A stretch of 64,000 bases of DNA from Myroides pelagicus (GTDB lineage: Bacteria > Bacteroidota > Bacteroidia > Flavobacteriales > Flavobacteriaceae), in NCBI RefSeq assembly GCF_009711055.1, contig NZ_WMJY01000005.1:24934-88933 (forward strand), read 5' to 3'. Each line of letters opens with the position of its first letter. The first letter of the stretch is position 1. Shown here piece by piece: positions 1 to 64,000 of the stretch. The translations under genes were made by a program, and so were the position numbers. The notes below the pieces were generated by a model, which saw nothing but the letters and a program-made list of their open reading frames with translations, was not told the origin of the DNA and ran no database searches.

Positions 1-50
1 CGACCCCATGCGTGACAGGCATGTATTCTAACCAACTGAACTACCAAACC
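1..50 (-). tRNA. tRNA-Asp (GTC), partial at window edge
   Basis: The 50 bases are identical to the 5' part of the complete tRNA-Asp at 256-332, read on the minus strand. They hold the acceptor 5' strand, the D arm and the whole anticodon arm (loop CTGTCAC, anticodon GTC). The T arm and acceptor 3' strand lie beyond the window, so it cannot be said whether this copy is intact or encodes CCA. Confidence 0.9.
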
Positions 51-95
51 AATTGATATCTTACTTATATAAATACCACAATTTCTTCAAAGAAC

Positions 96-123
96 AAAAA
101 AGCTCTCCCTCCGAAGGAAAGCT
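96..123 (-). terminator. possible intrinsic terminator in tRNA-Asp array
   Basis: Read on the minus strand, an AGCT...AGCT stem of about 10 pairs (two or three of them G-U) with a 3-nt loop is followed by a run of T. It lies between the middle tRNA gene and the first one, downstream of a stronger terminator at 218-253. It may be a second terminator for the upstream tRNA or a remnant of an earlier duplication. Confidence 0.5.
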
Positions 124-217
124 TTTCATTGGTCTAACTACTAAACCATAGTGCTTTCGCACTTAACAACACAACTAAATCGTTTCCCCTATAATTACGT
201 GATTTTATTACAGGGCA

Positions 218-253
218 AAAAAAGCCTCTCAACTCCGTGAGAGGCTCTTTTTT
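218..253 (-). terminator. intrinsic terminator after middle tRNA-Asp
   Basis: A perfect 8-bp stem (gcctctca at 224-231 with tgagaggc at 238-245) has a 6-nt loop and homopolymer tracts on both sides. It begins a few bases after the 3' end of the minus-strand tRNA-Asp at 256-332, so it most likely ends that transcript. The flanking A and T runs would let it work in either direction. Confidence 0.8.
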
Positions 254-255
254 AC

Positions 256-332
256 TGGCGGTCTGGACGGGACTCGAACCCGCGACCCCATGCGTGACAG
301 GCATGTATTCTAACCAACTGAACTACCAAACC
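256..332 (-). tRNA. tRNA-Asp (GTC) with encoded CCA
   Basis: The full cloverleaf can be folded. The acceptor pairs GGTTTGG with CCAGACC, the anticodon loop is CTGTCAC with anticodon GTC closed by a CATGC/GCATG stem, the T loop is TTCGAGT, and the discriminator is G. The bases after the discriminator read CCA, so the 3' end is encoded here, unlike the copy at 454-527. The transcript is closed by the terminator at 218-253. Confidence 0.97.
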
Positions 333-453
333 AGTATTAACCATATTTATTTACTCGCAACAAAGATAAATCTTTTTTATCCAATTCAAAGTTTACTCTG
401 AATTATTCCGCTTTGAGAGAATGCTTGAAAGCTTTTTTCTTCGACATTCTTAG

Positions 454-527
454 CGGTCTGGACGGGACTCGAACCCGCGACCCCATGCGTGACAGGCATG
501 TATTCTAACCAACTGAACTACCAAACC
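454..527 (-). tRNA. tRNA-Asp (GTC) without encoded CCA
   Basis: The body is identical to the copy at 256-332 (anticodon GTC), but after the G discriminator the genome reads CTA, not CCA. Maturation of this copy needs the CCA-adding enzyme. It is the most upstream of the three minus-strand copies. No strong terminator was seen between it and the next copy, so the two may be co-transcribed. Confidence 0.97.
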
Positions 528-802
528 TTCATCGTTATTGCTGTAATGCGGTGCAAATATACGACCATTTTCAACATTACCAAATCTTGATAAAAAAAAA
601 ACACAAGTTTTTTCATTGCTTTTCTAAACAAATCTGAAAACCAGCAAGATATATATTAAACTTTTTTTCAAAAAAAAGCACCTACATTTATTCCATCTCC
701 GCAAAAGAATCCCAATCATACGCTATTAGTGAAAAAACAAAGACGTCAACGTAAATTTATTTAATACAAAAAAACAGCTTTCCCACCCTATCATCAATAA
801 AA
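528..802. other. AT-rich intergenic region, no gene seen
   Basis: This stretch between the tRNA array and the trxA terminator is AT-rich with many A and T runs. I see no open reading frame with coding character and no structured RNA. The promoter for the minus-strand tRNA genes is presumably here, but no convincing TAnnTTTG site was picked out. Confidence 0.6.
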
Positions 803-836
803 AAGAGAGATCCTCTTACAAAGAACTCTCTTTTTT
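803..836 (-). terminator. intrinsic terminator after trxA
   Basis: On the minus strand an outer stem AAGAGAG/CTCTCTT, extended by A-T pairs, encloses an inner stem with a GTAA loop and is followed by T residues. It lies about 20 bp after the trxA stop codon and is the only terminator seen downstream of dnaE and trxA. Confidence 0.8.
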
Positions 837-856
837 ATACATTTAAAATACTTCGA

Positions 857-1174
857 TTATAAATTGCTTTCAATAAAATCTTGGTATGTTTTCTTAGGTG
901 CAACACCAACTTGTTTTGCTACTACCTCTCCGTTCTTGAATACTAATACTGTAGGAATATTGCGAATTCCATACTTAGCAGCAAACTCTTGGTTAGCGTC
1001 TACATCAACTTTTCCTACTACTGCTTTTCCTTCGTATTCTGTACTCAACTCTTCTACGATTGGACCCAACATTTTACAAGGACCACACCATACTGCCCAG
1101 AAGTCAACAACTACTGGCTTATCTGATTTTAACACTACTTCTTCAAAAGTAGCATCTGTAATTTCTAATGCCAT
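857..1174 (-). CDS. trxA: Thioredoxin
   Basis: A 105-residue cytoplasmic thioredoxin that reduces protein disulfides and is itself recharged by thioredoxin reductase. The active site WCGPC is at residues 29-33, the buried Asp at 24 and the cis-proline at 74 (NIPT), all as in canonical TrxA, and the length is normal. There is no signal peptide, so it is the cytosolic form. It lies 96 bp downstream of dnaE on the same strand and may be partly co-transcribed. A possible TAGATTTG -7 element (caaatcta on the plus strand, 1200-1207) would give it its own promoter. The terminator at 803-836 closes the unit. Confidence 0.97.
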   Translation of the reverse strand: MALEITDATFEEVVLKSDKPVVVDFWAVWCGPCKMLGPIVEELSTEYEGKAVVGKVDVDANQEFAAKYGIRNIPTVLVFKNGEVVAKQVGVAPKKTYQDFIESNL

Positions 1175-1270
1175 TTTTATTTCTTTTTTGTTATCTCAAC
1201 AAATCTAACAAATAAATTATATTCTACTCTTCAATAATTATTAAATTTCATTATACCTGAATAATAAAAA

Positions 1271-4200
1271 CTAATTTAATTTGAAGTTGACTTGTAGTTT
1301 TTCTAATTCTTCTAATAATTCAGCGGTAATATCCACAGATACTTTACGAGTTGACATTTCTATACGATTTACTACACGGATCTCTTCTACTGTTTCTTTC
1401 ATCTCGATTTCCATATTTAAATCAAAATCTTCACCGTGCTCCATGTCTATATCTCCTTCCATCTCCACAACTGGCTTTGAAAAATCCTCTACTATTTCCT
1501 TCTGAACAACTATTCGCTCAAGTTCTACCAAATCAAAATATACTGGCTTATCTCCTGAATAAGTTTCAAAAATGCGTTCCATACCATTGACCATTTGATG
1601 TGTCAAATCATTTACATTTAACAGCAACACAAGTTTCTTAGCTCCTGTTGGAATAACTTCATACAGCAATTTCATCTCTTGAAACTCAAGTCGAGGATCT
1701 CCTTTCTGACCGGTTTCTCGGTTAGTCCATCCCTCTTTTACCAATACCTTTACTTGAACAAAAGTATTTTGCAATAAGAAATGTCTAAACTTTAAAAACT
1801 CCTCATTAAACATTCGAAAATCACACCCCTCGTCATAACCTTCAATAGTAAACATCGCCCAGTCTTTTCCTTTGGCTGAAGTTCGAAATTCTACATTGCT
1901 AATCATACCACCAAACGTAACAACTCGTCCAGTTAAAGCATGTAAATTCTTTAGTTCCCCTACACTATTGGTACAAAAGTACTTTAGCTCAAACTTAAAG
2001 TCATCTAAAGGATGTCCAGATATATAAATCCCTACAACTTCCTTCTCTTTTGCCAGCTTCTCCATCGTTGTCCATTCTTCACACATAGGCAACATTGGTT
2101 CTGGAATATCTACTTCTGCACTATCTCCAAACAGACTGATCTGCGACGAGTTTTCATTTTCTTGGGTTTTAGCACCGTAGCGTATCGCCTTTTCCAAAAA
2201 TGGAACACTATCTGTTACATCTGTATAAAAGTATTGTGCGCGATGTGTTCCTGCAAAACAATCAAAACCTCCTGCTAGTGCTAAGTTTTCAAAAGCTTTC
2301 TTATTTGCTGCACGCAAGTCTATTCGCTTAGCCAAATCAAAAATTGACTTATAATCTCCTTTTTCCCTATTCTCCACGATTGTCTTTACAGCTCCTTGCC
2401 CCACACCTTTAATCGCCCCCATTCCAAATCGGATTGCATACTCGTCATTTACAGTAAACTTATAAAATGACTCATTAACATCTGGACCTAATACATGAAG
2501 ACCCATGCGCTTACACTCTTCCATAAAGAATGTTACCTGCTTGATATCGTTCATATTATTCGACAACACAGCTGCCATATACTCTGCTGGATAATGCGCC
2601 TTCAAGAAAGCTGTCTGATATGCAATCCAAGCATAACACGTCGAGTGAGATTTATTAAACGCATAAGAAGCAAAAGCTTCCCAGTCTTTCCATATTTTTT
2701 CTAAAGTAGTTGCATCGTGTCCTTTGGCAGAAGCTTGTTCTACGAACTTTGGCTTCATTTTATCTAGTACAGCTTTCTGCTTTTTCCCCATTGCCTTACG
2801 CAGGACATCAGCTTCACCCTTTGTGAAACCTGCTAACTTCTGAGACAGAAGCATTACTTGCTCTTGATACACCGTAATACCATAGGTTTCTTGTAAGTAT
2901 TCTTCACAAGCATCTAAATCATACACAATAGGTTCTTTCCCATTCTTTCGATTAATAAATGAAGGGATATATTCTAAAGGTCCTGGACGGTACAAAGCAT
3001 TCATGGCAATTAAATCACCAAACACAGTAGGCTTCAGATCACGCATATGCTTCTGCATCCCTGGTGACTCATACTGAAATACCCCTACCGTTTCCCCTCT
3101 CTGGAACAACTCATACGTTTTCACATCGTCGATTGGTATCTTATCAGGGTCTATCTCTATCCCTGTACGGTACTTGACTAACTTAATGGTGTCCTTAATC
3201 AAAGTTAAAGTCTTTAATCCTAAAAAGTCCATCTTAAGAAGCCCAGCACTTTCGGCTACAGAGTTGTCAAACTGTGTAACATAAAGATCAGAGTCCTTGG
3301 CTAATGTTACTGGTACAAACTTTGTAATATCATCTGGTGTAATAATAACCCCACAAGCATGAATACCCGTATTACGCATAGACCCTTCTAGTACTTTTGC
3401 CTGTTGAATGGTCTCTGCCGCTAACGAACCCTCCTGCGATAAGGCTATTAATTCTTTTACCTTATCAAATTCTTCCGAACGAAGGACAGCTTTCACTGCA
3501 TTCTCTTCTTCACTTAAAAAACGCGCTAAGTTCCATTTAGAGGGCATAGCTCCAGGAATTAGCTTGGCAATCCTATCCGCTTCAAATAATGGTAGATCTA
3601 ACACCCTAGCCGTATCTCGTATAGCTGATTTTGTTGCCATTTTACCATACGTGATAATCTGAGCTACCTGATTTGCTCCATATTTATCAATTACATAATC
3701 CATTACTTTACTACGCCCTTCATCGTCAAAGTCAATATCAATATCGGGCATGGATACACGATCTGGATTCAAGAAACGCTCAAAAAGTAAATCATATTCA
3801 ATTGGATCAAGATTCGTAATTCCTAAACAATATGCAACTGCCGAACCAGCTGCCGAACCACGCCCTGGACCCACTGAAACCCCCATCTCTCTAGCGGCTG
3901 CAATAAAATCTTGTACAATCAAGAAATACCCAGGATAACCTGTTCGCTCAATAGTCTCTAGTTCAAAATCCAAACGCTCTGTAATATCTTGCGTAACTTC
4001 TGGATATCTTCGCCTAGCTCCTTCATAAGTCAAATGACGAAGAAAATTGTTCTCCCCGCGTTTTCCATTACCATCTCCTTCTAAATCACGAGCGTCTTGA
4101 AACTGCTCAGGGATATCAAACTTTGGTAGCAATACATCTCGATGCAACACAAATGGTTCTACCTTATCAACAATTTCTTGAATATTGTAAACAGCATCTG

Positions 4201-5809
4201 GAAGATCTTCAAACAAGTTCTTCATTTCTTCTGTTGACTTAAAATAATATTCTTGATTTGGAAGTCCATAGCGATATCCTCTCCCACGACCAATCGGCGT
4301 AGATTGTTTTTCACCATCTTTTACACACAATAAAATATCGTGTGCATTAGCATCTTTTTTATCTAGATAATAAGCATTATTCGTAGCTATCAACTTGACC
4401 TCATGCTTACGAGAAAAGTCAACCAATACTTTGTTTACACGATTCTCATCCTCTTGTCCGTGACGCATGATCTCAATATAGAGATCTTCTCCAAATTCTT
4501 CCTTCCACCATAACAAAGCTTCTTCTGCTTGTTTCTCGCCCACATTTAATATCTTTCCTGGCACCTCTCCGTAAAGGTTCCCTGTCAAAACCATTATGTC
4601 TTCTTTATATTTTCGGACTACTTCCTTATCAATACGTGGGACATAATAGAAACCATCTGTATAAGCGATAGAGGCCATCTTCGCTAAATTGTGATATCCT
4701 TTCTTATTTTTCGCCAACAAGACTACTTGGTACCCATTATCCTTCTTTGTCTTGTCTGTATGATCTTCACAGATAAAAAACTCACATCCTACTATTGGCT
4801 TCAATAGAGGGAGTAAGCCTTCTCCTTTTTCCTCTCTTTCCTTATTTTGGTCTGCTATTCGCTTATTATGGTCATTCACTTCCATCACAAAGTGAAATGC
4901 CCCCATCATATTTCCATGATCCGTCATCGCTACAGCAGACAGATTAAGTTCAGCCGACTTAGCTACTAATTTAGGGACAGCTATTGTGGACTGAAGTACA
5001 GAAAACTGAGTATGAACATGTAAGTGTCCAAACCTAGCTACATTAAATCGCTTGCGCTCTTCATCGCTAATAACATCAGAAATTCCAGTTTGTAACTTAC
5101 TTAACCGCTGATGTACCTCTTCTGAAGCCTTCTTTAAATTAATATGCTCTAAGCCTATTAATGGAAATGGCTCTGGATTCGTTTGCACATAGCGTTGTAT
5201 ATAAGTATCGTCACATTGCAACTCATCCTTCGAAAAAACACCTTTCTTAATTAACTCCAAAAAACAACGAGTAGTTGCCTCAACATCGGCTGTGGCATTA
5301 TGTGCTTCTCCAAAAGGCACACCAAACAAATAGGTATGCAACTCTGTCAGCGTAGGTAGTTTATACTTTCCTCCTCTACCTCCAGGTATTTTTAATAACT
5401 CAGCTGTTATTTCTGTACAGGTATCTAGAACAGGTAATTCACTCATCTGACTACTCATTCCCATACGGTAAAATTCACACCCCATGATATTCAAATCAAA
5501 GGCTAAATTCTGACCGACAACAAACTTTGTTTTAGACAAAGCAATATTGAACTTCTCTAGAACTTCTCTTAAACTAATTCCTTGTTCCTCTGCTAACTCC
5601 GTAGAAATACCGTGAATACGCTCAGCATCATAGGGTATATTAAATCCCTCTGGCTTCACTAAATAATCTTGATGCTCTATTAAGTTCCCCATCTCATCGT
5701 GCAGTTGCCAAGCAATCTGAATACATCGTGGCCAGTTATCCGTATCTGTTATAGGAGCAGACCAACTTTTTGGAAGTCCAGTAGTCTCAGTATCAAAAAT
5801 TAAATACAT
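1271..5809 (-). CDS. dnaE: DNA polymerase III alpha subunit with N-terminal proofreading exonuclease
   Basis: The replicative polymerase, 1512 residues against about 1160 in E. coli. The extra length is an N-terminal DnaQ-like DEDDh 3'-5' exonuclease (residues 1-190: D6, E8, D105, H170, D175). A PHP domain follows from about 260 (HLHVHT at 262-267, DHGN at 297-300), then the polymerase core with GPGRGSAAGS at 647-656 and the catalytic PDIDIDF at 688-694, then helix-hairpin-helix and OB regions. The PHP metal ligands look intact, unlike the degenerate E. coli version. To my knowledge the exonuclease fusion is common in Flavobacteriia; having both nuclease sites intact is worth noting. The ATG at 5809 is chosen because the DTETT motif follows at once. 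Confidence 0.97.
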   Translation of the reverse strand: MYLIFDTETTGLPKSWSAPITDTDNWPRCIQIAWQLHDEMGNLIEHQDYLVKPEGFNIPYDAERIHGISTELAEEQGISLREVLEKFNIALSKTKFVVGQNLAFDLNIMGCEFYRMGMSSQMSELPVLDTCTEITAELLKIPGGRGGKYKLPTLTELHTYLFGVPFGEAHNATADVEATTRCFLELIKKGVFSKDELQCDDTYIQRYVQTNPEPFPLIGLEHINLKKASEEVHQRLSKLQTGISDVISDEERKRFNVARFGHLHVHTQFSVLQSTIAVPKLVAKSAELNLSAVAMTDHGNMMGAFHFVMEVNDHNKRIADQNKEREEKGEGLLPLLKPIVGCEFFICEDHTDKTKKDNGYQVVLLAKNKKGYHNLAKMASIAYTDGFYYVPRIDKEVVRKYKEDIMVLTGNLYGEVPGKILNVGEKQAEEALLWWKEEFGEDLYIEIMRHGQEDENRVNKVLVDFSRKHEVKLIATNNAYYLDKKDANAHDILLCVKDGEKQSTPIGRGRGYRYGLPNQEYYFKSTEEMKNLFEDLPDAVYNIQEIVDKVEPFVLHRDVLLPKFDIPEQFQDARDLEGDGNGKRGENNFLRHLTYEGARRRYPEVTQDITERLDFELETIERTGYPGYFLIVQDFIAAAREMGVSVGPGRGSAAGSAVAYCLGITNLDPIEYDLLFERFLNPDRVSMPDIDIDFDDEGRSKVMDYVIDKYGANQVAQIITYGKMATKSAIRDTARVLDLPLFEADRIAKLIPGAMPSKWNLARFLSEEENAVKAVLRSEEFDKVKELIALSQEGSLAAETIQQAKVLEGSMRNTGIHACGVIITPDDITKFVPVTLAKDSDLYVTQFDNSVAESAGLLKMDFLGLKTLTLIKDTIKLVKYRTGIEIDPDKIPIDDVKTYELFQRGETVGVFQYESPGMQKHMRDLKPTVFGDLIAMNALYRPGPLEYIPSFINRKNGKEPIVYDLDACEEYLQETYGITVYQEQVMLLSQKLAGFTKGEADVLRKAMGKKQKAVLDKMKPKFVEQASAKGHDATTLEKIWKDWEAFASYAFNKSHSTCYAWIAYQTAFLKAHYPAEYMAAVLSNNMNDIKQVTFFMEECKRMGLHVLGPDVNESFYKFTVNDEYAIRFGMGAIKGVGQGAVKTIVENREKGDYKSIFDLAKRIDLRAANKKAFENLALAGGFDCFAGTHRAQYFYTDVTDSVPFLEKAIRYGAKTQENENSSQISLFGDSAEVDIPEPMLPMCEEWTTMEKLAKEKEVVGIYISGHPLDDFKFELKYFCTNSVGELKNLHALTGRVVTFGGMISNVEFRTSAKGKDWAMFTIEGYDEGCDFRMFNEEFLKFRHFLLQNTFVQVKVLVKEGWTNRETGQKGDPRLEFQEMKLLYEVIPTGAKKLVLLLNVNDLTHQMVNGMERIFETYSGDKPVYFDLVELERIVVQKEIVEDFSKPVVEMEGDIDMEHGEDFDLNMEIEMKETVEEIRVVNRIEMSTRKVSVDITAELLEELEKLQVNFKLN

Positions 5810-5860
5810 AGTTAATTTTTAGTGATTTATACCTCAAAAAGGCATTTTAAAAGGAAAAAA

Positions 5861-5868
5861 CAAAAGTA
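5861..5868 (-). promoter_or_regulatory. possible -7 element for dnaE
   Basis: The minus strand reads TACTTTTG, matching the Bacteroidota TAnnTTTG element, about 50 bp before the dnaE start and just after the terminator of the upstream gene. A correctly spaced -33 TTG is not clear, so this rests on the -7 match and its position. Confidence 0.45.
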
Positions 5869-5870
5869 CA

Positions 5871-5902
5871 AAAAAAAGACTGCGCCTAAAAAAGGCGCAG
5901 TC
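5871..5902 (-). terminator. intrinsic terminator after lipoprotein gene
   Basis: A perfect 9-bp GC-rich stem (gactgcgcc at 5878-5886 with ggcgcagtc at 5894-5902) has a 7-nt loop and, on the minus strand, a following run of seven or more T. It lies 22 bp after the stop codon of the lipoprotein gene and separates it from dnaE. Confidence 0.9.
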
Positions 5903-5924
5903 CAAAAAGCATGTAAATCTTTCT

Positions 5925-6548
5925 CTATTTTGGCAATGAAAACGGTATTCTATAAAATACCCCTTCCTGAAATATTTTCTCTGAACGCAGTGCAGCATGT
6001 TCTTGCTTTTGCTTATCAGTATAATTCTTTTGTTGAATTTCATCTAAAGGTTCTTTCAACATATTTACATAAAACGTTCCTGTTATGGTGCCTGGTATCT
6101 GCTCTGATTCAGGAGCAAATGAAACCTCTCCCATATCAACTATATTCCCCTTTTTATCTTCTTCTTGTGTAGAATAGAACGCAAATGTCTCATTTAGAGC
6201 CGATTTATTCTTTAAACGATAATATGCATAAGCATCATCTTTATTGCTCGCCTTATCGTCAATTACCTTGCGATATTTTCCTAATCTAATTGTTTTACCA
6301 AACAGACTCGGACTATAAGGTACTTTCATTACATAAGAAGTACTATCTGTCTCCCCCATGATATATAAAACATTCTCATTCGCTACATAAGCCGTCTTGT
6401 GATTTGGCTTCCATTTTTCATATTTTAAAGCCTCACTATATTCTTCATTATTTGTTACTGCTTGTAGTCCAGGATCACTAGTTACAGTGTCATTTTCACA
6501 CGCAACTAATGCTGTCACAAACAACAATAGACACAATATCTTTTTCAT
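5925..6548 (-). CDS. Unknown lipoprotein
   Basis: A 207-residue protein I do not recognise. It starts with a lipoprotein signal peptide: KK, a hydrophobic run, then the lipobox LVAC with the lipidated cysteine at residue 17. The mature part is hydrophilic, rich in Lys, Glu and Tyr, with no Cys pairs or known motif seen. It is a monocistronic minus-strand gene with its own terminator, upstream of dnaE but separate from it. Cell-envelope location is inferred from the signal. The other reading frames in this area are overlaps with no coding support. Confidence 0.8.
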   Translation of the reverse strand: MKKILCLLLFVTALVACENDTVTSDPGLQAVTNNEEYSEALKYEKWKPNHKTAYVANENVLYIMGETDSTSYVMKVPYSPSLFGKTIRLGKYRKVIDDKASNKDDAYAYYRLKNKSALNETFAFYSTQEEDKKGNIVDMGEVSFAPESEQIPGTITGTFYVNMLKEPLDEIQQKNYTDKQKQEHAALRSEKIFQEGVFYRIPFSLPK

Positions 6549-7167
6549 AGTTTATGATTATCTTATATAATAACTTTAAATACAAAAATATAGTATTTAA
6601 CACCAGAAAAAAACTTTATAAAAAATAAATTTATTAAATTCACTTCATTATTAGAATATTAGTAGTCTCTCTTTCTTGTGACTTTATGCAAACGATTACC
6701 TACTCTAAATAATAGACTCTGTGGTTTGATACTTAAAAGACAAAGGCAAGTTAATCTATAGATAGTATAACACATTACCCATTGACTATTAACCCATCTA
6801 ATAAAAATTTCCTTTCTTAAAATAATACGACACACTCTCTCCTAAAAGGATTAATCTAATCCTAAAGTACTAGATAAGTCTTATCAAAAAGAAATAAACA
6901 GCTCTACCCCGCACATGCTTGACCTATACGTGCACAATGCTTGACCTTTTGTTGCCAAGAACAAGCTTCTGGGCTCGCATACTGCACGAATACTGCACTT
7001 ATAGCTCAATCTTGCGAGGAAATGACACAAACAAAAAACAGTATTAACTCAAAGGCTGACAACTAAATAGATTAAATTCCATAGCTGAAGCTACTTACTA
7101 AGCCATTACTACCTCAAATTGATCGCTAAAAAGTGTAAACATATTTGATTATTTTTTCTGAAAACAC
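6549..7167. other. Long intergenic region carrying repeat copy A
   Basis: About 620 bp with no plausible coding frame between the lipoprotein gene and the rpsP promoter. It is AT-rich except for the palindromic element at 6924-7004 and its flanks, which are shared with copies near 24.2 kb and 44.4 kb. The rest shows nothing I can name. Confidence 0.7.
6924..7004. repeat. Dispersed ~80-bp palindromic element, copy A
   Basis: Terminal inverted arms ctatacgtgca (6924-6934) and tgcacttatag (6994-7004) match at 10 of 11 positions. Between them lie the shared blocks tgcttgacctttt and ttgccaagaa, then ttctgggc, which can form an inner stem with the preceding block. The heptamer cttgacc occurs twice, at 6918 and within the left half, and the downstream flank gctcaatcttgcga is also shared with copy B. 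The other copies are at 24239-24317 and 44392-44472, with end-to-end lengths of 79-81 bp. Confidence 0.85.
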
Positions 7168-7196
7168 TTGACTGATAAAAATTTATATTAACTTTG
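7168..7196 (+). promoter_or_regulatory. rpsP promoter
   Basis: TTG at 7168-7170, an 18-bp spacer and TAACTTTG at 7189-7196 give a full match to the Bacteroidota sigma-ABfr consensus TTG-N17..21-TAnnTTTG. It lies about 50 bp upstream of the rpsP start and is the best promoter match in the window. Confidence 0.85.
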
Positions 7197-7197
7197 C

Positions 7198-7228
7198 ACC
7201 TCAATTTTAAACCGAGGTCGGGTACCTC
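7198..7228 (+). promoter_or_regulatory. Candidate rpsP 5'-UTR structure (mutually exclusive hairpins)
   Basis: Right after the promoter, one gaggt (7214-7218) is flanked by two copies of acctc (7198-7202 and 7224-7228), so it can pair with either but not both. This is what a small autoregulatory ribosomal-protein leader could look like. The stems are only 5 bp, so the call is tentative. Confidence 0.35.
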
Positions 7229-7246
7229 AAACAAATTAAATTAATT

Positions 7247-7783
7247 ATGTCTGTAAAAATTAGATTACAAAGACACGGTAAAAAAGGAAAACCTTTTTAC
7301 TGGGTAGTAGCTGCTGATGCACGCGCAAAAAGAGATGGTAAATACTTAGAAAAAATCGGTACTTACAATCCTAATACTAACCCTGCTACTGTAGATATCA
7401 ATGTTGATGCTGCTGTTAAATGGTTATTCAATGGTGCTCAACCTACAGATACTGCTAGAACATTACTTTCTTACAAAGGAGCAATGTTAAAACACCACTT
7501 ACAAGGTGGAGTTAGAAAAGGAGCTTTAACTCAAGAACAAGCTGATGCTAAATTCACTGCTTGGTTAGAAGAAAAAGCTGCTAAAATCAACGCTAAGAAA
7601 GATGGTTTATCATCTAACAAAGCTGCTGAGAAAGCTGCTAGATTAGCTGCTGAGAAAGAAGTAAGTACTAAACGTGCTACTGCTGCTCAAGAAGCTAAAG
7701 CTGCTGCTGAAGCTGAAGCTGCTGCTACAGAGGAAACTGCTGTTGAAGCAACTGAAGACAACAACGAAGAAACTCAAGCATAA
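7247..7783 (+). CDS. rpsP: 30S ribosomal protein S16
   Basis: Residues 1-80 are a standard S16 fold starting VKIRLQRHGKKGKPFYWVV, which binds 16S rRNA early in 30S assembly. The protein is 178 residues against about 80-90 in E. coli. The extra C-terminal half is a low-complexity Ala/Glu/Lys tail, a length I know from other Flavobacteriaceae rather than a local fusion. It is the first gene of an rpsP-rimM operon with 12 bp between the two, as in many bacteria, though trmD is not next. It is driven by the promoter at 7168-7196. Confidence 0.97.
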   Translation: MSVKIRLQRHGKKGKPFYWVVAADARAKRDGKYLEKIGTYNPNTNPATVDINVDAAVKWLFNGAQPTDTARTLLSYKGAMLKHHLQGGVRKGALTQEQADAKFTAWLEEKAAKINAKKDGLSSNKAAEKAARLAAEKEVSTKRATAAQEAKAAAEAEAAATEETAVEATEDNNEETQA

Positions 7784-7795
7784 TTTCTTAGCGAT

Positions 7796-8326
7796 ATGCG
7801 TAAAAAAGATTGTTTCTATTTAGGCAAGATCGCAAAAAAATTTAGCTTCAAAGGGGAAGTATTGGCCTATTTGGATACCGATGAACCTGAGTTATACGAA
7901 AATTTGGAATCAGTATTCGTTGAATTCAACGGACAACTGATTCCTTTTTTTATTGAAGACGCTTTTTTGCACAAAAATGACTTCCTTAGAATCCGTTTTG
8001 AAGAATGTGATTCAGAAGAAGCAGCTGAACGCCTAATCGGTTGTGAATTATATCTTCCATTAACAATGTTACCAAAATTAGATGGAAATAAATTCTATTT
8101 CCACGAAGTAACAGGATTTGATGTGATAGATACTAAACTAGGACTAGTAGGTAAACTTATCCGTATCAATGACAGTAACTACCAACCTCTATTTGAGATT
8201 GACAGCAATGGTACAGAAGTGCTTGTCCCTATGATTGACGAATTTATCGAACGAGTTGATCGCGATAACAAGCAATTAATACTCCACATTCCTGACGGTT
8301 TATTAAACCTATACTTGGATAAATAA
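7796..8326 (+). CDS. rimM: Ribosome maturation factor RimM
   Basis: A 176-residue cytoplasmic protein that helps mature the 30S head domain and binds S19. The N-terminal RimM beta-barrel begins CFYLGKIAKKFSFKGEV, and the C-terminal PRC barrel starts near residue 95 (FYFHEVTGFDV). The length is normal. It is 12 bp behind rpsP in the same transcript, which ends at the terminator at 8346. Confidence 0.97.
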   Translation: MRKKDCFYLGKIAKKFSFKGEVLAYLDTDEPELYENLESVFVEFNGQLIPFFIEDAFLHKNDFLRIRFEECDSEEAAERLIGCELYLPLTMLPKLDGNKFYFHEVTGFDVIDTKLGLVGKLIRINDSNYQPLFEIDSNGTEVLVPMIDEFIERVDRDNKQLILHIPDGLLNLYLDK

Positions 8327-8345
8327 TTCAATACAAAATAATTAG

Positions 8346-8377
8346 AACCTCTTACCTACTTGGCAAGAGGTTTTTTT
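8346..8377 (+). terminator. intrinsic terminator after rimM
   Basis: A perfect 8-bp stem aacctctt (8346-8353) with aagaggtt (8365-8372) is followed by a T run, about 20 bp after the rimM stop codon. Confidence 0.9.
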
Positions 8378-8436
8378 ATCCTTTTTCATTCATTTACCTT
8401 CCTAATCATATCTTAGGTCACTAACCCTCCTTTTCG

Positions 8437-8444
8437 TACTTTTG
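8437..8444 (+). promoter_or_regulatory. -7 element for trmN6
   Basis: TACTTTTG matches TAnnTTTG and lies 18 bp upstream of the start codon at 8463, giving a very short leader. No clear -33 TTG is seen. Confidence 0.55.
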
Positions 8445-8462
8445 TAAAAAAGAATAAGCAAT

Positions 8463-9170
8463 ATGTTTCAATTTAAACAATTCACTATACAACAAGATAA
8501 GTGTGCGATGAAGGTAGGTACAGATGGGGTGCTATTAGGAGCGTGGACTCCTGTAGACAACAATCCTTACAGTGTATTAGACATTGGCTCTGGTACAGGA
8601 CTTTTAGCACTTATGATGGCTCAGCGTACAGGTGCAGAACAGATAGATGGTGTAGAGATAGATGAACATGCACATGAGCAAGCAGTAGAGAACTTTGAGA
8701 GCAGTCCATGGGGAGATAGACTATTCTGTTACCATGCCGACTTAGAGACTTTTGCGAATGAAATGGAAGAAGAGTATGACTTGATTATATCTAACCCACC
8801 GTTTTACAGTGAAGATTACCACACGAATGATAAACAGAGAGACACAGCACGTTTTCAAGATGCTATGCCTTTTGATTTATTAATTGAGGCTGTAGAGTAT
8901 TTCTTGTCAGAGAAAGGTGTGTTTAGTGTTATTATTCCAGCTAAAGAAGAAGAAACTTTGATGTGCTTAGCTGCTGAATTTGGTATCTATCCTTTCAAAG
9001 TAACTCGCGTTCGAGGGAATGAACAAGCTGAGATCAAACGCAGCTTAATTGCTTTTTCACGTCAATTAGTCGAAAAAATACCACTCAACGAGTTGACTAT
9101 CGAGGTAGAAAGACATCAGTACACCCCAGCATTTGAGGCACTTGTAAAAGATTTTTATCTAAAACTTTAA
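8463..9170 (+). CDS. trmN6: tRNA1(Val) (adenine(37)-N6)-methyltransferase
   Basis: A 235-residue SAM-dependent class I methyltransferase of the YfiC/TrmN6 family, which methylates A37 of tRNA1(Val). The N-terminal FxQFTIxQDKCAMKVGTDG stretch is the family signature. The SAM-binding DIGSGTG is at 40-46 and the N6-adenine catalytic NPPF at 111-114. It is a single gene with its own -7 element. I see no terminator between it and the methionine leader region, so limited read-through into the attenuator is possible. Confidence 0.93.
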   Translation: MFQFKQFTIQQDKCAMKVGTDGVLLGAWTPVDNNPYSVLDIGSGTGLLALMMAQRTGAEQIDGVEIDEHAHEQAVENFESSPWGDRLFCYHADLETFANEMEEEYDLIISNPPFYSEDYHTNDKQRDTARFQDAMPFDLLIEAVEYFLSEKGVFSVIIPAKEEETLMCLAAEFGIYPFKVTRVRGNEQAEIKRSLIAFSRQLVEKIPLNELTIEVERHQYTPAFEALVKDFYLKL

Positions 9171-9187
9171 AAAAAATTACTTTTATT

Positions 9188-9219
9188 TTGTTTATTCCAA
9201 AAATTATTTAGGATATTTG
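9188..9219 (+). promoter_or_regulatory. Probable promoter of the methionine operon
   Basis: TTG (9188-9190), a 21-bp spacer and GATATTTG (9212-9219) match the -33/-7 consensus with one -7 mismatch. Transcription would start about 20 bp before the first leader peptide. No second promoter is obvious between the two leader units. Confidence 0.5.
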
Positions 9220-9244
9220 TACCAACGAAAACAAAGAAGAAAAA

Positions 9245-9316
9245 ATGAATACAGTTTATACAATGATGATGAGCATGATGATGTGGAGAAATCCGCAGGG
9301 CTTGTTATTTGCATAA
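9245..9316 (+). CDS. Methionine leader peptide 1
   Basis: A 23-codon frame encoding MNTVYTMMMSMMMWRNPQ then GLLFA and a TAA stop. Seven of 23 residues are Met, six of them in two runs of three (9263-9271 and 9275-9283), far beyond chance use. A purine-rich AAGAAGAAAAA precedes the ATG. The peptide itself probably has no function; its translation would sense Met-tRNA supply. A ribosome halted in the Met run leaves the last codons, from CAG at 9296, free to pair with the terminator arm. With ample methionine it runs to the stop and covers them. It lies upstream of the seven-gene methionine operon. Confidence 0.88.
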   Translation: MNTVYTMMMSMMMWRNPQGLLFA

Positions 9317-9371
9317 ACTTAAATTCTAAATAACATATATAAAGCCCTTGCATTTGCGAGGGCTTTTTTTT
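9297..9371 (+). promoter_or_regulatory. Met attenuator 1: antiterminator/terminator
   Basis: Terminator: AAAGCCCTTGC (9341-9351) pairs with GCGAGGGCTTT (9356-9366), 11 bp with one G-U pair, followed by nine T. Antiterminator: AGGGCTT at 9297-9303, inside the last codons of leader 1, is exactly complementary to AAGCCCT at 9342-9348, the 5' arm of the terminator. The two structures exclude each other, as attenuation requires. Confidence 0.85.
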
Positions 9372-9415
9372 TACACCAAACCAAACAGTATATAATTAGC
9401 AGAATATAGAATACC

Positions 9416-9508
9416 ATGATTTACAATACTAACACAATGATGATGGCAATGATGATGATGAACATGATGATGTTCACGACGCCCTATTGCCTAAAGTCAA
9501 CGAGTTAG
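9416..9508 (+). CDS. Methionine leader peptide 2
   Basis: A 30-codon frame beginning MIYNTNT, then MMM, Ala, MMMM, Asn, MMM, then FTTPYCLKSTS and a TAG stop. Eleven of 30 residues are Met, ten of them between codons 8 and 19. It starts about 45 bp after the T run of attenuator 1, so it is only transcribed when the first terminator is read through, unless an unseen promoter lies between. It shares the design of leader 1 (a short polar start with N, T and Y, then Met runs) but differs in length and 3' sequence, so it is an old duplication or a convergent second unit. Confidence 0.88.
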   Translation: MIYNTNTMMMAMMMMNMMMFTTPYCLKSTS

Positions 9509-9574
9509 TTATAATCTAAAACAAGAGATTAAAATACTTGAAGTCCTTTTGGCAATGCCGAAAGGGCTTTTTTT
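9445..9574 (+). promoter_or_regulatory. Met attenuator 2: regions 1 to 4 of a classical attenuator
   Basis: Terminator: AGTCCTTTTGGC (9542-9553) pairs with GCCGAAAGGGCT (9557-9568), 12 bp with two G-U pairs, followed by seven T. Antiterminator: attgcctaaag (9486-9496) pairs with cttttggcaat (9546-9556), 10 of 11 bases. A third pairing, ggcaat in the Met codons (9445-9450) with attgcc (9486-9491), would sequester the antiterminator when no ribosome is stalled. Together these are regions 1:2, 2:3 and 3:4 of the trp-type model. Confidence 0.85.
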
Positions 9575-9619
9575 ATGCCCAAAAATTAGTAACTAAAACA
9601 TTTAAAAAAATATTTAACC

Positions 9620-10894
9620 ATGAGCAATTTAAACTTTTCAACACAAGCATTACACGCAGGACACAATGTACAAGCAACAGCAGGAACAAGAGCAGTGCCT
9701 ATCTATCAGACATCATCGTATGTATTCGAAAATGCTGATCACGCAGCAGGAGCTTTTAACCTGTCTATCCCAGCGTATATCTACACAAGATTAAACAATC
9801 CTACAAACGATATTCTTGAGCAACGCTTAGCAGCACTAGAGGGAGGTATCGGAGCAGTAGTTACAGCATCAGGAGCATCTGCTATCTCTACTACGTTCTT
9901 GACATTGCTAAAAGCGGGAGATCACATCGTATCTTCTAACAGCTTATATGGAGGAACATACAACTTATTCAATGTTACACTCCCTCGTTTAGGTATCAAT
10001 ACTACATTCGTAGATCCATCTAATGTAGAGAACTTCAGAACGAATATTCAAGAAAACACAAAAGCAATATTCGTAGAAAGCTTAGGTAATCCAAAATTAG
10101 ATATCATCAACTTAAAAGCAGTTGCTAAGATAGCACAAGAGTTTAAAATTCCATTTATCGTAGATAATACAGTTGCCTCTCCTGCCCTACTCAACCCAAT
10201 CCAATACGGGGCAAACATCGTAGTACATTCCCTAACTAAATACATCACGGGTAATGGTACATCATTAGGAGGAGCGATAATCGACGCAGGTACTTTTGAT
10301 TGGTCAAGTGGAAGATTCCCAGAGTTTACAGAGCCTTCTCCAGGATACCATGGATTGATCTATCACCAAGCATTAGGTAACGCTGCTTTCATCGCTAAGA
10401 TCAGAGTAGAAGGATTAAGAGATCTAGGTGCAGCACTTAGCCCATTCAATGCCTTCCAAATCATCCAAGGGTTAGAGACTTTACCTATTCGTATCCAAAA
10501 ACACAGTGAGAATGCATTAGCCTTAGCAGAATGGTTAGAAAAACAAGACGCTGTAGCATGGGTAAACTATCCAGGTCTGAAGTCAAGTGACTACTACGAT
10601 TTAGCAAAAGAGTACTTGCCAAAAGGACAGAGTGGTGTAGTAACCTTTGGATTAAAAAAAGGATTCGAAGCAGCCAAAACAGTGGCAAATGATACTAAAC
10701 TATTCTCTCTCTTAGCAAACATAGGAGATACTAAGTCACTAATCATTCACCCCGCTTCTACTACACACCAACAATTAACCGTAGAGGAGCAAAAAGCAAC
10801 AGGAGTAGCACCAGACTTAATCAGACTATCCGTAGGAATAGAAAACATAGAAGACCTAAAAGCAGATTTAGCAAACGTATTTAAAACATTATAA
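9620..10894 (+). CDS. metY: O-acetylhomoserine sulfhydrylase (aminocarboxypropyltransferase)
   Basis: A 424-residue PLP enzyme of the Cys/Met metabolism family that joins sulfide to O-acetylhomoserine to give homocysteine. The PLP lysine is K207 in HSLTKYITGNG, the motif typical of MetY rather than MetB/MetC, and the length fits MetY. The N-terminus FSTQALHAGH is also typical. It is the first structural gene behind the two Met attenuators and is followed after 1 bp by the next PLP enzyme. Cysteine synthase side activity is known in the family; which substrate matters here cannot be seen. Confidence 0.95.
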   Translation: MSNLNFSTQALHAGHNVQATAGTRAVPIYQTSSYVFENADHAAGAFNLSIPAYIYTRLNNPTNDILEQRLAALEGGIGAVVTASGASAISTTFLTLLKAGDHIVSSNSLYGGTYNLFNVTLPRLGINTTFVDPSNVENFRTNIQENTKAIFVESLGNPKLDIINLKAVAKIAQEFKIPFIVDNTVASPALLNPIQYGANIVVHSLTKYITGNGTSLGGAIIDAGTFDWSSGRFPEFTEPSPGYHGLIYHQALGNAAFIAKIRVEGLRDLGAALSPFNAFQIIQGLETLPIRIQKHSENALALAEWLEKQDAVAWVNYPGLKSSDYYDLAKEYLPKGQSGVVTFGLKKGFEAAKTVANDTKLFSLLANIGDTKSLIIHPASTTHQQLTVEEQKATGVAPDLIRLSVGIENIEDLKADLANVFKTL

Positions 10895-10895
10895 G

Positions 10896-12035
10896 ATGAG
10901 TACCCAAACAGACATACTAAAACACATTCCGATAGACCCACACACAGGAGCCATAGCTGTACCAATCTATCAGACAACGACATTCGCTCAAGAGGCACCA
11001 GGAGTAAACAAGGGATTTGACTACACACGTACCAACAATCCTACTCGTCAAGCTTTAGAAGAATTAGTTGCTTCATTAGAAAACGGTGCGAAGGGCTTTG
11101 CCTTTGGAAGTGGACTTGCAGCAATAGATGCAGTATTCAAGACACTAAGCCAAGGAGACGAAGTTATAGCTGTAGCGAATATCTATGGTGGGACTTATAG
11201 GCTGCTAAATGAGGTGTATGCGAAGTTTGGGATAAAGACTCATTATGTTGATACAACAATAGTTGAAAATGTAGAAAAGGCAATTACTAATAATACTAAA
11301 CTAATCTGGATAGAAAGCCCTACTAACCCAACACTGAGAATATCTGATATACAAGCTATAGCAGACATTGCTAAAAAACACAAAGTTTGGTTATGCGTAG
11401 ACAACACCTTCGCTACACCGATAGCCCAAAAGCCATTAGACTTAGGAGCAGACCTTGTTGTTCACAGTGCTACGAAGTATATCGCGGGTCACTCAGATGT
11501 AGTGGCAGGGCTAGTAATCACGAAGACAGAGGAATTGGGTAAGATCATTAAGTTTCATCAGAACTCAACTGGGGCTATACTAAGTCCTTTCGACAGTTTC
11601 TTAACCATCAGAGGTATTGAAACCTTGCTACTGAGATATAAAGGATATTCTGAGAATGCCCTAAAAATGGCAGAATACCTCAACACTCATCCTAAGATAA
11701 ACAAGATATACTATCCAGGATTAGTGAATCACGAAGGACATGAGTTAGCAAAGAAGCAACAGAAGTACTTCGGCGGAGTAATAAGTTTTGACCTAAAAGA
11801 CAACAGTAAAGAAGCTGCTCTTAAGATTATCAAAAGCCTAAAGCTCTTTACGCTTACGGAAGGGCTTGGAGGAATAAAGAGTTTGAGTAATTACCCTTTT
11901 GAGATGTCTCATGGATCAGTACCTAAAGAGACAAAAATAAAAGCAGGAATAACGGAAAGCTTAATAAGATTGTCCATCGGATTAGAAGAAACAGAAGACT
12001 TGATAGAAGATATCAAACAAGCATTAGCACAATAA
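10896..12035 (+). CDS. Trans-sulfuration PLP enzyme (cystathionine gamma-synthase/beta-lyase type)
   Basis: A 379-residue paralogue of MetY in the Cys/Met PLP family. The PLP lysine is K194 in HSATKYIAGHSDVVAG, the motif of the MetB/MetC branch, and YTRTNNPTR is present. It either forms cystathionine from activated homoserine and cysteine or splits cystathionine to homocysteine; sequence alone does not decide, so no symbol is given. It starts 1 bp after the metY stop, implying translational coupling, and lies in the methionine operon. A lyase role would fit well, since metY and a metZ-like gene in the same operon already cover direct sulfhydrylation. Confidence 0.9.
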   Translation: MSTQTDILKHIPIDPHTGAIAVPIYQTTTFAQEAPGVNKGFDYTRTNNPTRQALEELVASLENGAKGFAFGSGLAAIDAVFKTLSQGDEVIAVANIYGGTYRLLNEVYAKFGIKTHYVDTTIVENVEKAITNNTKLIWIESPTNPTLRISDIQAIADIAKKHKVWLCVDNTFATPIAQKPLDLGADLVVHSATKYIAGHSDVVAGLVITKTEELGKIIKFHQNSTGAILSPFDSFLTIRGIETLLLRYKGYSENALKMAEYLNTHPKINKIYYPGLVNHEGHELAKKQQKYFGGVISFDLKDNSKEAALKIIKSLKLFTLTEGLGGIKSLSNYPFEMSHGSVPKETKIKAGITESLIRLSIGLEETEDLIEDIKQALAQ

Positions 12036-12051
12036 ATAACAATAGAATACC

Positions 12052-13017
12052 ATGAGTCACTTACAAGAAATAACTATCGCTAACCATACTTTGCCAAACG
12101 GAAGTACACATACTTTTCACTTTACTTATCAGGTGGAGGGACAGCCCTTACACAGTGCTCCAATCGTGTTGGTCAACCATGCCTTAACAGGAAATAGTGA
12201 AGTAGCCGGTGATAACGGATGGTGGAATAGCTTAGTGGGTTATGACAAAGTAATAGACCTCAACCGATATACAGTGATTGCCTTCGATATACCAGGTAAT
12301 GGATATAACAAAGAAGAGGCTCACCTCATCGAAGATTACAAAGCAATAACGACAAAAGTAGTTGCTGAAGTGTTCTGGAAAGCATTAGATCGACTACACA
12401 TTGATCACCTATATGCAATCATCGGAGGTAGCTTAGGAGGAAGCATCGCTTGGGAGATGACTTTCATTAGACCACAAGCAGTAGATCACTTAATCCCAAT
12501 AGCGACAAGTTGTAAAGCATCAGACTGGTTAATAGGCAATGCCTTAATCCAAGACAGCATTCTAAACAACTCTTCTCAACCTATAGAAGACGCTCGTATG
12601 CATGCTATGTTACTCTACCGCACTCCTGCATCGCTCCAGCAGAAGTTTGCCAATGGGTATAAAGAAAGTGAGAGTCAATACGCTATAGAAAGTTGGTTAA
12701 AGTATCACGGACAGACCTTAAATGGTCGCTTTAGCTTACAAGCTTACAAGTTAATGAACCACTTGCTAAAAACCATTGGACAAAAAGTAACAGAAGAAAG
12801 TCTAAAAACCTTCGGTCAACATACAAGTGCTAAGATACACTGCATCGCAGTAGATACGGATTATATGTTTACGAAGGCAGAACAAGAATACACAGTAGCT
12901 CTACTTAAAGACTATTGCAAACACATTACATACCAAGAGATTCAATCAATACACGGCCACGATGCCTTCTTAATTGAATACGAACAATTAAACAATTTAT
13001 TAAAACCATTATTCTAA
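12052..13017 (+). CDS. metX: Homoserine O-acyltransferase-like alpha/beta hydrolase
   Basis: A 321-residue alpha/beta-hydrolase of the MetX family, which activates homoserine with an acyl group from acyl-CoA. The nucleophile elbow GGSLGG places Ser127, VDTDYMF places Asp270 in the position of the usual SDxLFP, and GHDAFL places His303, giving a full triad. The nucleophile is preceded by GG as in MetX rather than GxSxG of generic hydrolases. At 321 residues it is shorter than typical MetX (350-380), mostly in the lid. Acetyl rather than succinyl specificity is inferred from the neighbouring metY. Confidence 0.88.
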   Translation: MSHLQEITIANHTLPNGSTHTFHFTYQVEGQPLHSAPIVLVNHALTGNSEVAGDNGWWNSLVGYDKVIDLNRYTVIAFDIPGNGYNKEEAHLIEDYKAITTKVVAEVFWKALDRLHIDHLYAIIGGSLGGSIAWEMTFIRPQAVDHLIPIATSCKASDWLIGNALIQDSILNNSSQPIEDARMHAMLLYRTPASLQQKFANGYKESESQYAIESWLKYHGQTLNGRFSLQAYKLMNHLLKTIGQKVTEESLKTFGQHTSAKIHCIAVDTDYMFTKAEQEYTVALLKDYCKHITYQEIQSIHGHDAFLIEYEQLNNLLKPLF

Positions 13018-13029
13018 AATCAGCACATC

Positions 13030-15432
13030 ATGAAAGTATTAAAGTTTGGAGGAAAATCTCTTGCATCAGGACAAGCTTTTGACAACGTCATAAATATCAT
13101 AAAAACAAAAGTAAACGAAGGGCCAATCGTTATTGTAGTTTCTGCTATAGGGGATACAACAGATACCCTTGAAAATATATTAGACTTAGCAAAGACTAAA
13201 CAAGATTACACGACTGCTTTTGAAACATTCAAAAACAGAGCATATCACAATGAAGCAGATATAAATACAGAGCTTGAAGTATTGAGCAAATTATATGAAG
13301 GAGTTTCTCTAATAGAAGACTATGGCGTAAAGATTAAAGACCAAGTGTTAGCACAAGGAGAACTAATATCAAGTAAAATATTAGCTGCTCAGCTAAACGC
13401 AAAAGGACTTAAAGCTACACCTGTAGACAGCCGTCAATTCTTTATCACAGATGCTAACTTCGGAAGTGCACAAGCTATAGAAGAAGTGTCTAAGCAAAAA
13501 ACACAAGCGTACTTTGCTGCATTAGATAAAGAAACTATAGCTGTAGTAACAGGGTTTATCGGATCTACAGATAAAGGAGAAACAACTACACTTGGACGCA
13601 ACGGTAGTAACTACTCTGCTGCTTTATTAGCGAACTTCATCGAAGCAGATGAATTGCAAAACTATACTCATGTAGATGGTATCTATACTGCTAACCCTGA
13701 TTGGGTAAAAAATGCACAGAAGATAGAAGAACTTCACTTCGACGAGGCAAATGAATTAGCCAACTTCGGAGCTTCTATCCTACATGCGAAAACAATATTG
13801 CCTTTAGTAGAGAATAATATTCCATTGAGAATATTAAACACACTAAACCCAGAAAACAAAGGAACTCTTATCTCTAACAAACCAACAGATAAGGGAATTA
13901 AGTCACTATCGGTACAGTCTAATGTCGCTTTAGTACAGTTCGAAGGTAGAGGATTGTTAGGAATCGTAGGAGTAGATGCACGTGTATTTACAGCTTTGGC
14001 AAACGAAGGAATTAGTGTAGGTGTTATCTCACAGGGTTCTTCAGAGCGTGGTTTAGGTTTTATCGTAGAAGAGAAAGATGCAGATAAAGCAGCCGAAGCA
14101 CTAAACAGAGAGTTCTCTAATGACTTCTATACGCGTGATGTAAACAGTATTTCTATCATCCGCGACCTTGCTGTTATTTCTATCATCGGACAGAACCTAA
14201 GCACATTTGACAAACCTTATGCTGCATTAGTAAAGAATAAGATTGTTCCTATCCTATTCAACAATACAGTAACAGGGAAAAACGTAAGCTTAGTCGTACG
14301 TAAAGAAGAAGCTAAGAAAGCACTTAACGTAGTACACGGACAGATATTCGGTATCGCTAAAAAGATCAATATCGCTGTCTTTGGAAACGGATTAGTAGGA
14401 GGTACTTTAATAGACCAAATATTACAGTCTGCCCAATCTATCGAAGACAAAAAGAACATTGCCCTAAGCATCTTCGCTATCGGTAACTCTAAAAAAGTAT
14501 TACTTAACGATGGAGGTATTAACTGCAACTGGAGAGAAGAGATAAAAGACCAAAGTGTAGCTTATAATATACAAGAAGTAATAGACTACGCGAATGCAAA
14601 TCACTTAGAGAACTTAATCGCGATAGACAACACGGCTTCTGGTGAATTTATCAAGAACTATATTCCATTAGTAGAGAATGGTTTTGACCTTATCTCTTCT
14701 AATAAAATTGCTAATACAATATCATATAGTTTCTATAATGAGTTGCGTCAGACGCTAAAGGCAAACCACAAAGAATACTTATACGAAACTAACGTAGGTG
14801 CCGGTTTACCATTGATTGATACGATTAAACTACTTCACTTATCAGGAGAGAATATCACTAAGATAAAAGGAGTGTTCTCGGGAAGTTTGAGTTACATTTT
14901 TAATAACTACTCTATCCAAGAAAAACCATTCAGTGAGGTACTTAAAGAAGCTATCACTAAAGGTTTTACAGAACCAGATCCACGTGAAGACCTATCAGGT
15001 AATGACGTTGGACGTAAGTTGTTAATCTTAGCGAGAGAACTAGACTTACAAAACGAGTTCGAAGAAATAAGCATTCAGAACTTAATCCCTACAGACTTAC
15101 AGGCAGTAGATACCCCGACGTTCTTAAACAGCTTAGAGAAACTAAATCCTTACTTCGACAAGATTAAACAAGGCTTAGCTCCAGATACTGTGTTACGCTA
15201 TGTAGGAGAGCTATCAGGTGATCTACAAAAGGACAAAGGAGTATTAGAAACTAAACTAATCGAAGTACCTACCAGCTCAGCATTAGGACAGCTAAAAGGC
15301 TCAGACAGTATATTCGAGATATACACAGAGAGCTACGGAGACAATCCTATCATTATCCAAGGAGCTGGTGCAGGAGCATCTGTAACTGCCAGAGGGGTAT
15401 TTGGAGATATACTGAGATTGGCGGATAAGTAG
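13030..15432 (+). CDS. thrA: Bifunctional aspartokinase / homoserine dehydrogenase
   Basis: An 800-residue fusion giving the first and third steps from aspartate to homoserine. The aspartokinase half opens with KFGGKS at residues 5-10 (the family usually has KFGGTS or KFGGSS, so the Lys is unusual). The central ACT regulatory region spans about 300-440, and the homoserine dehydrogenase half starts near 447 with the nucleotide-binding INIAVFGNGLVGG. The length matches E. coli ThrA/MetL (about 810-820). The operon context suggests it serves methionine like MetL, but the fold does not separate the two and thrA is used as the family name. A 143-bp gap with an inverted repeat follows. Confidence 0.93.
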   Translation: MKVLKFGGKSLASGQAFDNVINIIKTKVNEGPIVIVVSAIGDTTDTLENILDLAKTKQDYTTAFETFKNRAYHNEADINTELEVLSKLYEGVSLIEDYGVKIKDQVLAQGELISSKILAAQLNAKGLKATPVDSRQFFITDANFGSAQAIEEVSKQKTQAYFAALDKETIAVVTGFIGSTDKGETTTLGRNGSNYSAALLANFIEADELQNYTHVDGIYTANPDWVKNAQKIEELHFDEANELANFGASILHAKTILPLVENNIPLRILNTLNPENKGTLISNKPTDKGIKSLSVQSNVALVQFEGRGLLGIVGVDARVFTALANEGISVGVISQGSSERGLGFIVEEKDADKAAEALNREFSNDFYTRDVNSISIIRDLAVISIIGQNLSTFDKPYAALVKNKIVPILFNNTVTGKNVSLVVRKEEAKKALNVVHGQIFGIAKKINIAVFGNGLVGGTLIDQILQSAQSIEDKKNIALSIFAIGNSKKVLLNDGGINCNWREEIKDQSVAYNIQEVIDYANANHLENLIAIDNTASGEFIKNYIPLVENGFDLISSNKIANTISYSFYNELRQTLKANHKEYLYETNVGAGLPLIDTIKLLHLSGENITKIKGVFSGSLSYIFNNYSIQEKPFSEVLKEAITKGFTEPDPREDLSGNDVGRKLLILARELDLQNEFEEISIQNLIPTDLQAVDTPTFLNSLEKLNPYFDKIKQGLAPDTVLRYVGELSGDLQKDKGVLETKLIEVPTSSALGQLKGSDSIFEIYTESYGDNPIIIQGAGAGASVTARGVFGDILRLADK

Positions 15433-15436
15433 ATTG

Positions 15437-15566
15437 GTTTACGGTGGACGGCGGACAGCTTATACACCTGTAATCCGAAAAACGTAAGCTGCAAACCTCA
15501 AAAAGCATTATCACAGATTTACACCCAGTAATCAACGAAAAACACTAACCACTGCTAACCGTAAAC
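15437..15566. repeat. Inverted repeat of the gtttac type inside the operon
   Basis: gtttacggt (15437-15445) is perfectly complementary to accgtaaac (15558-15566), and an internal agctta/taagct pair lies within. The element fills most of the gap between the aspartokinase gene and the metZ-like gene. A related element follows metF at 21502-21564. No T run follows, so it is unlikely to terminate; it may be a repeat insertion or mRNA processing site. Confidence 0.6.
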
Positions 15567-15575
15567 TAAAAAAAG

Positions 15576-16769
15576 ATGAGTACATTAAACCATGATGAAG
15601 GCTTCTGTTTTGAGACACTAGCCATACGAACGCAAACAGAACGCACACAATATAGAGAACACTCAACTCCACTATTCCTAACTTCAAGCTTTGTCTTTGA
15701 CGATGCAGAAAATATGCGCGCTGTATTTGCGGAAGAAATAGAGCAATACTCCTATTCACGCTTTACTAACCCAAACCAAACAGAACTAGTTGATAAAATC
15801 TGTTTGTTTGAACAAGCAGAAGCAGGTTTCGCATTTGCAACTGGAATGGCCGCGGTGTATTGTAGTTTATTTCCTCTGTTAAAGACTGGAGATCACATTG
15901 TTTCTTGTTCTAATATCTTTGGTTCTACCAGAGGACTGTTTAGCAATTTGTTCCCTGAATGGGGAGTAGAAACAAGCTATTTCGATATAAATCAAGTATA
16001 TGATGTAGAAAAACTAATACAACCTAACACCAAGATACTATTTGCAGAAAGTCCTACTAATCCAGGAGTAGATGTATTAGACCTTGCGTACTTAGGAGAA
16101 ATAGCTAAGAAACACAACCTCCTATTTATCGTAGATAATACCTTCGCTACTCCTTATTTACAAACACCAATTACATTAGGAGCGCATATAGTGATACACT
16201 CAGGAACCAAACTCATTGATGGACAAGGACGAGTATGTGGAGGGATTACAGTAGGTTACAAAGAATATATCCATAAAATCTACTTATTCACACGTACTAC
16301 AGGCGCAAGCATTTCACCGTTCAATGCCTGGGTACTATCCAAAAGTCTCGAGACTTTAGCAGTACGTGTAGATAGACATTGTGAGAATGCCTTGATTATA
16401 GCAGAATACTTAGAACAACACCCTGCTGTGGAGTTTATCAAGTATCCTTTCTTGCCAAGTCATCCACAATATAAAATAGCAAAAAAACAAATGAGGCAAG
16501 GAGGTAATATTATCGCCTTTGGAATAAAAGGAGGACTTGATGCAGGTAGAACATTCTTAAATGCTGTAAAGCTTTGCAGCCGATCCGCTAACCTTGGAGA
16601 TAGTAGAACCATCGTTACACACCCTGCTTCTACCACACATAGTAAAGTTCCTGCAGAAGAAAAAGTAGCTACGGGTATTACAGACAACCTGATTCGTCTA
16701 TCTGTAGGTTTAGAAAATACAAAAGATATTATCCGTGACTTAGAACAAGCCTTAGCTGTTACACAATAA
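15576..16769 (+). CDS. metZ: O-succinylhomoserine sulfhydrylase-like PLP enzyme
   Basis: A 397-residue third member of the Cys/Met PLP family in this operon. The PLP lysine K212 sits in HSGTKLIDGQGRVCGG, whose DGQGRV stretch is the hallmark of MetZ. The N-terminus (FETLAIRTQTERTQYREHSTPLFLTSSF) also fits MetZ. It would make homocysteine from an acylated homoserine and sulfide, overlapping the role of metY; whether it uses acetyl or succinyl esters is not visible. The gene follows the gtttac repeat and precedes metH by 48 bp. Confidence 0.88.
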   Translation: MSTLNHDEGFCFETLAIRTQTERTQYREHSTPLFLTSSFVFDDAENMRAVFAEEIEQYSYSRFTNPNQTELVDKICLFEQAEAGFAFATGMAAVYCSLFPLLKTGDHIVSCSNIFGSTRGLFSNLFPEWGVETSYFDINQVYDVEKLIQPNTKILFAESPTNPGVDVLDLAYLGEIAKKHNLLFIVDNTFATPYLQTPITLGAHIVIHSGTKLIDGQGRVCGGITVGYKEYIHKIYLFTRTTGASISPFNAWVLSKSLETLAVRVDRHCENALIIAEYLEQHPAVEFIKYPFLPSHPQYKIAKKQMRQGGNIIAFGIKGGLDAGRTFLNAVKLCSRSANLGDSRTIVTHPASTTHSKVPAEEKVATGITDNLIRLSVGLENTKDIIRDLEQALAVTQ

Positions 16770-16817
16770 CAAGCCTACTAATCACACCTCAACAATGAAT
16801 GATTAAATAAATAGATT

Positions 16818-19800
16818 ATGTCAACAACACTTATACATACTGATATCAGAAGCCTATTAAAACAACGAACATTAGTACTCGATGGAGCAATGGGTACAAT
16901 GCTTCAGGCTTACCGATTTTCAGAAGAAGACTTTAGAGGTGAGCGCTTTGCTGATTTTGCTCACCCTCTAAAGGGAAATAACGACTTGTTGTCAATCACT
17001 CAACCTGAGGCTGTAAAAGAAGTACACAGACAATATCTTTTGGCAGGAGCTGATATCTTATCTACAAATACCTTCTCAGGTACCACCATTGCAATGGCGG
17101 ATTACCACTTAGAAGATTTAGTATATGAATTAAACTATCAGTCGGCTAAGATAGCACGCGAAGTAGCAGACGAAGTAGAGTCGCTTAACCCTGACAAACC
17201 TCGCTATGTAGCAGGTGCTATTGGACCTACGAATAAAACAGCTAGCTTATCTCCTGATGTAAACAACCCTGGGTACCGCGCCATAACATTTGAAGAACTA
17301 CGCATTGCTTATAAGCAGCAAGCTGAAGCTCTATTAGATGGAGGAGCAGACTTATTATTAGTCGAAACAATATTTGACACCTTGAATGCAAAAGCAGCCT
17401 TATTTGCCATCGATGAAATACAGTCAGAACGAGGGATAGATATTCCTATTATGATTTCTGGAACAATAACTGATGCCTCGGGACGCACCCTGTCAGGACA
17501 AACAGTAGAAGCTTTCTTGATTTCTATTGCGCATATACCTTTATTGAGCATCGGGTTCAACTGTGCCTTAGGAGCAGAACAACTAGAACCTTATGTAAAA
17601 CAATTAAGTCAACACGCAGCAGTGAATATTTCTGCCCATCCGAATGCAGGTTTACCTAATGCCTTTGGAGAATACGACCAGACACCTAATGAAATGAAAG
17701 AACTAATAGACAGCTTTTTAAGTCAAAACTTAGTTCAAATCATCGGAGGTTGTTGTGGGACGACACCAGAGCACATCAGACTAATTGTACAAGCAGTAGC
17801 AGAGCATGCAAAAAATAGAACTACTAAGCAGTACAACCTAAAGCCTGTACTTGCCTTATCGGGATTAGAACCCTTATACGTTACTGCTGAAGTAAACTTT
17901 ATCAACGTAGGTGAACGTACTAATGTAACAGGTTCTCGTAAATTCCTTCGCTTGATAAAAGAAGAGCAATTTGATGAAGCTCTTGCCATCGCAAGAGAAC
18001 AAGTAGAAGGAGGTGCTCAAATTATTGATGTCAACATGGACGAAGGTTTATTAGACGGTGTACACTGTATGACTAACTTTCTCAACTTGATTGCCTCAGA
18101 GCCAGATATTGCTAAAGTGCCTATCATGATAGATAGCTCTAAATGGGAGATTATCGAAGCAGGACTACGTGTAGTACAGGGTAAAGCGATTGTAAATTCA
18201 ATTAGTTTAAAAGAAGGTGAAGCCATATTCATCGAGCACGCTAAACTAATCAAACGCTATGGAGCTGCTACAGTAGTGATGGCATTTGACGAGAATGGAC
18301 AAGCGGACTCTTTAGCAAGACGCATAGAAATATGCTCACGCTCTTATAATATATTAGTCAATCAAGTGAACTTTGCTCCTCAGGATATCATCTTTGATCC
18401 GAATATATTTCCTGTAGCGACAGGAATGGAAGAACACAACAACAATGCTTTAGACTTCTTTCAAGCGACTAAATGGATTAGAGAAAATCTTCCCTATGCC
18501 AATGTAAGTGGTGGGGTAAGTAATGTTTCTTTTTCTTTTAGAGGAAACAATAAAGTAAGAGAAGCTATGCACGCTGCCTTCTTATACCACGCGATACAGC
18601 ACGGTATGAATATGGGAATAGTGAACCCTGAGATGTTAGAAGTCTATGATGAGGTGGACAAAGATTTGATGGAACACGTAGAAGACGTCCTATTAAACAG
18701 ACGCGCTGATGCAACGGAACGTTTACTTGACTTTGCAGAGAGTATTAAAAATGACAATACCAATCAGACAAGCGAAACTAAAGTTGAAGAATGGCGTTCG
18801 GGGAGTATCCAAGATAGACTTACTCATGCTTTAGTCAAAGGAATAGAGACCTTTATTGAACAAGATACTGAAGAAGCTCGTCTTAGTGTACCACAACCTA
18901 TTCAAGTGATCGAACAATATTTAATGAACGGAATGAACGTAGTCGGTGACTTATTTGGAGCAGGTAAGATGTTCTTGCCACAAGTAGTGAAATCTGCTCG
19001 TGTGATGAAGAAAGCAGTAGCCTATCTCTTACCTTTTATCGAAGAGAGCAAAAAGCAGAATGCAGAAACCTCTGTCGGTAATGCCGGTAAGATATTAATG
19101 GCTACGGTAAGAGGTGATGTACACGACATTGGTAAAAACATTGTGGCTGTAGTCTTAGCCTGTAATAATTATGAGATTATAGACCTTGGAGTGATGGTGC
19201 CACCTGAAAAGATTATAGAAACTGCTATTAAAGAACAAGTTGACATCATCGGACTAAGTGGTTTAATTACTCCCTCTTTAGATGAGATGGTACACTTAGC
19301 AAAAGAACTAGACAAGGTCAATAGCCGTATTCCTATCATGATTGGTGGAGCTACTACCTCACGTGTTCATACCGCTGTTAAGATTGCACCGGAGTATAAG
19401 AACTGTGTCGTACACGTACACGATGCTTCCCGATCGGTAACGATTGCTAATCAACTATTACAAAAAGAAGTTGAAGTTAGCTTTAAAGAGAATATCAAAG
19501 CGGAATATGACCAACTGAGAAATGACTATTTAGGTAGAGCTAGAGATAAAAGCTATATCACTATAGAACAAGCTAGAGCAAATAAAGTGAAAGTTGAATG
19601 GGATACAAAAGACATTGTCAAACCTAACTTCATTGGAACGAAGAAAGTTACTGTCGAACTAGACGAGTTACTGCCTTTTATTGATTGGGCACCTTTCTTT
19701 CGCTCTTGGCAACTATTCGGTAAGTTTCCTGAGATATTGACAGATGAGGTAGTAGGGCAAACAGCAACTCAAGTATATGACGATGCTATAATAATGCTTG

Positions 19801-20549
19801 ACAAAATCATCAATGAACGTTGGTTCGACGCAAAAGGTGTCTTAGGCATCTTCCCTGCGAATCAAGTAAACGACGATAATATTGAAGTGTACAACGAACA
19901 GGGGGAGGTATTAGACCACTTATTAACACTGCGTCAACAATCACTGAAGAATGTCAAAGCTCCTAATATTGCCTTAGCAGACTTTATCGCACCCAAAGAA
20001 AGTGGATTAGAAGATTACATCGGGCTATTTGCCGTTTCTACTGGTTTTGGAGTTGACGAAATTGCCAAGCGATACGAAGACGACCTTGACGATTACAATG
20101 CAATAATGGTTAAAGCATTAGCCGACCGTCTAGTTGAAGCCTTCGCCGAATTACTACACCATCGTGTACGTACAGATATTTGGGGATATGCCTCTGCAGA
20201 ACGCCTAACGAACGAAGAGCTGATTAAAGAAAGTTATCAAGGGATCCGTCCAGCACCAGGTTATCCTGCATGTCCTGACCATTTAGAGAAAGGAACTATC
20301 TGGAAACTCCTACAAGTGGAAGAACAAATAGGAGTCACGCTTACAGAAAGCTATGCAATGTTTCCAGCAGCCTCTGTCTCGGGATACTACTTCGCTCATC
20401 CACAGAGTAGATACTTTGGATTAGGAAAAATAGGTCAAGATCAATTAGAAGACTACGCCAATAGAAGAAATATAACATTAGAAGAAGCTGAGCGTTGGTT
20501 ATCACCCAACTTAGCACAGAACAATAAATTAACAACAAGCGAATCATGA
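16818..20549 (+). CDS. metH: Cobalamin-dependent methionine synthase
   Basis: Full-length 1243-residue MetH (E. coli 1227), which transfers a methyl group from methyltetrahydrofolate to homocysteine. The Zn/homocysteine ligands are C249, C312 and C313 (FNCALG and GGCCGTT). The pterin domain follows ([10 protein letters not shown]), then the cobalamin domain with DVHDIGKN and the B12-ligating His769, then the SAM-dependent activation domain ([12 protein letters not shown]). All modules are in one chain. The 4-bp ATGA overlap with metF implies coupled translation. The enzyme needs B12; no B12 riboswitch is seen here and control appears to be at the leader. Confidence 0.98.
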
Positions 20550-21502
20550 AAGTAACAGAACATATCCAAAGAGCAAATGGTAAAACACAATTCTCTTTTG
20601 AAATCTTACCTCCTTTAAAAGGACAAAACATTCGAGGAATATTTGATGCTATTGAACCGCTAATGGAGTTCAAACCACCTTTCATTGACGTTACCTATCA
20701 CCGAGAAGAGTATGAGTACAAAGAGGCAGGCAATGGTCTATGGGAAAAGCGAACCGTTAGAAAAAGACCTGGTACTGTTGGTATTTGTTCAGCTATACAG
20801 AACAGATTTAAAGTAGATGCTATACCCCATATTTTGTGTGGAGGCTTCACCAAAGAAGACACTGAAAACTTCCTAATTGACCTTGATTTCTTAGGCATAG
20901 ACAACGTCGTAGCCTTACGAGGTGATGCTGTAAAGAATGAAACATACTTCAAGGCTGAAGCTAAAGGCAATAAATATGCTTCTGAATTAGTTACACAAAT
21001 CACGGAACTAAACCAAGGTATCTACTTAGACCCTGAATTAGAAAACACCAGTAAGACTGACTTCTGCGTTGGCGTAGCAGGCTATCCAGAAAAACACATG
21101 GAAGCACCCAATTTCGATACAGATCTTAAATATCTAAAACAAAAGATAGAAAACGGAGCAGAATACATCGTTACTCAAATGTTTTTTGACAACAGTAAGT
21201 TCTTTGAGTTTGTGGACAAATGTAGGTCCATAGGTATCGATGTGCCTATCATCCCAGGATTAAAACCATTAGCTACCCTAAACCAACTAAACCTGTTACC
21301 TCAACGTTTTAAAGTTGACTTGCCAGATGACTTAGTTGCTGAGGTGTTAAAAGCAAAAGACAATGCTGCCATCCGAGAAATAGGAATAGAATGGTGCGCT
21401 CAACAGTCCAAAGAGCTTATCGTGGCGGGTATTCCTATTGTTCACTACTACTCTATGGGAAAATCTGATAATATCATTCAAATTATCAAGAAAGCAATTT
21501 AG
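20546..21502 (+). CDS. metF: 5,10-methylenetetrahydrofolate reductase
   Basis: A 318-residue flavin enzyme that supplies methyltetrahydrofolate for MetH. The TIM-barrel starts [11 protein letters not shown], with the catalytic Glu in that motif, then VALRGD, the [12 protein letters not shown] stretch and [11 protein letters not shown], all typical. The length is normal for the bacterial form without the eukaryotic regulatory domain. The start codon overlaps the metH stop. It is the last gene of the operon; an inverted repeat and the terminator at 21606 follow. Confidence 0.97.
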
Positions 21503-21564
21503 TTTATAGTGAACGGTTTACAGTTTACAGACTAACTGTTGACCGTAAGCTGTGAACCATAAAC
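21502..21564. repeat. Long imperfect hairpin of the gtttac type after metF
   Basis: The stretch from gtttat (21502) to ataaac (21559-21564) folds on itself with many matches along about 30 bp (gtttat, then gt, then ttacag/ctgtaa-like blocks). Its units resemble those at 15437-15566. It overlaps the last base of the metF stop codon and precedes the operon terminator. Confidence 0.6.
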
Positions 21565-21605
21565 CCGAATCCATAACTATTATTTATAAATTTTTGGTTG
21601 CAATC

Positions 21606-21636
21606 AAGACCTCTTATATACACGATAAGAGGTCTT
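21606..21636 (+). terminator. Terminator of the methionine operon
   Basis: A perfect 11-bp stem aagacctctta (21606-21616) with taagaggtctt (21626-21636) has a 9-nt loop and is followed by ttatttat. It is the first strong terminator after the attenuators, about 12 kb downstream of metY. Confidence 0.85.
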
Positions 21637-21900
21637 TTATTTATACATCTATAATCAACCTTGACAATCAAAACCTATTCATTTTGATTATCAAACAACT
21701 TTGTCGATCATATTCAATTTTTTTTGATTGACAAACTTGTCATTTTAGTACATTTATTTCAAATTATATAGTCTCTACTCTAATAAATATAGGAAGAGTA
21801 TGAACAACGGACTTTGGTAAAAGATTGAGAACTTTCAAATCTTAATAGTATCTAACTACATGTAAACACTTTAAACATCATTATCGCGTTATATAGTAAA
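21637..21900. other. AT-rich spacer with tgattgacaa-like repeats
   Basis: Between the operon terminator and the next gene lies an AT-rich region with several similar short words (gacaatcaaaa, ttttgattatc, ttgattgacaaac), two of which form an imperfect inverted pair around 21660-21695. These may be degenerate operator half-sites, but I could not define a site. Confidence 0.3.
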
Positions 21901-22746
21901 ATGAATACGATGAAAAAAACACTCAAACTATTAACACTTATACTATTCGCAGCTTTAGCCTCTTGCGCTCAATCTGAAAAAAATACTGAAACACATGCTA
22001 TAGCATTAGAGGAATTCACACCTGAAGAAACTTCAGCTAATACCTTAGCAGAGGCAAAACAAGGATCTGATAACAAAGAGGAAGATGATACTACCGTCGA
22101 GCGTATGATTGTCAAAGAAGGAAACATCCGTTTCGAAACTTCTAATGCAAAACAAACACGTGAAGAAATCCTTAACAGCATTAAACAGTTTAACGGTTAC
22201 CTTTCGCATGAAACCTCTTTTAACTATGGCTATAAAACAGAATATACTATAGAAATACGCGTACCTGCCAAAAACTTCGAAACCTTACTTGAAGGTGTTA
22301 GTCAAACTGCAACAAAACTAGACAGAAAAAACATTAGCTCTTTAGACGTGACGGAGGAGTTTATCGATACACAGGCAAGAATCAAAACTAAAAAGGCAAT
22401 AGAAGAACGCTATAAAGAGCTACTTAAAAAAGCAAACACTGTAGGAGACATCCTAAAAATAGAGAAGGAACTCGGAACACTTAGAGCAGATATCGAATCT
22501 TTTGAAGGACGATTAAAATACATTAAGAATAGAATTTCTCTAAGTACCCTAACAGTAACGTTCTATGAAAAAGGAGAATCTACTACAGGTTTTGGGCACG
22601 AAGTATCTTCAGCTCTTAGTGATGGGTGGGACAACCTACTATCCTTTATCATAGGGATATTCTATATCTGGCCATTTATTATACTATCAATTATTCTTGT
22701 GTTCCTCATTAGAAAATTAAGAAAACGAAAAAAACAAAATTCATAA
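21901..22746 (+). CDS. DUF4349 family lipoprotein
   Basis: A 281-residue envelope protein of unknown function. A lipoprotein signal ends in the lipobox LASC. The DUF4349 region (about 70-230) runs through VKEGNIRFE, a central helical coiled-coil-like part (TKKAIEERYKELLKKANTVGDILKIEKELG) and ISLSTLTVTFYE. A C-terminal membrane segment (about 245-268) is followed by a basic tail, as usual for the family. Translation may start at the second ATG (21910, MKKTLK), which gives a tighter signal peptide. It converges on the TlpA-like gene and shares a terminator with it. Confidence 0.88.
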   Translation: MNTMKKTLKLLTLILFAALASCAQSEKNTETHAIALEEFTPEETSANTLAEAKQGSDNKEEDDTTVERMIVKEGNIRFETSNAKQTREEILNSIKQFNGYLSHETSFNYGYKTEYTIEIRVPAKNFETLLEGVSQTATKLDRKNISSLDVTEEFIDTQARIKTKKAIEERYKELLKKANTVGDILKIEKELGTLRADIESFEGRLKYIKNRISLSTLTVTFYEKGESTTGFGHEVSSALSDGWDNLLSFIIGIFYIWPFIILSIILVFLIRKLRKRKKQNS

Positions 22747-22755
22747 AAAAATAAG

Positions 22756-22785
22756 GGGTTGTTTCACTTTGCTATGAGACAACCC
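22756..22785. terminator. Bidirectional terminator between convergent genes
   Basis: An 11-bp stem gggttgtttca (22756-22766) with tgagaccaccc-like partner tgagacaaccc (22775-22785), one G-U pair, is flanked by A-rich sequence on the left and T-rich on the right, so it can end both the DUF4349 gene and the minus-strand TlpA-like gene. Confidence 0.8.
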
Positions 22786-22793
22786 TTTCTCTT

Positions 22794-23933
22794 TTATTCC
22801 TTCATCAGCTCTTTTAACTGCTGTTCAAAATCATCTTTTTGCATACCACTAAAAGCTTTTAAGAACTTGCCTTCTGGGCTAAACAAAATATAATCAGGAG
22901 TTCCTGCTAATCTATACTTTATCGTTATTGGATCTACTCCCTCATTATTGTTCCACAATAGAATTCCTTTACTTCCTTTAAACTCTTCATAATACTTTAA
23001 AGCATCTGTCTTACCTCCATATACGTAGTATGTCACATAAGTCAGTTTACTTTCTAAAACTGTTGCAATCTTAGCTGTTTTAGGACCTGCTACTTGACAA
23101 TATCCACACCCGTAAGTCGAAAAATCCAATAATACATATTTACCTTTAAAGTAGTCACTGAACTTTACTTGCCTTTCATTCACATCTAATGCAGTAAAAT
23201 CATAATATTGATTCCCCTCCTTTAATTGCTTATAATCTAAGTATAACTTAAAAAGAGCTACATTCATATTCGTATAAAATTCTGGTCTAATCAGTTTATA
23301 GAGCTCCTTTATTTTTTGATCTGAATACGAAATAACCTCTCCTAATAGTAACCTACTTCCGTAGTCTGTATTAATATGTTGTCTTATAAAACGTTCATTA
23401 ATTACCTCTATTTCCTTAGATAATTTAGAAATCTTACCATAAGGTTCGACATCACTTAAATAAACAGTATTGACACTATCCTTATCCCTTCCCAAAGCCA
23501 AAAGTTTATAGTATTCGTCTATATATACCCTCCTAGCTCTTTCGATATCCTTGGTCATTTGTCTATGCTCATACCGCAAACTGTCGTGCTCAGACCCAAT
23601 AGCCCTAATGCCTAAAGGAAAGTCATCGATAGTACCCTCTATGTTTACTGTCTCATTAGCTAGGTAGAAAAAAGCATTCTTTGTGTCCTTACCTATAGTG
23701 GCTGCTAACCTCACATATGCAGGTGCTTCATTGAGATACATAGACATCTCTATCTTTCCATCTCTAGTGTAGAACACTTCTTTTTGTTCACCACTAGATA
23801 GCACAAGTTTTATACTATCTGTAATCCCCTCAATCCTACCCGTGATATGCAACATCTCCTGAGCACAAATAGGTGTAAACAATAAAGTCGTGAGTAACCA
23901 TAATAAATTCTTCTTCATAAATACTTTAATCAA
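22794..23933 (-). CDS. DUF4369/thioredoxin-fold thiol-disulfide oxidoreductase
   Basis: A 379-residue exported protein of the TlpA/ResA-like group common in Bacteroidota. After a signal peptide (…LLFTPICAQ) comes a DUF4369 beta domain (about 28-105), a helical linker, and a C-terminal thioredoxin fold with the active site CGYC at 276-279 in FSTYGCGYCQ. The usual AHSC peroxiredoxin motif is absent. The role is probably periplasmic disulfide reduction or isomerisation; the substrate is unknown. Translation may instead start at M6 (23918, MKKNLLW), which gives a more typical signal peptide. Confidence 0.88.
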   Translation of the reverse strand: MIKVFMKKNLLWLLTTLLFTPICAQEMLHITGRIEGITDSIKLVLSSGEQKEVFYTRDGKIEMSMYLNEAPAYVRLAATIGKDTKNAFFYLANETVNIEGTIDDFPLGIRAIGSEHDSLRYEHRQMTKDIERARRVYIDEYYKLLALGRDKDSVNTVYLSDVEPYGKISKLSKEIEVINERFIRQHINTDYGSRLLLGEVISYSDQKIKELYKLIRPEFYTNMNVALFKLYLDYKQLKEGNQYYDFTALDVNERQVKFSDYFKGKYVLLDFSTYGCGYCQVAGPKTAKIATVLESKLTYVTYYVYGGKTDALKYYEEFKGSKGILLWNNNEGVDPITIKYRLAGTPDYILFSPEGKFLKAFSGMQKDDFEQQLKELMKE

Positions 23934-24729
23934 TTATTCATCTACAAATTAACAAATTTCAAATCAATAAACCTTTAAAAATCAAATCTTAAACTAAATT
24001 ATTTGTATCTTACCCTCAGTATAATTGACTATTGAATAGTTTGATCTATATCTTCGTATCAATGAGAGATAAAAACATAATCCACTCAATTATAAAGGAC
24101 GGCTACAGTCTAGGTAGCATTATCTTTTACTCAAAAAATACAATTCTACTCACACTACAATGGACCCAACACTTGCAGGTCGATAAAAACCACATCAAAC
24201 ATCTCACTAAGTAAACAACTAGTCCTATCATACGCACACATGCGTGCAGTATGCTTGACCTTTTCTTGCCAAGAGATGCGTTTTTGGGAGGTATTCTGCA
24301 GGAATACTGCACGTATGGCTCAATCTTGCGAAGAAATAACCAGCATCAACCTATCGTAAACTGGATTTATAAATAAGGCGAATCCAAAAATAAATAGAAG
24401 AACGAATCACGTCAAAACCAATTCATCGTCTAATTTAAAACTATTATACAGGCTCCAATACACAAACTATACCCCTGACATACGTACCAAATACTAAACA
24501 CTTTGGTCATAATACCAACGTCATTGACTTTCGAGTAATAAAAACCTAATCTATTCATTTTTAACAAAATTTATCCTTTTAAAATAATAATACATTGGTG
24601 TTCAAAATATTACAATTACTCAAATGTAACCAACTATATTAGATAAGAAAACACCAAAATCAAATATTGAAACAATAAACGTCTTACTATCAGGTAGAAT
24701 ACAACGGAATAAAATCTGTCGAAAACGAG
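23934..24729. other. Long intergenic region carrying repeat copy B
   Basis: About 800 bp without a credible gene. The only frame of note (near 24032-24214) starts in AT-rich DNA, runs into the repeat and has no coding character. The palindromic element at 24239-24317 and its flank to 24337 are the only recognisable structure. Confidence 0.7.
24239..24317. repeat. Dispersed ~80-bp palindromic element, copy B
   Basis: The arms catgcgtgcagtat (24239-24252) and atactgcacgtatg (24304-24317) pair at all 14 positions, one as G-U. The interior carries tgcttgaccttttcttgccaaga as two shared blocks, then ttttgg, so the inner stem CCAAGA/TTTTGG survives despite sequence change. The downstream flank ctcaatcttgcga is the same as in copy A. 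Confidence 0.85.
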
Positions 24730-24755
24730 TTGATAAAAAATAATGTCTATTTTTG
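24730..24755 (+). promoter_or_regulatory. Possible promoter of the acyl-CoA dehydrogenase gene
   Basis: TATTTTTG at 24748-24755 matches TAnnTTTG, with a TTG at 24730-24732. The 15-bp spacer is shorter than usual, so the -33 assignment is weak. The start codon follows 28 bp later. Confidence 0.45.
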
Positions 24756-24783
24756 TTAAACAACCAATAAACGTAATGCACAT

Positions 24784-25962
24784 ATGAAACCTGATTTATA
24801 CCAAGCGCCTGATTATTATCTACTTGACGATTTATTAACAGACGAACATAAACTAATCCGCGATACAGCTAGAGCCTGGGTCAAAAAAGAAGTAAGTCCA
24901 ATCATCGAGGACTTCGCTCAACGTGCCGAATTTCCCAAACAACTGATCAACGGTCTTGCCTCAATAGGAGGATTTGGACCATACATTCCTACAGAATATG
25001 GAGGAGCAGGTCTAGATCAAATTGCTTACGGGTTGATTATGCAGGAGATAGAAAGAGGAGACTCTGGCATACGTTCTACCTCTTCAGTACAATCATCACT
25101 TGTGATGTACCCAATATGGAAATACGGAAATGAAGAGCAACGTCAAAAATACTTACCTAAATTAGCAACCGGAGAATACATAGGTTGCTTTGGATTAACA
25201 GAACCAGATCATGGCTCTAATCCAGGAGGAATGCTTACTAACTTCAAAGATATGGGAGACCACTATCTCCTAAACGGAGCTAAGATGTGGATCTCAAATG
25301 CACCATTTGCAGATATCGCTGTCGTATGGGCAAAAAATAAAGAAGGACGCATTCACGGGCTGATTGTAGAGCGCGGCATGGAAGGCTTTACAACTCCAGA
25401 GACACATAACAAATGGTCGTTGCGAGCATCAGCCACCGGTGAGTTAATATTTGACAATGTGAAAGTCCCTAAAGAAAACTTACTTCCAAACAAATCAGGG
25501 TTAGGTGCTCCATTAGGCTGTCTTGATTCGGCTCGATATGGTATTGCCTGGGGAGCGATCGGAGCTGCTATGGACTGCTATGATACCGCACTACGCTATG
25601 CCAAAGAGCGCATTCAATTCGACAAACCGATCGGTGCAACACAATTACAACAAAAAAAACTAGCCGAGATGATTACCGAAATCACCAAGTCTCAGCTATT
25701 AACTTGGCGATTAGGAGTCCTAAGAAATGAAGGGAGAGCAACCTCTGCTCAAATTTCAATGGCGAAGCGAAACAATGTAGCTATGGCATTAGACATCGCC
25801 CGTGAAGCTAGACAGATACTAGGTGGTATGGGAATCACGGGAGAGTACTCTATCATGCGCCACATGATGAATTTAGAATCCGTCGTAACGTATGAAGGAA
25901 CACATGATATTCATCTATTAATTACGGGAATGGATATAACAGGTTTTCCAGCATTCAAATAA
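24784..25962 (+). CDS. Acyl-CoA dehydrogenase, glutaryl-CoA dehydrogenase type
   Basis: A 392-residue FAD enzyme of the acyl-CoA dehydrogenase family. The catalytic base is Glu371 in VTYEGTHDIH, and GCFGLTEPDHGSNPGG and MWISNAPFADIAVVWAK are the FAD/substrate stretches seen in glutaryl-CoA dehydrogenases, which oxidise and decarboxylate glutaryl-CoA in lysine and tryptophan breakdown. The length fits. The gene stands alone with its own promoter and terminator, so the pathway is not confirmed by neighbours. Confidence 0.88.
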   Translation: MKPDLYQAPDYYLLDDLLTDEHKLIRDTARAWVKKEVSPIIEDFAQRAEFPKQLINGLASIGGFGPYIPTEYGGAGLDQIAYGLIMQEIERGDSGIRSTSSVQSSLVMYPIWKYGNEEQRQKYLPKLATGEYIGCFGLTEPDHGSNPGGMLTNFKDMGDHYLLNGAKMWISNAPFADIAVVWAKNKEGRIHGLIVERGMEGFTTPETHNKWSLRASATGELIFDNVKVPKENLLPNKSGLGAPLGCLDSARYGIAWGAIGAAMDCYDTALRYAKERIQFDKPIGATQLQQKKLAEMITEITKSQLLTWRLGVLRNEGRATSAQISMAKRNNVAMALDIAREARQILGGMGITGEYSIMRHMMNLESVVTYEGTHDIHLLITGMDITGFPAFK

Positions 25963-25994
25963 TACATACATCAATAGATAAACTTTATATAAAG

Positions 25995-26021
25995 AGCTTC
26001 GCCTTTCGGTGAAGCTTTTTT
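25995..26021 (+). terminator. intrinsic terminator after acyl-CoA dehydrogenase
   Basis: A 9-bp stem agcttcgcc (25995-26003) with ggtgaagct (26008-26016), loop tttc and one G-T pair, is followed by a run of T. It runs directly into the next promoter. Confidence 0.85.
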
Positions 26022-26028
26022 ACTTTTG
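26021..26028 (+). promoter_or_regulatory. -7 element for the DUF3050 gene
   Basis: TACTTTTG matches TAnnTTTG. Because a transcript from it would start near 26034, it rules out the upstream TTG at 26026 as start codon and supports the ATG at 26047. Confidence 0.6.
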
Positions 26029-26046
26029 TCAATAAATTCAACTAAA

Positions 26047-26811
26047 ATGACAATACAAGAAGTAAATACCTTAATCACAGCTGAGAGAGACGCACTACTG
26101 CACCATCCGCTATACACAAAAATAAAAACAATACCACACCTATGTGCTTTCATGGAAGGACACGTATATGCCGTTTGGGATTTTATGTCCCTGCTTAAAG
26201 CACTACAACAAAAACTGACCTGTACGACAGTGCCTTGGTTTGCTTCGCCTTACCCACAAACGCGCTATTTAATCAATGAAATCGTATTGGCAGAAGAATC
26301 AGACTTAGCACTAGACGGTAGAAGATTAAGTCATTTTGAAATGTACCTTGACGCTATGCAAACAGCAGAAGCCAATACAACTACAGTCGAAAACTTCCTA
26401 GTTGACCTTCAAAAAGGTTCCCCTATAGAAACAGCGATTGCAAATCTAGCCGTACTACCTGAAGTGAAAGATTTCATAACTTTTACCTTTGATGTGATCA
26501 AAGGAGGTAAACCACATGAAATAGCAGCAGCCTTTACCTTTGGTAGAGAAGATTTAATACCTGATATGTTTTCAGAAATATTAAAAGGCTTTCAACAAAA
26601 CTTTCCCTCAACGGACTTATCAAAATTAATCTATTACTTTGAAAGACACATTGAATTAGATGGAGATGAACACGGGCCTATGGCTATGCAAATGATCACA
26701 GAGCTTTGCGGTGAAGATACGGCTAAGTGGAGTGAGGTAGTCGCAGTATCCAAAGAGGCATTAACTAAGCGATATGGATTGTGGAATGCGATAGAGAAAA
26801 GTATCGGTTAA
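26047..26811 (+). CDS. DUF3050 domain protein
   Basis: A 254-residue soluble protein of the DUF3050 family, which I recall as having a heme-oxygenase-like all-helical fold; its reaction is unknown. Recognisable stretches are HPLYTKI, FMEGHVYAVWDFMSLLKALQ, TRYLINEIVLAEESD and YFERHIELDGDEHGPMA, the last with His and acidic residues that could bind a metal. Translation is taken from the ATG at 26047, as the in-frame TTG at 26026 lies inside the -7 element. No operon partner is apparent. Confidence 0.85.
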   Translation: MTIQEVNTLITAERDALLHHPLYTKIKTIPHLCAFMEGHVYAVWDFMSLLKALQQKLTCTTVPWFASPYPQTRYLINEIVLAEESDLALDGRRLSHFEMYLDAMQTAEANTTTVENFLVDLQKGSPIETAIANLAVLPEVKDFITFTFDVIKGGKPHEIAAAFTFGREDLIPDMFSEILKGFQQNFPSTDLSKLIYYFERHIELDGDEHGPMAMQMITELCGEDTAKWSEVVAVSKEALTKRYGLWNAIEKSIG

Positions 26812-26898
26812 TACTACAATTTATTAACAAGCTGTAAACATAAAATAGCACAGTATTTCACTAAATTTACACGAATAGTTATAAAACGAAAAAAGAAC

Positions 26899-27609
26899 AT
26901 GAGTACAAAAAATGCAATAATTACAGGAGGAGGAAGAGGTCTTGGTAAAGCAACAGCGATAGCTTTCGCAAAAGAAGGCATCAATGTAGCCATCACAGGT
27001 CGAAATGAAGAAAAACTAAAAGAAACGGTTAAAGAATTAGAAGCGTTAGGCGTAAAAGCAACTTATGCAGCCTTTGACGTAACTGATAAAGCTGCTGTAA
27101 AAACAGGTATTGCACAAGTAATCGAGACTTTAGGAGGAATCGATATTTTAGTAAACAATGCGGGAATTGCAGAGTTTGGTAAATTTATGGATATGCCAGC
27201 TGACCGTTGGGAAGAAATTCTATTAACTAATGTAATGGGAGTGTATAATGTGACAAGAGAAGTATTACCTCATTTAATTGAGAAAAATGAAGGAGATATC
27301 TTTAATGTAGCGTCTACTGCTGGATTAAATGGAAACCCATCAACATCAGCATACTCAGCTTCTAAATTCGCTGTGATTGGAATGTCTGAGTCTTTAATGA
27401 AAGAAGTTCGTAAAAACAATATTCGCGTATGTACATTGACACCAAGTACAATTGCATCGGATATGTCTATTGAATTAGGGTTGACTGATGGTAATCCAGA
27501 TCATATCTTACAACCAGAAGACTTTGCAGAACTTATTGTAGCTACCTTAAAGCTTCCGAGAAGAGCAATGTTGAAAACAGCTTCTTTGTGGACAACAAAC
27601 CCAGCATAG
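26899..27609 (+). CDS. SDR family oxidoreductase (FabG-like)
   Basis: A 236-residue short-chain dehydrogenase. The NAD(P)-binding TGGGRGLG is at 9-16, NNAG at 86-89, the catalytic Ser at 139, and Y152/K156 in YSASK. Arg35 after the second strand (ITGRNEEK) suggests NADP(H). It resembles 3-ketoacyl-ACP reductases, but isolated SDR genes of this size act on many carbonyl substrates, so a role in fatty acid synthesis is not claimed. A strong terminator follows. Confidence 0.9.
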
Positions 27610-27634
27610 CATTCAACTAAACCATAGTATATAC

Positions 27635-27669
27635 AAACCTTTGTTCTTTGATAATCAGAACAAAGGTTT
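27635..27669 (+). terminator. intrinsic terminator after SDR gene
   Basis: A perfect 13-bp stem (27635-27647 with 27657-27669) has a 9-nt loop and is followed by a T run. Confidence 0.92.
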
Positions 27670-27747
27670 TTTTAGTTACATACACCAGATACGATTTTTT
27701 TATCCGTATTTTTATATACATTTACACCATATTTATCTGTCCAAACT

Positions 27748-28461
27748 ATGTTACGTAAACTCTTTCGTTTTTGCAAAAAAGCGATTATATACTTCTTTAT
27801 TTTCAGTGTTGTATCAGTCCTATTGTTTCGTTTTGTCCCAGTACCCTATACACCATTAATGTTTATTCGTATATATGAACAATACAATGCAGGAAAAAAG
27901 ATAATATTAAAACACGACTGGGTATCCCTAGAAAAAATAAGTCCTAACTTACAAAAAGCAGTTATTGTATCAGAAGATGGACATTTTATGACACATAATG
28001 GCTTTGACTTTGATGCAATTGAAAAAGCTTTAGAAAACAACGAAAAAGCCAATGCTCGAATAAAAGGAGGAAGTACTATTAGTCAACAAACGGCAAAAAA
28101 TGTCTTTTTGTGGCCTGGACGCAGTTATGTTAGAAAAGGCTTAGAGGCCTATTTTACGGTATTAATAGAACTCTGTTGGTCCAAAGAACGCATATTAGAA
28201 GTTTATCTCAATAGTATAGAGATGGGAGATGGCATCTATGGAGCAGAAGAAGCCGCCCAATATTGGTATAAAAAGTCGGCAAACCAACTAACGACATACG
28301 AAGCCGCTGGCATAGCCGTCATCCTTCCAAACCCAAGAAAATACAAAGCTACAGGACAAGGTCCCTATATCACTAAGCGAAAGGCCCTAATCAATAAATA
28401 CATACGGTCATATGGCCCATTAGAATTCAAACCAAATACTGAGAAAAAAAACAATAAATAA
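27748..28461 (+). CDS. mtgA: Monofunctional peptidoglycan glycosyltransferase
   Basis: A 237-residue inner-membrane GT51 enzyme that polymerises lipid II into glycan strands. One N-terminal membrane anchor (about 11-29) is followed by the GT51 motifs: SEDGHF with catalytic Glu76, [12 protein letters not shown] at 107-118, RKGLEAYFT, and [10 protein letters not shown]. No transpeptidase domain follows, so it is the monofunctional MtgA form; the length is normal. Confidence 0.95.
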
Positions 28462-28515
28462 AAGTACTTATTGAGATTTAACTAAATATTCTACGGTACT
28501 AAGCTAATTTTTTTC

Positions 28516-28523
28516 TACTTTTG
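28516..28523 (+). promoter_or_regulatory. -7 element for the Ala/Glu/Lys-rich lipoprotein
   Basis: TACTTTTG matches TAnnTTTG 30 bp before the start codon at 28554; no clear -33 partner is seen. Confidence 0.55.
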
Positions 28524-28553
28524 GTACAAACTTTTATATAAACAAGAAATACT

Positions 28554-29021
28554 ATGAAAAAATCAATTTTATTATTAGCTGCTTGCGGATTAGTTTTCGC
28601 TACTTCATGTAAAGATGCTCAAAAAAATGCTGAAGAAGTAAAACAAGAAGTTGTAGAAGCTGGACAAGAAGCTACTGAAGGAGCTAACGCTGCATTAGCA
28701 ACTGCTACTACAAAATTAGAAGAAGCTAAAAAAGCGGTTGAAGAAGCTGCAAAATCAGGAAACGAAGAAGCTAAAACTAAAGCAAACGAAGCTTTAGAAG
28801 CTGCACAAAAAGAGTGGGATGCTTTAAAAACTAAAGCTACTGAGGTTACTGAAGAAGCTAAAACTAAAGCTGCTGAAGCAACAGAAGATGTAAAAGAAGG
28901 AGCTGAAGACGTGAAAGAAGCTGTAAAAGAAGGAGCTGAAGACGTAAAAGAAGCTGCAAATGACGTAGTGAAAGACGCAGATAAGAAATTACAAGATGTA
29001 AAGAAAGATTTATTAAAATAA
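28554..29021 (+). CDS. Ala/Glu/Lys-rich helical lipoprotein
   Basis: A 155-residue lipoprotein with signal peptide and lipobox ATSC. The mature part is almost wholly Ala, Glu, Lys, Asp and Val, with near-repeats of about 10-11 residues (EEAKTKANEA, EEAKTKAAEA, and KEGAEDVKEA twice), so it should form long amphipathic helices like LEA or apolipoprotein-type proteins. Function is unknown; an envelope spacer or stress role is only a guess. It has its own -7 element and terminator and lies just before dps. Confidence 0.88.
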   Translation: MKKSILLLAACGLVFATSCKDAQKNAEEVKQEVVEAGQEATEGANAALATATTKLEEAKKAVEEAAKSGNEEAKTKANEALEAAQKEWDALKTKATEVTEEAKTKAAEATEDVKEGAEDVKEAVKEGAEDVKEAANDVVKDADKKLQDVKKDLLK

Positions 29022-29029
29022 TCGATTAT

Positions 29030-29061
29030 AAAGAGGAACTTAATGTTCCTCTTTTTTTATA
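29030..29061 (+). terminator. intrinsic terminator after helical lipoprotein
   Basis: A perfect 10-bp stem aaagaggaac (29030-29039) with gttcctcttt (29045-29054), loop ttaat, is followed by T. Confidence 0.92.
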
Positions 29062-29165
29062 CTTCCATTGTATTTTCTAATACAACAATAAAGACAATCA
29101 ATCATACTATATAGCTAATCATCAAATATTTAACGACCTTTACATAGTAATAAAAATCAAAGACT

Positions 29166-29636
29166 ATGAAAGCAAATATTGGATTAACAGAAAAAGCATT
29201 AGCGTTTAACGCAGAAGTATTGTCAAAACTTTTAGCAGATGAGTTTGTACTTTACACAAAAGTAAGAAATGCTCACTACAACGTAACTGGTGATGACTTT
29301 CACTCAAAACACGTTTACTTCGAAGAACTTTATACAGAACTAGCCATCAATGTAGATGCAGTAGCTGAACGTATCAAAACATTAGGACACTACGCTCCTT
29401 CTTCACTTAAAGATTACTTAAACCTTACTCATCTTACCGAAGAAAGAAAAACAGATAGTACAGATAGTAAGTCTTGGATCAGTGAGATATTAATAGACTA
29501 TGAAATAATCGTTAGCTTTATTAGACAACATATTGACGCCATCGAAGAATCAAATGATAAGAGTACAGCTGATTTCTTAATCGGATTAATGGAAGCACAC
29601 GAAAAAACAGCATGGATGTTACGTGCCCATTTATAA
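29166..29636 (+). CDS. dps: Dps family ferritin-like DNA-protection protein
   Basis: A 156-residue protein expected to form a dodecamer that oxidises and stores iron and shields DNA from peroxide. The inter-subunit ferroxidase ligands are present with the canonical spacing: H37, H49, D64 and E68 (NAHYNVTG, SKHVYFEELY, NVDAVAERI). There is no lysine-rich N-terminal tail, so direct DNA binding is not implied. It is monocistronic with a terminator. Confidence 0.94.
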   Translation: MKANIGLTEKALAFNAEVLSKLLADEFVLYTKVRNAHYNVTGDDFHSKHVYFEELYTELAINVDAVAERIKTLGHYAPSSLKDYLNLTHLTEERKTDSTDSKSWISEILIDYEIIVSFIRQHIDAIEESNDKSTADFLIGLMEAHEKTAWMLRAHL

Positions 29637-29659
29637 TAATATAGGTTTATAAAATACCA

Positions 29660-29697
29660 AAAGGTTTGCTTGAAGAATAAGCAAACCTTTTTTTATA
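29660..29697 (+). terminator. intrinsic terminator after dps
   Basis: A perfect 12-bp stem (29660-29671 with 29679-29690) has a 7-nt loop and a T run. Confidence 0.92.
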
Positions 29698-29719
29698 TAT
29701 TAGTACAAATAAACGACGT

Positions 29720-30319
29720 ATGAAACGAATTTTTCTATTAGCAGTACTTGGACTTACACTTAACAGCTGTAGTGAGGCAACAGAAATAGACAAAGCAAAA
29801 GACTTTCAAAAAGAACAAAATAAGTTCTTTGCAGATTCGAATACAAGTCCATTGGTTAAAGATGCCTTAAAAAGTTTTGATGGACTAGACTTCTTTCCTA
29901 TCGATGAAGCATATATTGTAATCGGAACACTAAAGCGCACACCAGATGAAAAGCCCTTCGAAATGCCAACGACCACACATCAAAAACACTTATATGTAAA
30001 ATATGCAAACGTGACCTTTACCCTAGAAGGGAGAACACATACAGTAGAGCTTTATAAGAGCTTAAAAGACCTGAAAGGCACAACTAGTCAACTCTTTCTC
30101 CCTTTCTCAGATTTGAGTTCTGGAGGTAGTACATACGGAGGTGGTCGTTACCTCGACCTAGAGATTCCAGAAGGAGATCAAATCACATTGAACTTTAATA
30201 AGGCTTATAATCCTTACTGTGCATACAATCCGAAATACTCCTGTCCCATACCTCCAGACCAAAACTTTATCAAAGCAGATATACAAGCAGGAGAAAAAAC
30301 GTACCAATATACAAGATAA
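29720..30319 (+). CDS. DUF1684 family lipoprotein
   Basis: A 199-residue lipoprotein (lipobox LNSC near residue 17). The mature part fits DUF1684: a phosphate-like loop region (LDFFPIDEAYIVIGTL), LFLPFSDLSSGGSTYGGGRYLDLE, and the highly conserved NPYCAYNPKYSCPIPP with two Cys. Function is unknown. It starts soon after the dps terminator and has its own terminator. Confidence 0.9.
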   Translation: MKRIFLLAVLGLTLNSCSEATEIDKAKDFQKEQNKFFADSNTSPLVKDALKSFDGLDFFPIDEAYIVIGTLKRTPDEKPFEMPTTTHQKHLYVKYANVTFTLEGRTHTVELYKSLKDLKGTTSQLFLPFSDLSSGGSTYGGGRYLDLEIPEGDQITLNFNKAYNPYCAYNPKYSCPIPPDQNFIKADIQAGEKTYQYTR

Positions 30320-30326
30320 GAATAAC

Positions 30327-30357
30327 AAAATAGGCTATCCAATGGACAGCCTATTTT
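30327..30357. terminator. intrinsic terminator after DUF1684 gene
   Basis: A perfect 10-bp stem aaaataggct (30327-30336) with agcctatttt (30348-30357) lies between the DUF1684 gene and the convergent peptidase gene and can serve both. Confidence 0.85.
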
Positions 30358-30384
30358 TATACTTGCGCAATATTGAAGCGAGTA

Positions 30385-32502
30385 TTATTTTAGAGATTGA
30401 ATCCCCATACTATATAGTGTAAACGCTTGTAGATCCACATGCTCTTGTACTTGTTGAGCAACAGACTTACCTGCTCCGTGTCCAGCATTAGTTTCAATGC
30501 GAATCAACATCGGATTATTACCTGTGTTTTTAGCTTGTAATTCAGCCGCAAACTTGAAGCTATGTGCAGGAACCACTCTATCATCGTGATCTCCAGTAGT
30601 CACCATAGTTGCAGGATAAGCAACTGCCTTTACGTTGTGTAATGGAGAATACCCTTTAAGGTATTCAAACATTTCTTTGTTGTCTTCAGCAGTTCCATAA
30701 TCATACGCCCAACCTGCTCCAGCAGTAAATGTGTGGTAACGCAACATATCCAATACCCCAACAGCCGGTAAAGCTACCTTCATTAAATCAGGGCGTTGTG
30801 TCATAGTAGCACCTACTAACAATCCTCCATTAGAACCACCTTTAATAGCAAGGTAATCAGAAGAAGTATAGTTATTGTCAATTAGGTATTGAGCAGCAGC
30901 GATGAAATCATCAAATACATTTTGCTTTTGCATCTTCGTACCAGCTACATGCCATTTTTTACCATATTCACCACCTCCTCTAAGGTTTGGAACAGCATAG
31001 ATACCTCCGTTTTCTAACCATATTGCATTAGCAATACTGAATGAAGGTGTCAGACTAATATTAAAACCTCCGTAAGCATAAAGCATAGTCGGATTCTTAC
31101 CGTTTAACTCAGTCCCTTTTTTATACGTGATAATCATTGGGACTTTCGTTCCATCTTTAGACGTATAGAATACTTGTTTAGATTCGTATTGAGAAGAATC
31201 GAACTTCACTTTTGGTTGCTCATATACTTTAGAAACACCCTCTTTTGGATCAAAAGAATAGATTGTACCTGGTGTAATATAGTTCGTAAATGAAAAATAT
31301 AGTGTTTCATCTTTCTCTTTTCCACCAAAGCCACTAGCTGTACCAATACCAGGTAATTCAACTACGCGGATTTCTTTACCTGAATAATCATATTGCTTTA
31401 CATAAGAAACAGCATCTTTTAAGTAGCTAGCAAATAAATAACCAGCTCCTTTAGAAGGACTTAATACATTCTCAGTTTCTGCAATAAAATCAGTCCAATT
31501 CGCTTGAGTAGCCTTATTAGCATCAGCTACAACAATCTTTTTATTTGGTGCTTGGTGATCAGTAACGATGAAAAGTTTACCATCTTTACTATCTAAAACA
31601 TAGCTACTCGTCTCAAAGTTGTCCACTAATGTAACGATAGGGCTATTGCTCTTCGTTAAATCCTTTAAGTACAACTCATTTCCATAAGTAGAGTTAGCAG
31701 CAGTGATCACAAGATATTTATTATCACTAGTAACACTACCTCCTACATATCTACGCTTTTTATCTCCACCAAAGACTAGGGCATCTTCTTTTTGAGCAGT
31801 ACCTAATTTATGGAAATACAACTTATGTTGATCAGTTTTCGCAGATAACTCACTTCCTTCTGGCTTGTCATAACTAGAGTAGTAAAAACCTTCGTTACCT
31901 AACCATGACACACCACTAAACTTAACGTCCACTAATGTATCACCAACTACTTGTTTTGTCTCTGTATCCAAGACAATCACTTTTCTCCAGTCACTACCAC
32001 CCTCTGAGATAGCATAAGCCAATTTACTTCCGTCTTCCGAGAAGTCAATACTTCCTAAAGAAGTAGTACCGTCTTTAGAAAACTTGTTAGGATCCAAAAA
32101 CACTTCTTCTTTTCCAGCTTCGTCCTTACGGTACATTACAGACTGATTCTGTAATCCATCGTTTTTAAAGAAATAAGTGTATTTTCCTTCTTTAAATGGA
32201 GCGCTTATCTTCTCATAGTTCCAAGCCTCTTCCATTTGCTTTTTCAACTCATCTCTAAATGGTATTTGAGCCAAATAATCAAAAGTCACTTCATTCTCTG
32301 CTTTCACCCAAGCAGCTGTTTCTTCTGATCTATCATCCTCTAACCAACGGTAAGGATCTGCTACTTCAACTCCAAAATACGTATCTACTACGTCACCTTT
32401 GTGCGTCTCTGGATACTTGATTTCAACTTTTGCGTCGTTATTGCCTTGCTTACAAGAGATAATAACGATAGCCACTAAAAGTGTCATAAATGTTTTTCTC
32501 AT
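30385..32502 (-). CDS. Prolyl oligopeptidase (S9A), exported
   Basis: A 705-residue serine peptidase that cuts short peptides after proline. An N-terminal signal with a lipobox-like IISC suggests a periplasmic or lipid-anchored form. A beta-propeller (about 80-430) is followed by the alpha/beta-hydrolase domain with nucleophile Ser557 in GGSNGG, the Asp in DHDDRV and the His in NAGHGAG. The opening [27 protein letters not shown] is the family signature. It is a single gene. Confidence 0.95.
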
Positions 32503-32602
32503 AGAAAATTAGGGTAAATATTAGTTTCAAAACAAATATAAATAAATATACACAGTATCAAATAGTTTCATAGATGGAATACAAACAGTCCTATGTCATA
32601 TT

Positions 32603-32639
32603 TAAAAAAATACGGGTTAAACTTATAATTCTAACCCGT
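32603..32639 (-). terminator. Terminator of the TonB/DUF4625 operon
   Basis: An 8-bp stem acgggtta (32612-32619) with taacccgt (32632-32639) is followed on the minus strand by a T run (32604-32610). It lies 27 bp after the stop of the His-rich lipoprotein gene. Confidence 0.8.
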
Positions 32640-32666
32640 TGTAATTATTCAGATTAGATGTATCTA

Positions 32667-33203
32667 TTAATGATGATGACTGTGATCTCCTCCATCTCCA
32701 TGACCTGGATCAACGATTTCAATATTTCTAAATACCATCGTTTGATTTCCAGCTTTATCCAATACTTTTACAGCAAAGTGATAGTTTCCTCTTTTTGCAT
32801 CAGCAGCTATAATAATCTTATGGTGATGAACATTATCATTTTTCTTACCGTAGATATCGTCCCAAGTCTCATTAAACTTGAATTCTTTACGCGCTTCATT
32901 TTCTGCATCATGAGTATGATCACCAGCTAACACAGTTATACTATGTGTGTGATTACCATCACCATGTCCATGTCCATCAAAATTGCCATGTATATCAACA
33001 TTATAAGTAGCTAAAGCAACATTATCTGATACATTCATATCAAAATGAATGTCTTTTCCAGCTTCTAACTTAGCTCCATCAGCTGGTGCAATTAAATCAA
33101 CAACTGGAGGCTCTGTATCTAGATTATCATCACTTGACGTACATGAAGTAAAGAATGCTGAAGCTAATAATGAGTAAAAGGCGATATATTTAATAGTTTT
33201 CAT
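32667..33203 (-). CDS. His-rich DUF4625 lipoprotein
   Basis: A 178-residue lipoprotein (from the ATG at 33203, residue 10 of the longest frame, chosen because it opens the signal peptide). The lipobox FTSC is followed by an Ig-like DUF4625 domain. Histidines cluster in three places: HGHGDGNHTH, NVHHH, and a C-terminal stretch that includes GHGDGGDHSHHH. Such clusters bind Zn, Ni, Co or Cu. It is the last gene of the TonB receptor operon and could deliver a surface-bound metal to the receptor; the metal is not known. Confidence 0.85.
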   Translation of the reverse strand: MKTIKYIAFYSLLASAFFTSCTSSDDNLDTEPPVVDLIAPADGAKLEAGKDIHFDMNVSDNVALATYNVDIHGNFDGHGHGDGNHTHSITVLAGDHTHDAENEARKEFKFNETWDDIYGKKNDNVHHHKIIIAADAKRGNYHFAVKVLDKAGNQTMVFRNIEIVDPGHGDGGDHSHHH

Positions 33204-33262
33204 TTTTTTAAATTTTAAATTGTTAATCATCTGTAATTAGTTGTGTGTTCGTAGAGTGATTA

Positions 33263-33583
33263 TTAAAATGGAGGACCTCTTAAATAATACGAATAAAAGA
33301 AATCCAAATATTCCAGCCGTACATCTATTACATAAATAGGCAAATACATTTGATCTACCCAAAAGTCAATATTAAATACATCAAAATCGAGTAATGGAGC
33401 ATACTTAAACAAATACTGTTCACAATAGTGTACCGTATTGCTATTCAAGTATTCCACGGCATTACTCCTTTTATTAAAGTCATGCTCTATAATGACAAAA
33501 TGCAGAAGATTACTCGTATGTGGAATAACAAATACTCCTAATAATAACACAAGCCACAGAACACGAATGTTCTTAGTTTTCAT
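33263..33583 (-). CDS. Small membrane or secreted protein ending YYLRGPP
   Basis: A 106-residue protein I do not recognise. The N-terminus (KTKNIRVLWLVLLLGVFVIP) is a membrane or signal segment, followed by a His-containing region and a Tyr/Phe-rich C-terminus ending YYLRGPPF. The start codon overlaps the stop of the TonB receptor gene by one base, so translation is coupled. The similar end YYSLRAPP of the protein at 36021-36392 suggests a shared family of accessory proteins around this receptor. Confidence 0.75.
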   Translation of the reverse strand: MKTKNIRVLWLVLLLGVFVIPHTSNLLHFVIIEHDFNKRSNAVEYLNSNTVHYCEQYLFKYAPLLDFDVFNIDFWVDQMYLPIYVIDVRLEYLDFFYSYYLRGPPF

Positions 33584-35949
33584 TAAAAGGGTACTTGAAT
33601 AGTTAATTGAATTGATCTCCCAAGCTCAGGAATTTCTAATGGTCTATAAAAACTCATATGGTTTAGAATCTTGGCATTAAAAATATTCGTTGCAGATAGA
33701 TTAGCTTTTGCTTCTACATTACCTAAACGTATGGTAGAACTAACCCCCGCACCGAAACTATACGAACTAGGAGTAATAGATTCACCTTGAGCGATTCGTT
33801 GCTGTTCAGCATACCATTTACCATTGACAAACAATTCTGTTCTTTTGAAAACTTTCCAATCATTAAAAGAATGCCTTAATTCACCATAAAAATTCACAGG
33901 TGGGGTAAAAGGTAGTGGATAATTACCACTCTTTCCGTTCATCAACTGTTTATTATAGATATACTCTAAGACTCCTTTAAAAGCAAAGCTTTCTAAAAAT
34001 CGTTGCTCTACACTCCACTCAAAGCCTGTAATTAAGGCTTCTGATTGCGTGTACTCGTAAATCTGTCCACTATCTGGAAGTACTGAAAACTTACCAGAAG
34101 GCTTTAAGAAGATGTAATTGGTAAAGTAATAAGCATAAGGACTAAAGGTAGTCTTGAAATTCTTACCTACATAACTCGCTCTAAAATCAAAAGCAAGCCC
34201 TTGCTCTGGATCTAGATTAGGATTTCCCTTCTCATGGCGAAAAGCACCGTGATGAACGCCATTAGATGCTAACTCAATAGCTGTTGGAAATCTAAAGTTC
34301 GTTCCAATAGTAGCAGCAAACTTCACTTTATCTGTATAGGCATATTTTGCACCTAGCATTGCATTAAAACTAGTAAAGTCTCTATCTGTCTGATGACTAC
34401 GTTGTGCATAATCCGCTGCGAAATTATGAGAATGTCCTTTTGCTATTAAGTAATCATATAAAACCTCATCGTAAAAAGGCTTAATATGAATCTCTGCATA
34501 GTCAGCTCGCACACCTGCTTCCCAAGTTAGTTGCTCATTTACATAATGCTCATGTATAGCAAATGCACCTACTACAAAGCGATTAAACTTTGGCAATAGG
34601 AAACCATAACCATCTATAGTATTGTTTTGATAAGTATATTGTAAGCCAATTACCGATTTGTGATTATTATCTGATAAATACTCATACTTAAAAGCAGCGT
34701 CAAACGTATTTAGATTAAACTCTAACTCTAAGTTTGGATCATTAATTGGAGGAGTCTGATTTTCAAAGTGTGAATGAAAAATACTTTTCTCTTGACGTTT
34801 ATTATTCTGAAAAGAAAACAAAGCATTTAATTTACTCTTACCTGTCAAATCATAGGTAAAGTTATTAGTTACCTTAAAGTGATTAACATTTTGATGAGGC
34901 AAACCTATATTGCGATGATTACCATCGTGTACAACAGTAGTAATATTTGGTAACCCATGGGCACCTGGAAAGAAACCGCTCTTCTCATAAACGTTACTTA
35001 CACTCAATACATTTTTAACTGAACCATCGATATATCCAACTTGACCATATAAAGATACGTTTTTACCTGCCGTATTTTTCATACGTCCCTCATAAATTGG
35101 AATAATGGTACCCAAATAGTATATTTCTTCTGTAGGCACTCTATAATCTCCATACTCTTGGGCAGTTGCTTTAACTTTAAAGAAAAACTTGTCTTCTCTA
35201 GCCTTCAATTGAACAGAAGCTCCATAAGAGTCATTAACAGTTTTGCCAAATAATGTTGCACTTCCATTAAATGAATGTACCTCAGGTACTTTCTCATTAT
35301 TAATTTTAATTACACCAGCAATAGCATCACTACCATATTCAATAGTACCAACTCCTTTGATAACTTCTACTTCTTCTGTACTAAAGGCATCTATCTCTAG
35401 TCCATGATCTGCCCCCCATTGTTGCCCTTCTTGTTTCGCTCCATTTTCAGCTACTGCTAAACGGTTAAATCCAAGACCTCTAATAATCGGTTTAGAAGAT
35501 CCCGCACCGATTTCCATTGCATTCACTCCTGGTACATATTCTAATGTTTTGGCTAGCGAACCAGCATATTGTTCGATAAGTTTTTGATTAGATACTTTCT
35601 CAGCATTCTTAATAGATTGAACACCTTCAGAAGAAATAACCACTTGATCCAACAAGGTTGTATCCTCTTTTAAGTGAAAATGTAAATCTAAATTATTATT
35701 GACAAAAACTTTTTGATTGACTGATTCGTATCCGATATAAGTAATCGCCAAAACGTATTCTCCTCCTTCTACAGAAGGAATTAAAAAATTGCCATCTAAG
35801 TCCGTAGCTACAGCTTGACTCCCCAATTGTATAGTACTTCCAACTAATGCTGAACCATAAATATCCGAAACATGCCCACGCACTGAAAATGCTTGTGCAA
35901 ACGACTGAATAGTCAACAATAGAGAGAACACTACTAGTGATATTCTCAT
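33583..35949 (-). CDS. TonB-dependent outer membrane receptor (probable metal uptake)
   Basis: A 788-residue outer membrane receptor. After a signal peptide (LTIQSFAQA) come a carboxypeptidase-regulatory-like domain (about 22-100), a plug domain (LDQVVISSEG, then KTLEYVPGVNAMEIGAGSSKPIIRGLGFNRL, EVEVIKGVGTIEYGSDAIAGVI) and a beta-barrel with a terminal aromatic residue. No SusD partner is present, so glycans are unlikely. The context of His-rich lipoprotein and small YYxLRxPP proteins suggests metal transport; zinc is a guess. A 30-bp palindrome stands about 30 bp before the start. Confidence 0.9.
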   Translation of the reverse strand: MRISLVVFSLLLTIQSFAQAFSVRGHVSDIYGSALVGSTIQLGSQAVATDLDGNFLIPSVEGGEYVLAITYIGYESVNQKVFVNNNLDLHFHLKEDTTLLDQVVISSEGVQSIKNAEKVSNQKLIEQYAGSLAKTLEYVPGVNAMEIGAGSSKPIIRGLGFNRLAVAENGAKQEGQQWGADHGLEIDAFSTEEVEVIKGVGTIEYGSDAIAGVIKINNEKVPEVHSFNGSATLFGKTVNDSYGASVQLKAREDKFFFKVKATAQEYGDYRVPTEEIYYLGTIIPIYEGRMKNTAGKNVSLYGQVGYIDGSVKNVLSVSNVYEKSGFFPGAHGLPNITTVVHDGNHRNIGLPHQNVNHFKVTNNFTYDLTGKSKLNALFSFQNNKRQEKSIFHSHFENQTPPINDPNLELEFNLNTFDAAFKYEYLSDNNHKSVIGLQYTYQNNTIDGYGFLLPKFNRFVVGAFAIHEHYVNEQLTWEAGVRADYAEIHIKPFYDEVLYDYLIAKGHSHNFAADYAQRSHQTDRDFTSFNAMLGAKYAYTDKVKFAATIGTNFRFPTAIELASNGVHHGAFRHEKGNPNLDPEQGLAFDFRASYVGKNFKTTFSPYAYYFTNYIFLKPSGKFSVLPDSGQIYEYTQSEALITGFEWSVEQRFLESFAFKGVLEYIYNKQLMNGKSGNYPLPFTPPVNFYGELRHSFNDWKVFKRTELFVNGKWYAEQQRIAQGESITPSSYSFGAGVSSTIRLGNVEAKANLSATNIFNAKILNHMSFYRPLEIPELGRSIQLTIQVPF

Positions 35950-35978
35950 ATTCTAATTGATTATATTTAATAAAAAAG

Positions 35979-36008
35979 TATTTCTATAGATTTAAATTTA
36001 TAGAAATA
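35979..36008. promoter_or_regulatory. 30-bp palindrome, candidate operator of the TonB receptor operon
   Basis: The arms tatttctata (35979-35988) and tatagaaata (35999-36008) pair perfectly, and the inner 10 bases are also self-complementary except for one G/T pair. The centre is at 35993.5, about 45 bp before the receptor start on the minus strand, in the place of a promoter. There is no T run, so it is not a terminator. A dimeric repressor such as a Fur-family regulator is a reasonable guess. Confidence 0.6.
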
Positions 36009-36020
36009 AAGGTCCAATTA

Positions 36021-36392
36021 TTAAACAATCACTGGCGGAGCCCTAAGGGAATAATACACATGAGAAAGTGGCGTGAAAGTATCAATCACTTCACTTTGTA
36101 CTTTCTCAATAGACAAGAAAAGATTAGGCGAAAAGGTATATATAGCTACCGTATTAGCTGGAATCAATGTATCACATGCAAAACACTTTTCAATGTCGTT
36201 GTGATTTACCTTATACTCCAGGGCAACCTTACTATCTCCTCTTTGCTCATGAAAGTGGGCATGCGTACCGTGTTCTTTTTCGTATGAGATAAACGTAGCT
36301 ATATGCTCATAACTGTGTATGAACTGGAATACCATAGTAAACATAATTGTCACTATTAGCAATACTCCCGCTATGTTTTTTCTTTCGCGCAT
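36021..36392 (-). CDS. Small exported protein with CxxC, ending YYSLRAPP
   Basis: A 123-residue protein from the ATG at 36392 (residue 12 of the longest frame). It opens with RERK and a membrane or signal segment, then has several His in HGTHAHFHEQ, a CFACD dithiol motif, and the C-terminus YYSLRAPPVIV. I do not recognise a family. Together with the downstream receptor operon it looks like a metal-handling accessory. The ATG lies only 5 bp after a consensus -7 element, so the mRNA may be leaderless. Confidence 0.72.
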   Translation of the reverse strand: MRERKNIAGVLLIVTIMFTMVFQFIHSYEHIATFISYEKEHGTHAHFHEQRGDSKVALEYKVNHNDIEKCFACDTLIPANTVAIYTFSPNLFLSIEKVQSEVIDTFTPLSHVYYSLRAPPVIV

Positions 36393-36396
36393 AGTG

Positions 36397-36425
36397 CAAA
36401 TATAAATAAGAATTAATAAAATCAA
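36397..36425 (-). promoter_or_regulatory. Promoter of the small CxxC protein gene
   Basis: On the minus strand TTG (36423-36425), an 18-bp spacer and TATATTTG (36397-36404) match the full consensus. Transcription is expected at or next to the A of the ATG at 36392. Confidence 0.7.
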
Positions 36426-36567
36426 ACGAATACAACTATTATCTTATGATTAAGTATACTTTTATATACATTGCTTGTTGAGATAATAACTGTCTTTTAC
36501 AAATAAAGTGAATCGTGTTATCTTTAGAAGGAAGACAGACAAAGCTATTTATAACCATTGCTTTTCT

Positions 36568-36575
36568 TACCTTTG
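36568..36575 (+). promoter_or_regulatory. -7 element for the HAAAP permease gene
   Basis: TACCTTTG matches TAnnTTTG, 20 bp before the ATG at 36595. It lies inside the longer frame that starts at 36508, and so argues against that upstream start. Confidence 0.55.
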
Positions 36576-36594
36576 CAACTTAATAACTCTAAGA

Positions 36595-37794
36595 ATGAAT
36601 AGTAAACTTTTAGGTAGTATTTTAATTATTGCAGGATCTTCGATTGGGGCTGGTATGTTAGCCATGCCAATTTCGACTGCTGGAATTGGTTTTATTATTA
36701 GCACACTACTATTAATACTCTTATGGTTTATTACTTATTATACAGCGATACTGATGGTGAAGGTCTATCAGTACAATCCCGCTTCTGATGGTTTTGATTC
36801 ACTAACCAGGAAGTACACTAACTTCTTTGTAAATCGCATAGCAGGATTAAGTCTAATGTTTCTTATCTATGCCCTAACAGCAGCCTATATGACAGGAGGA
36901 GGAACAATCCTTAAAACTTCTATCGACTCTCTTTTTAAAACTGAACTAGATAGACATTTAGCAATAATATTGTTCGCTGTTCTATTTGGTGGAATTGTTG
37001 TAATTGGAACCAAATCAATAGACTTCATTACCAAAGGCCTCTTTAGTATCAAACTAGTCTTTTTAGCCTTGTTAATCTTTTTGATGTTTCCATTGGTTCA
37101 ATCTGACAATTTACTCAACTTACCTTTACATCAAGGACTATTATTAACAGCTATTCCTCCTATCTTTACTTCATTTGGTTTTCACGGTAGTATACCTACA
37201 ATAGTTAATTACCTGGGCGGAGACAAAAAACTATTAAACAAAGTATTTCTTTACGGTAGCTTACTACCTTTAGTTATCTATTTGGTATGGCAAATAGTTG
37301 TGCTGGGTAGTCTCGACCAAACAAGCTTTATGGAAATTCTCAAAGAAGAAGAACAACTAAATGGACTAATCCTAAGTATTAGACAAATTGCAGAATCTGC
37401 ATACATTGAGACTCTTTTTAGCCTTTTTGCAGCCGCCGCACTTGGGACTTCTTTTCTTGGTGTTAGTGTTGGATTATTTGACTATTACAAAGACTTACTC
37501 AAAGGCAAGAAAAAAAATCTATTGACGCCACTCGCTGGAGGACTTACTTTCTTACCTCCTTTAGGGTTTGCTCTATTCTACCCGCAGGGTTTTATTAAAG
37601 CTTTAGGTTTTGCTGCTATTGCTGGAGTAATCCTTGCATTAATTATACCCACTGTTCTTTATATCAAAGCCATGCAATACCACAAACAACAGATTAATCT
37701 TTTTCACAAAATCGCGATTGCCTTAACACTCAGTATCTCAATCACGATTATTATTAGTCAATTTCTAATTGTCTTTAAGGTTTTTCAATCTTAA
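36595..37794 (+). CDS. Aromatic amino acid permease (HAAAP family, TyrP/Mtr type)
   Basis: A 399-residue inner-membrane transporter with about 11 membrane helices. The first helix KLLGSILIIAGSSIGAGMLAMP and FTSFGFHGSIPTIVNYLGGD are HAAAP signatures. Members import tryptophan or tyrosine with protons. The ATG at 36595 is chosen because it opens the first helix and follows a -7 element; the extra 29 residues of the longer frame look non-coding. It is a single gene with no aromatic biosynthesis neighbour. Confidence 0.9.
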   Translation: MNSKLLGSILIIAGSSIGAGMLAMPISTAGIGFIISTLLLILLWFITYYTAILMVKVYQYNPASDGFDSLTRKYTNFFVNRIAGLSLMFLIYALTAAYMTGGGTILKTSIDSLFKTELDRHLAIILFAVLFGGIVVIGTKSIDFITKGLFSIKLVFLALLIFLMFPLVQSDNLLNLPLHQGLLLTAIPPIFTSFGFHGSIPTIVNYLGGDKKLLNKVFLYGSLLPLVIYLVWQIVVLGSLDQTSFMEILKEEEQLNGLILSIRQIAESAYIETLFSLFAAAALGTSFLGVSVGLFDYYKDLLKGKKKNLLTPLAGGLTFLPPLGFALFYPQGFIKALGFAAIAGVILALIIPTVLYIKAMQYHKQQINLFHKIAIALTLSISITIIISQFLIVFKVFQS

Positions 37795-37908
37795 ACAAAT
37801 AGAAATTAGACTCTTAACATTAAGCAAAACATTGCTAAAAAGAGTTAATATCACTTGTTTTTCCTTTTTTAAGACGGTTGTTTAAGACCGTACGATTGAC
37901 ATATTCAC

Positions 37909-37916
37909 TATCTTTG
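37909..37916 (+). promoter_or_regulatory. -7 element for the BamA-like gene
   Basis: TATCTTTG matches TAnnTTTG, 23 bp before the start codon at 37940. TTG words upstream do not have the usual spacing. Confidence 0.5.
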
Positions 37917-37939
37917 CCCTCTTAATCATTTTTGGGAAT

Positions 37940-39106
37940 ATGAAGCAAAAACATTGGTTAGTGCTTGGTATGACGATCTTTGTTTCTATGCTATCCTCTG
38001 CTCAACAGACACAAGGCTCAAATACACATGCAACTGTATCCGATAGCCTAGCAAGTAAGAAGAAATTTACAGAACGTATTATCAGTTATTTCGAAGAGGC
38101 AAAAAAAGATAAGTCAAACAAGAAGTTTGATATCTCATTTATAGGAGGTCCAAGCTACTCGGTAGATACCAAATTAGGTCTAGGAATCGTAGCATCAGGT
38201 TTGTACCGCTTAGACAAAGAGAATATGAATCTACAACCTTCTGCTGTTTCTATATATACGAACTTTACTACCAGTGGCTTTTTTTCAATAGGAGTAGAAA
38301 ACACTACTATCTTTCCTGAAGATAAGTACCGTATCAACTACGATATGAACTTCGCTTTTATGCCAAGCAAATTCTATGGTATTGGCTTTGAAGCTGGAAA
38401 TAATGGACTATATACCAAATACGATGAGTATCGTCTATCACTAAAGTTAGATGCCCTACGCAAAGTACTAAACAACACCTATATCGGAGCGACCTTTTCG
38501 GCTCAACACTTCAAAGCAGACAACTTTGAAATCGCAGATATGAGACCTAATGACCCTATAAATGCAACCGCCATTGGTGGAGGTTTTATTATTCAATATG
38601 ACTCTAGAGACTTTATTCCTAATCCAGCAAAAGGTTGGTTTCTAAAATATGAACAAGTCTTTTTCACTAAAGCACTAGGTAGTAACCACAACTTTGGCAG
38701 AACAGATATCACAGCAAGAACCTATCAAAAAGTTTGGGAAAAAGGTATTTTGGCATTCGATTTGAATGGCAGTTTTAACAACGGAGATGTACCGTGGAAT
38801 ATGTTGTCTCAAATTGGAGGTTCACGTCAGATGAGAGGATATTTTATTGGTCAATTTAGAGATAAAAAGCAAATTAACGCTCAAGTCGAACTTAGACAAA
38901 AAATATACAATCGCCACGGCATCGCCTTATGGGGAGGTGCAGGTAATGTATTTGAAAACTTTAATCAATTTGATTGGGATAAAACCCTACCTGCCTATGG
39001 TATAGGTTACCGTTGGGAGTTTAAAAACAGAGTAAATATCCGATTAGACTATGGAATTGGAAAAGGGCAAAGCGGTTTTTACTTCAACATTAATGAGTCA
39101 TTTTAA
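37940..39106 (+). CDS. BamA/TamA-like outer membrane beta-barrel protein
   Basis: A 388-residue outer membrane protein with a signal peptide (…SMLSSAQQ) and a barrel from about residue 60 to the C-terminal Phe. It fits the surface-antigen (Omp85 barrel) family by GGGFIIQYDSRDFIPNPAKGWFLKYE, GGSRQMRGYFIGQFRDKKQINAQVELRQ and GIGYRWEFKNRVNIRLDYGIG. It has no POTRA domains, unlike BamA itself, so it is a short barrel-only member of unknown role. It is followed by the phosphoethanolamine transferase-like gene after 22 bp. Confidence 0.9.
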   Translation: MKQKHWLVLGMTIFVSMLSSAQQTQGSNTHATVSDSLASKKKFTERIISYFEEAKKDKSNKKFDISFIGGPSYSVDTKLGLGIVASGLYRLDKENMNLQPSAVSIYTNFTTSGFFSIGVENTTIFPEDKYRINYDMNFAFMPSKFYGIGFEAGNNGLYTKYDEYRLSLKLDALRKVLNNTYIGATFSAQHFKADNFEIADMRPNDPINATAIGGGFIIQYDSRDFIPNPAKGWFLKYEQVFFTKALGSNHNFGRTDITARTYQKVWEKGILAFDLNGSFNNGDVPWNMLSQIGGSRQMRGYFIGQFRDKKQINAQVELRQKIYNRHGIALWGGAGNVFENFNQFDWDKTLPAYGIGYRWEFKNRVNIRLDYGIGKGQSGFYFNINESF

Positions 39107-39128
39107 TCAAAGAGTACACTATTGAATA

Positions 39129-40829
39129 ATGAATACACTATTGAAAGTAATTAACAATGCTAAAGCGCTCTTTTGGTTCTATATTATTATTAATATGGTT
39201 CCTTCTTTCTATTTTGCTTTACACGCACCATTGAATGTAATAGGTAAAATTACTATTCTATTATTTCCTTTAGGTTTTTATTTACTTCTTTTATCTGCCT
39301 TCAAAAACACAGGAAAGTGGCAATGCATTTATATTCCTTTCTTCGTATTACACGCTTTTCAGATTGTACTGTTTTATCTGTTTGGGGAAGATGTTATCGC
39401 TGCTGATATGTTTCTCAATGTGGCCACGACAAATACTAGCGAAATAAATGAATTACTAGGTAGCTTACTACCCTCTATTGCACTTGTTTGTGCTTTGTAT
39501 CTACCGCCGATAATCTTATCCATCAGACAATGGAAAAAGAAACTATACCTTGATTGGTCATTTCGAAAAGGAATATTCAAGTCTTCGTTTATCCTCTTAT
39601 TGGCTAGCTTTATTGGTTCATTCTGGAGTGAAAATATTAATACAAAAACTTTCGCCTACTATCAAGATGTCTATCCTATTAATGCGATTCACAACCTTGG
39701 TTTTGCTGTAAACAAATGGGATAACATTCGTAGATACCCTAATACATCAAAGGACTTCTCCTTTCACGCCACAAAAGAGGTTAAAGCAAATAGTCCTAGA
39801 GAAATCTATGTTCTTGTTGTAGGAGAGACAAGTCGAGCAGATAATTGGGGATTGTATGGTTACCAAAGAGAGACTACACCAAAGCTTGCTCGACAAGACA
39901 ACTTACTGGTTTATAAAGATGCACTAACACAATCTAATACTACACACAAAAGTGTTTCGATTATCCTATCTGATGCACAAGCTACTAATTACCCTGTCAT
40001 CTACAATAGAAAAGGGATTGTACATGCATTTAAAGAAGCTGGATTTACCACTATTAGCCTTTCTAATCAAGCTGAGAATTCCTCTTTTATTGAATACTTC
40101 ACCAAGGAAGCTGATATCTACAAGACCATTCGAACAACGGATTCTAAAACGAGGTTAACGCAAAACCATTATGATGAAGAACTAATTCCTTTGATGGAAG
40201 ATTTAATCAACAAAACTGAAGGAAATCTTTTTATTCTCTTGCACAGTTATGGATCACACTTCAACTATATGGAGCGCTACCCGACTAACTTCAAAGTTTT
40301 CGAATCAGATCAAATAGCAGGAGTAAGAAAATCAGAGAAGGAGCATTTAGTCAATGCTTATGATAACTCTATTCTCTACACAGATCATTTCTTAAATGCA
40401 ACAATTGATGCTCTAAAAAAGACTCAAGCACAAACCGCTCTATTATATACTTCTGATCATGGAGAAGATTTATTCGATGACACACGTGGTAAATTCTTAC
40501 ACGCTTCACCTACTCCAACCTACTACCAACTTAGAATTCCCTTTATTTTATGGTTTTCTGATAAATATGAATTGGCTAATGAACAAAAGGTAAGAGTAGC
40601 AAAGTCCAATAGCGATAAACCTATTTCTACAAACACAGTTTTTCATACATTAATTGACATAGCGGATATACAGACTACGCATTTGGAATACGACCTCTCA
40701 TTAGTGAATCCAATGTTTAAACCGAAGCAGCGTGTTTACCTTAATGATCACGATGTCGCAATACCCTATCGGAAGATGAATCTTAAAGAAGAAGACGTCG
40801 AAATGCTAAACAAAAACAACATTCAATAA
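39129..40829 (+). CDS. Phosphoethanolamine transferase-like sulfatase-fold enzyme
   Basis: A 566-residue inner-membrane protein with five N-terminal membrane helices (to about 175) and a periplasmic alkaline-phosphatase-fold domain. VLVVGETSRADNWGLYGY supplies the metal-binding Glu, SNTTHKS the probable nucleophile (Thr272), and YTSDHGEDLFDD the metal Asp/His pair. It would move phosphoethanolamine to lipid A or another glycan. EptA-type enzymes lower polymyxin binding; that this copy does so is not shown by the sequence. Confidence 0.9.
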   Translation: MNTLLKVINNAKALFWFYIIINMVPSFYFALHAPLNVIGKITILLFPLGFYLLLLSAFKNTGKWQCIYIPFFVLHAFQIVLFYLFGEDVIAADMFLNVATTNTSEINELLGSLLPSIALVCALYLPPIILSIRQWKKKLYLDWSFRKGIFKSSFILLLASFIGSFWSENINTKTFAYYQDVYPINAIHNLGFAVNKWDNIRRYPNTSKDFSFHATKEVKANSPREIYVLVVGETSRADNWGLYGYQRETTPKLARQDNLLVYKDALTQSNTTHKSVSIILSDAQATNYPVIYNRKGIVHAFKEAGFTTISLSNQAENSSFIEYFTKEADIYKTIRTTDSKTRLTQNHYDEELIPLMEDLINKTEGNLFILLHSYGSHFNYMERYPTNFKVFESDQIAGVRKSEKEHLVNAYDNSILYTDHFLNATIDALKKTQAQTALLYTSDHGEDLFDDTRGKFLHASPTPTYYQLRIPFILWFSDKYELANEQKVRVAKSNSDKPISTNTVFHTLIDIADIQTTHLEYDLSLVNPMFKPKQRVYLNDHDVAIPYRKMNLKEEDVEMLNKNNIQ

Positions 40830-40844
40830 TTGAAATTAAAAACA

Positions 40845-41816
40845 ATGAAACTCAATATAAAACTTACCATACTATCGATAATTATACTGCTTCCGACATT
40901 TATCTTTGCACAGAAAGAAAAGTTTGAGCTACTCCCGTATGGAGATATGAATAAATGGATGGTCAGAGAAATTAAAGAGTCTTTCGTTATCGGAGGAAAC
41001 ACTCAATACCTTTATGCAATAACTGATCAAAAGGACACCCTAAAAGACAACACCCCATATAAAAGTACTAAATCACCGTGGGCGACTTCCTCTGTATTAG
41101 CTACTGTAAGTGGAATTACTAAAGGAAGTGTTACCGTTTTTCCAGAAAAACGCGGACAAGGCTATGCTGCTAAACTAGAGACACGAATCGAACGTGTAAA
41201 AGTACTAGGTGTAATAAACATTAATGTCTTAGCAAGTGGAACAATCTTTTTAGGTGAAATGCTCGAACCGATAACAGATACAAAAGATCCGCAAAGTAAG
41301 TTAGTGACAGGAATTCCATTCTCTAAAAAGCCTAAAGCACTACAATTTGACTATAAAGTTATAACGGGTGGCCCATCAAGACGTGTCAATGGTATGGGAA
41401 AAGGTACTGATGCAAATAGAAATGACATGGCTGAAGTACAAATACTCCTTCAAAGTAGATGGGAAGACAAAGATGGAAACATCCATGCAAAACGCATCGC
41501 AACGGGTTGGCAACGCTTTGACAAGACGATTTCCAATTGGCAAAACAATCACCGCATTCCAGTTCATTATGGAGACATCACTAAAGAGAATTATTACAAA
41601 AACTATATGCAGCTGCGCACTGGAGACATGGCATACTACACTAGAAATAGTAAAGGAAAGATGGTGCCTATCTTAGAAGAAGGCTGGGGAAACGCTACTG
41701 ATGAAGTCACCCATCTTATCGTTCAATTCTCCTCAAGTAATGGAGGGCCTTATATAGGCAATACGGATAGCCGCTTTTGGATAGACAATATTGGACTTGT
41801 CTATGACATTAAATAA
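40845..41816 (+). CDS. PCMD domain exported protein
   Basis: A 323-residue exported protein with signal peptide (…LPTFIFAQ) and, from about residue 30, the Bacteroidota PCMD domain (putative carbohydrate metabolism): KPKALQFDYKVITGG, DDxxEV-like NDMAEVQILLQSRWED, and FWIDNIGLVYD at the end. PCMD is a predicted beta-sandwich that may bind glycans. The ATG at 40845 is preferred to the in-frame TTG at 40830. It follows the transferase gene closely and is probably co-transcribed. Confidence 0.82.
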   Translation: MKLNIKLTILSIIILLPTFIFAQKEKFELLPYGDMNKWMVREIKESFVIGGNTQYLYAITDQKDTLKDNTPYKSTKSPWATSSVLATVSGITKGSVTVFPEKRGQGYAAKLETRIERVKVLGVININVLASGTIFLGEMLEPITDTKDPQSKLVTGIPFSKKPKALQFDYKVITGGPSRRVNGMGKGTDANRNDMAEVQILLQSRWEDKDGNIHAKRIATGWQRFDKTISNWQNNHRIPVHYGDITKENYYKNYMQLRTGDMAYYTRNSKGKMVPILEEGWGNATDEVTHLIVQFSSSNGGPYIGNTDSRFWIDNIGLVYDIK

Positions 41817-41823
41817 TACAACT

Positions 41824-41863
41824 AAAAAGCCCCTTTCTACTTATTAGAAGAAAGGGGCTTTTT
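41824..41863 (+). terminator. intrinsic terminator after PCMD gene
   Basis: A stem of at least 13 bp (41824-41836 with 41851-41863) is rich in GC at its centre and ends in T. The flanking A run would also let it serve the convergent DUF805 gene. Confidence 0.9.
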
Positions 41864-41886
41864 GTATATCGTTTACGTTTATTTCA

Positions 41887-42303
41887 TTAAATCTTAGGTT
41901 GCCCTATTTCATTAATCTCATCATTAGGGTTCTTAGGATCTACACCGTATTGATTAGTACCTCTTGTTCCATCTTCTACTAATTTAACCAGTAATAAAAT
42001 AGGCCCTACAAGAGGAATAAAAGACATAAAATAATAAGCTCCACTGTTATTTGTGTCGTGAAGACGACGTACCAATACCGCGATAGAAGGAATAAAGGTA
42101 CCCAAAATATAAATGATGTATAGTCCTACAAAGAACTGCATAATTGCATCCGTATCAGTTAAAGCGGTTAAAATACCTCCTACTATGATAATACCAAAAG
42201 CAACTAATGTATTAAACAATACAAACATCCAATACTCCTGACGTCTTGCTCGACCATTAAAATCCGCGTAATGTTCTTTTAAAACTTTTAAATACCATTC
42301 CAT
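41887..42303 (-). CDS. DUF805 membrane protein, copy 1
   Basis: A 138-residue inner-membrane protein with four helices. The N-terminus MEWYLKVLKEHYADFNGRAR and the VRRLHDTNNSG motif define DUF805 (YhaH/YhaI-like), whose function is unknown. Its first 40 residues are almost identical to those of the neighbour at 42420-42803, and both C-termini read G(V/A)DPKNP-DEINEIGQ, so the pair arose by tandem duplication. Confidence 0.9.
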   Translation of the reverse strand: MEWYLKVLKEHYADFNGRARRQEYWMFVLFNTLVAFGIIIVGGILTALTDTDAIMQFFVGLYIIYILGTFIPSIAVLVRRLHDTNNSGAYYFMSFIPLVGPILLLVKLVEDGTRGTNQYGVDPKNPNDEINEIGQPKI

Positions 42304-42352
42304 ACATTTTCAAATTTTTTCTCAATAAAATGCCTTCAAATAGGCTACTAAA

Positions 42353-42391
42353 AAAGAGAGCCAGCACTAACTATAGCCCTTAACTCTCTTT
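42353..42391 (-). terminator. Possible terminator between the DUF805 genes
   Basis: aaagagag (42353-42360) pairs with ctctcttt (42384-42391); on the minus strand the T-rich end follows. The 23-nt loop is long, so efficiency is uncertain. Confidence 0.5.
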
Positions 42392-42419
42392 ATATAATTT
42401 ACAATCTAATTTCTACAAA

Positions 42420-42803
42420 TTAGAATTGATTCTGACCAATTTCGTTAATCTCGTCATGAGGATTCTTTGGATCTGCTCCATATTCATTTGCTCCAGCATT
42501 TCCTTCAGTAGCAAACCATACGATTAATATAATCCAACCAATAATCGGAAGAAGCACTAATAAATACATCCAACCACTTTTTCCAATATCGTGTAGACGA
42601 CGAACAGCTACAGCAATACTCGGTACTAATACTGCCAGACTATATACTGTTCCAATAAAGTTTGTACCAATAATATACTCAACTACCCCTATCGCAATAC
42701 CAATCAGCGTATTAAATAAAACAAACATCCAATACTCCTGACGTCTTGCTCTACCGTTAAAGTCAGCATAGTGCTCTTTAATTACTTTTAAATACCATTC
42801 CAT
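42420..42803 (-). CDS. DUF805 membrane protein, copy 2
   Basis: A 127-residue four-helix membrane protein, paralogue of the adjacent 138-residue copy. It keeps the start MEWYLKVIKEHYADFNGRAR, the VRRLHDIGKSGW motif and the EYGADPKNPHDEINEIGQ end, and differs mainly in the central helices. It lies upstream of copy 1 on the same strand with 116 bp between. Function is unknown. Confidence 0.9.
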   Translation of the reverse strand: MEWYLKVIKEHYADFNGRARRQEYWMFVLFNTLIGIAIGVVEYIIGTNFIGTVYSLAVLVPSIAVAVRRLHDIGKSGWMYLLVLLPIIGWIILIVWFATEGNAGANEYGADPKNPHDEINEIGQNQF

Positions 42804-42977
42804 AACTTCTATTCTATATGTTTTACAATTTTAATAAACAAATGTACAATATAAAATTTAACATTTGCAAATTGTTTCTTAATTTTTTTAACACTCAAAA
42901 AACGGCTTAAAAAATGATTATTTGCTAACATTCGAGTAAATTATTCTTTAAGTTCAAAAAGAAGTCCGATACATTCA

Positions 42978-43007
42978 AAAAAAAAGACCTTCAATGGCTG
43001 AAGGTCT
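42978..43007 (-). terminator. intrinsic terminator after short FAD protein gene
   Basis: A perfect 9-bp stem agaccttca (42985-42993) with tgaaggtct (42999-43007) has a 5-nt loop and on the minus strand is followed by about nine T. Confidence 0.92.
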
Positions 43008-43025
43008 ATACAAATATGATATATA

Positions 43026-43637
43026 TTATTTTTTCCGTAAACTATCGTGGCTATGTGTTTCTATACCACCATTCCACAGCGTAAGTAAATCTGTAGCAAC
43101 TGCAGCACCACTACCCGCAGCGATCGCTAATTGGCTTCGATGCCCAGCTAGAGTGCCCACTACATATAACCCCTCAGCGACAAGGTGATCATGATTGTGA
43201 AGTTGTACGCGATTCTTTGTTGCTAATGATTTTGCATGTGGCATCACATAATCCATTAACCCCTCAATGTAAAAGGTAGAACTAGAATTGACAGCTACCA
43301 CTACATTTTTTGCACAATAGAGCTCTTTGTTTGTCGAAATCTCGAAAATCTCACCTTTCTTAATTACTGCTATAACTTTTTCACCCTCTATCTGATTGAT
43401 ATGAGGATATTGAGCTAAATAGTCCTTTGATTTATCTAACAAATCACTCCCTAGTGTTCCTGGCTCAATGCCAAACGCATTAAAAAAAACAGCCTCTTGA
43501 AGCATCGAAGATTTCTGGTGCATTATTATTCCTACCTGTTTATCTTTGACAAACTCCTTCTTATAGGCACTGCCAAGCACTTGCGCACAAGACACACCTG
43601 ATACACCTCCTCCAATAATTAATACATCGTAAACCAT
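43026..43637 (-). CDS. Short FAD-dependent oxidoreductase (thioredoxin reductase-like)
   Basis: A 203-residue flavoprotein. The N-terminal dinucleotide-binding GGGVSGVSC and the C-terminal FAD motif EGLYVVGTLAGHRSQLAIAAGSGAAVA belong to the thioredoxin reductase superfamily, but the protein is about 100 residues shorter. It lacks the inserted NADPH domain and the CxxC pair. It therefore looks like an FAD-domain-only form, which must take electrons from elsewhere. It lies 12 bp after a small membrane protein gene. No frameshift is evident, so it is called a gene rather than a fragment. Confidence 0.8.
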   Translation of the reverse strand: MVYDVLIIGGGVSGVSCAQVLGSAYKKEFVKDKQVGIIMHQKSSMLQEAVFFNAFGIEPGTLGSDLLDKSKDYLAQYPHINQIEGEKVIAVIKKGEIFEISTNKELYCAKNVVVAVNSSSTFYIEGLMDYVMPHAKSLATKNRVQLHNHDHLVAEGLYVVGTLAGHRSQLAIAAGSGAAVATDLLTLWNGGIETHSHDSLRKK

Positions 43638-43649
43638 CTTAATATTTAA

Positions 43650-43844
43650 TTATTTTGTTTTATCGTGAATAATCTTAGACGTACGATAAATCAACAAAAT
43701 ACACGCTCCACATAGTAGAGCTACTATACCGATTATAGCAATTAAGCTATCCCCTTGAAAAAGGTTATTGAAGTCCAATATCGTTAAATTAAACACGATT
43801 AGCGCTGCAATAACAACTAATACAACATAAGTAAATATTTTCAT
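43650..43844 (-). CDS. Small two-helix membrane protein
   Basis: A 64-residue protein with two hydrophobic segments (about 4-22 and 34-55) and a basic tail. No family was recognised. It lies 12 bp upstream of the short FAD protein gene on the same strand, so the two are likely co-transcribed and the peptide might anchor it; that is inference. Confidence 0.65.
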   Translation of the reverse strand: MKIFTYVVLVVIAALIVFNLTILDFNNLFQGDSLIAIIGIVALLCGACILLIYRTSKIIHDKTK

Positions 43845-44658
43845 TTTCTGTTATAAAGAATTTGATTTAATTGGCCGAAAGTACAAAATTATTATCTATT
43901 CCTACCTCTATTTAACAAAGCCTCCAAACAATTTAACAGCACAAAAAAGGATTTCACAATAAATCAATTCAAAAGTAATCGACTGAAACAAGGAAACTTA
44001 ATAAATATTCCAAGAAATAAGATTAATCACTATCAAGCTAAAAACAAGTCTGTTTGAATGATAGTAAAAAGTTAAAACAATTGCATCACACTCAGCTTTT
44101 GCGAGAAAGCATTATGTATCATTCTTTAAAACCTAACCATGACTTTGTGAGAAAACAAGTAGTCGTTTGAAAAAAATAACTAACTATTATATCTACTTCA
44201 AAAAAGAACAGTTTAACGTTATTTCCTCAGAAAATAATTAAGCATCTACCCTCCTTACATCAAAGAGATACTCAAAAACATTCTATAAATCACGTTAGCT
44301 AATAATCTAGCCGGCATTTCATTTTTTCATCGATCAGGTTACTACAACAGATTACCAACATACAGACCTTACTTTTCCATCCCTTCTTGACCTATACGTG
44401 CAGTTTGCTTGACCTTTTCTTGCCAAGAAAGCACTTCTGGGCAACTATACTGCAGGAACACTGCACGTATAGCAGTAGATTGGCACCCTATACTATTATT
44501 TTAACTCTCGATGAGCTAAGACAATTTACGTATTTTTTTAAAGAAATATGTTTCCCTATTCTTTATCGTACTAATCAATTAATAGAAAAAGTAGTAGTTA
44601 TTTCACGGAAACATTCTCATAAAACAACAAACTATTTACAATTAACTACAATATAGAT
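43845..44658. other. Long intergenic region carrying repeat copy C
   Basis: About 810 bp with no convincing gene. The frame near 44387-44656 begins in the repeat element and lacks coding character. The only clear structure is the palindromic element at 44392-44472. Confidence 0.7.
44392..44472. repeat. Dispersed ~80-bp palindromic element, copy C
   Basis: The arms ctatacgtgcagt (44392-44404) and actgcacgtatag (44460-44472) pair perfectly over 13 bp. The interior shares tgcttgaccttttcttgcc with copy B, and ttgccaagaa pairs with ttctgggcaa at 9 of 10 positions, giving a second stem. As in copy A, cttgacc occurs twice (44386 and 44408). The downstream flank seen in A and B is not kept. Confidence 0.85.
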
Positions 44659-44666
44659 TACCTTTG
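44659..44666 (+). promoter_or_regulatory. -7 element for the DUF3109 gene
   Basis: TACCTTTG matches TAnnTTTG, 44 bp before the start at 44711. No -33 TTG with proper spacing is seen. Confidence 0.5.
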
Positions 44667-44710
44667 TACTTTAAATAAAACGGTGACAAACCTCTCTTAA
44701 AATTCATAAC

Positions 44711-45286
44711 ATGTTTCAAATAGGTAAAACAATTGTATCAGAAGATGTATTAGAAAAAGAATTTGTATGTAATCTTACTGCATGCAAAGGCCAATGCTGT
44801 ATAGATGGAGATGCAGGTGCTCCAGTAGAAGAAGGAGAAGTAGCTATCATGAAGTCAATCTACGAGACAGTCAAACCTTTCTTGAGAGCAGAAGGAGTGG
44901 AAGCGATTGAAAATCAAGGAACAACAGTTCTAGGAGAAGATGGAGAAATAGAAACCCCACTAATAGAAGGAGGAGAATGTGCTTATGTCATCTACGAAGA
45001 CCAAATGGCTCTATGTGGAATTGAAAAAGCGTACAGAGAAGGCTTGATCGATTGGAAAAAGCCTATTTCATGCCATTTATACCCAATACGCATTAAAGAG
45101 TTTTCTTCTTTCGCAGCTGTTAATTACCACAAATGGCATATCTGTAGTGATGCTTGTGCTTTAGGCCAAGAACTAGAAGTACCTGTATATAAGTTCTTAA
45201 AAGACCCTCTTATCCGTAAATACGGTGAAGATTGGTATAAAGAATTAGAAGAAGTTGCTACTGAGTGGAACAAGCAAAAAAAGTAA
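44711..45286 (+). CDS. DUF3109 cysteine-rich protein
   Basis: A 191-residue soluble protein of the DUF3109 family, common in Bacteroidota. Cysteines are clustered as in metal or Fe-S proteins: CNLTACKGQCC near the start, then GGECAY, LCGIEKA, ISCHLYPIRI and HICSDACALG. The CxxxCxxxCC pattern recalls YkgJ-type zinc/iron-sulfur proteins. Function is unknown. It converges on the aspartic protease gene with 6 bp between them and no visible terminator. Confidence 0.88.
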   Translation: MFQIGKTIVSEDVLEKEFVCNLTACKGQCCIDGDAGAPVEEGEVAIMKSIYETVKPFLRAEGVEAIENQGTTVLGEDGEIETPLIEGGECAYVIYEDQMALCGIEKAYREGLIDWKKPISCHLYPIRIKEFSSFAAVNYHKWHICSDACALGQELEVPVYKFLKDPLIRKYGEDWYKELEEVATEWNKQKK

Positions 45287-45292
45287 CACAAA

Positions 45293-45733
45293 TTACTTAA
45301 TATAAAGAACACGCGCCTTATAATCGATGATAGCTTCACCCAAAAGTAGAACATCTGAACCAATAATGCCGTGTACATTTTTAGTCTTGTATTCTGTCAA
45401 TGCAGCGTTGACATGCGATAGATCTAATAAAACAAAATTAAAGTCTTTTTGGTGCCATCTTCCCAGCTGAAGATGGTTCTTAAAAGAAACTTGGGTAAAT
45501 AACCCATTAGCTCCAGCACCAGTTGCTTTTGTCTTCGACTCTGAGGCTGTAATACCGAACATTTCAATATGAGAAAAATCAATACAGCTATTTGATGCTC
45601 CTGTATCCAAAATAAAATCTCCCCACACACCATTAATCTTAGCCCTTACAAAAAGATGTTGTGTAGATGAAATTTTAAACCTCACACTTTTGTATTTTTC
45701 TTTCTTCAGAATCTCTTTTAAGTTTTCCATCAC
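45293..45733 (-). CDS. Retropepsin-like aspartic protease
   Basis: A 146-residue clan AA aspartic protease. The catalytic triplet DTGAS is at 43-47, and the paired hydrophobic-hydrophobic-Gly motif is HGIIGSDVL near the C-terminus. A single such domain needs dimerisation for activity. There is no signal peptide, so it is cytoplasmic. The substrate is unknown. It is divergent from tatD. Confidence 0.85.
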   Translation of the reverse strand: MMENLKEILKKEKYKSVRFKISSTQHLFVRAKINGVWGDFILDTGASNSCIDFSHIEMFGITASESKTKATGAGANGLFTQVSFKNHLQLGRWHQKDFNFVLLDLSHVNAALTEYKTKNVHGIIGSDVLLLGEAIIDYKARVLYIK

Positions 45734-45764
45734 TAAATTTTATTTTTAATTCATTTTATTAAGG

Positions 45765-45772
45765 TACTTTTG
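45765..45772 (+). promoter_or_regulatory. -7 element for tatD
   Basis: TACTTTTG matches TAnnTTTG, 36 bp before the ATG at 45808, in the gap between divergent genes. Confidence 0.55.
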
Positions 45773-45807
45773 TACGCGCAAACTTGCAAATAAATAAATC
45801 AAAAGAA

Positions 45808-46578
45808 ATGATTTTTACAGACACACATACTCACTTATATTCTGATGCATTTGCTGATGACCGCAAAGAAACAATAAATCGAGCGATCTCGAATGGAGTC
45901 ACTCGTTTTTTTATACCTGCTATTGATTCTACATATGCCAAAAGTATGTTTGCCTTGGAAAGTGAATTTCCAAACAATATCTTCCTGATGATGGGTCTAC
46001 ACCCAACAGACGTAAAGTCTGAAACTTATAAAAATGAACTAGCTTTCGTAAAAAGCGAATTGAAACGACGTAAGTACTATGCAGTAGGAGAAATTGGCAT
46101 TGACCTATATTGGGATAAATCGACATTAGAAATTCAACAAGAAGCATTTCAACGTCAAATACAATTAGCCAAACAGTTCAACTTACCCATCAATATACAT
46201 TGTAGAGATGCCTTTGATGAAGTATTTGAGGTCCTTGAAAAAGAGAAAGACGAAAACCTTCGTGGAGTATTCCATTGTTTTACAGGAACAGAAGAACAAG
46301 CAACACAGGCAATTTCTTATAATCTAAAACTAGGAATCGGAGGGGTTGCTACTTTTAAAAATGGGAAAATAGACCAGTTTCTAAGCAAAATAGATTTGAA
46401 ACACATCGTATTAGAAACTGATTCTCCGTATCTTGCACCCACGCCTTTCAGAGGGAAGAGAAATGAGAGTGCATACATTGTAAATATCGCAGAAAAACTA
46501 GCTGCAATATACAATGTATCACTTGAAGAAATTGCCAATATAACGACGGCAAACTCCAAAGATGTCTTTGGTATCTAA
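45808..46578 (+). CDS. tatD: TatD family metal-dependent hydrolase/DNase
   Basis: A 256-residue TIM-barrel hydrolase from the ATG at 45808 (an in-frame TTG at 45784 gives an unlikely extension). Metal ligands are the HTH pair near the start (DTHTHLY), GEIGIDLYW, NIHCRDA, VFHCFTG and LETDSPYLAPTP, all TatD/YcfH signatures. TatD proteins act as 3'-5' nucleases on damaged DNA and have been linked to D-aminoacyl-tRNA handling; the role here is not specified. It is followed by the acyltransferase gene after 45 bp. Confidence 0.94.
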   Translation: MIFTDTHTHLYSDAFADDRKETINRAISNGVTRFFIPAIDSTYAKSMFALESEFPNNIFLMMGLHPTDVKSETYKNELAFVKSELKRRKYYAVGEIGIDLYWDKSTLEIQQEAFQRQIQLAKQFNLPINIHCRDAFDEVFEVLEKEKDENLRGVFHCFTGTEEQATQAISYNLKLGIGGVATFKNGKIDQFLSKIDLKHIVLETDSPYLAPTPFRGKRNESAYIVNIAEKLAAIYNVSLEEIANITTANSKDVFGI

Positions 46579-46623
46579 ATAAAAAACATACTTAAACACT
46601 AGTTATAATAATAAAGCACGATA

Positions 46624-47760
46624 ATGTCTAAATTTGACGAAATACGCCATTACCATGACCACGAGGTAAATGAGGTACTTAAACAGATCTCGAAACACCC
46701 AATGGTCAAAGCTTTAATGGGTTTTACTTTTCCAAACAAATCGGAAAACGACTGGATGGAAGCCTTAAAAGAAGTAAAGTCCATACAGCAATTTCAACAT
46801 GATTTTGTTTATCATTCAATACAAAAAATACTAGAAAAAAGTTCAAGTGGATTGAGCTCATCTGGATTTGAAAAATTAAATAAAAACACCTCATACCTAT
46901 ATGTTTCTAATCATCGTGATATCATCATGGATACATCCTTATTGAATGTATTACTAAAAGATCACGGTATGATAATGACTGCCTCGGCAGTAGGAGACAA
47001 CTTAGTTCAAAAATCATTTTTATTAGCTCTAGCAAAAGTCAATAGAAATTTTCTTGTAAAAAGAGGATTACCTCCTAGAGAGTTACTAGAAAGCTCTAAA
47101 CTAATGTCTGAATACATTCGTCATTTAATTATTGATGAAAACCGTTCAGTATGGATAGCACAAAGAGAAGGAAGAACAAAAGACGGAAATGATGCTACGC
47201 ATCAAGGTGTCTTAAAAATGTTAGGAATGGCCTCAGATCAAGAGGAATTAATGGACTACTTTAAAAATTTAAAGATAGTACCTGTTTCGATTTCTTATGA
47301 ATACGATCCTACAGATGCGATGAAAATGCCTCAAATTATAGCTAAGGCAAAAAATGAAGACTATATCAAAAACAAAAATGAAGACTTCGCTAACTTATAC
47401 AGTGGAATTATAGGCCAGAAAAGAGGTATTCATATTCATCTAGGAGATGTAATAAACACCGAACTAGATGATATTAAAGCTAATTTTGATAAAGCAAACA
47501 AACAAATACAAGCGTTAACATCTGTAATTGATCATTCGATCGTTACAAACTATCATTTGTGGCCAACAAATTATATTGCTTATGATATGATGTATAAGAC
47601 TGATAAATTTGCTGATAAATACACTCAACAAGAACGTTCTCTCTTTGAAAGACGCTTAGAATTACGCGTAGATAAAAGTAACCCTATTGTCGTAGAGAGC
47701 TTCTTAGCGATGTATGCTAATCCTGTAGTTAATAAACTAAAATTGACAGAGCATGAATAA
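46624..47760 (+). CDS. PlsC-type glycerophosphate acyltransferase
   Basis: A 378-residue acyltransferase. The acyl-transfer motif is NHRDIIMD with His97 and Asp103 (one residue longer than the usual HX4D but typical of this Bacteroidota group, as I recall). The phosphate-binding motif is WIAQREGRTKDG. FLVKRGLPPRE lies between. It probably acylates glycerol-3-phosphate or its 1-acyl form. It overlaps the asparaginase gene by 8 bp, so the two are translationally coupled. Confidence 0.87.
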   Translation: MSKFDEIRHYHDHEVNEVLKQISKHPMVKALMGFTFPNKSENDWMEALKEVKSIQQFQHDFVYHSIQKILEKSSSGLSSSGFEKLNKNTSYLYVSNHRDIIMDTSLLNVLLKDHGMIMTASAVGDNLVQKSFLLALAKVNRNFLVKRGLPPRELLESSKLMSEYIRHLIIDENRSVWIAQREGRTKDGNDATHQGVLKMLGMASDQEELMDYFKNLKIVPVSISYEYDPTDAMKMPQIIAKAKNEDYIKNKNEDFANLYSGIIGQKRGIHIHLGDVINTELDDIKANFDKANKQIQALTSVIDHSIVTNYHLWPTNYIAYDMMYKTDKFADKYTQQERSLFERRLELRVDKSNPIVVESFLAMYANPVVNKLKLTEHE

Positions 47761-48778
47761 GCCAAACATATTACTAATCTATACAGGAGGTACTATAGGG
47801 ATGGTCAAAGATTTTAAAACAGGCGCATTAAAAGCCTTTAACTTTGACCAACTTGTTGATCGCATTCCTGAATTGCATCTATTAGACTGCTCAATAGACA
47901 CCTACTCTTTTGAGGTTCCTATTGACTCATCAAATATGCAGCCAGTCATGTGGGTTCAAATGGCTGAAGTTATAGAACAGTATTATGATCAATTTGACGG
48001 TTTTGTGATACTACACGGATCAGATACAATGTCATACTCAGCGTCTGCATTAAGTTTTATGTTAGAAAATATTAGCAAACCAGTCATTCTAACCGGCTCT
48101 CAGCTTCCGATCGGAGACTTACGAACAGATGCAAAAGAAAACCTCATCACAGCCATACAAATTGCTGCGTTACACGAAAATAATCAACCCGTCATTCAAG
48201 AGGTATGTCTATACTTTGAGTACAAGCTTTACCGAGGCAATAGAACATCTAAGGTAAGTGCAGAATTATTCAATGCTTTTACCTCTCCAAATATACCTCA
48301 TCTAGCGGAATCAGGTGTGAATTTGAAGATAAACAAAGCCTTGTTACACCGACCTAGAGTAGGTAGTACATTTAGCATTCACAAAGAAATGTCTCAGAAT
48401 GTTATGATTCTTAAAGTATTTCCAGGTATTCAGCAACGCCTATTTGAGTCAGTATTAAACATCGAAGACCTAGAAGGGTTAGTTCTAGAAACTTATGGAT
48501 CAGGAAACGCTCCTACAGAATCTTGGTTCATTAACACCCTGGCAAAGTCAATACAAAGGGGATTAAAAGTAATCAACGTTACACAATGCCCAAGTGGCAG
48601 TGTACTGATGGGTAAATACGAAACAAGCACTGAATTAAAAGAAATAGGTGTAATCTCTGGTAAAGATATTACCACAGAAGCGGCGATTACTAAACTAATG
48701 TTCTTACTTAAACAACCTCGTGTAGATGACTTTAAATCACGTTTTGAAACACCTATTTGTGGAGAAATGGAAGATTAA
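47753..48778 (+). CDS. ansA: Type I (cytoplasmic) L-asparaginase
   Basis: A 341-residue asparaginase that hydrolyses asparagine to aspartate and ammonia. The first catalytic Thr is in IYTGGTIGM, the second in LHGSDTMSYSASALSFML, with GSQLPIGDLRTDAKEN as the family motif. No signal peptide is present, which points to the cytoplasmic low-affinity form. It overlaps the acyltransferase gene upstream; a tRNA-Ser follows. Confidence 0.95.
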   Translation: MNKPNILLIYTGGTIGMVKDFKTGALKAFNFDQLVDRIPELHLLDCSIDTYSFEVPIDSSNMQPVMWVQMAEVIEQYYDQFDGFVILHGSDTMSYSASALSFMLENISKPVILTGSQLPIGDLRTDAKENLITAIQIAALHENNQPVIQEVCLYFEYKLYRGNRTSKVSAELFNAFTSPNIPHLAESGVNLKINKALLHRPRVGSTFSIHKEMSQNVMILKVFPGIQQRLFESVLNIEDLEGLVLETYGSGNAPTESWFINTLAKSIQRGLKVINVTQCPSGSVLMGKYETSTELKEIGVISGKDITTEAAITKLMFLLKQPRVDDFKSRFETPICGEMED

Positions 48779-48801
48779 TAGTATATTCGCACGTCCAAAA
48801 A

Positions 48802-48886
48802 AGAAAGGTGGCCGAGTGGTTGAAGGCGCACGCCTGGAAAGTGTGTATACAGCAATGTATCGAGGGTTCGAATCCCTTCCTTTCTG
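48802..48886 (+). tRNA. tRNA-Ser (GGA)
   Basis: An 85-nt class II tRNA. The acceptor pairs AGAAAGG (48802-48808) with CCTTTCT (48879-48885), discriminator G. The anticodon loop CTGGAAA carries GGA. A long variable arm (gtatacagcaatgtat region) precedes the T loop TTCGAAT. CCA is not encoded. A terminator follows at once. Confidence 0.95.
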
Positions 48887-48890
48887 CATC

Positions 48891-48925
48891 AAAAAGTCTT
48901 TAGTCAAATGACTAAAGACTTTTTA
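48891..48925 (+). terminator. intrinsic terminator after tRNA-Ser
   Basis: A stem of about 15 bp (aaaagtctttagtca with tgactaaagactttt) with a 2-4-nt loop is followed by T. Confidence 0.92.
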
Positions 48926-49091
48926 TATTTGTTTGAGGTACAAAAAAAGAGTGATCCTAAATATAGAACCACCCTTTCCATCGTAAAATCGATTACTTTA
49001 TAACTAACTTTAACCTAGGCCTGACTATGTCAGTTACTCCATTGCAGACCACTAATAACTAACCTTAAATATAACTTATATAATTACCTCG

Positions 49092-49379
49092 TTAGTAATC
49101 GATTGCGATACGTTGTATAACAACTTCTTTAATATAACTAACAACTTTTTGATGTTCAGGATGCGCTGCATATATTGCTAAATCCTCCAAACTAGCAAAG
49201 GTAGTATGCAACATAACGTCAAAATTAGAAATATCAGTCCCTTCCATATTAAACATTACCTGTATACCTATTAATTCCTTTATTTTTCCTTTTAGAGCTA
49301 ATAGCTGCTTCTTCATTTCCATAGCATGCTGATCCTTATTCTCTTCTTTTAACTTCCACAAAACAATATGTGTAATCAT
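49092..49379 (-). CDS. Dabb family alpha-beta barrel protein
   Basis: A 95-residue protein of the stress-responsive A/B barrel (Dabb) family: MITHIVLWKLKEE at the start and FDVMLHTTFASLEDLAIYAAHPEHQKV are typical. Members are small dimers with varied or unknown roles. It lies 65 bp downstream of tyrA on the same strand and could share its transcript. Confidence 0.9.
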   Translation of the reverse strand: MITHIVLWKLKEENKDQHAMEMKKQLLALKGKIKELIGIQVMFNMEGTDISNFDVMLHTTFASLEDLAIYAAHPEHQKVVSYIKEVVIQRIAIDY

Positions 49380-49444
49380 TCGTTTACTAATTTTAATTTT
49401 ACGTTAGCTAAAGATAATCACATCTATTGAAAAATGGATACTAC

Positions 49445-50296
49445 TTACTTATTCAATTTGCCTTTTATCCTATTCGCTTCTTTAATAAATCCAGCTAATT
49501 GCTCAGTATCTCTTTCCTTTAAGTGGTCTCTAAACGCGCTTAACTTATCTAAATAAATATCTAAAATAGGTAAGATATGATCCGCATTCTGCTCAAAAAT
49601 AGGCAACCACATATCGACAGAACTCTTCGCTAAACGAACTGTCGAAGCAAATCCACCAGCCGCTAGGTTGAATATAGCCGAATCATCTTTTTCTTTGTCC
49701 AGGACAGCCACAGCTAGAGCGTAAGAAATAGCATGAGACAAATGTGAAACATAACCTACATGTTCATCATGAGCATCTGCATCCATCAAAATCAAACGCA
49801 TATTCAAGTGATAATACAATTCTGAAATAAGGTTTAGTGCTTTTGGTGAAGACTTCTCAGGGTCACAAATAATTGCCACTCTATCCTTAAACAGCCCTTT
49901 AAATGCAGCTTCTGGCCCACTATATTCTGTTCCAGACATAGGGTGTGTTGCCACAAAATTACCACGCATAGTATGCTCTGCAACATTCCTTGACAAGAGC
50001 GACTTTGTCGACCCTACATCAAGTACATATGTATCTTTTCTTATTCTATCCAATACGTAGGGCACCAATTCCACTGTAGCATTCACAGGAGTTGCAAGAA
50101 CAATAATATCAGAATGTTCTATCAAACTATCCAATCCAACAGCTTCATCTATAATACTTAATTCTAATGCTTTATTTAAATTCTTTTCTGATAAATCAGT
50201 TCCTATAATTTTAGAAGCAAAAGACTTCTCTTTCAAGTCTAAAACCATAGACCCACCAATCAAGCCAACGCCGACTAGTCCAATTATTTTTCCCAT
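49445..50296 (-). CDS. tyrA: Prephenate dehydrogenase
   Basis: A 283-residue NAD-dependent TyrA, which makes 4-hydroxyphenylpyruvate for tyrosine. The Rossmann motif GVGLIGGS is near the start, then VGSTKS, the substrate His in THPMSGTEYSGP and DEHVGYVSHLSHAISYAL. No chorismate mutase or ACT domain is fused. In other flavobacteria, as I recall, tyrA often sits with pheA and related genes; here it stands apart from them. Confidence 0.93.
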   Translation of the reverse strand: MGKIIGLVGVGLIGGSMVLDLKEKSFASKIIGTDLSEKNLNKALELSIIDEAVGLDSLIEHSDIIVLATPVNATVELVPYVLDRIRKDTYVLDVGSTKSLLSRNVAEHTMRGNFVATHPMSGTEYSGPEAAFKGLFKDRVAIICDPEKSSPKALNLISELYYHLNMRLILMDADAHDEHVGYVSHLSHAISYALAVAVLDKEKDDSAIFNLAAGGFASTVRLAKSSVDMWLPIFEQNADHILPILDIYLDKLSAFRDHLKERDTEQLAGFIKEANRIKGKLNK

Positions 50297-50350
50297 ATAC
50301 TTTCTTTATCCAATAAACTAATTAAGAAGTCTAAAATACTAATCAATTAG

Positions 50351-51769
50351 TTATAATAGAGATGAAGGACAGACATATTTTGTTTTAGGCAATGCGCTAT
50401 TATCTCTGATAGCATTAAACCCACCTTTTACATCCACTAAATTGCGAATGCCATATTTATATAATACTGATGCTGCTATCATACTTCGGTACCCCCCCGC
50501 ACAATATATAATCAATAAATTGTCATCTGAAACCTCATTTATTCGATCAACCAACTGATTAAGCGATAGATTAATAGAATTTTCCAAGTGCTCTGCATTG
50601 TATTCGTTAATCTTTCTTACATCAAAGAGAATCGCGTTACGTTCAATAATAACACCTTCCATTTCATTAACATCAATGCGCTCAATTACGTCAACAGGCA
50701 ATGATGCTTTCTTCCAAGTATCAAACCCTCCTTCCAAATAACCAATCGTTTGATCATATCCTACACGGGACAAGCGAATCATACTTTCTTCCTCTTTTCC
50801 TTCGTCAGTAATCAAGACAATCTTTTGTTTTATATCCGAAATCATCTCACCTACCCAAACAGCAAAAGGTCCTTTCAATCCAATATTTATACTTTTCGGT
50901 ATAAATCCTTCAGAAAAAGTTTGAGGGTCTCTTGTATCCAAAACAAGTATACTATCATCATTCAATAATGCTTTAAAATCTTCTAGCTCGATTGGTCGAT
51001 TAGCGCGATCTAAAACATTTTCTAAATGGTCATACCCCTGAATATTCATCAAAACATTATTGGGGAAGTATTGTGGAGGTTTAGCTAAACCACTCAATAG
51101 TTCACTTACAAACTCGTCTTCAGTCATATCAGCACGCAAAGCATAGTTGGTCATCTTTTGATTACCTAATGTATCCGAAGTCTCTTTACTCATATTCTTT
51201 CCACAAGCAGATCCTGCCCCATGATTAGGGTAAACAATTAAATGATCTGACAAAGGCATTATTTTAGTTCTCAATGAATGAAACAAATGTCTTGCAAGAA
51301 TTTCCTCTGTTATTTCAGATTTAACCAACTGTACTAAATCTGGTCTTCCCACATCACCTATAAAAAGTGTGTCTCCTGTAATAAGAGCATGCTCTAATCC
51401 TTGCTCATCATAAATCAAATAAGTCGTACTTTCCATCGTATGTCCAGGAGTATGCAAAACCTTTACTCTAACTCCTCCAACATCAAACACCTGATTATCT
51501 GTTGCTATAATAGCATCATAATTAGGATTAGCGGTAGGACCAAATACAACACTTGCTCCAGTCTTCTTCACTAAATCTAAATGTCCACTGACAAAATCAG
51601 CATGAAAATGCGTCTCAAAAACATACTTAATCTTTGCACCTGCAGCATCTGCCCTATCAATATAAGCCTGTACATCTCTCAAGGGGTCAAATATTGCTAC
51701 CTCTCCTTGACTCTCTAAATAATATGCAGCATGTGCAATACAACCAGTATAAATTTGTTCTATCTTCAT
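50351..51769 (-). CDS. MBL-fold persulfide dioxygenase with two rhodanese domains (CstB-like)
   Basis: A 472-residue sulfur enzyme. The metallo-beta-lactamase domain has THFHAD at 53-58 and His63, with TGDTLFIGDVGRPD further on, as in persulfide dioxygenases. Two rhodanese domains follow. The first lacks the catalytic Cys (ITDEGKEEE in its place). The second has it at Cys423 in YCAGGYRS. This active/inactive order is that of CstB, which detoxifies persulfides. It might protect against sulfide used by the methionine operon; that link is inference. Confidence 0.9.
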   Translation of the reverse strand: MKIEQIYTGCIAHAAYYLESQGEVAIFDPLRDVQAYIDRADAAGAKIKYVFETHFHADFVSGHLDLVKKTGASVVFGPTANPNYDAIIATDNQVFDVGGVRVKVLHTPGHTMESTTYLIYDEQGLEHALITGDTLFIGDVGRPDLVQLVKSEITEEILARHLFHSLRTKIMPLSDHLIVYPNHGAGSACGKNMSKETSDTLGNQKMTNYALRADMTEDEFVSELLSGLAKPPQYFPNNVLMNIQGYDHLENVLDRANRPIELEDFKALLNDDSILVLDTRDPQTFSEGFIPKSINIGLKGPFAVWVGEMISDIKQKIVLITDEGKEEESMIRLSRVGYDQTIGYLEGGFDTWKKASLPVDVIERIDVNEMEGVIIERNAILFDVRKINEYNAEHLENSINLSLNQLVDRINEVSDDNLLIIYCAGGYRSMIAASVLYKYGIRNLVDVKGGFNAIRDNSALPKTKYVCPSSLL

Positions 51770-51884
51770 ATAACTTATTTTTCAGATGTAAAATTAACAC
51801 TCTGATTATTAAACAAAAATGACATATATCATCAAAAAAATAAGAACCATGTATTAAATCTATTTCTACTTCCAATTCTTTCAA

Positions 51885-51912
51885 TAAAAAAAGCCTAGCT
51901 TTCACTAGACTT
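51885..51912 (-). terminator. intrinsic terminator after response regulator
   Basis: An 8-bp stem aagcctag (51891-51898) with ctagactt (51905-51912), one G-T pair, is followed on the minus strand by T. Confidence 0.8.
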
Positions 51913-51920
51913 ACTTTCGC

Positions 51921-52580
51921 TTATACAAACCCTAACTTAATTGCGTTTTGAACTAAAGTTGCAGTATCAGACACTTCGAAGACTTGCTTCATCTTAGCCA
52001 ATCTTTTCTTTATAGTTGGATTAGAAAGAGGTATATGCTCATCGAGTTCCTGTAATTTATACCCTTTCGATAACAAAACTAAAATAGCGCGATTGTAATC
52101 ATCATACATCATCTCTTTTCTAACAATCTCACTAAGACAATGCTTTACAATCTCACTTTGATAACGGGTCCCATTAAGTACCTCTTTAACAATACCTATT
52201 AAACTATCTGGAGATATTTCATGTTTACTAGCCAATCCATCAGGGCGAATATTCTTCACTATTTCGTAAATAGTCAATACCTCAGTGTGCCCTGTAATCA
52301 TCAGTGTCTTACATTCCGGCATAACTTTATTTAGATATAATATTATATCTCCACCGTCATTCCACTTGAAAGTTTCATTAGAAGGCACCGAAAAATCAAC
52401 GATAGCGACATCAAAGAAATCACCATTCGCTACAGCTTCATCTATAATCTCTTTCGCAGAGAGACAGTCAAAAGCCTTCGTAAATTTTGACTTCCCTAGT
52501 AAACCTTCATCCTTATTTAAGGCCAGAATATACCCCTCTACAATCAAAGGGTGATCATCAACTAATAATATACTACACAT
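51921..52580 (-). CDS. Response regulator, LuxR/NarL type
   Basis: A 219-residue regulator. The receiver domain has the acidic pair D8/D9, phospho-acceptor D62 (VAIVDFS) and Lys in ASKHE. A helix-turn-helix follows (ILVLLSKGYKLQELDEHIPLSNPTIKKRLAKMKQVF). The HTH departs from the usual LuxR consensus, though the NPTIKKRL recognition helix is clear. It is divergent from the HisKA_3-type kinase gene at 52813, its likely partner. Confidence 0.88.
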   Translation of the reverse strand: MCSILLVDDHPLIVEGYILALNKDEGLLGKSKFTKAFDCLSAKEIIDEAVANGDFFDVAIVDFSVPSNETFKWNDGGDIILYLNKVMPECKTLMITGHTEVLTIYEIVKNIRPDGLASKHEISPDSLIGIVKEVLNGTRYQSEIVKHCLSEIVRKEMMYDDYNRAILVLLSKGYKLQELDEHIPLSNPTIKKRLAKMKQVFEVSDTATLVQNAIKLGFV

Positions 52581-52812
52581 AGATTAACTTATAAATTAAC
52601 TTTAAAGGTAAGAATTATTCAATAAAAAATTAAACAAAACTTCTTTTTACCATATTCAAGTCGTTCAAAATTAGACAAACTATTACAGAAATAAAAAACA
52701 GTTCTTCTAAAAACATCGCATTTTACAAAAATCCTTAGGTAAACAAGTGAGTATTTGTATAAATTTTAGTTATTTTTATGACTTAACAATTGCCCCCATT
52801 ATCTACACTTAC

Positions 52813-54873
52813 ATGAATTTTATAAAATACTTGTTACTAATACTAGTTGCACTACTACTTACAATTAGCTGTAAGCAAGAAAATAAGAACAACTATGTGT
52901 TTAACGACCTAGATATCACTAAAGAAGACTCTATTAAAACAATTACAAAGGCGGATAGTTTACTGACTCAGGCTCTATCCCTGAACAATAACCAAAAAAA
53001 CAGATTTTATAGCTACGAACTCCTCAAAAAGTTATACAGCTTAGACCATTTCTCAGAATGTTCAAAATATGACTCGTTAATCAATCAATTATTATCTAAA
53101 GCCTTAAAAGCAAATGATGATGCTATCGTAAGCCGTGTTTATAAAATAAAATCTATGCGCAGTTACTACTCATCACAATTAGACAGTGCATACCATTACC
53201 TAGTAAAGGCTGAACAAGGTTTTACTTTTCTAAAAGACAGCATAGAACTAGGAAAAACTGCAATTGCCAAGGCACAAATACTATTTGAATACGGCGTATA
53301 CACAGAAAGCGAAAAAGAGATCCTTACAGGGCTTAAATTATTAAAAACATCTAATGAGAAACGGATACTCTATAGGGCAAACCATCTACTAGCAATTAAC
53401 TTGACTGAACTATTTGAATTTGAACAAGCGAGAAAATACTTTGACAATACACGTGTTCTAATTCAAGAATTATTAGAAGACAAAACCATCTCTCAAAAAC
53501 AAGCAGAATATTTCTTAGCAAACCTCAATAATAACCTTTCTCACCTATATTATTATGAGAATGATTATAAAAATGCTAAGAAGTTTGCTTTAAAAGGAAT
53601 TTATGAATCTCCTACTTTATCAAAAGACTCACAACTTTATACTATTTTATTAACCAATCTAATAAAAGCTAAAATTGAATTAAATGAGTATAAAGACACT
53701 AATAAAATCATTGAAGAGATTATCGCAATTGAAACTAGTAAAAACAAAAAAGGCCCATATAGTGGAGGACTACCTAGTACACTATTAGTCAAAGCTAAGT
53801 ACTATCTACACAAAAATGATTTAGAGAACGCTATATTCTATGGCACACAGGCATATAAAAGAGCTACTTATGAAAAGAAATATCAACCAGCAAAAGAAGC
53901 GTTAAGTTTTCTAGCTAAATATGACCACGAAAACACTCTATCTCATATACAACACTTTATGGAACTAAATGATAGTTTAATAAAACTTAACAGGCATAGC
54001 AAAAACACCTTTGCCAGAATAGAATATGAAGTAGAAAGTTTATCAAATCAAAACAAAAAACTAATTGCTGACAAACGAATTATTTTAATTATTGGAGGTC
54101 TGTTAATCCTGATTTTCATCGGTACTATTATCAGCTTAATTCAGTACATTAAGAACAAAAACTTATTGTTTCAGCACAAAAACAAACTCAACGATGAAAA
54201 GATATATAAACTTATATTAGAGCAAAAAGAACTCTCGGAAAATGCGAAATTCAGTGAACGAAAAAGAATTGCTAAAGAACTACATGATGGTGTAATAAAT
54301 CGTATTTTTACAACGCGCTTTCACTTAATGCAAATCAATTGTAACTCAGAGGAATCACAGCGTTTGATGTTAATAAACGAATTGCATAAAGCAGAGGAAG
54401 AAATTAGGACAATCTCTTATTTACTAAATCAAGAGAAATTATCTGACCAAAGCCGTTTTGACCAACTTGTAGATGATTTAATCTCTAATCAACAAAACGC
54501 GTTCAATACAAAATTTTATTACAAAGCTGATGAAAACTTAAAATGGGATCGTTTAAATAGTGAACAGAAATTAAATTTATACAGAATATTACAAGAGATC
54601 TTACAAAATATAAACAAACACTCTCAAGCTACTGAGGTAATCATCACTATCGTAAAACTTATGGTAGGTAAGTTCCAACTAATTATCAAAGATAACGGAA
54701 TTGGTTATGATGTCAATAAAGTAAAAAACAAAGGATTAGGTCTTAAGAATATCATCGAACGTACTAAAAGACTTGGAGCTAGTATCTCTACTACTACCAA
54801 ACCAAATGAGGGAGTAAAAATAATCTTAGAACTTGATATTTACAATAAGCACAAAAAAAGAGCTAATCGATAA
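52813..54873 (+). CDS. TPR-containing sensor histidine kinase (HisKA_3/NarX type)
   Basis: A 686-residue kinase from the ATG at 52813. The longer frame from 52747 lacks coding character before it. The N-terminus looks like a lipoprotein signal (LLTISCKQ); a large TPR-rich periplasmic or surface domain (about 40-400) follows, then a membrane helix (IILIIGGLLILIFIGTIISLIQYI region), a coiled linker, the HisKA_3 phospho-acceptor His491 in KELHDG, and an ATPase domain with NINKHS, DNGIGYD and GLGLKNI. The neighbouring divergent regulator is the expected target. The signal is unknown. Confidence 0.9.
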   Translation: MNFIKYLLLILVALLLTISCKQENKNNYVFNDLDITKEDSIKTITKADSLLTQALSLNNNQKNRFYSYELLKKLYSLDHFSECSKYDSLINQLLSKALKANDDAIVSRVYKIKSMRSYYSSQLDSAYHYLVKAEQGFTFLKDSIELGKTAIAKAQILFEYGVYTESEKEILTGLKLLKTSNEKRILYRANHLLAINLTELFEFEQARKYFDNTRVLIQELLEDKTISQKQAEYFLANLNNNLSHLYYYENDYKNAKKFALKGIYESPTLSKDSQLYTILLTNLIKAKIELNEYKDTNKIIEEIIAIETSKNKKGPYSGGLPSTLLVKAKYYLHKNDLENAIFYGTQAYKRATYEKKYQPAKEALSFLAKYDHENTLSHIQHFMELNDSLIKLNRHSKNTFARIEYEVESLSNQNKKLIADKRIILIIGGLLILIFIGTIISLIQYIKNKNLLFQHKNKLNDEKIYKLILEQKELSENAKFSERKRIAKELHDGVINRIFTTRFHLMQINCNSEESQRLMLINELHKAEEEIRTISYLLNQEKLSDQSRFDQLVDDLISNQQNAFNTKFYYKADENLKWDRLNSEQKLNLYRILQEILQNINKHSQATEVIITIVKLMVGKFQLIIKDNGIGYDVNKVKNKGLGLKNIIERTKRLGASISTTTKPNEGVKIILELDIYNKHKKRANR

Positions 54874-54887
54874 TGATTAGCTCTTTT
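54856..54887. terminator. Bidirectional terminator overlapping kinase 3' end
   Basis: A perfect 13-bp stem aaaagagctaatc (54856-54868) with gattagctctttt (54875-54887) has a 6-nt loop holding the stop codon of the kinase gene. It serves the kinase and the convergent asd gene. Confidence 0.9.
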
Positions 54888-54890
54888 ATA

Positions 54891-55880
54891 TTATACTAGC
54901 TTATTAGCCATCAAATATTCAGCAATTTGAATTGTGTTTGTTGCAGCCCCTTTACGAAGGTTATCTGCTACTACCCACATATTTAATGAATTTTGCTGTG
55001 TTTCATCTCTACGTATACGTCCTACAAATACATCGTTTTTCCCTTCAGCATACAAAGGCATTGGATAGGTATTCGTATCTAGGTTATCCTGAACTACAAC
55101 CCCTGCAGTCTCATGTAACAATCTTCTTACCTCTTGAACATCAAAATCATTGATAAACTCAACATTTACCGCTTCACTATGCCCTCCTACAACAGGAATA
55201 CGGACTGCTGTAGCCGTAACTAATACATTATCGTCACATAGTATCTTCTTAGTTTCCTTGACTAACTTCATTTCTTCTTTAGTATAGCCATTGTCCTCAA
55301 AAACATCACAGTGTGGAATTGCATTTCTATGTATAGGATAATTATAAGCCATATCTCCTTTGATATCTTGATACTCGTTCTCCAACTGTCTTACTGCTTT
55401 TACTCCTGTACCTGTTATAGACTGATAAGTAGAAACCACCACACGTTTAATACCGTATTTTTTATGTAATGGAGCTAGTGCCATTACCAATTGTATTGTA
55501 GAACAATTTGGATTAGCTATAATCTTATCATCTTTCGTTAAAGTATCTGCATTAATCTCAGGTACAACAAGTTTCTTCGTTGGATCCATTCGCCATGCTG
55601 AAGAGTTATCAATCACCGTTGTTCCATTTTCTGCAAACTTTGGAGCCCATTCAAGAGAAGTAGTTCCACCCGCTGAAAATAAAGCAATTTCAGGCTTCAT
55701 TGCTATCGCTTCTTCCATGGACTTGATGATATACTTCTTACCTTTATATTCAATTTCCTTTCCAACAGATTTCTCTGATGCCACAGGTATTAATTCCGTC
55801 ACTGGAAAATTACGCTCTGCTAAAACTTTTAGCATGATCTCGCCTACCATTCCGGTAGCCCCTACTACTGCTATTTTCAT
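54891..55880 (-). CDS. asd: Aspartate-semialdehyde dehydrogenase
   Basis: A 329-residue NADP enzyme that reduces aspartyl phosphate to the semialdehyde, the step between the two activities of the aspartokinase/homoserine dehydrogenase at 13030. The nucleotide motif VGATGMVG is at 6-13, the catalytic Cys126 is in NPNCSTIQ, and GHSEAVNVEF holds the active-site His. It is a single gene far from the methionine operon, which suits its use for lysine, threonine and cell-wall precursors as well. Confidence 0.97.
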   Translation of the reverse strand: MKIAVVGATGMVGEIMLKVLAERNFPVTELIPVASEKSVGKEIEYKGKKYIIKSMEEAIAMKPEIALFSAGGTTSLEWAPKFAENGTTVIDNSSAWRMDPTKKLVVPEINADTLTKDDKIIANPNCSTIQLVMALAPLHKKYGIKRVVVSTYQSITGTGVKAVRQLENEYQDIKGDMAYNYPIHRNAIPHCDVFEDNGYTKEEMKLVKETKKILCDDNVLVTATAVRIPVVGGHSEAVNVEFINDFDVQEVRRLLHETAGVVVQDNLDTNTYPMPLYAEGKNDVFVGRIRRDETQQNSLNMWVVADNLRKGAATNTIQIAEYLMANKLV

Positions 55881-55943
55881 TTTTATATATTTAATTGATT
55901 CTTACAAATTTATTCGTTTACAATAAAACTTGAAAGTATTTTT

Positions 55944-57644
55944 TTAGACTAACTGCATATCTTTCATAAAAAGCTGAGTTCGTATACTCCCTTTCCAATG
56001 ACTCTCTTCTACAGTATAAACAAAATTAAAAAAGCGACGATTATCGAGTTCTTTATAAAATTTACCAAAATGAAAGCCTAATACCGGAAACGACCGATCT
56101 AAATTACCTCTCTGTTTGACGTACAAATACAAATGTTCATCTCTATTGCCTATATAGCGCTTTCCTCCAGTATCATATACATTACTAGAAATAAACAAAG
56201 GCTTTTCATTGCCAGAACCAAAAGGCTCAAACTGTCTCAAAACCCTAATCATCTTAGGATTTAACACAGAGAAATCAACTTCAGCATCAATGACTAACTC
56301 AGGTATGAGATCTGACTCATTTAACGATTCCGATACCACTTTTTCAAACTTCTCTTTAAATGCTTCAAACTGATCCTTATAAAGTGTTAACCCTGCTGCG
56401 TACTTGTGTCCACCAAATTGTATCAGATATTCAGAGCACGCTTTAATAGCTTGATAAACATCAAAATTCTTAACGGAACGAGCTGACGCTGCCAAATGAT
56501 CTCCACTATCAGTAAACACAATAGTCGGTCTATAATAAGTTTCTATTAACCTAGAAGCAACTATTCCTATTACCCCTTTGTGCCAATTTGGATTATAGAC
56601 TACTGTCGATTTATTAAAAACCTCCTTATTTTCTACAATCATTTGCAATGCTTGCTCTGTAATACGCTGGTCGAGATGTTTGCGTTCACTATTTATCTCT
56701 AAAATATAATCAGCCAATTTATTTGCTGTCTCAATACAATTCGTTGACAACAATGACACCGCATACTTACCATGTTCTAATCTACCTGCTGCATTAATCT
56801 TTGGGCTAATCTTATAAACTATATCGCTTATAGAGAAATGTTCTTGCTTATAAGAGCTCAGCAACGCTTTTAACCCAGGCCGTGGGCTAGAGTTAATAAC
56901 ATCTAAACCAAAGTAAGTCAATATTCTATTTTCTCCTACCATCGGCACAACATCTGCAACTATAGCAGTCGCAACCAAATCAAGGTAAGGGGTTATTAAA
57001 TCTAAAGGTTTTTTATAATATTCAAGCCAAGCTTGCATTAATTTAAATCCAACCCCACACCCACATAGTTCCTTAAACGGATAATGACAATCCTCGCGCT
57101 TTGGATCTAATACTGCACAAGCATTAGGCAGTGTTTCTCCAGGTAAATGATGATCACAAACTATGAAGTCAATACCTAACTCCGAAGCATAGTCAATCTC
57201 TCCAATTGATTTAATCCCACAATCAATAGAAACAATCAACTTCACATCATTCTTAAAAGCTTCTTCTATTCCAAGGTGTGAGATTCCATATCCTTCATTA
57301 TATCGATCTGGTATATATGTGTCGACATACGGATAAAAACTCTTAAAAAAGGATGCTAGCATCGCTACAGAAGTCGTTCCATCTACATCATAGTCGCCAA
57401 AGATCATGATACGTTCATTCGCTGCTATTGCCTTTGATATTCGATCAATAGCCTTATCCATATCCTTCATCAGAAAAGGGTTATGAAGTTCCTCTAGTGA
57501 AGGACGGAAAAACGATCTTGCTTCATCAAAAGTACTAATACCTCGTTGAACTAATAATTTAGCTATAACATAGTCTACCTTTAATACTTCTTGGAGATGT
57601 GCGACTATCTCAGGATTTATTTCCTCTTTTAACTTCCAACGCAT
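55944..57644 (-). CDS. recJ: Single-stranded-DNA exonuclease RecJ
   Basis: A 566-residue 5'-3' exonuclease of the RecF repair pathway. The DHH domain shows IFGDYDVDGTTSVAML and VCDHHLPGE, the DHHA1 region has GGHKYAAG, and the C-terminal OB fold follows. The length fits bacterial RecJ. It lies 5 bp after the OsmC gene on the same strand and is probably in an operon with it. Confidence 0.96.
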   Translation of the reverse strand: MRWKLKEEINPEIVAHLQEVLKVDYVIAKLLVQRGISTFDEARSFFRPSLEELHNPFLMKDMDKAIDRISKAIAANERIMIFGDYDVDGTTSVAMLASFFKSFYPYVDTYIPDRYNEGYGISHLGIEEAFKNDVKLIVSIDCGIKSIGEIDYASELGIDFIVCDHHLPGETLPNACAVLDPKREDCHYPFKELCGCGVGFKLMQAWLEYYKKPLDLITPYLDLVATAIVADVVPMVGENRILTYFGLDVINSSPRPGLKALLSSYKQEHFSISDIVYKISPKINAAGRLEHGKYAVSLLSTNCIETANKLADYILEINSERKHLDQRITEQALQMIVENKEVFNKSTVVYNPNWHKGVIGIVASRLIETYYRPTIVFTDSGDHLAASARSVKNFDVYQAIKACSEYLIQFGGHKYAAGLTLYKDQFEAFKEKFEKVVSESLNESDLIPELVIDAEVDFSVLNPKMIRVLRQFEPFGSGNEKPLFISSNVYDTGGKRYIGNRDEHLYLYVKQRGNLDRSFPVLGFHFGKFYKELDNRRFFNFVYTVEESHWKGSIRTQLFMKDMQLV

Positions 57645-57649
57645 CTATA

Positions 57650-58072
57650 TTAGTTATTATGGTAATGAATATTAGTCTCAACCTTTGCAAACTCTTTAAA
57701 CATATCCATAACACCACAATATTTTTCAATTGATAAATCAACAGCTCTTTTCAGCTTATCTTTATCTAAATTAGAGCCATAAAAATGGTAATCTAAAATT
57801 ACTGTATGGTACGTCGATGGGTCTTCATCTGTTAATAAACCTTCTGTCTCCATGACAAAATCTTCAACCTCCAAACGCATCTTCTTTATTAAATGAGCAA
57901 TATCCAACCCACTACATCCAGCAAGTGCAGATAACATCAAGGCTTTTGGTCTTAGCCCCATATTATCACCTCCATTCTCTGGTCCAGCATCTATTCGCAA
58001 TGTTCCTCCACTTGGATTAGTAGATTCAAATTGCATATTCTCAATCCATTTTGTAGTTACTTTATGTGACAT
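57650..58072 (-). CDS. OsmC/Ohr family protein
   Basis: A 140-residue thiol-peroxidase fold protein. The two active cysteines are Cys53 (LAGCSGLDI) and Cys119 (EKYCGVMD), as in OsmC/Ohr, which reduce organic peroxides. It is closer to the general OsmC-like group (YhfA) than to Ohr. It is upstream of recJ in the same direction. Confidence 0.92.
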   Translation of the reverse strand: MSHKVTTKWIENMQFESTNPSGGTLRIDAGPENGGDNMGLRPKALMLSALAGCSGLDIAHLIKKMRLEVEDFVMETEGLLTDEDPSTYHTVILDYHFYGSNLDKDKLKRAVDLSIEKYCGVMDMFKEFAKVETNIHYHNN

Positions 58073-58101
58073 AATTTATTTCCGTTTTTATCAAATGTAT
58101 C

Positions 58102-58145
58102 AAAAAAAATCAATGTATACTGCGCTAAATCACAGCATACATTGA
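58102..58145 (-). terminator. intrinsic terminator after rsmI
   Basis: A 9-bp stem tcaatgtat (58110-58118) with atacattga (58137-58145), extended by an inner ctg/cag, is followed on the minus strand by eight T. It separates rsmI from the osmC-recJ unit. Confidence 0.85.
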
Positions 58146-58168
58146 CCTTAACATATTTTGCAACTAAG

Positions 58169-58843
58169 TTACTTCTTTTTTCCAGCGACAATGACAACAA
58201 TTTCTCCCTTTGCTGGCTTCGCCTCAAAGTGCGCCAATACTTCATCTACACTCCCTCTCACCGTCTCCTCATGCAGTTTTGACAATTCACGCGATACCGA
58301 AATCTGTCGATCCGAACCAAAATATTCTCTAAACTCTCCTAGTGTCTTATTTAACTTATGAGGAGATACGTAGATAATCATCGTTCGTTCCTCTTCAGCT
58401 AATACTAAATATCGAGTTTGTCTTCCTTTCTTATCCGGTAAGAAACCTTCAAAGACAAATTTATCATTTGGCAAACCACTATTCACTAAAGCTGGGACAA
58501 AAGCTGTCGCTCCTGGCAAACATTCTACCGACACGCCAGCTTCTACACATGCTCTTGTCAATAAAAAACCTGGATCTGATATAGCTGGTGTTCCTGCATC
58601 TGATATCAACGCAAATGTTTCTCCTGACAACATACGCTGAACCAAACCCTCTACAGTTTTATGCTCGTTGTGCATATGATGACTAAACATTGGTGTATTA
58701 ATCTCAAAATGCTTGAGAAGTTTACCACTATTTCGGGTATCTTCTGCTAAGATATAGTCCACTTCTTTTAAAACGGTAATTGCTCTAAATGTAATATCTT
58801 CCAAATTCCCGATTGGTGTGGGAACCAAATATAATTTACTCAT
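58169..58843 (-). CDS. rsmI: 16S rRNA (cytidine(1402)-2'-O)-methyltransferase
   Basis: A 224-residue tetrapyrrole-methylase-fold enzyme that modifies C1402 in the decoding centre. YLVPTPIGNLEDITFRA at the start, AEDTRNSGKLL, SDAGTPAISDPG and ECLPGATAFVPALVNSGLP are the RsmI motifs. The length is normal for the form without the C-terminal extension. It lies 2 bp after the acidic protein gene on the same strand. Confidence 0.96.
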   Translation of the reverse strand: MSKLYLVPTPIGNLEDITFRAITVLKEVDYILAEDTRNSGKLLKHFEINTPMFSHHMHNEHKTVEGLVQRMLSGETFALISDAGTPAISDPGFLLTRACVEAGVSVECLPGATAFVPALVNSGLPNDKFVFEGFLPDKKGRQTRYLVLAEEERTMIIYVSPHKLNKTLGEFREYFGSDRQISVSRELSKLHEETVRGSVDEVLAHFEAKPAKGEIVVIVAGKKK

Positions 58844-58845
58844 AC

Positions 58846-60063
58846 TTATATAAAACGTTTCTCTACAATCGCTAAAAAGCGACTTTCATATTCCTCTTTT
58901 CCTTCCCAGTTATTGTATTCAGGTTTAACTAAGTGATCAATCAAACTCATCGCTTCTTCAAAATTACTAACCGTATTTAGTTGAGATAAAACACGATTTA
59001 AGTCTTCTGCACTCCCCCCAAACAAATGTTTTTCAAAAGCGATACGATCATTTAATCCTACTGTAATAGATGAGTTATATATATCATTTAATGACTTTGT
59101 CTTCGCTATTCCAGGCTCTTTGACAGACATCGACTCTAAGTTAAATAAAGTGCTTTGACCTTCCCTCTCTTTATCTTCTCCATTTACCGAATCATTTACT
59201 TCTTCCGTCCCTTTTACTTCCTGAGATATCTCCTTTGTTTGAACACTATCCACACGTTGGAAGTCTAAATCTTGAAAGTTAAATCCCGAAAAAGGATCCT
59301 CTTCTTTCTTCAAAGGCGCTAAAGGTTCTTCCTCTGTATTTTCATCAGACTCAGTAGATCCAATATTACAACCATCTGTAACACCGCATTCCTCCAATGG
59401 TTTATATTCCATTGAAATATGATGTATTTCATCTCTTGCTATTTCAAGTTCTTTTGGTTGTGTAGTCTGAACACCCTCGTTTACCGTTTCCTTTTCAACC
59501 ATTACCACCTTCTCAACTTCTTCTTCCTTTCTACGATCTATAAACTCCTCATCAGCAACTATTTCATCTTGCTCTTCAAGTATACTATACAGTGCCACTT
59601 TATCTGCTGAAAGTGTCTCCTCTACAGGAGTAATAGATAAATCAGTCGTATATTCAATTGGTAAAGTGATTGGTATATCATCTTCTAATATTTCCGGAGC
59701 AATTTTTCGGACTACCTCAGATATAAAATCATCAGAAGTAGATATGACATCTTCTTTCTCGGCTTCTACTACAAGAGGATAATCCTCTTCTATTAAGTCT
59801 AAAGGCATCTGATCACGTTCACTATAATCAATTAGACTTGGCTCATCATCTTCTACAGGAAGTAAAGCTAACTTATTTTCTATATCTTCTCTTGTTACTC
59901 CATCAGTTAGCCCTTTATCAAAACAGTCCTGATAAAACTGTAGGATTAATAGCTTTTCATATAAATTCTTAGTTTCCTTTAAGAGACTTTTTACATCTTT
60001 GTCTTTCATCTGTAGCACACGATGGACAATACTGATCAGCTCCCCTTCTAAGACTTTCTTCAT
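58846..60063 (-). CDS. Unknown acidic protein with structured ends
   Basis: A 405-residue protein I cannot name. The N-terminal 75 residues are helical (LISIVHRVLQMKDKDVKSLLKE), the middle (80-310) is very acidic and probably disordered, and the C-terminal 90 residues are conserved-looking (LNDRIAFEKHLFGGSAEDLNRVLSQLNT, EEAMSLIDHLVKPEYNNWEGKEEYESRFLAIVEKRF). I recall similar genes between rsmI and tdk in other flavobacteria, but no function. It is coupled to rsmI and divergent from tdk. Confidence 0.75.
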   Translation of the reverse strand: MKKVLEGELISIVHRVLQMKDKDVKSLLKETKNLYEKLLILQFYQDCFDKGLTDGVTREDIENKLALLPVEDDEPSLIDYSERDQMPLDLIEEDYPLVVEAEKEDVISTSDDFISEVVRKIAPEILEDDIPITLPIEYTTDLSITPVEETLSADKVALYSILEEQDEIVADEEFIDRRKEEEVEKVVMVEKETVNEGVQTTQPKELEIARDEIHHISMEYKPLEECGVTDGCNIGSTESDENTEEEPLAPLKKEEDPFSGFNFQDLDFQRVDSVQTKEISQEVKGTEEVNDSVNGEDKEREGQSTLFNLESMSVKEPGIAKTKSLNDIYNSSITVGLNDRIAFEKHLFGGSAEDLNRVLSQLNTVSNFEEAMSLIDHLVKPEYNNWEGKEEYESRFLAIVEKRFI

Positions 60064-60165
60064 AACTTTTAATTTGCATTAGTGATTTCCCTAGCTTTTT
60101 TTGATAAATTTGCACTTATACAAAATAACAAAATTAAACGCTGATTTCAGCCTGAAATTTACAAA

Positions 60166-60774
60166 ATGTTTCTCGAAAATCCCGTTAATCACAAAGAGCA
60201 ATTTGGTTGGATAGAAGTTATTTGCGGTTCAATGTTCTCTGGTAAAACTGAAGAACTAATCCGTCGACTAAAAAGAGCTAAGTTTGCCAAACAAAAAGTT
60301 GAAATATTCAAACCGTCTATCGACACTCGATATGATGAAGAATCTGTCGTATCCCATGACTCTAATGAGATTAGATCCACACCAGTACCTTCAGCAGCAC
60401 ACATACGCCTACTTGGAGACAGCTGTGATGTAGTAGGTATCGATGAAGCTCAGTTCTTTGACGATGAAATTGTAAGTGTATGTAATGACCTAGCCAATTC
60501 TGGTGTTCGCGTAATCATTGCTGGTTTAGATATGGACTTCAAAGGAAAACCTTTTGGCCCTATGCCTGCCTTAATGGCAACAGCAGAATATGTTACAAAA
60601 GTTCATGCAATTTGTACTCGTACAGGAAACCTTGCTAACTATAGCTTCCGAAAAGCAGCTAATGAGGATTTAGTACTCCTTGGAGAAACTCAAGAGTATG
60701 AACCGCTAAGTAGAGCTGCTTACTACAATGCTATGCGAGAAGCTCTACGCGAAAAGAACAAGAGGGAAGAGTAG
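60166..60774 (+). CDS. tdk: Thymidine kinase
   Basis: A 202-residue type II thymidine kinase of the salvage pathway. The P-loop GSMFSGKT is at 21-28, then [10 protein letters not shown] as the Walker B stretch and [16 protein letters not shown] as the lasso/substrate region. The zinc cysteines are reduced: a Cys is seen in [10 protein letters not shown] but the second pair is missing, as in some Bacteroidota Tdk. It is divergent from the acidic protein gene. Confidence 0.95.
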
Positions 60775-60805
60775 CCAACCACACTAACTAACCAACCACA
60801 CTAAC
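60775..60805 (+). repeat. Short tandem repeat between tdk and MFS gene
   Basis: ccaaccacactaac occurs at 60775-60788 and again at 60792-60805, a 17-bp period, followed by further C/A-rich sequence up to about 60820. It is G-free on the plus strand and may be an unstructured mRNA spacer. Confidence 0.7.
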
Positions 60806-60837
60806 CAACACTACAACCAATTCTTTCCTCTCCAATT

Positions 60838-62058
60838 ATGAAAAAAATCTATAAAATCTATATTGATTCATATAGTGGATTATCTTCTGCTTCATGGATG
60901 TTAGCCATCGTTATGCTTATTAACAGAGCCGGTTCGATGGTATTTCCCTTTTTAGGGGTATATATGACAAAAAGACTCTTATTTACTGAAGAGCAAGCGG
61001 GGTATGTACTTGCTTGTTATGGTATTGGATCGATTATTGGTTCTACACTGGGCGGTTGGGTTACCGACAAAATAGGAAACTACAAAGTACAGTACCTTAG
61101 TTTGTTGTGTAGTATTCCAATCTTTGTTTTATTACCGTATTTCACTACTGTATTAACTCTAGGGCTAATGATATTACTACAAAGCACAATTAGTGAAATG
61201 TTTAGGCCAGCTAACTCAGTTGCGATTACCATGTATGCCAAACCAGAAAATATTACACGCTCTTTTTCTTTAAATAGGATGGCTGTTAATCTAGGTTTTT
61301 CAATTGGCCCTGCCATGGGAGGTTTACTAGCTGCTATCTCCTACTCCCTTTTATTCAACATTAATGCTTTTGCAGCTTTCGTTGCAGCTATTGTTTTCAT
61401 CCAATTCTTTAAAAATAAGAAGACAAATAAAGAAATCTATGCAGAAGATTTCAATGAGGAAACAACAAACGAATTAATAACCAACAAAAAATCGCCATAT
61501 AAGGACAAACTATTCCTTGTTTATAGTTTTTTCTGTACACTATATGCTATTGTATTCCTTCAACTTTTCAGTACTCTACCTCTCTTTTACGAAAAAATGG
61601 GAGGATTAGATGAATCGCAAATTGGTTTAGTACTTGGGTATAGTGGTCTTTTAATTTTCTTAACCGAAATGCTACTTGTTCACTTAGCCGAAAAATATTT
61701 AACAATACGCAAAACAATATTTTATGGTGTTTTGATTAGTGCTCCCTCGTTTTTAATACTTGCTTTTAATCATAGTATCATTACAATTTACATATCTATG
61801 ACTATTCTATGTGTATCGGAAATGTTAGCAATGCCATATATGTCAACGGTAACAGCTATGCGTGCAGAAGCAAATAATAAAGGGGCATACATGGGAATTA
61901 ATGGACTTACTTTTGCTATTGGCTTTATCGTATCTCCTATCTTGTCAACCAAGATTGCAGCTATATGGGGATATGAATATCTTTGGGTGTGTACTGCTAC
62001 TTTAGTAGTTATATCTTCTATAGGATTGCATTATTCAGTCAAAAAAATGATTGAATAA
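60838..62058 (+). CDS. MFS transporter
   Basis: A 406-residue inner-membrane transporter with about 12 helices. The loop 2-3 signature is GGWVTDKIGNYKVQY, and the N- and C-terminal halves are split by a charged loop near 200-220. It resembles drug/proton antiporters of the major facilitator superfamily; the substrate cannot be told. It follows tdk by 63 bp across the tandem repeat. Confidence 0.9.
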   Translation: MKKIYKIYIDSYSGLSSASWMLAIVMLINRAGSMVFPFLGVYMTKRLLFTEEQAGYVLACYGIGSIIGSTLGGWVTDKIGNYKVQYLSLLCSIPIFVLLPYFTTVLTLGLMILLQSTISEMFRPANSVAITMYAKPENITRSFSLNRMAVNLGFSIGPAMGGLLAAISYSLLFNINAFAAFVAAIVFIQFFKNKKTNKEIYAEDFNEETTNELITNKKSPYKDKLFLVYSFFCTLYAIVFLQLFSTLPLFYEKMGGLDESQIGLVLGYSGLLIFLTEMLLVHLAEKYLTIRKTIFYGVLISAPSFLILAFNHSIITIYISMTILCVSEMLAMPYMSTVTAMRAEANNKGAYMGINGLTFAIGFIVSPILSTKIAAIWGYEYLWVCTATLVVISSIGLHYSVKKMIE

Positions 62059-62166
62059 TCTTCTTTTACAGCAAGAAAAAACTAATTAAAGAACATCGTG
62101 AAATACTTACTTTGTTAAAGTTTGACACAAAAATATCGCTTAATTAGGCTAAAAAACATATTTAAA

Positions 62167-62174
62167 TATCTTTG
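62167..62174 (+). promoter_or_regulatory. -7 element before small secreted protein gene
   Basis: TATCTTTG matches TAnnTTTG and lies 6 bp before the ATG at 62181, so a transcript from it would have almost no leader. No -33 TTG is seen. Confidence 0.45.
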
Positions 62175-62180
62175 TAATTG

Positions 62181-62549
62181 ATGTATAAACACAGTAAACA
62201 TATAGCTTGGTTTCTTTGCCTAATCTTTGCTCTTCTAGGAGTTGAGAAAGTAAGCTATGCTTTTGAAAACAATTGCAGCAAGATGGCAACATACTGTCCA
62301 TCGGCTAGTTTATACACTTACAATATACTACAATCAACAAATAATAAAGAAGATAGCGACTGCAATACAACTAAGTTAACAAATATAATCTGTGAAACTT
62401 TCTTTATCAACAATAACCCTGACATTGAATTAACAGAACAAAAAAGTACTGATTTATTCGCTCCTTTTTATTTTAAACAACGTATCCATTCGACACCATA
62501 TATAACACTAATAGACCCTCCACCAATACAATCAGGTTCTTTATTCTAA
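62181..62549 (+). CDS. Small secreted protein of unknown function
   Basis: A 122-residue protein with a signal peptide (HIAWFLCLIFALLGVEKVSYA). The mature part is polar, with four Cys and a C-terminus rich in Pro (LIDPPPIQSGSLF). No family was recognised. Its size, signal and Pro-containing end recall the small proteins by the TonB receptor at 33-36 kb, but the YYxLRxPP motif is not present. The ATG at 62181 is preferred to the TTG just before it. Confidence 0.6.
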   Translation: MYKHSKHIAWFLCLIFALLGVEKVSYAFENNCSKMATYCPSASLYTYNILQSTNNKEDSDCNTTKLTNIICETFFINNNPDIELTEQKSTDLFAPFYFKQRIHSTPYITLIDPPPIQSGSLF

Positions 62550-63059
62550 TAGCTTTCTAAGCTATTTTTTTTGCTCAAAAATTAACACAAGTAAACTATT
62601 CAGTAAACTTAAATAGACTTGATAGAATACAGCGATTTATCGTTGATAATTCCGTATTGGTCACATACATATCAATGTACTCCTATACATAATACTTGAA
62701 AGAATTTTATTCAAAGCAGAAAAGCTTCTTATACAAGTAAAAAACACCTTGTTAAAACAATAATAGGTTAACTAAAAGTACAAAAGCAGGTAATTAGTAA
62801 AGTAGAAAGACCGAAAAGTGCTATACGCAATCAATATACGCAAGGTGAAAAGGTCTAATCCATTCTAAAATAAACCTGCTTTTAAAGTGGGGTAAAGTTA
62901 TTTTGACACATAAAAACATGTATCCCTCATCCATCAAACGACATCATCGAGATTACCCTATACAAATCACATACCAAAACAATTTCTCCTCCATAAAAAG
63001 CGATAAAAGACTAGATTAAATTATTTTGTTACATTTGAAAATACAATCAAATAAAAACT
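62550..63059. other. Intergenic region with structured segment
   Basis: About 510 bp with no plausible gene between the small secreted protein and the enoyl-CoA hydratase. It holds the nested inverted repeats at 62782-62883; the remainder is AT-rich and featureless to me. Confidence 0.6.
62782..62883. repeat. Nested inverted repeat, possible structured RNA
   Basis: aaaagcaggt (62782-62791) and acctgctttt (62874-62883) form a perfect 10-bp stem. Inside it agacc (62808-62812) pairs with ggtct (62852-62856), and tatacgca is directly repeated in the loop. No terminator-like T run or coding frame accompanies it. It could be a small RNA or a repeat element. Confidence 0.5.
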
Positions 63060-63827
63060 ATGCAACAGAATAATACCCCATATGTGAATTCAAGTATCGA
63101 AGGGGCTATAGCAACCATCACTTTCTATAGTCCTGCAAGCAATTCATTTCCGAGTTCACAACTAAAGGAATTAACTAACAAAATAGAGAATCTTAGCAAG
63201 CTAGAATCAATTACTGTTATCATTTTGCAGAGTGCTGGTACAGGTGCATTTTGTGCTGGAGCCTCATTTGACGAACTACTATCTATCAAAGATGAAGCAA
63301 CAGGTAAAGCATTTTTCTCTGGATTTGCTTCAGTTATTGACGCAATTCGCAGAAGTCCTAAAATCTTCATTGGAAGAATACACGGGAAAACAGTCGGCGG
63401 AGGTGTAGGACTAGCAGCTGCTTGTGAATATTGCTTTGCAACAGATAAAGCAGCTATCAAACTATCCGAATTAGCAATTGGAATTGGTCCATTTGTCATA
63501 GAACCAGCGGTATCAAGAAAAATAGGAAAAACAGCTTTTACTGAAATGTCATTAGCTGCTCATGAATGGAAGACGGCCACTTGGGCACAAAATCACGGGT
63601 TGTATTCTGAATTATATGATGATAACGAGCGTATGGATTTAGAATTGAATGAGTTTGCTAAACGTATTAGTAGTTATAACCCTCAAGCACTTGTAGAAAT
63701 GAAAACAATATTTTGGGAAGGGACCGAAAACTGGACTGAGCTATTACATAAAAGAGCCGAGATTTCAGGTCGCTTAGTACTCTCTGAATTTACAGTCAAC
63801 GCCCTTAACCAATTCAAAAAGAAATAA
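63060..63827 (+). CDS. Enoyl-CoA hydratase/isomerase family protein
   Basis: A 255-residue crotonase-fold protein. The oxyanion-hole stretches are GAFCAGASFDEL and GKTVGGGVGLAAACEYCFAT, followed by ELAIGIGPFVIEPAVSRKIG. The position of the usual catalytic Glu after GGG is not clearly conserved, so hydration, isomerisation or another crotonase reaction is possible. It is followed after about 50 bp by an exported protein gene. Confidence 0.88.
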   Translation: MQQNNTPYVNSSIEGAIATITFYSPASNSFPSSQLKELTNKIENLSKLESITVIILQSAGTGAFCAGASFDELLSIKDEATGKAFFSGFASVIDAIRRSPKIFIGRIHGKTVGGGVGLAAACEYCFATDKAAIKLSELAIGIGPFVIEPAVSRKIGKTAFTEMSLAAHEWKTATWAQNHGLYSELYDDNERMDLELNEFAKRISSYNPQALVEMKTIFWEGTENWTELLHKRAEISGRLVLSEFTVNALNQFKKK

Positions 63828-63878
63828 TTTCTCTTTAATAGATAATACTGTTTTAACCCAAATAATTAAATAATAAAA

Positions 63879-64000
63879 ATGAAATTAATTACTAAAGCTC
63901 TCTATGCGTCATTAATTGCACTATTAGCAGTTCCTACTACACACGCCACAACAACAAAAGATCTATTCGCCGAAAAAGGTAGAGACCGCAATGCACATTA
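63879..64000 (+). CDS. Exported protein, 5' part only
   Basis: The first 40 codons of a gene cut by the window end. MKLITKALYASLIALLAVPTT is followed by HATTTKDLFAEKGRDRNAH, a clear Sec signal peptide with likely cleavage after the THA motif. The family cannot be told from this part. Confidence 0.75.
   Translation, partial: MKLITKALYASLIALLAVPTTHATTTKDLFAEKGRDRNAH

Follow-up and report, generated by a model that had tools for sequence, protein, structure and literature searches.

Introduction

The enterobacterial trp, his, leu, thr and ilv leaders are ribosome-mediated attenuators. For the sulfur amino acids, a metL leader with clustered Met and Cys codons (CMCRRMC) lies before metNIQ in Streptomyces lividans (PMC8079986), and Cys leader peptides have been described in Mycobacterium, Propionibacterium and Bifidobacterium, with nothing for methionine (PMC1262725). 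Bacteroidota have their own promoter type. In Bacteroides thetaiotaomicron, leader-like sORFs occur in long 5' UTRs (PMC7366714), and a Bacteroid-trp motif is given in a table row of PMC2864571. Bacteroid-trp involves a leader peptide. In F. psychrophilum, 'strong clues' for leader-peptide attenuation upstream of amino-acid operons have been presented (PMC9723704, reportedly Guerin et al. 2021); methionine is not mentioned anywhere in that paper's main text. The words bacteroid- and flavobacter- are absent from the main text of PMC2965389. Methionine genes are also preceded by riboswitches, of which SAM-I and SAM-II bind SAM directly, and MetJ is a gammaproteobacterial repressor. In the open-access literature, searched without supplements, we found no methionine leader-peptide attenuator in Bacteroidota and no serial leader-peptide attenuators.

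Results

Two methionine-rich leaders precede a probable seven-gene met operon

The window analyzed here is a 64,000-nucleotide stretch of Myroides pelagicus DNA, and all coordinates are positions within it. The region 9188-9619, between an ORF matching TrmN (below cut-off) and metY, contains two Met-rich frames in tandem (9245-9316 and 9416-9508), each followed by an intrinsic terminator. The features of this region and of the genes downstream are as follows.

9187..9219, + strand: candidate promoter, TTTG, 21 nt, GATATTTG; 9/10 to the Bacteroidota consensus; motif only, no RNA data
9245..9316, + strand: leader peptide 1, MNTVYTMMMSMMMWRNPQGLLFA, 7 Met in 23 codons; conserved in Myroides-type loci
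9253..9319, + strand: 1:2 (protector) helix of unit 1, arms 9253-9263 / 9309-9319; predicted fold, window only
9297..9348, + strand: predicted 2:3 antiterminator of unit 1, arms 9297-9302/9343-9348 and 9303-9311/9327-9335; stepwise folding, covariation
9341..9372, + strand: 3:4 intrinsic terminator 1 with U tract, hairpin 9341-9366 and T run; folding, terminator scan
9416..9508, + strand: leader peptide 2, MIYNTNTMMMAMMMMNMMMFTTPYCLKSTS, 11 Met in 30 codons; conserved in Myroides-type loci
9445..9491, + strand: 1:2 helix of unit 2, arms 9445-9451 / 9485-9491; predicted fold, window only
9484..9557, + strand: predicted 2:3 antiterminator of unit 2, core arms 9484-9496 / 9546-9557; stepwise folding, covariation
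9540..9576, + strand: 3:4 intrinsic terminator 2 with U tract, hairpin 9540-9570 and T run; folding, terminator scan, alignment
9620..10894, + strand: metY, O-acetylhomoserine/O-acetylserine sulfhydrylase (TIGR01326, 628 bits, cut-off 495)
10896..12035, + strand: cystathionine gamma-lyase/synthase family (best match PRK07671, below cut-off)
12052..13017, + strand: metX-like acyltransferase (below cut-off)
13030..15432, + strand: thrA, aspartokinase/homoserine dehydrogenase (PRK09436, above cut-off)
15576..16769, + strand: metZ-like sulfhydrylase (below cut-off)
16818..20549, + strand: metH, methionine synthase (PRK09490 and TIGR02082, above cut-off)
20546..21502, + strand: metF, methylenetetrahydrofolate reductase (TIGR00676, above cut-off)
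21606..21636, + strand: terminator-like hairpin 3' of metF, likely operon end (terminator scan)

An earlier note, made from the sequence alone, had claimed two such frames with 7 Met of 23 and 11 Met of 30 codons, each with a terminator, before seven met genes; this held in the ORF list, the terminator scan and the predicted folds. Two terminator-like hairpins were found in 801 bases on both strands, compared with 0.4 ± 0.6 in shuffled sequences, and the predicted folds of 9188-9375 (z -4.6) and 9376-9580 (z -5.2) were each more stable than 200/200 shuffles. In the whole 64 kb, both strands included, only four rows combined a short ORF bearing a single-amino-acid run with a nearby terminator: leaders 1 and 2 were the only Met cases, and the other two ORFs, both on the minus strand, had an Ile run and a Leu run, respectively. 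The pattern ATGATGATGNNNATGATG had four forward and no reverse matches in the 3.34 Mb genome, three of them inside the two leaders and the fourth in a different frame within an 841-aa ORF, which we take to be topA from its sequence. Two criteria for a ribosome-mediated attenuator are met, as inferred from the sequence alone: there is a short leader ORF with clustered codons of the pathway end product, and an intrinsic terminator separates the leader ORF from the first gene.

The gaps between the seven met genes were at most 143 nt, the largest being that between thrA and metZ. Within 10880-21900, a scan which left out most of the metY gene, the plus strand had one weak terminator match inside thrA and one good match after metF (21606-21636). 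We infer that the seven genes form one transcript. The MetY protein of the window is 98% identical to those of Myroides albus, M. odoratimimus, M. indicus and a Flavobacteriaceae MAG.

Both units are predicted to fold as classical attenuators

Stepwise folding was carried out with the RNA free or with parts of the leader masked, and the two units behaved alike. When no ribosome was present, the 1:2 helix formed; when the Met run was masked, the RNA up to arm 3 adopted the 2:3 antiterminator; and when the mask extended through the stop codon, the 3:4 terminator alone formed. A 1:2 protector or pause hairpin over the control codons was predicted for both units, in the window only. As predicted by the model, both units fold as classical attenuators with mutually exclusive 1:2, 2:3 and 3:4 helices, and a further attenuator criterion is met in these folds: the antiterminator is exclusive with the terminator, and its 5' arm is reachable from the end of the leader. 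The full-length minimum-energy fold retained the terminator even with the Met run masked; we therefore infer that the antiterminator must win by forming earlier, as is usual for this class of attenuator.

The leader-1 promoter motif suggests serial action on one transcript

The Bacteroidota promoter consensus is TTTG/TAnnTTTG. Before leader 1, the best match to this motif averaged 9.1/10 (shuffled, 7.3) in 39 type-1 regions, window included, and 37 of the 39 scored at least 9/10. Before leader 2, the mean was 7.6/10 against 7.2 in shuffled sequences (n=29), and no match of 8 or more was present between the two leaders in the window. As a background, 31 positions on the + strand of the whole window scored at least 9. 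Because the motif precedes leader 1 and not leader 2, both units probably act in series on one transcript. A single transcript spanning both units is the likeliest arrangement, although this rests on the motif only, without RNA data. If the units are independent, the leakage would be the product of two read-through rates, which is an inference.

Leader-terminator units are conserved upstream of metY in relatives

Named records were searched with an alignment built from 14 MetY sequences; of 579 confirmed stretches, the best 80 were used as the named-locus set. A unit was scored automatically when a Met/Cys-rich leader and a terminator lay within 1,000 nt upstream of metY. By this rule, 63 of the 80 loci had at least one unit: 28 had both, 10 had type 1 only, 25 had type 2 only, and 17 had none (11 Aquimarina, 3 Leeuwenhoekiella, 2 MAGs and L108). 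Inspection by eye showed that the rule missed the first leader in F. psychrophilum (L100) and the second terminator in L136, and that L108 has a visible leader-like ORF and terminator. The single genome without a Met/Cys-rich ORF upstream of metY, among the 17 non-Myroides genomes with full-length MetY, was G025.

The Met/Cys-rich ORFs were concentrated before metY. Among 5,593 ATG-initiated ORFs of 15-45 aa on both strands of the 80 loci, 72 had a Met+Cys fraction of at least 0.28, and 64 of these 72 lay in sense, no more than 1,100 nt upstream of metY. All Met positions of both leaders were kept in the four closest loci (L067-L070). The spacing between stop codon and terminator was 16-36 nt for type 1 and 20-46 nt for type 2. 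Beyond the Met/Cys codons and segment 2, the leader peptides were not conserved. Differences at codon positions 1, 2 and 3 numbered 143/169/177 and 547/950/812, without a purifying pattern, and the coding-constraint test was uninformative.

Several loci had other layouts. In L096, L014, L016 and L017, a second Cys/Met ORF follows unit 1 and a second terminator was not seen; unit 2 may be decaying there or may act on translation. L113 has an extra Met/Cys-rich short ORF (MQQLDTIKVTICKAKTMMMCIYAMMCICIY) starting 2,806 nt after the metY start, possibly the leader of another cluster gene. L073 and L074 have a leader resembling type 1 (MKLTVCNMMSCMMPELSAETLL) at 3.7-3.8 kb upstream of metY, well upstream of the type-2 unit; either an insertion of genes may have separated the units, or unit 1 may serve another gene. 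L052 (G030) carries tandem metY-metX copies in one cluster, with tandem leaders at the second metY. Two MAGs labelled Chitinophagales and Bacteroidetes OLB9 (L093, L137) have metY with tandem leaders and terminators like those of Myroides, at 77-79% MetY identity, which could reflect transfer or mislabelled bins.

The antiterminator and terminator arms co-vary

In both units the antiterminator arm lies at the end of the leader ORF. The unit 1 arm is often CCGCAGAGG-like, which accounts for the recurring leader-1 peptide ends ..PQG, ..PQR and ..SAE; the unit 2 arm is often GCCAAAAG-like, hence the recurring leader-2 end ..CQK. Co-varying arm pairs included GCAGAG/CTCTGC, AGGGCTT/AAGCCCT, GCAGCG/CGCTGC and TGTGGG/CCCACA in unit 1, and GCCAAAAG/CTTTTGGT, CTGAAA/TTTCAG and CCGGAG/TTCCGG in unit 2. 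When arms were re-paired at random among species, the native mean duplex energy was reached in 0/5,000 cases for type 1 (28 distinct arms) and in 0/5,000 for type 2 (20 arms). With segment 2 extended past the stop codon, it was reached by 0/10,000 re-pairings for both types; on a coarser helix score, 4/10,000 type-2 re-pairings equalled the native arms. For 4 of the 28 type-1 arms (L106, L107, L110, L117), the best ungapped helix was only 4 bp or lay outside the expected segment. These permutation counts cannot be read as probabilities, since the rows come from related, non-independent sequences.

Only alignment A3 (52 rows, window included) was used for counting pairs; the type-1 alignment, A2, has register shifts in arm 3, and for type 1 the re-pairing test was used instead. 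On A3, the type-2 antiterminator had 89.6% of its cells paired, compared with 36.9-68.9% when slid by 1-2 columns, and 9 cells were changed on both sides versus 3.0 ± 1.5 in shuffles. The number of antiterminator pairs with a both-side change on A3 was 3, which is not above shuffles (168/500 reach 3). The terminator was 93.8% paired on A3, with 6 pairs changed on both sides and 28 both-side-changed cells versus 5.3 ± 1.8 in shuffles. In L095 and L138, where the stop codon comes earlier, RNA segment 2 is retained outside the ORF, as an RNA role predicts.

Most relatives' leaders contain Met and Cys codons, and SAM-I lies within their met clusters

Cys made up at least one quarter of the leaders' Met+Cys codons in 55 of the 63 loci, e.g. 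MKTIAKRNMMCCEMMQMCIPICCCQK. The eight loci below this share were five Myroides-type loci, L093, L125 and L141. We infer that the leaders of most relatives likely read both Met and Cys, and that an almost Met-only leader is the Myroides state.

Of the 60 genomes searched, 42 had SAM-I and 52 had SAM-II; SAM-I was present in all 17 non-Myroides genomes with full-length MetY and an upstream region examined. No SAM-I match was obtained in the three Myroides-like genomes (G000, G018, G020) by a filtered scan which loses some weak matches, and a purpose-built SAM-I model had no match in the window. The SAM_alpha family (RF00521) had no match in any sequence, controls included, and thus carries no weight either way. 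G000 has a single SAM-II match, located on contig C24 where a gene reading as metK begins. Among 64 named loci, the fetched flank contained SAM-I in 51, each time in sense, downstream of metY and inside the met cluster; in G000, G018 and G020, the genes continue from metY without an intervening SAM-I. Since SAM-I was not found in the Myroides-like genomes but lies inside the relatives' met cluster, the leader pair appears to have taken over control of the whole pathway with the loss of SAM-I.

The Cys share of the leaders averaged 0.20 without a SAM-I in the fetched flank (n=13) and 0.46 with one (n=50; Mann-Whitney p 1.6e-4), the range among loci with SAM-I being 0.25-0.60. This comparison is confounded by ancestry (5 of the 13 are Myroides-type) and by truncated loci (L100, L115), has a counterexample in L137 (0.52), and serves as a lead only. 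CysK scored above cut-off in 3/3 Met-only genomes (G000, G018, G020) versus 5/17 others with full-length MetY. This hints at an association of Met-only leaders with a dedicated cysteine synthase, but there are five counterexamples and the ancestry is shared. CysD scored 395.0 bits in G000, just under the cut-off of 396.6, with no match in G018 or G020.

In L053, L054 and similar Flavobacterium clusters, cysD (sulfate assimilation) lies between metZ and metH in the met cluster, and L053 and L054 have a second SAM-I before metH. Flavo-1 RNA (RF01705) occurs near SAM-I in met clusters (L054:18882-18957, L053:18208-18283, L107:5915-6005).

Related leaders extend to the class level

At the class level, 68 of 296 genomes had MetY at E <= 1e-130 (G000 included). 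Leaving out G000, three genomes of the same genus and two with an unplaced gene start, and adding G050 from the order-level set, gave 63 loci. A Met/Cys-dense ORF (at least 5 Met/Cys in 10 codons) was present in the 500 bases upstream of metY in 33/63 loci in sense and 1/63 in antisense. Two leaders, each with a terminator, were again found in L159, L174, L180 and L194. Among 10 units from distant families, the 2:3 pairing was convincing in five (no more than 10/300 shuffles as strong) and not in the other five (41-170/300).

Many other class-level loci have longer Cys-run or Cys/Met-run ORFs upstream of metY, with the run often right at the stop codon (e.g. ..CICMCCCCC) and a terminator that is absent or doubtful. 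They are listed below.

Terminator-poor Cys-run ORF loci: L160-L164, L176, L178, L184-L188, L190, L193, L195, L196, L198, L199, L204, L206-L211

Such terminator-less ORFs may represent a second type, based on translation or on Rho.

Alternative explanations

The alternative that survives best is that only one unit works, the other being a relic or a constitutive terminator, so that there is no serial logic. In its favor, the automatic rule found relatives with a single unit (10 with type 1 only, 25 with type 2 only), and leader 2 stands alone in M. odoratus (L071). However, the two units of the window both retain a Met run, an antiterminator and a terminator, both units are kept in 28/80 named loci by the rule, and the rule undercounted the units in some single-unit loci (leader 1 of L100, terminator 2 of L136). 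We consider this alternative unlikely.

A second alternative is that the nascent Met-rich peptide itself is sensed, for example through exit-tunnel arrest induced by S-adenosylmethionine or methionine, rather than the charging of Met-tRNA. Arrest peptides responding to small molecules exist (TnaC), and SAM-I was not found in the Myroides-like lineage. On the other hand, no peptide motif is conserved besides the Met/Cys codons and the end encoding segment 2, the intervening residues vary, unlike in arrest peptides, and Met and Cys codons interchange across lineages. There is thus little to recommend this reading.

It is also hard to maintain that the frames are two independent Met/Cys-rich small genes, perhaps metal-binding, with their own terminators and simply located before metY. 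Met/Cys-rich peptides can bind copper. Against this, 64/72 of the dense ORFs are found a short way upstream of metY and in sense, co-varying complementary RNA links the end of the peptide to the terminator, the RNA segment is kept outside the ORF when the stop comes earlier (L095, L138), and the promoter motif before leader 2 is not above background.

A last possibility, that the region houses an already described methionine riboregulator such as a SAM riboswitch or T-box and that its Met runs are a coincidence, can practically be ruled out for the families in Rfam 15: SAM-I and SAM-II are common in the genomes searched (42/60 and 52/60), but the Rfam matches in the window at the gathering threshold are tRNAs only, G000, G018 and G020 had no SAM-I match in the filtered scan, and the SAM-II of G000 is elsewhere, at metK.

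As candidates upstream of the operon, the SAM riboswitches (SAM-I, RF00162; SAM-II, RF01726) did not meet their criterion, with no aptamer match in the window, and neither did a T-box, with no match in the window at the gathering threshold. The Rfam search of the window, with all families at that threshold, returned no riboswitch and no T-box.

Discussion

Taken together, the results make it very likely that the region upstream of metY contains two ribosome-mediated transcription attenuators, serial on one transcript, which sense charged elongator Met-tRNA. The basis shown in silico consists of the anatomy, the exclusive pairings, the covariation, the promoter motif before leader 1 only and the conservation; there are no transcript, ribosome or methionine data, and transcription, translation, Met sensing and multiplicative leakage of the leader pair are inferred. 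We propose that when Met-tRNA is plentiful, the ribosome would pass the Met run to the stop codon and cover segment 2, and the 3:4 terminator would form. When Met-tRNA is scarce, the ribosome would stall within the Met run, segments 2 and 3 would pair, and RNA polymerase would continue. In the absence of a ribosome, 1:2 would sequester segment 2 and the terminator would form. The metY gene and the six genes following it would be transcribed only after the polymerase has passed both units.

The earlier note had read the region as methionine leader-peptide attenuation, and this is supported in silico, with the response to methionine only inferred. A lack of Met runs or stems in relatives would have refuted that reading; instead, the relatives show conservation or covariation of the Met or Met/Cys runs, of the stems and of the antiterminator pairing. 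The note's serial action is supported by the promoter motif before leader 1 only, and its multiplied leakage remains an inference. Three points need amendment: the leaders of most relatives are for Met and Cys, Met-only being the Myroides state; the leader system is widespread; and leader-peptide attenuation had already been hinted at in Bacteroidota, namely in F. psychrophilum (PMC9723704), methionine not being named in the main text.

If the proposed attenuators operate, methionine synthesis would be controlled by tRNA charging read twice, from which a steep, low-leak switch is expected. Classical leader-peptide attenuation would also be widespread in a phylum where little of it has been described, and dozens of small ORFs would gain a function. 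The relatives, which differ in leader codons (Cys, Cys+Met or Met), in unit number (one or two) and in whether they have SAM-I, provide a natural series for asking why attenuators double and how one RNA sensor replaces another. A bolder reading, which to us seems as apt to fail as to hold, is that serial Met/Cys attenuators are a general controller of metY across the class, with a specificity shifting freely among Cys, Cys+Met and Met. The Myroides pair would then have turned Met-only and captured the seven-gene pathway as the cluster SAM-I was lost, a tandem sensor of tRNA charging replacing a riboswitch.

Among the known systems, SAM-I and SAM-II are likewise located upstream of methionine/SAM genes, within the same pathway and genus; they differ in having no leader peptide, and SAM-I was not found in the three Myroides-like genomes. 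The B. thetaiotaomicron sORFs (PMC7366714) and Bacteroid-trp (PMC2864571) share control by RNA or small ORFs in Bacteroidota and, as described there, do not concern methionine. The actinobacterial Cys leaders (PMC1262725) also consist of a short ORF with Cys runs ahead of genes for sulfur amino acids, and resemble the terminator-less poly-Cys ORFs at the class level. They contain Cys only, with runs near the stop codon and no conserved terminator hairpin found. The S. lividans metL (PMC8079986) is also a leader peptide with clustered Met (and Cys) before methionine genes, but it is reported with a leaderless transcript and no typical Rho-independent terminator, has one leader, and belongs to a transporter operon in Actinobacteria. 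The F. psychrophilum attenuators (PMC9723704) are from the same bacterial family, and the locus of this species (L100) carries both units; the main text of that study has no methionine operon, although its supplement (Table S7, appendices) may already list the metY leader. With the enterobacterial attenuators, the Myroides units share the short ORF rich in the regulated amino acid, the intrinsic terminator and the exclusive 1:2/2:3/3:4 pairings; they differ in reading Met (or Met+Cys), in forming two complete units in series and in occurring in Bacteroidota. The device is likely a variant of the known one, ribosome-mediated attenuation; its mode of action is well supported in silico, and its response to methionine is inferred.
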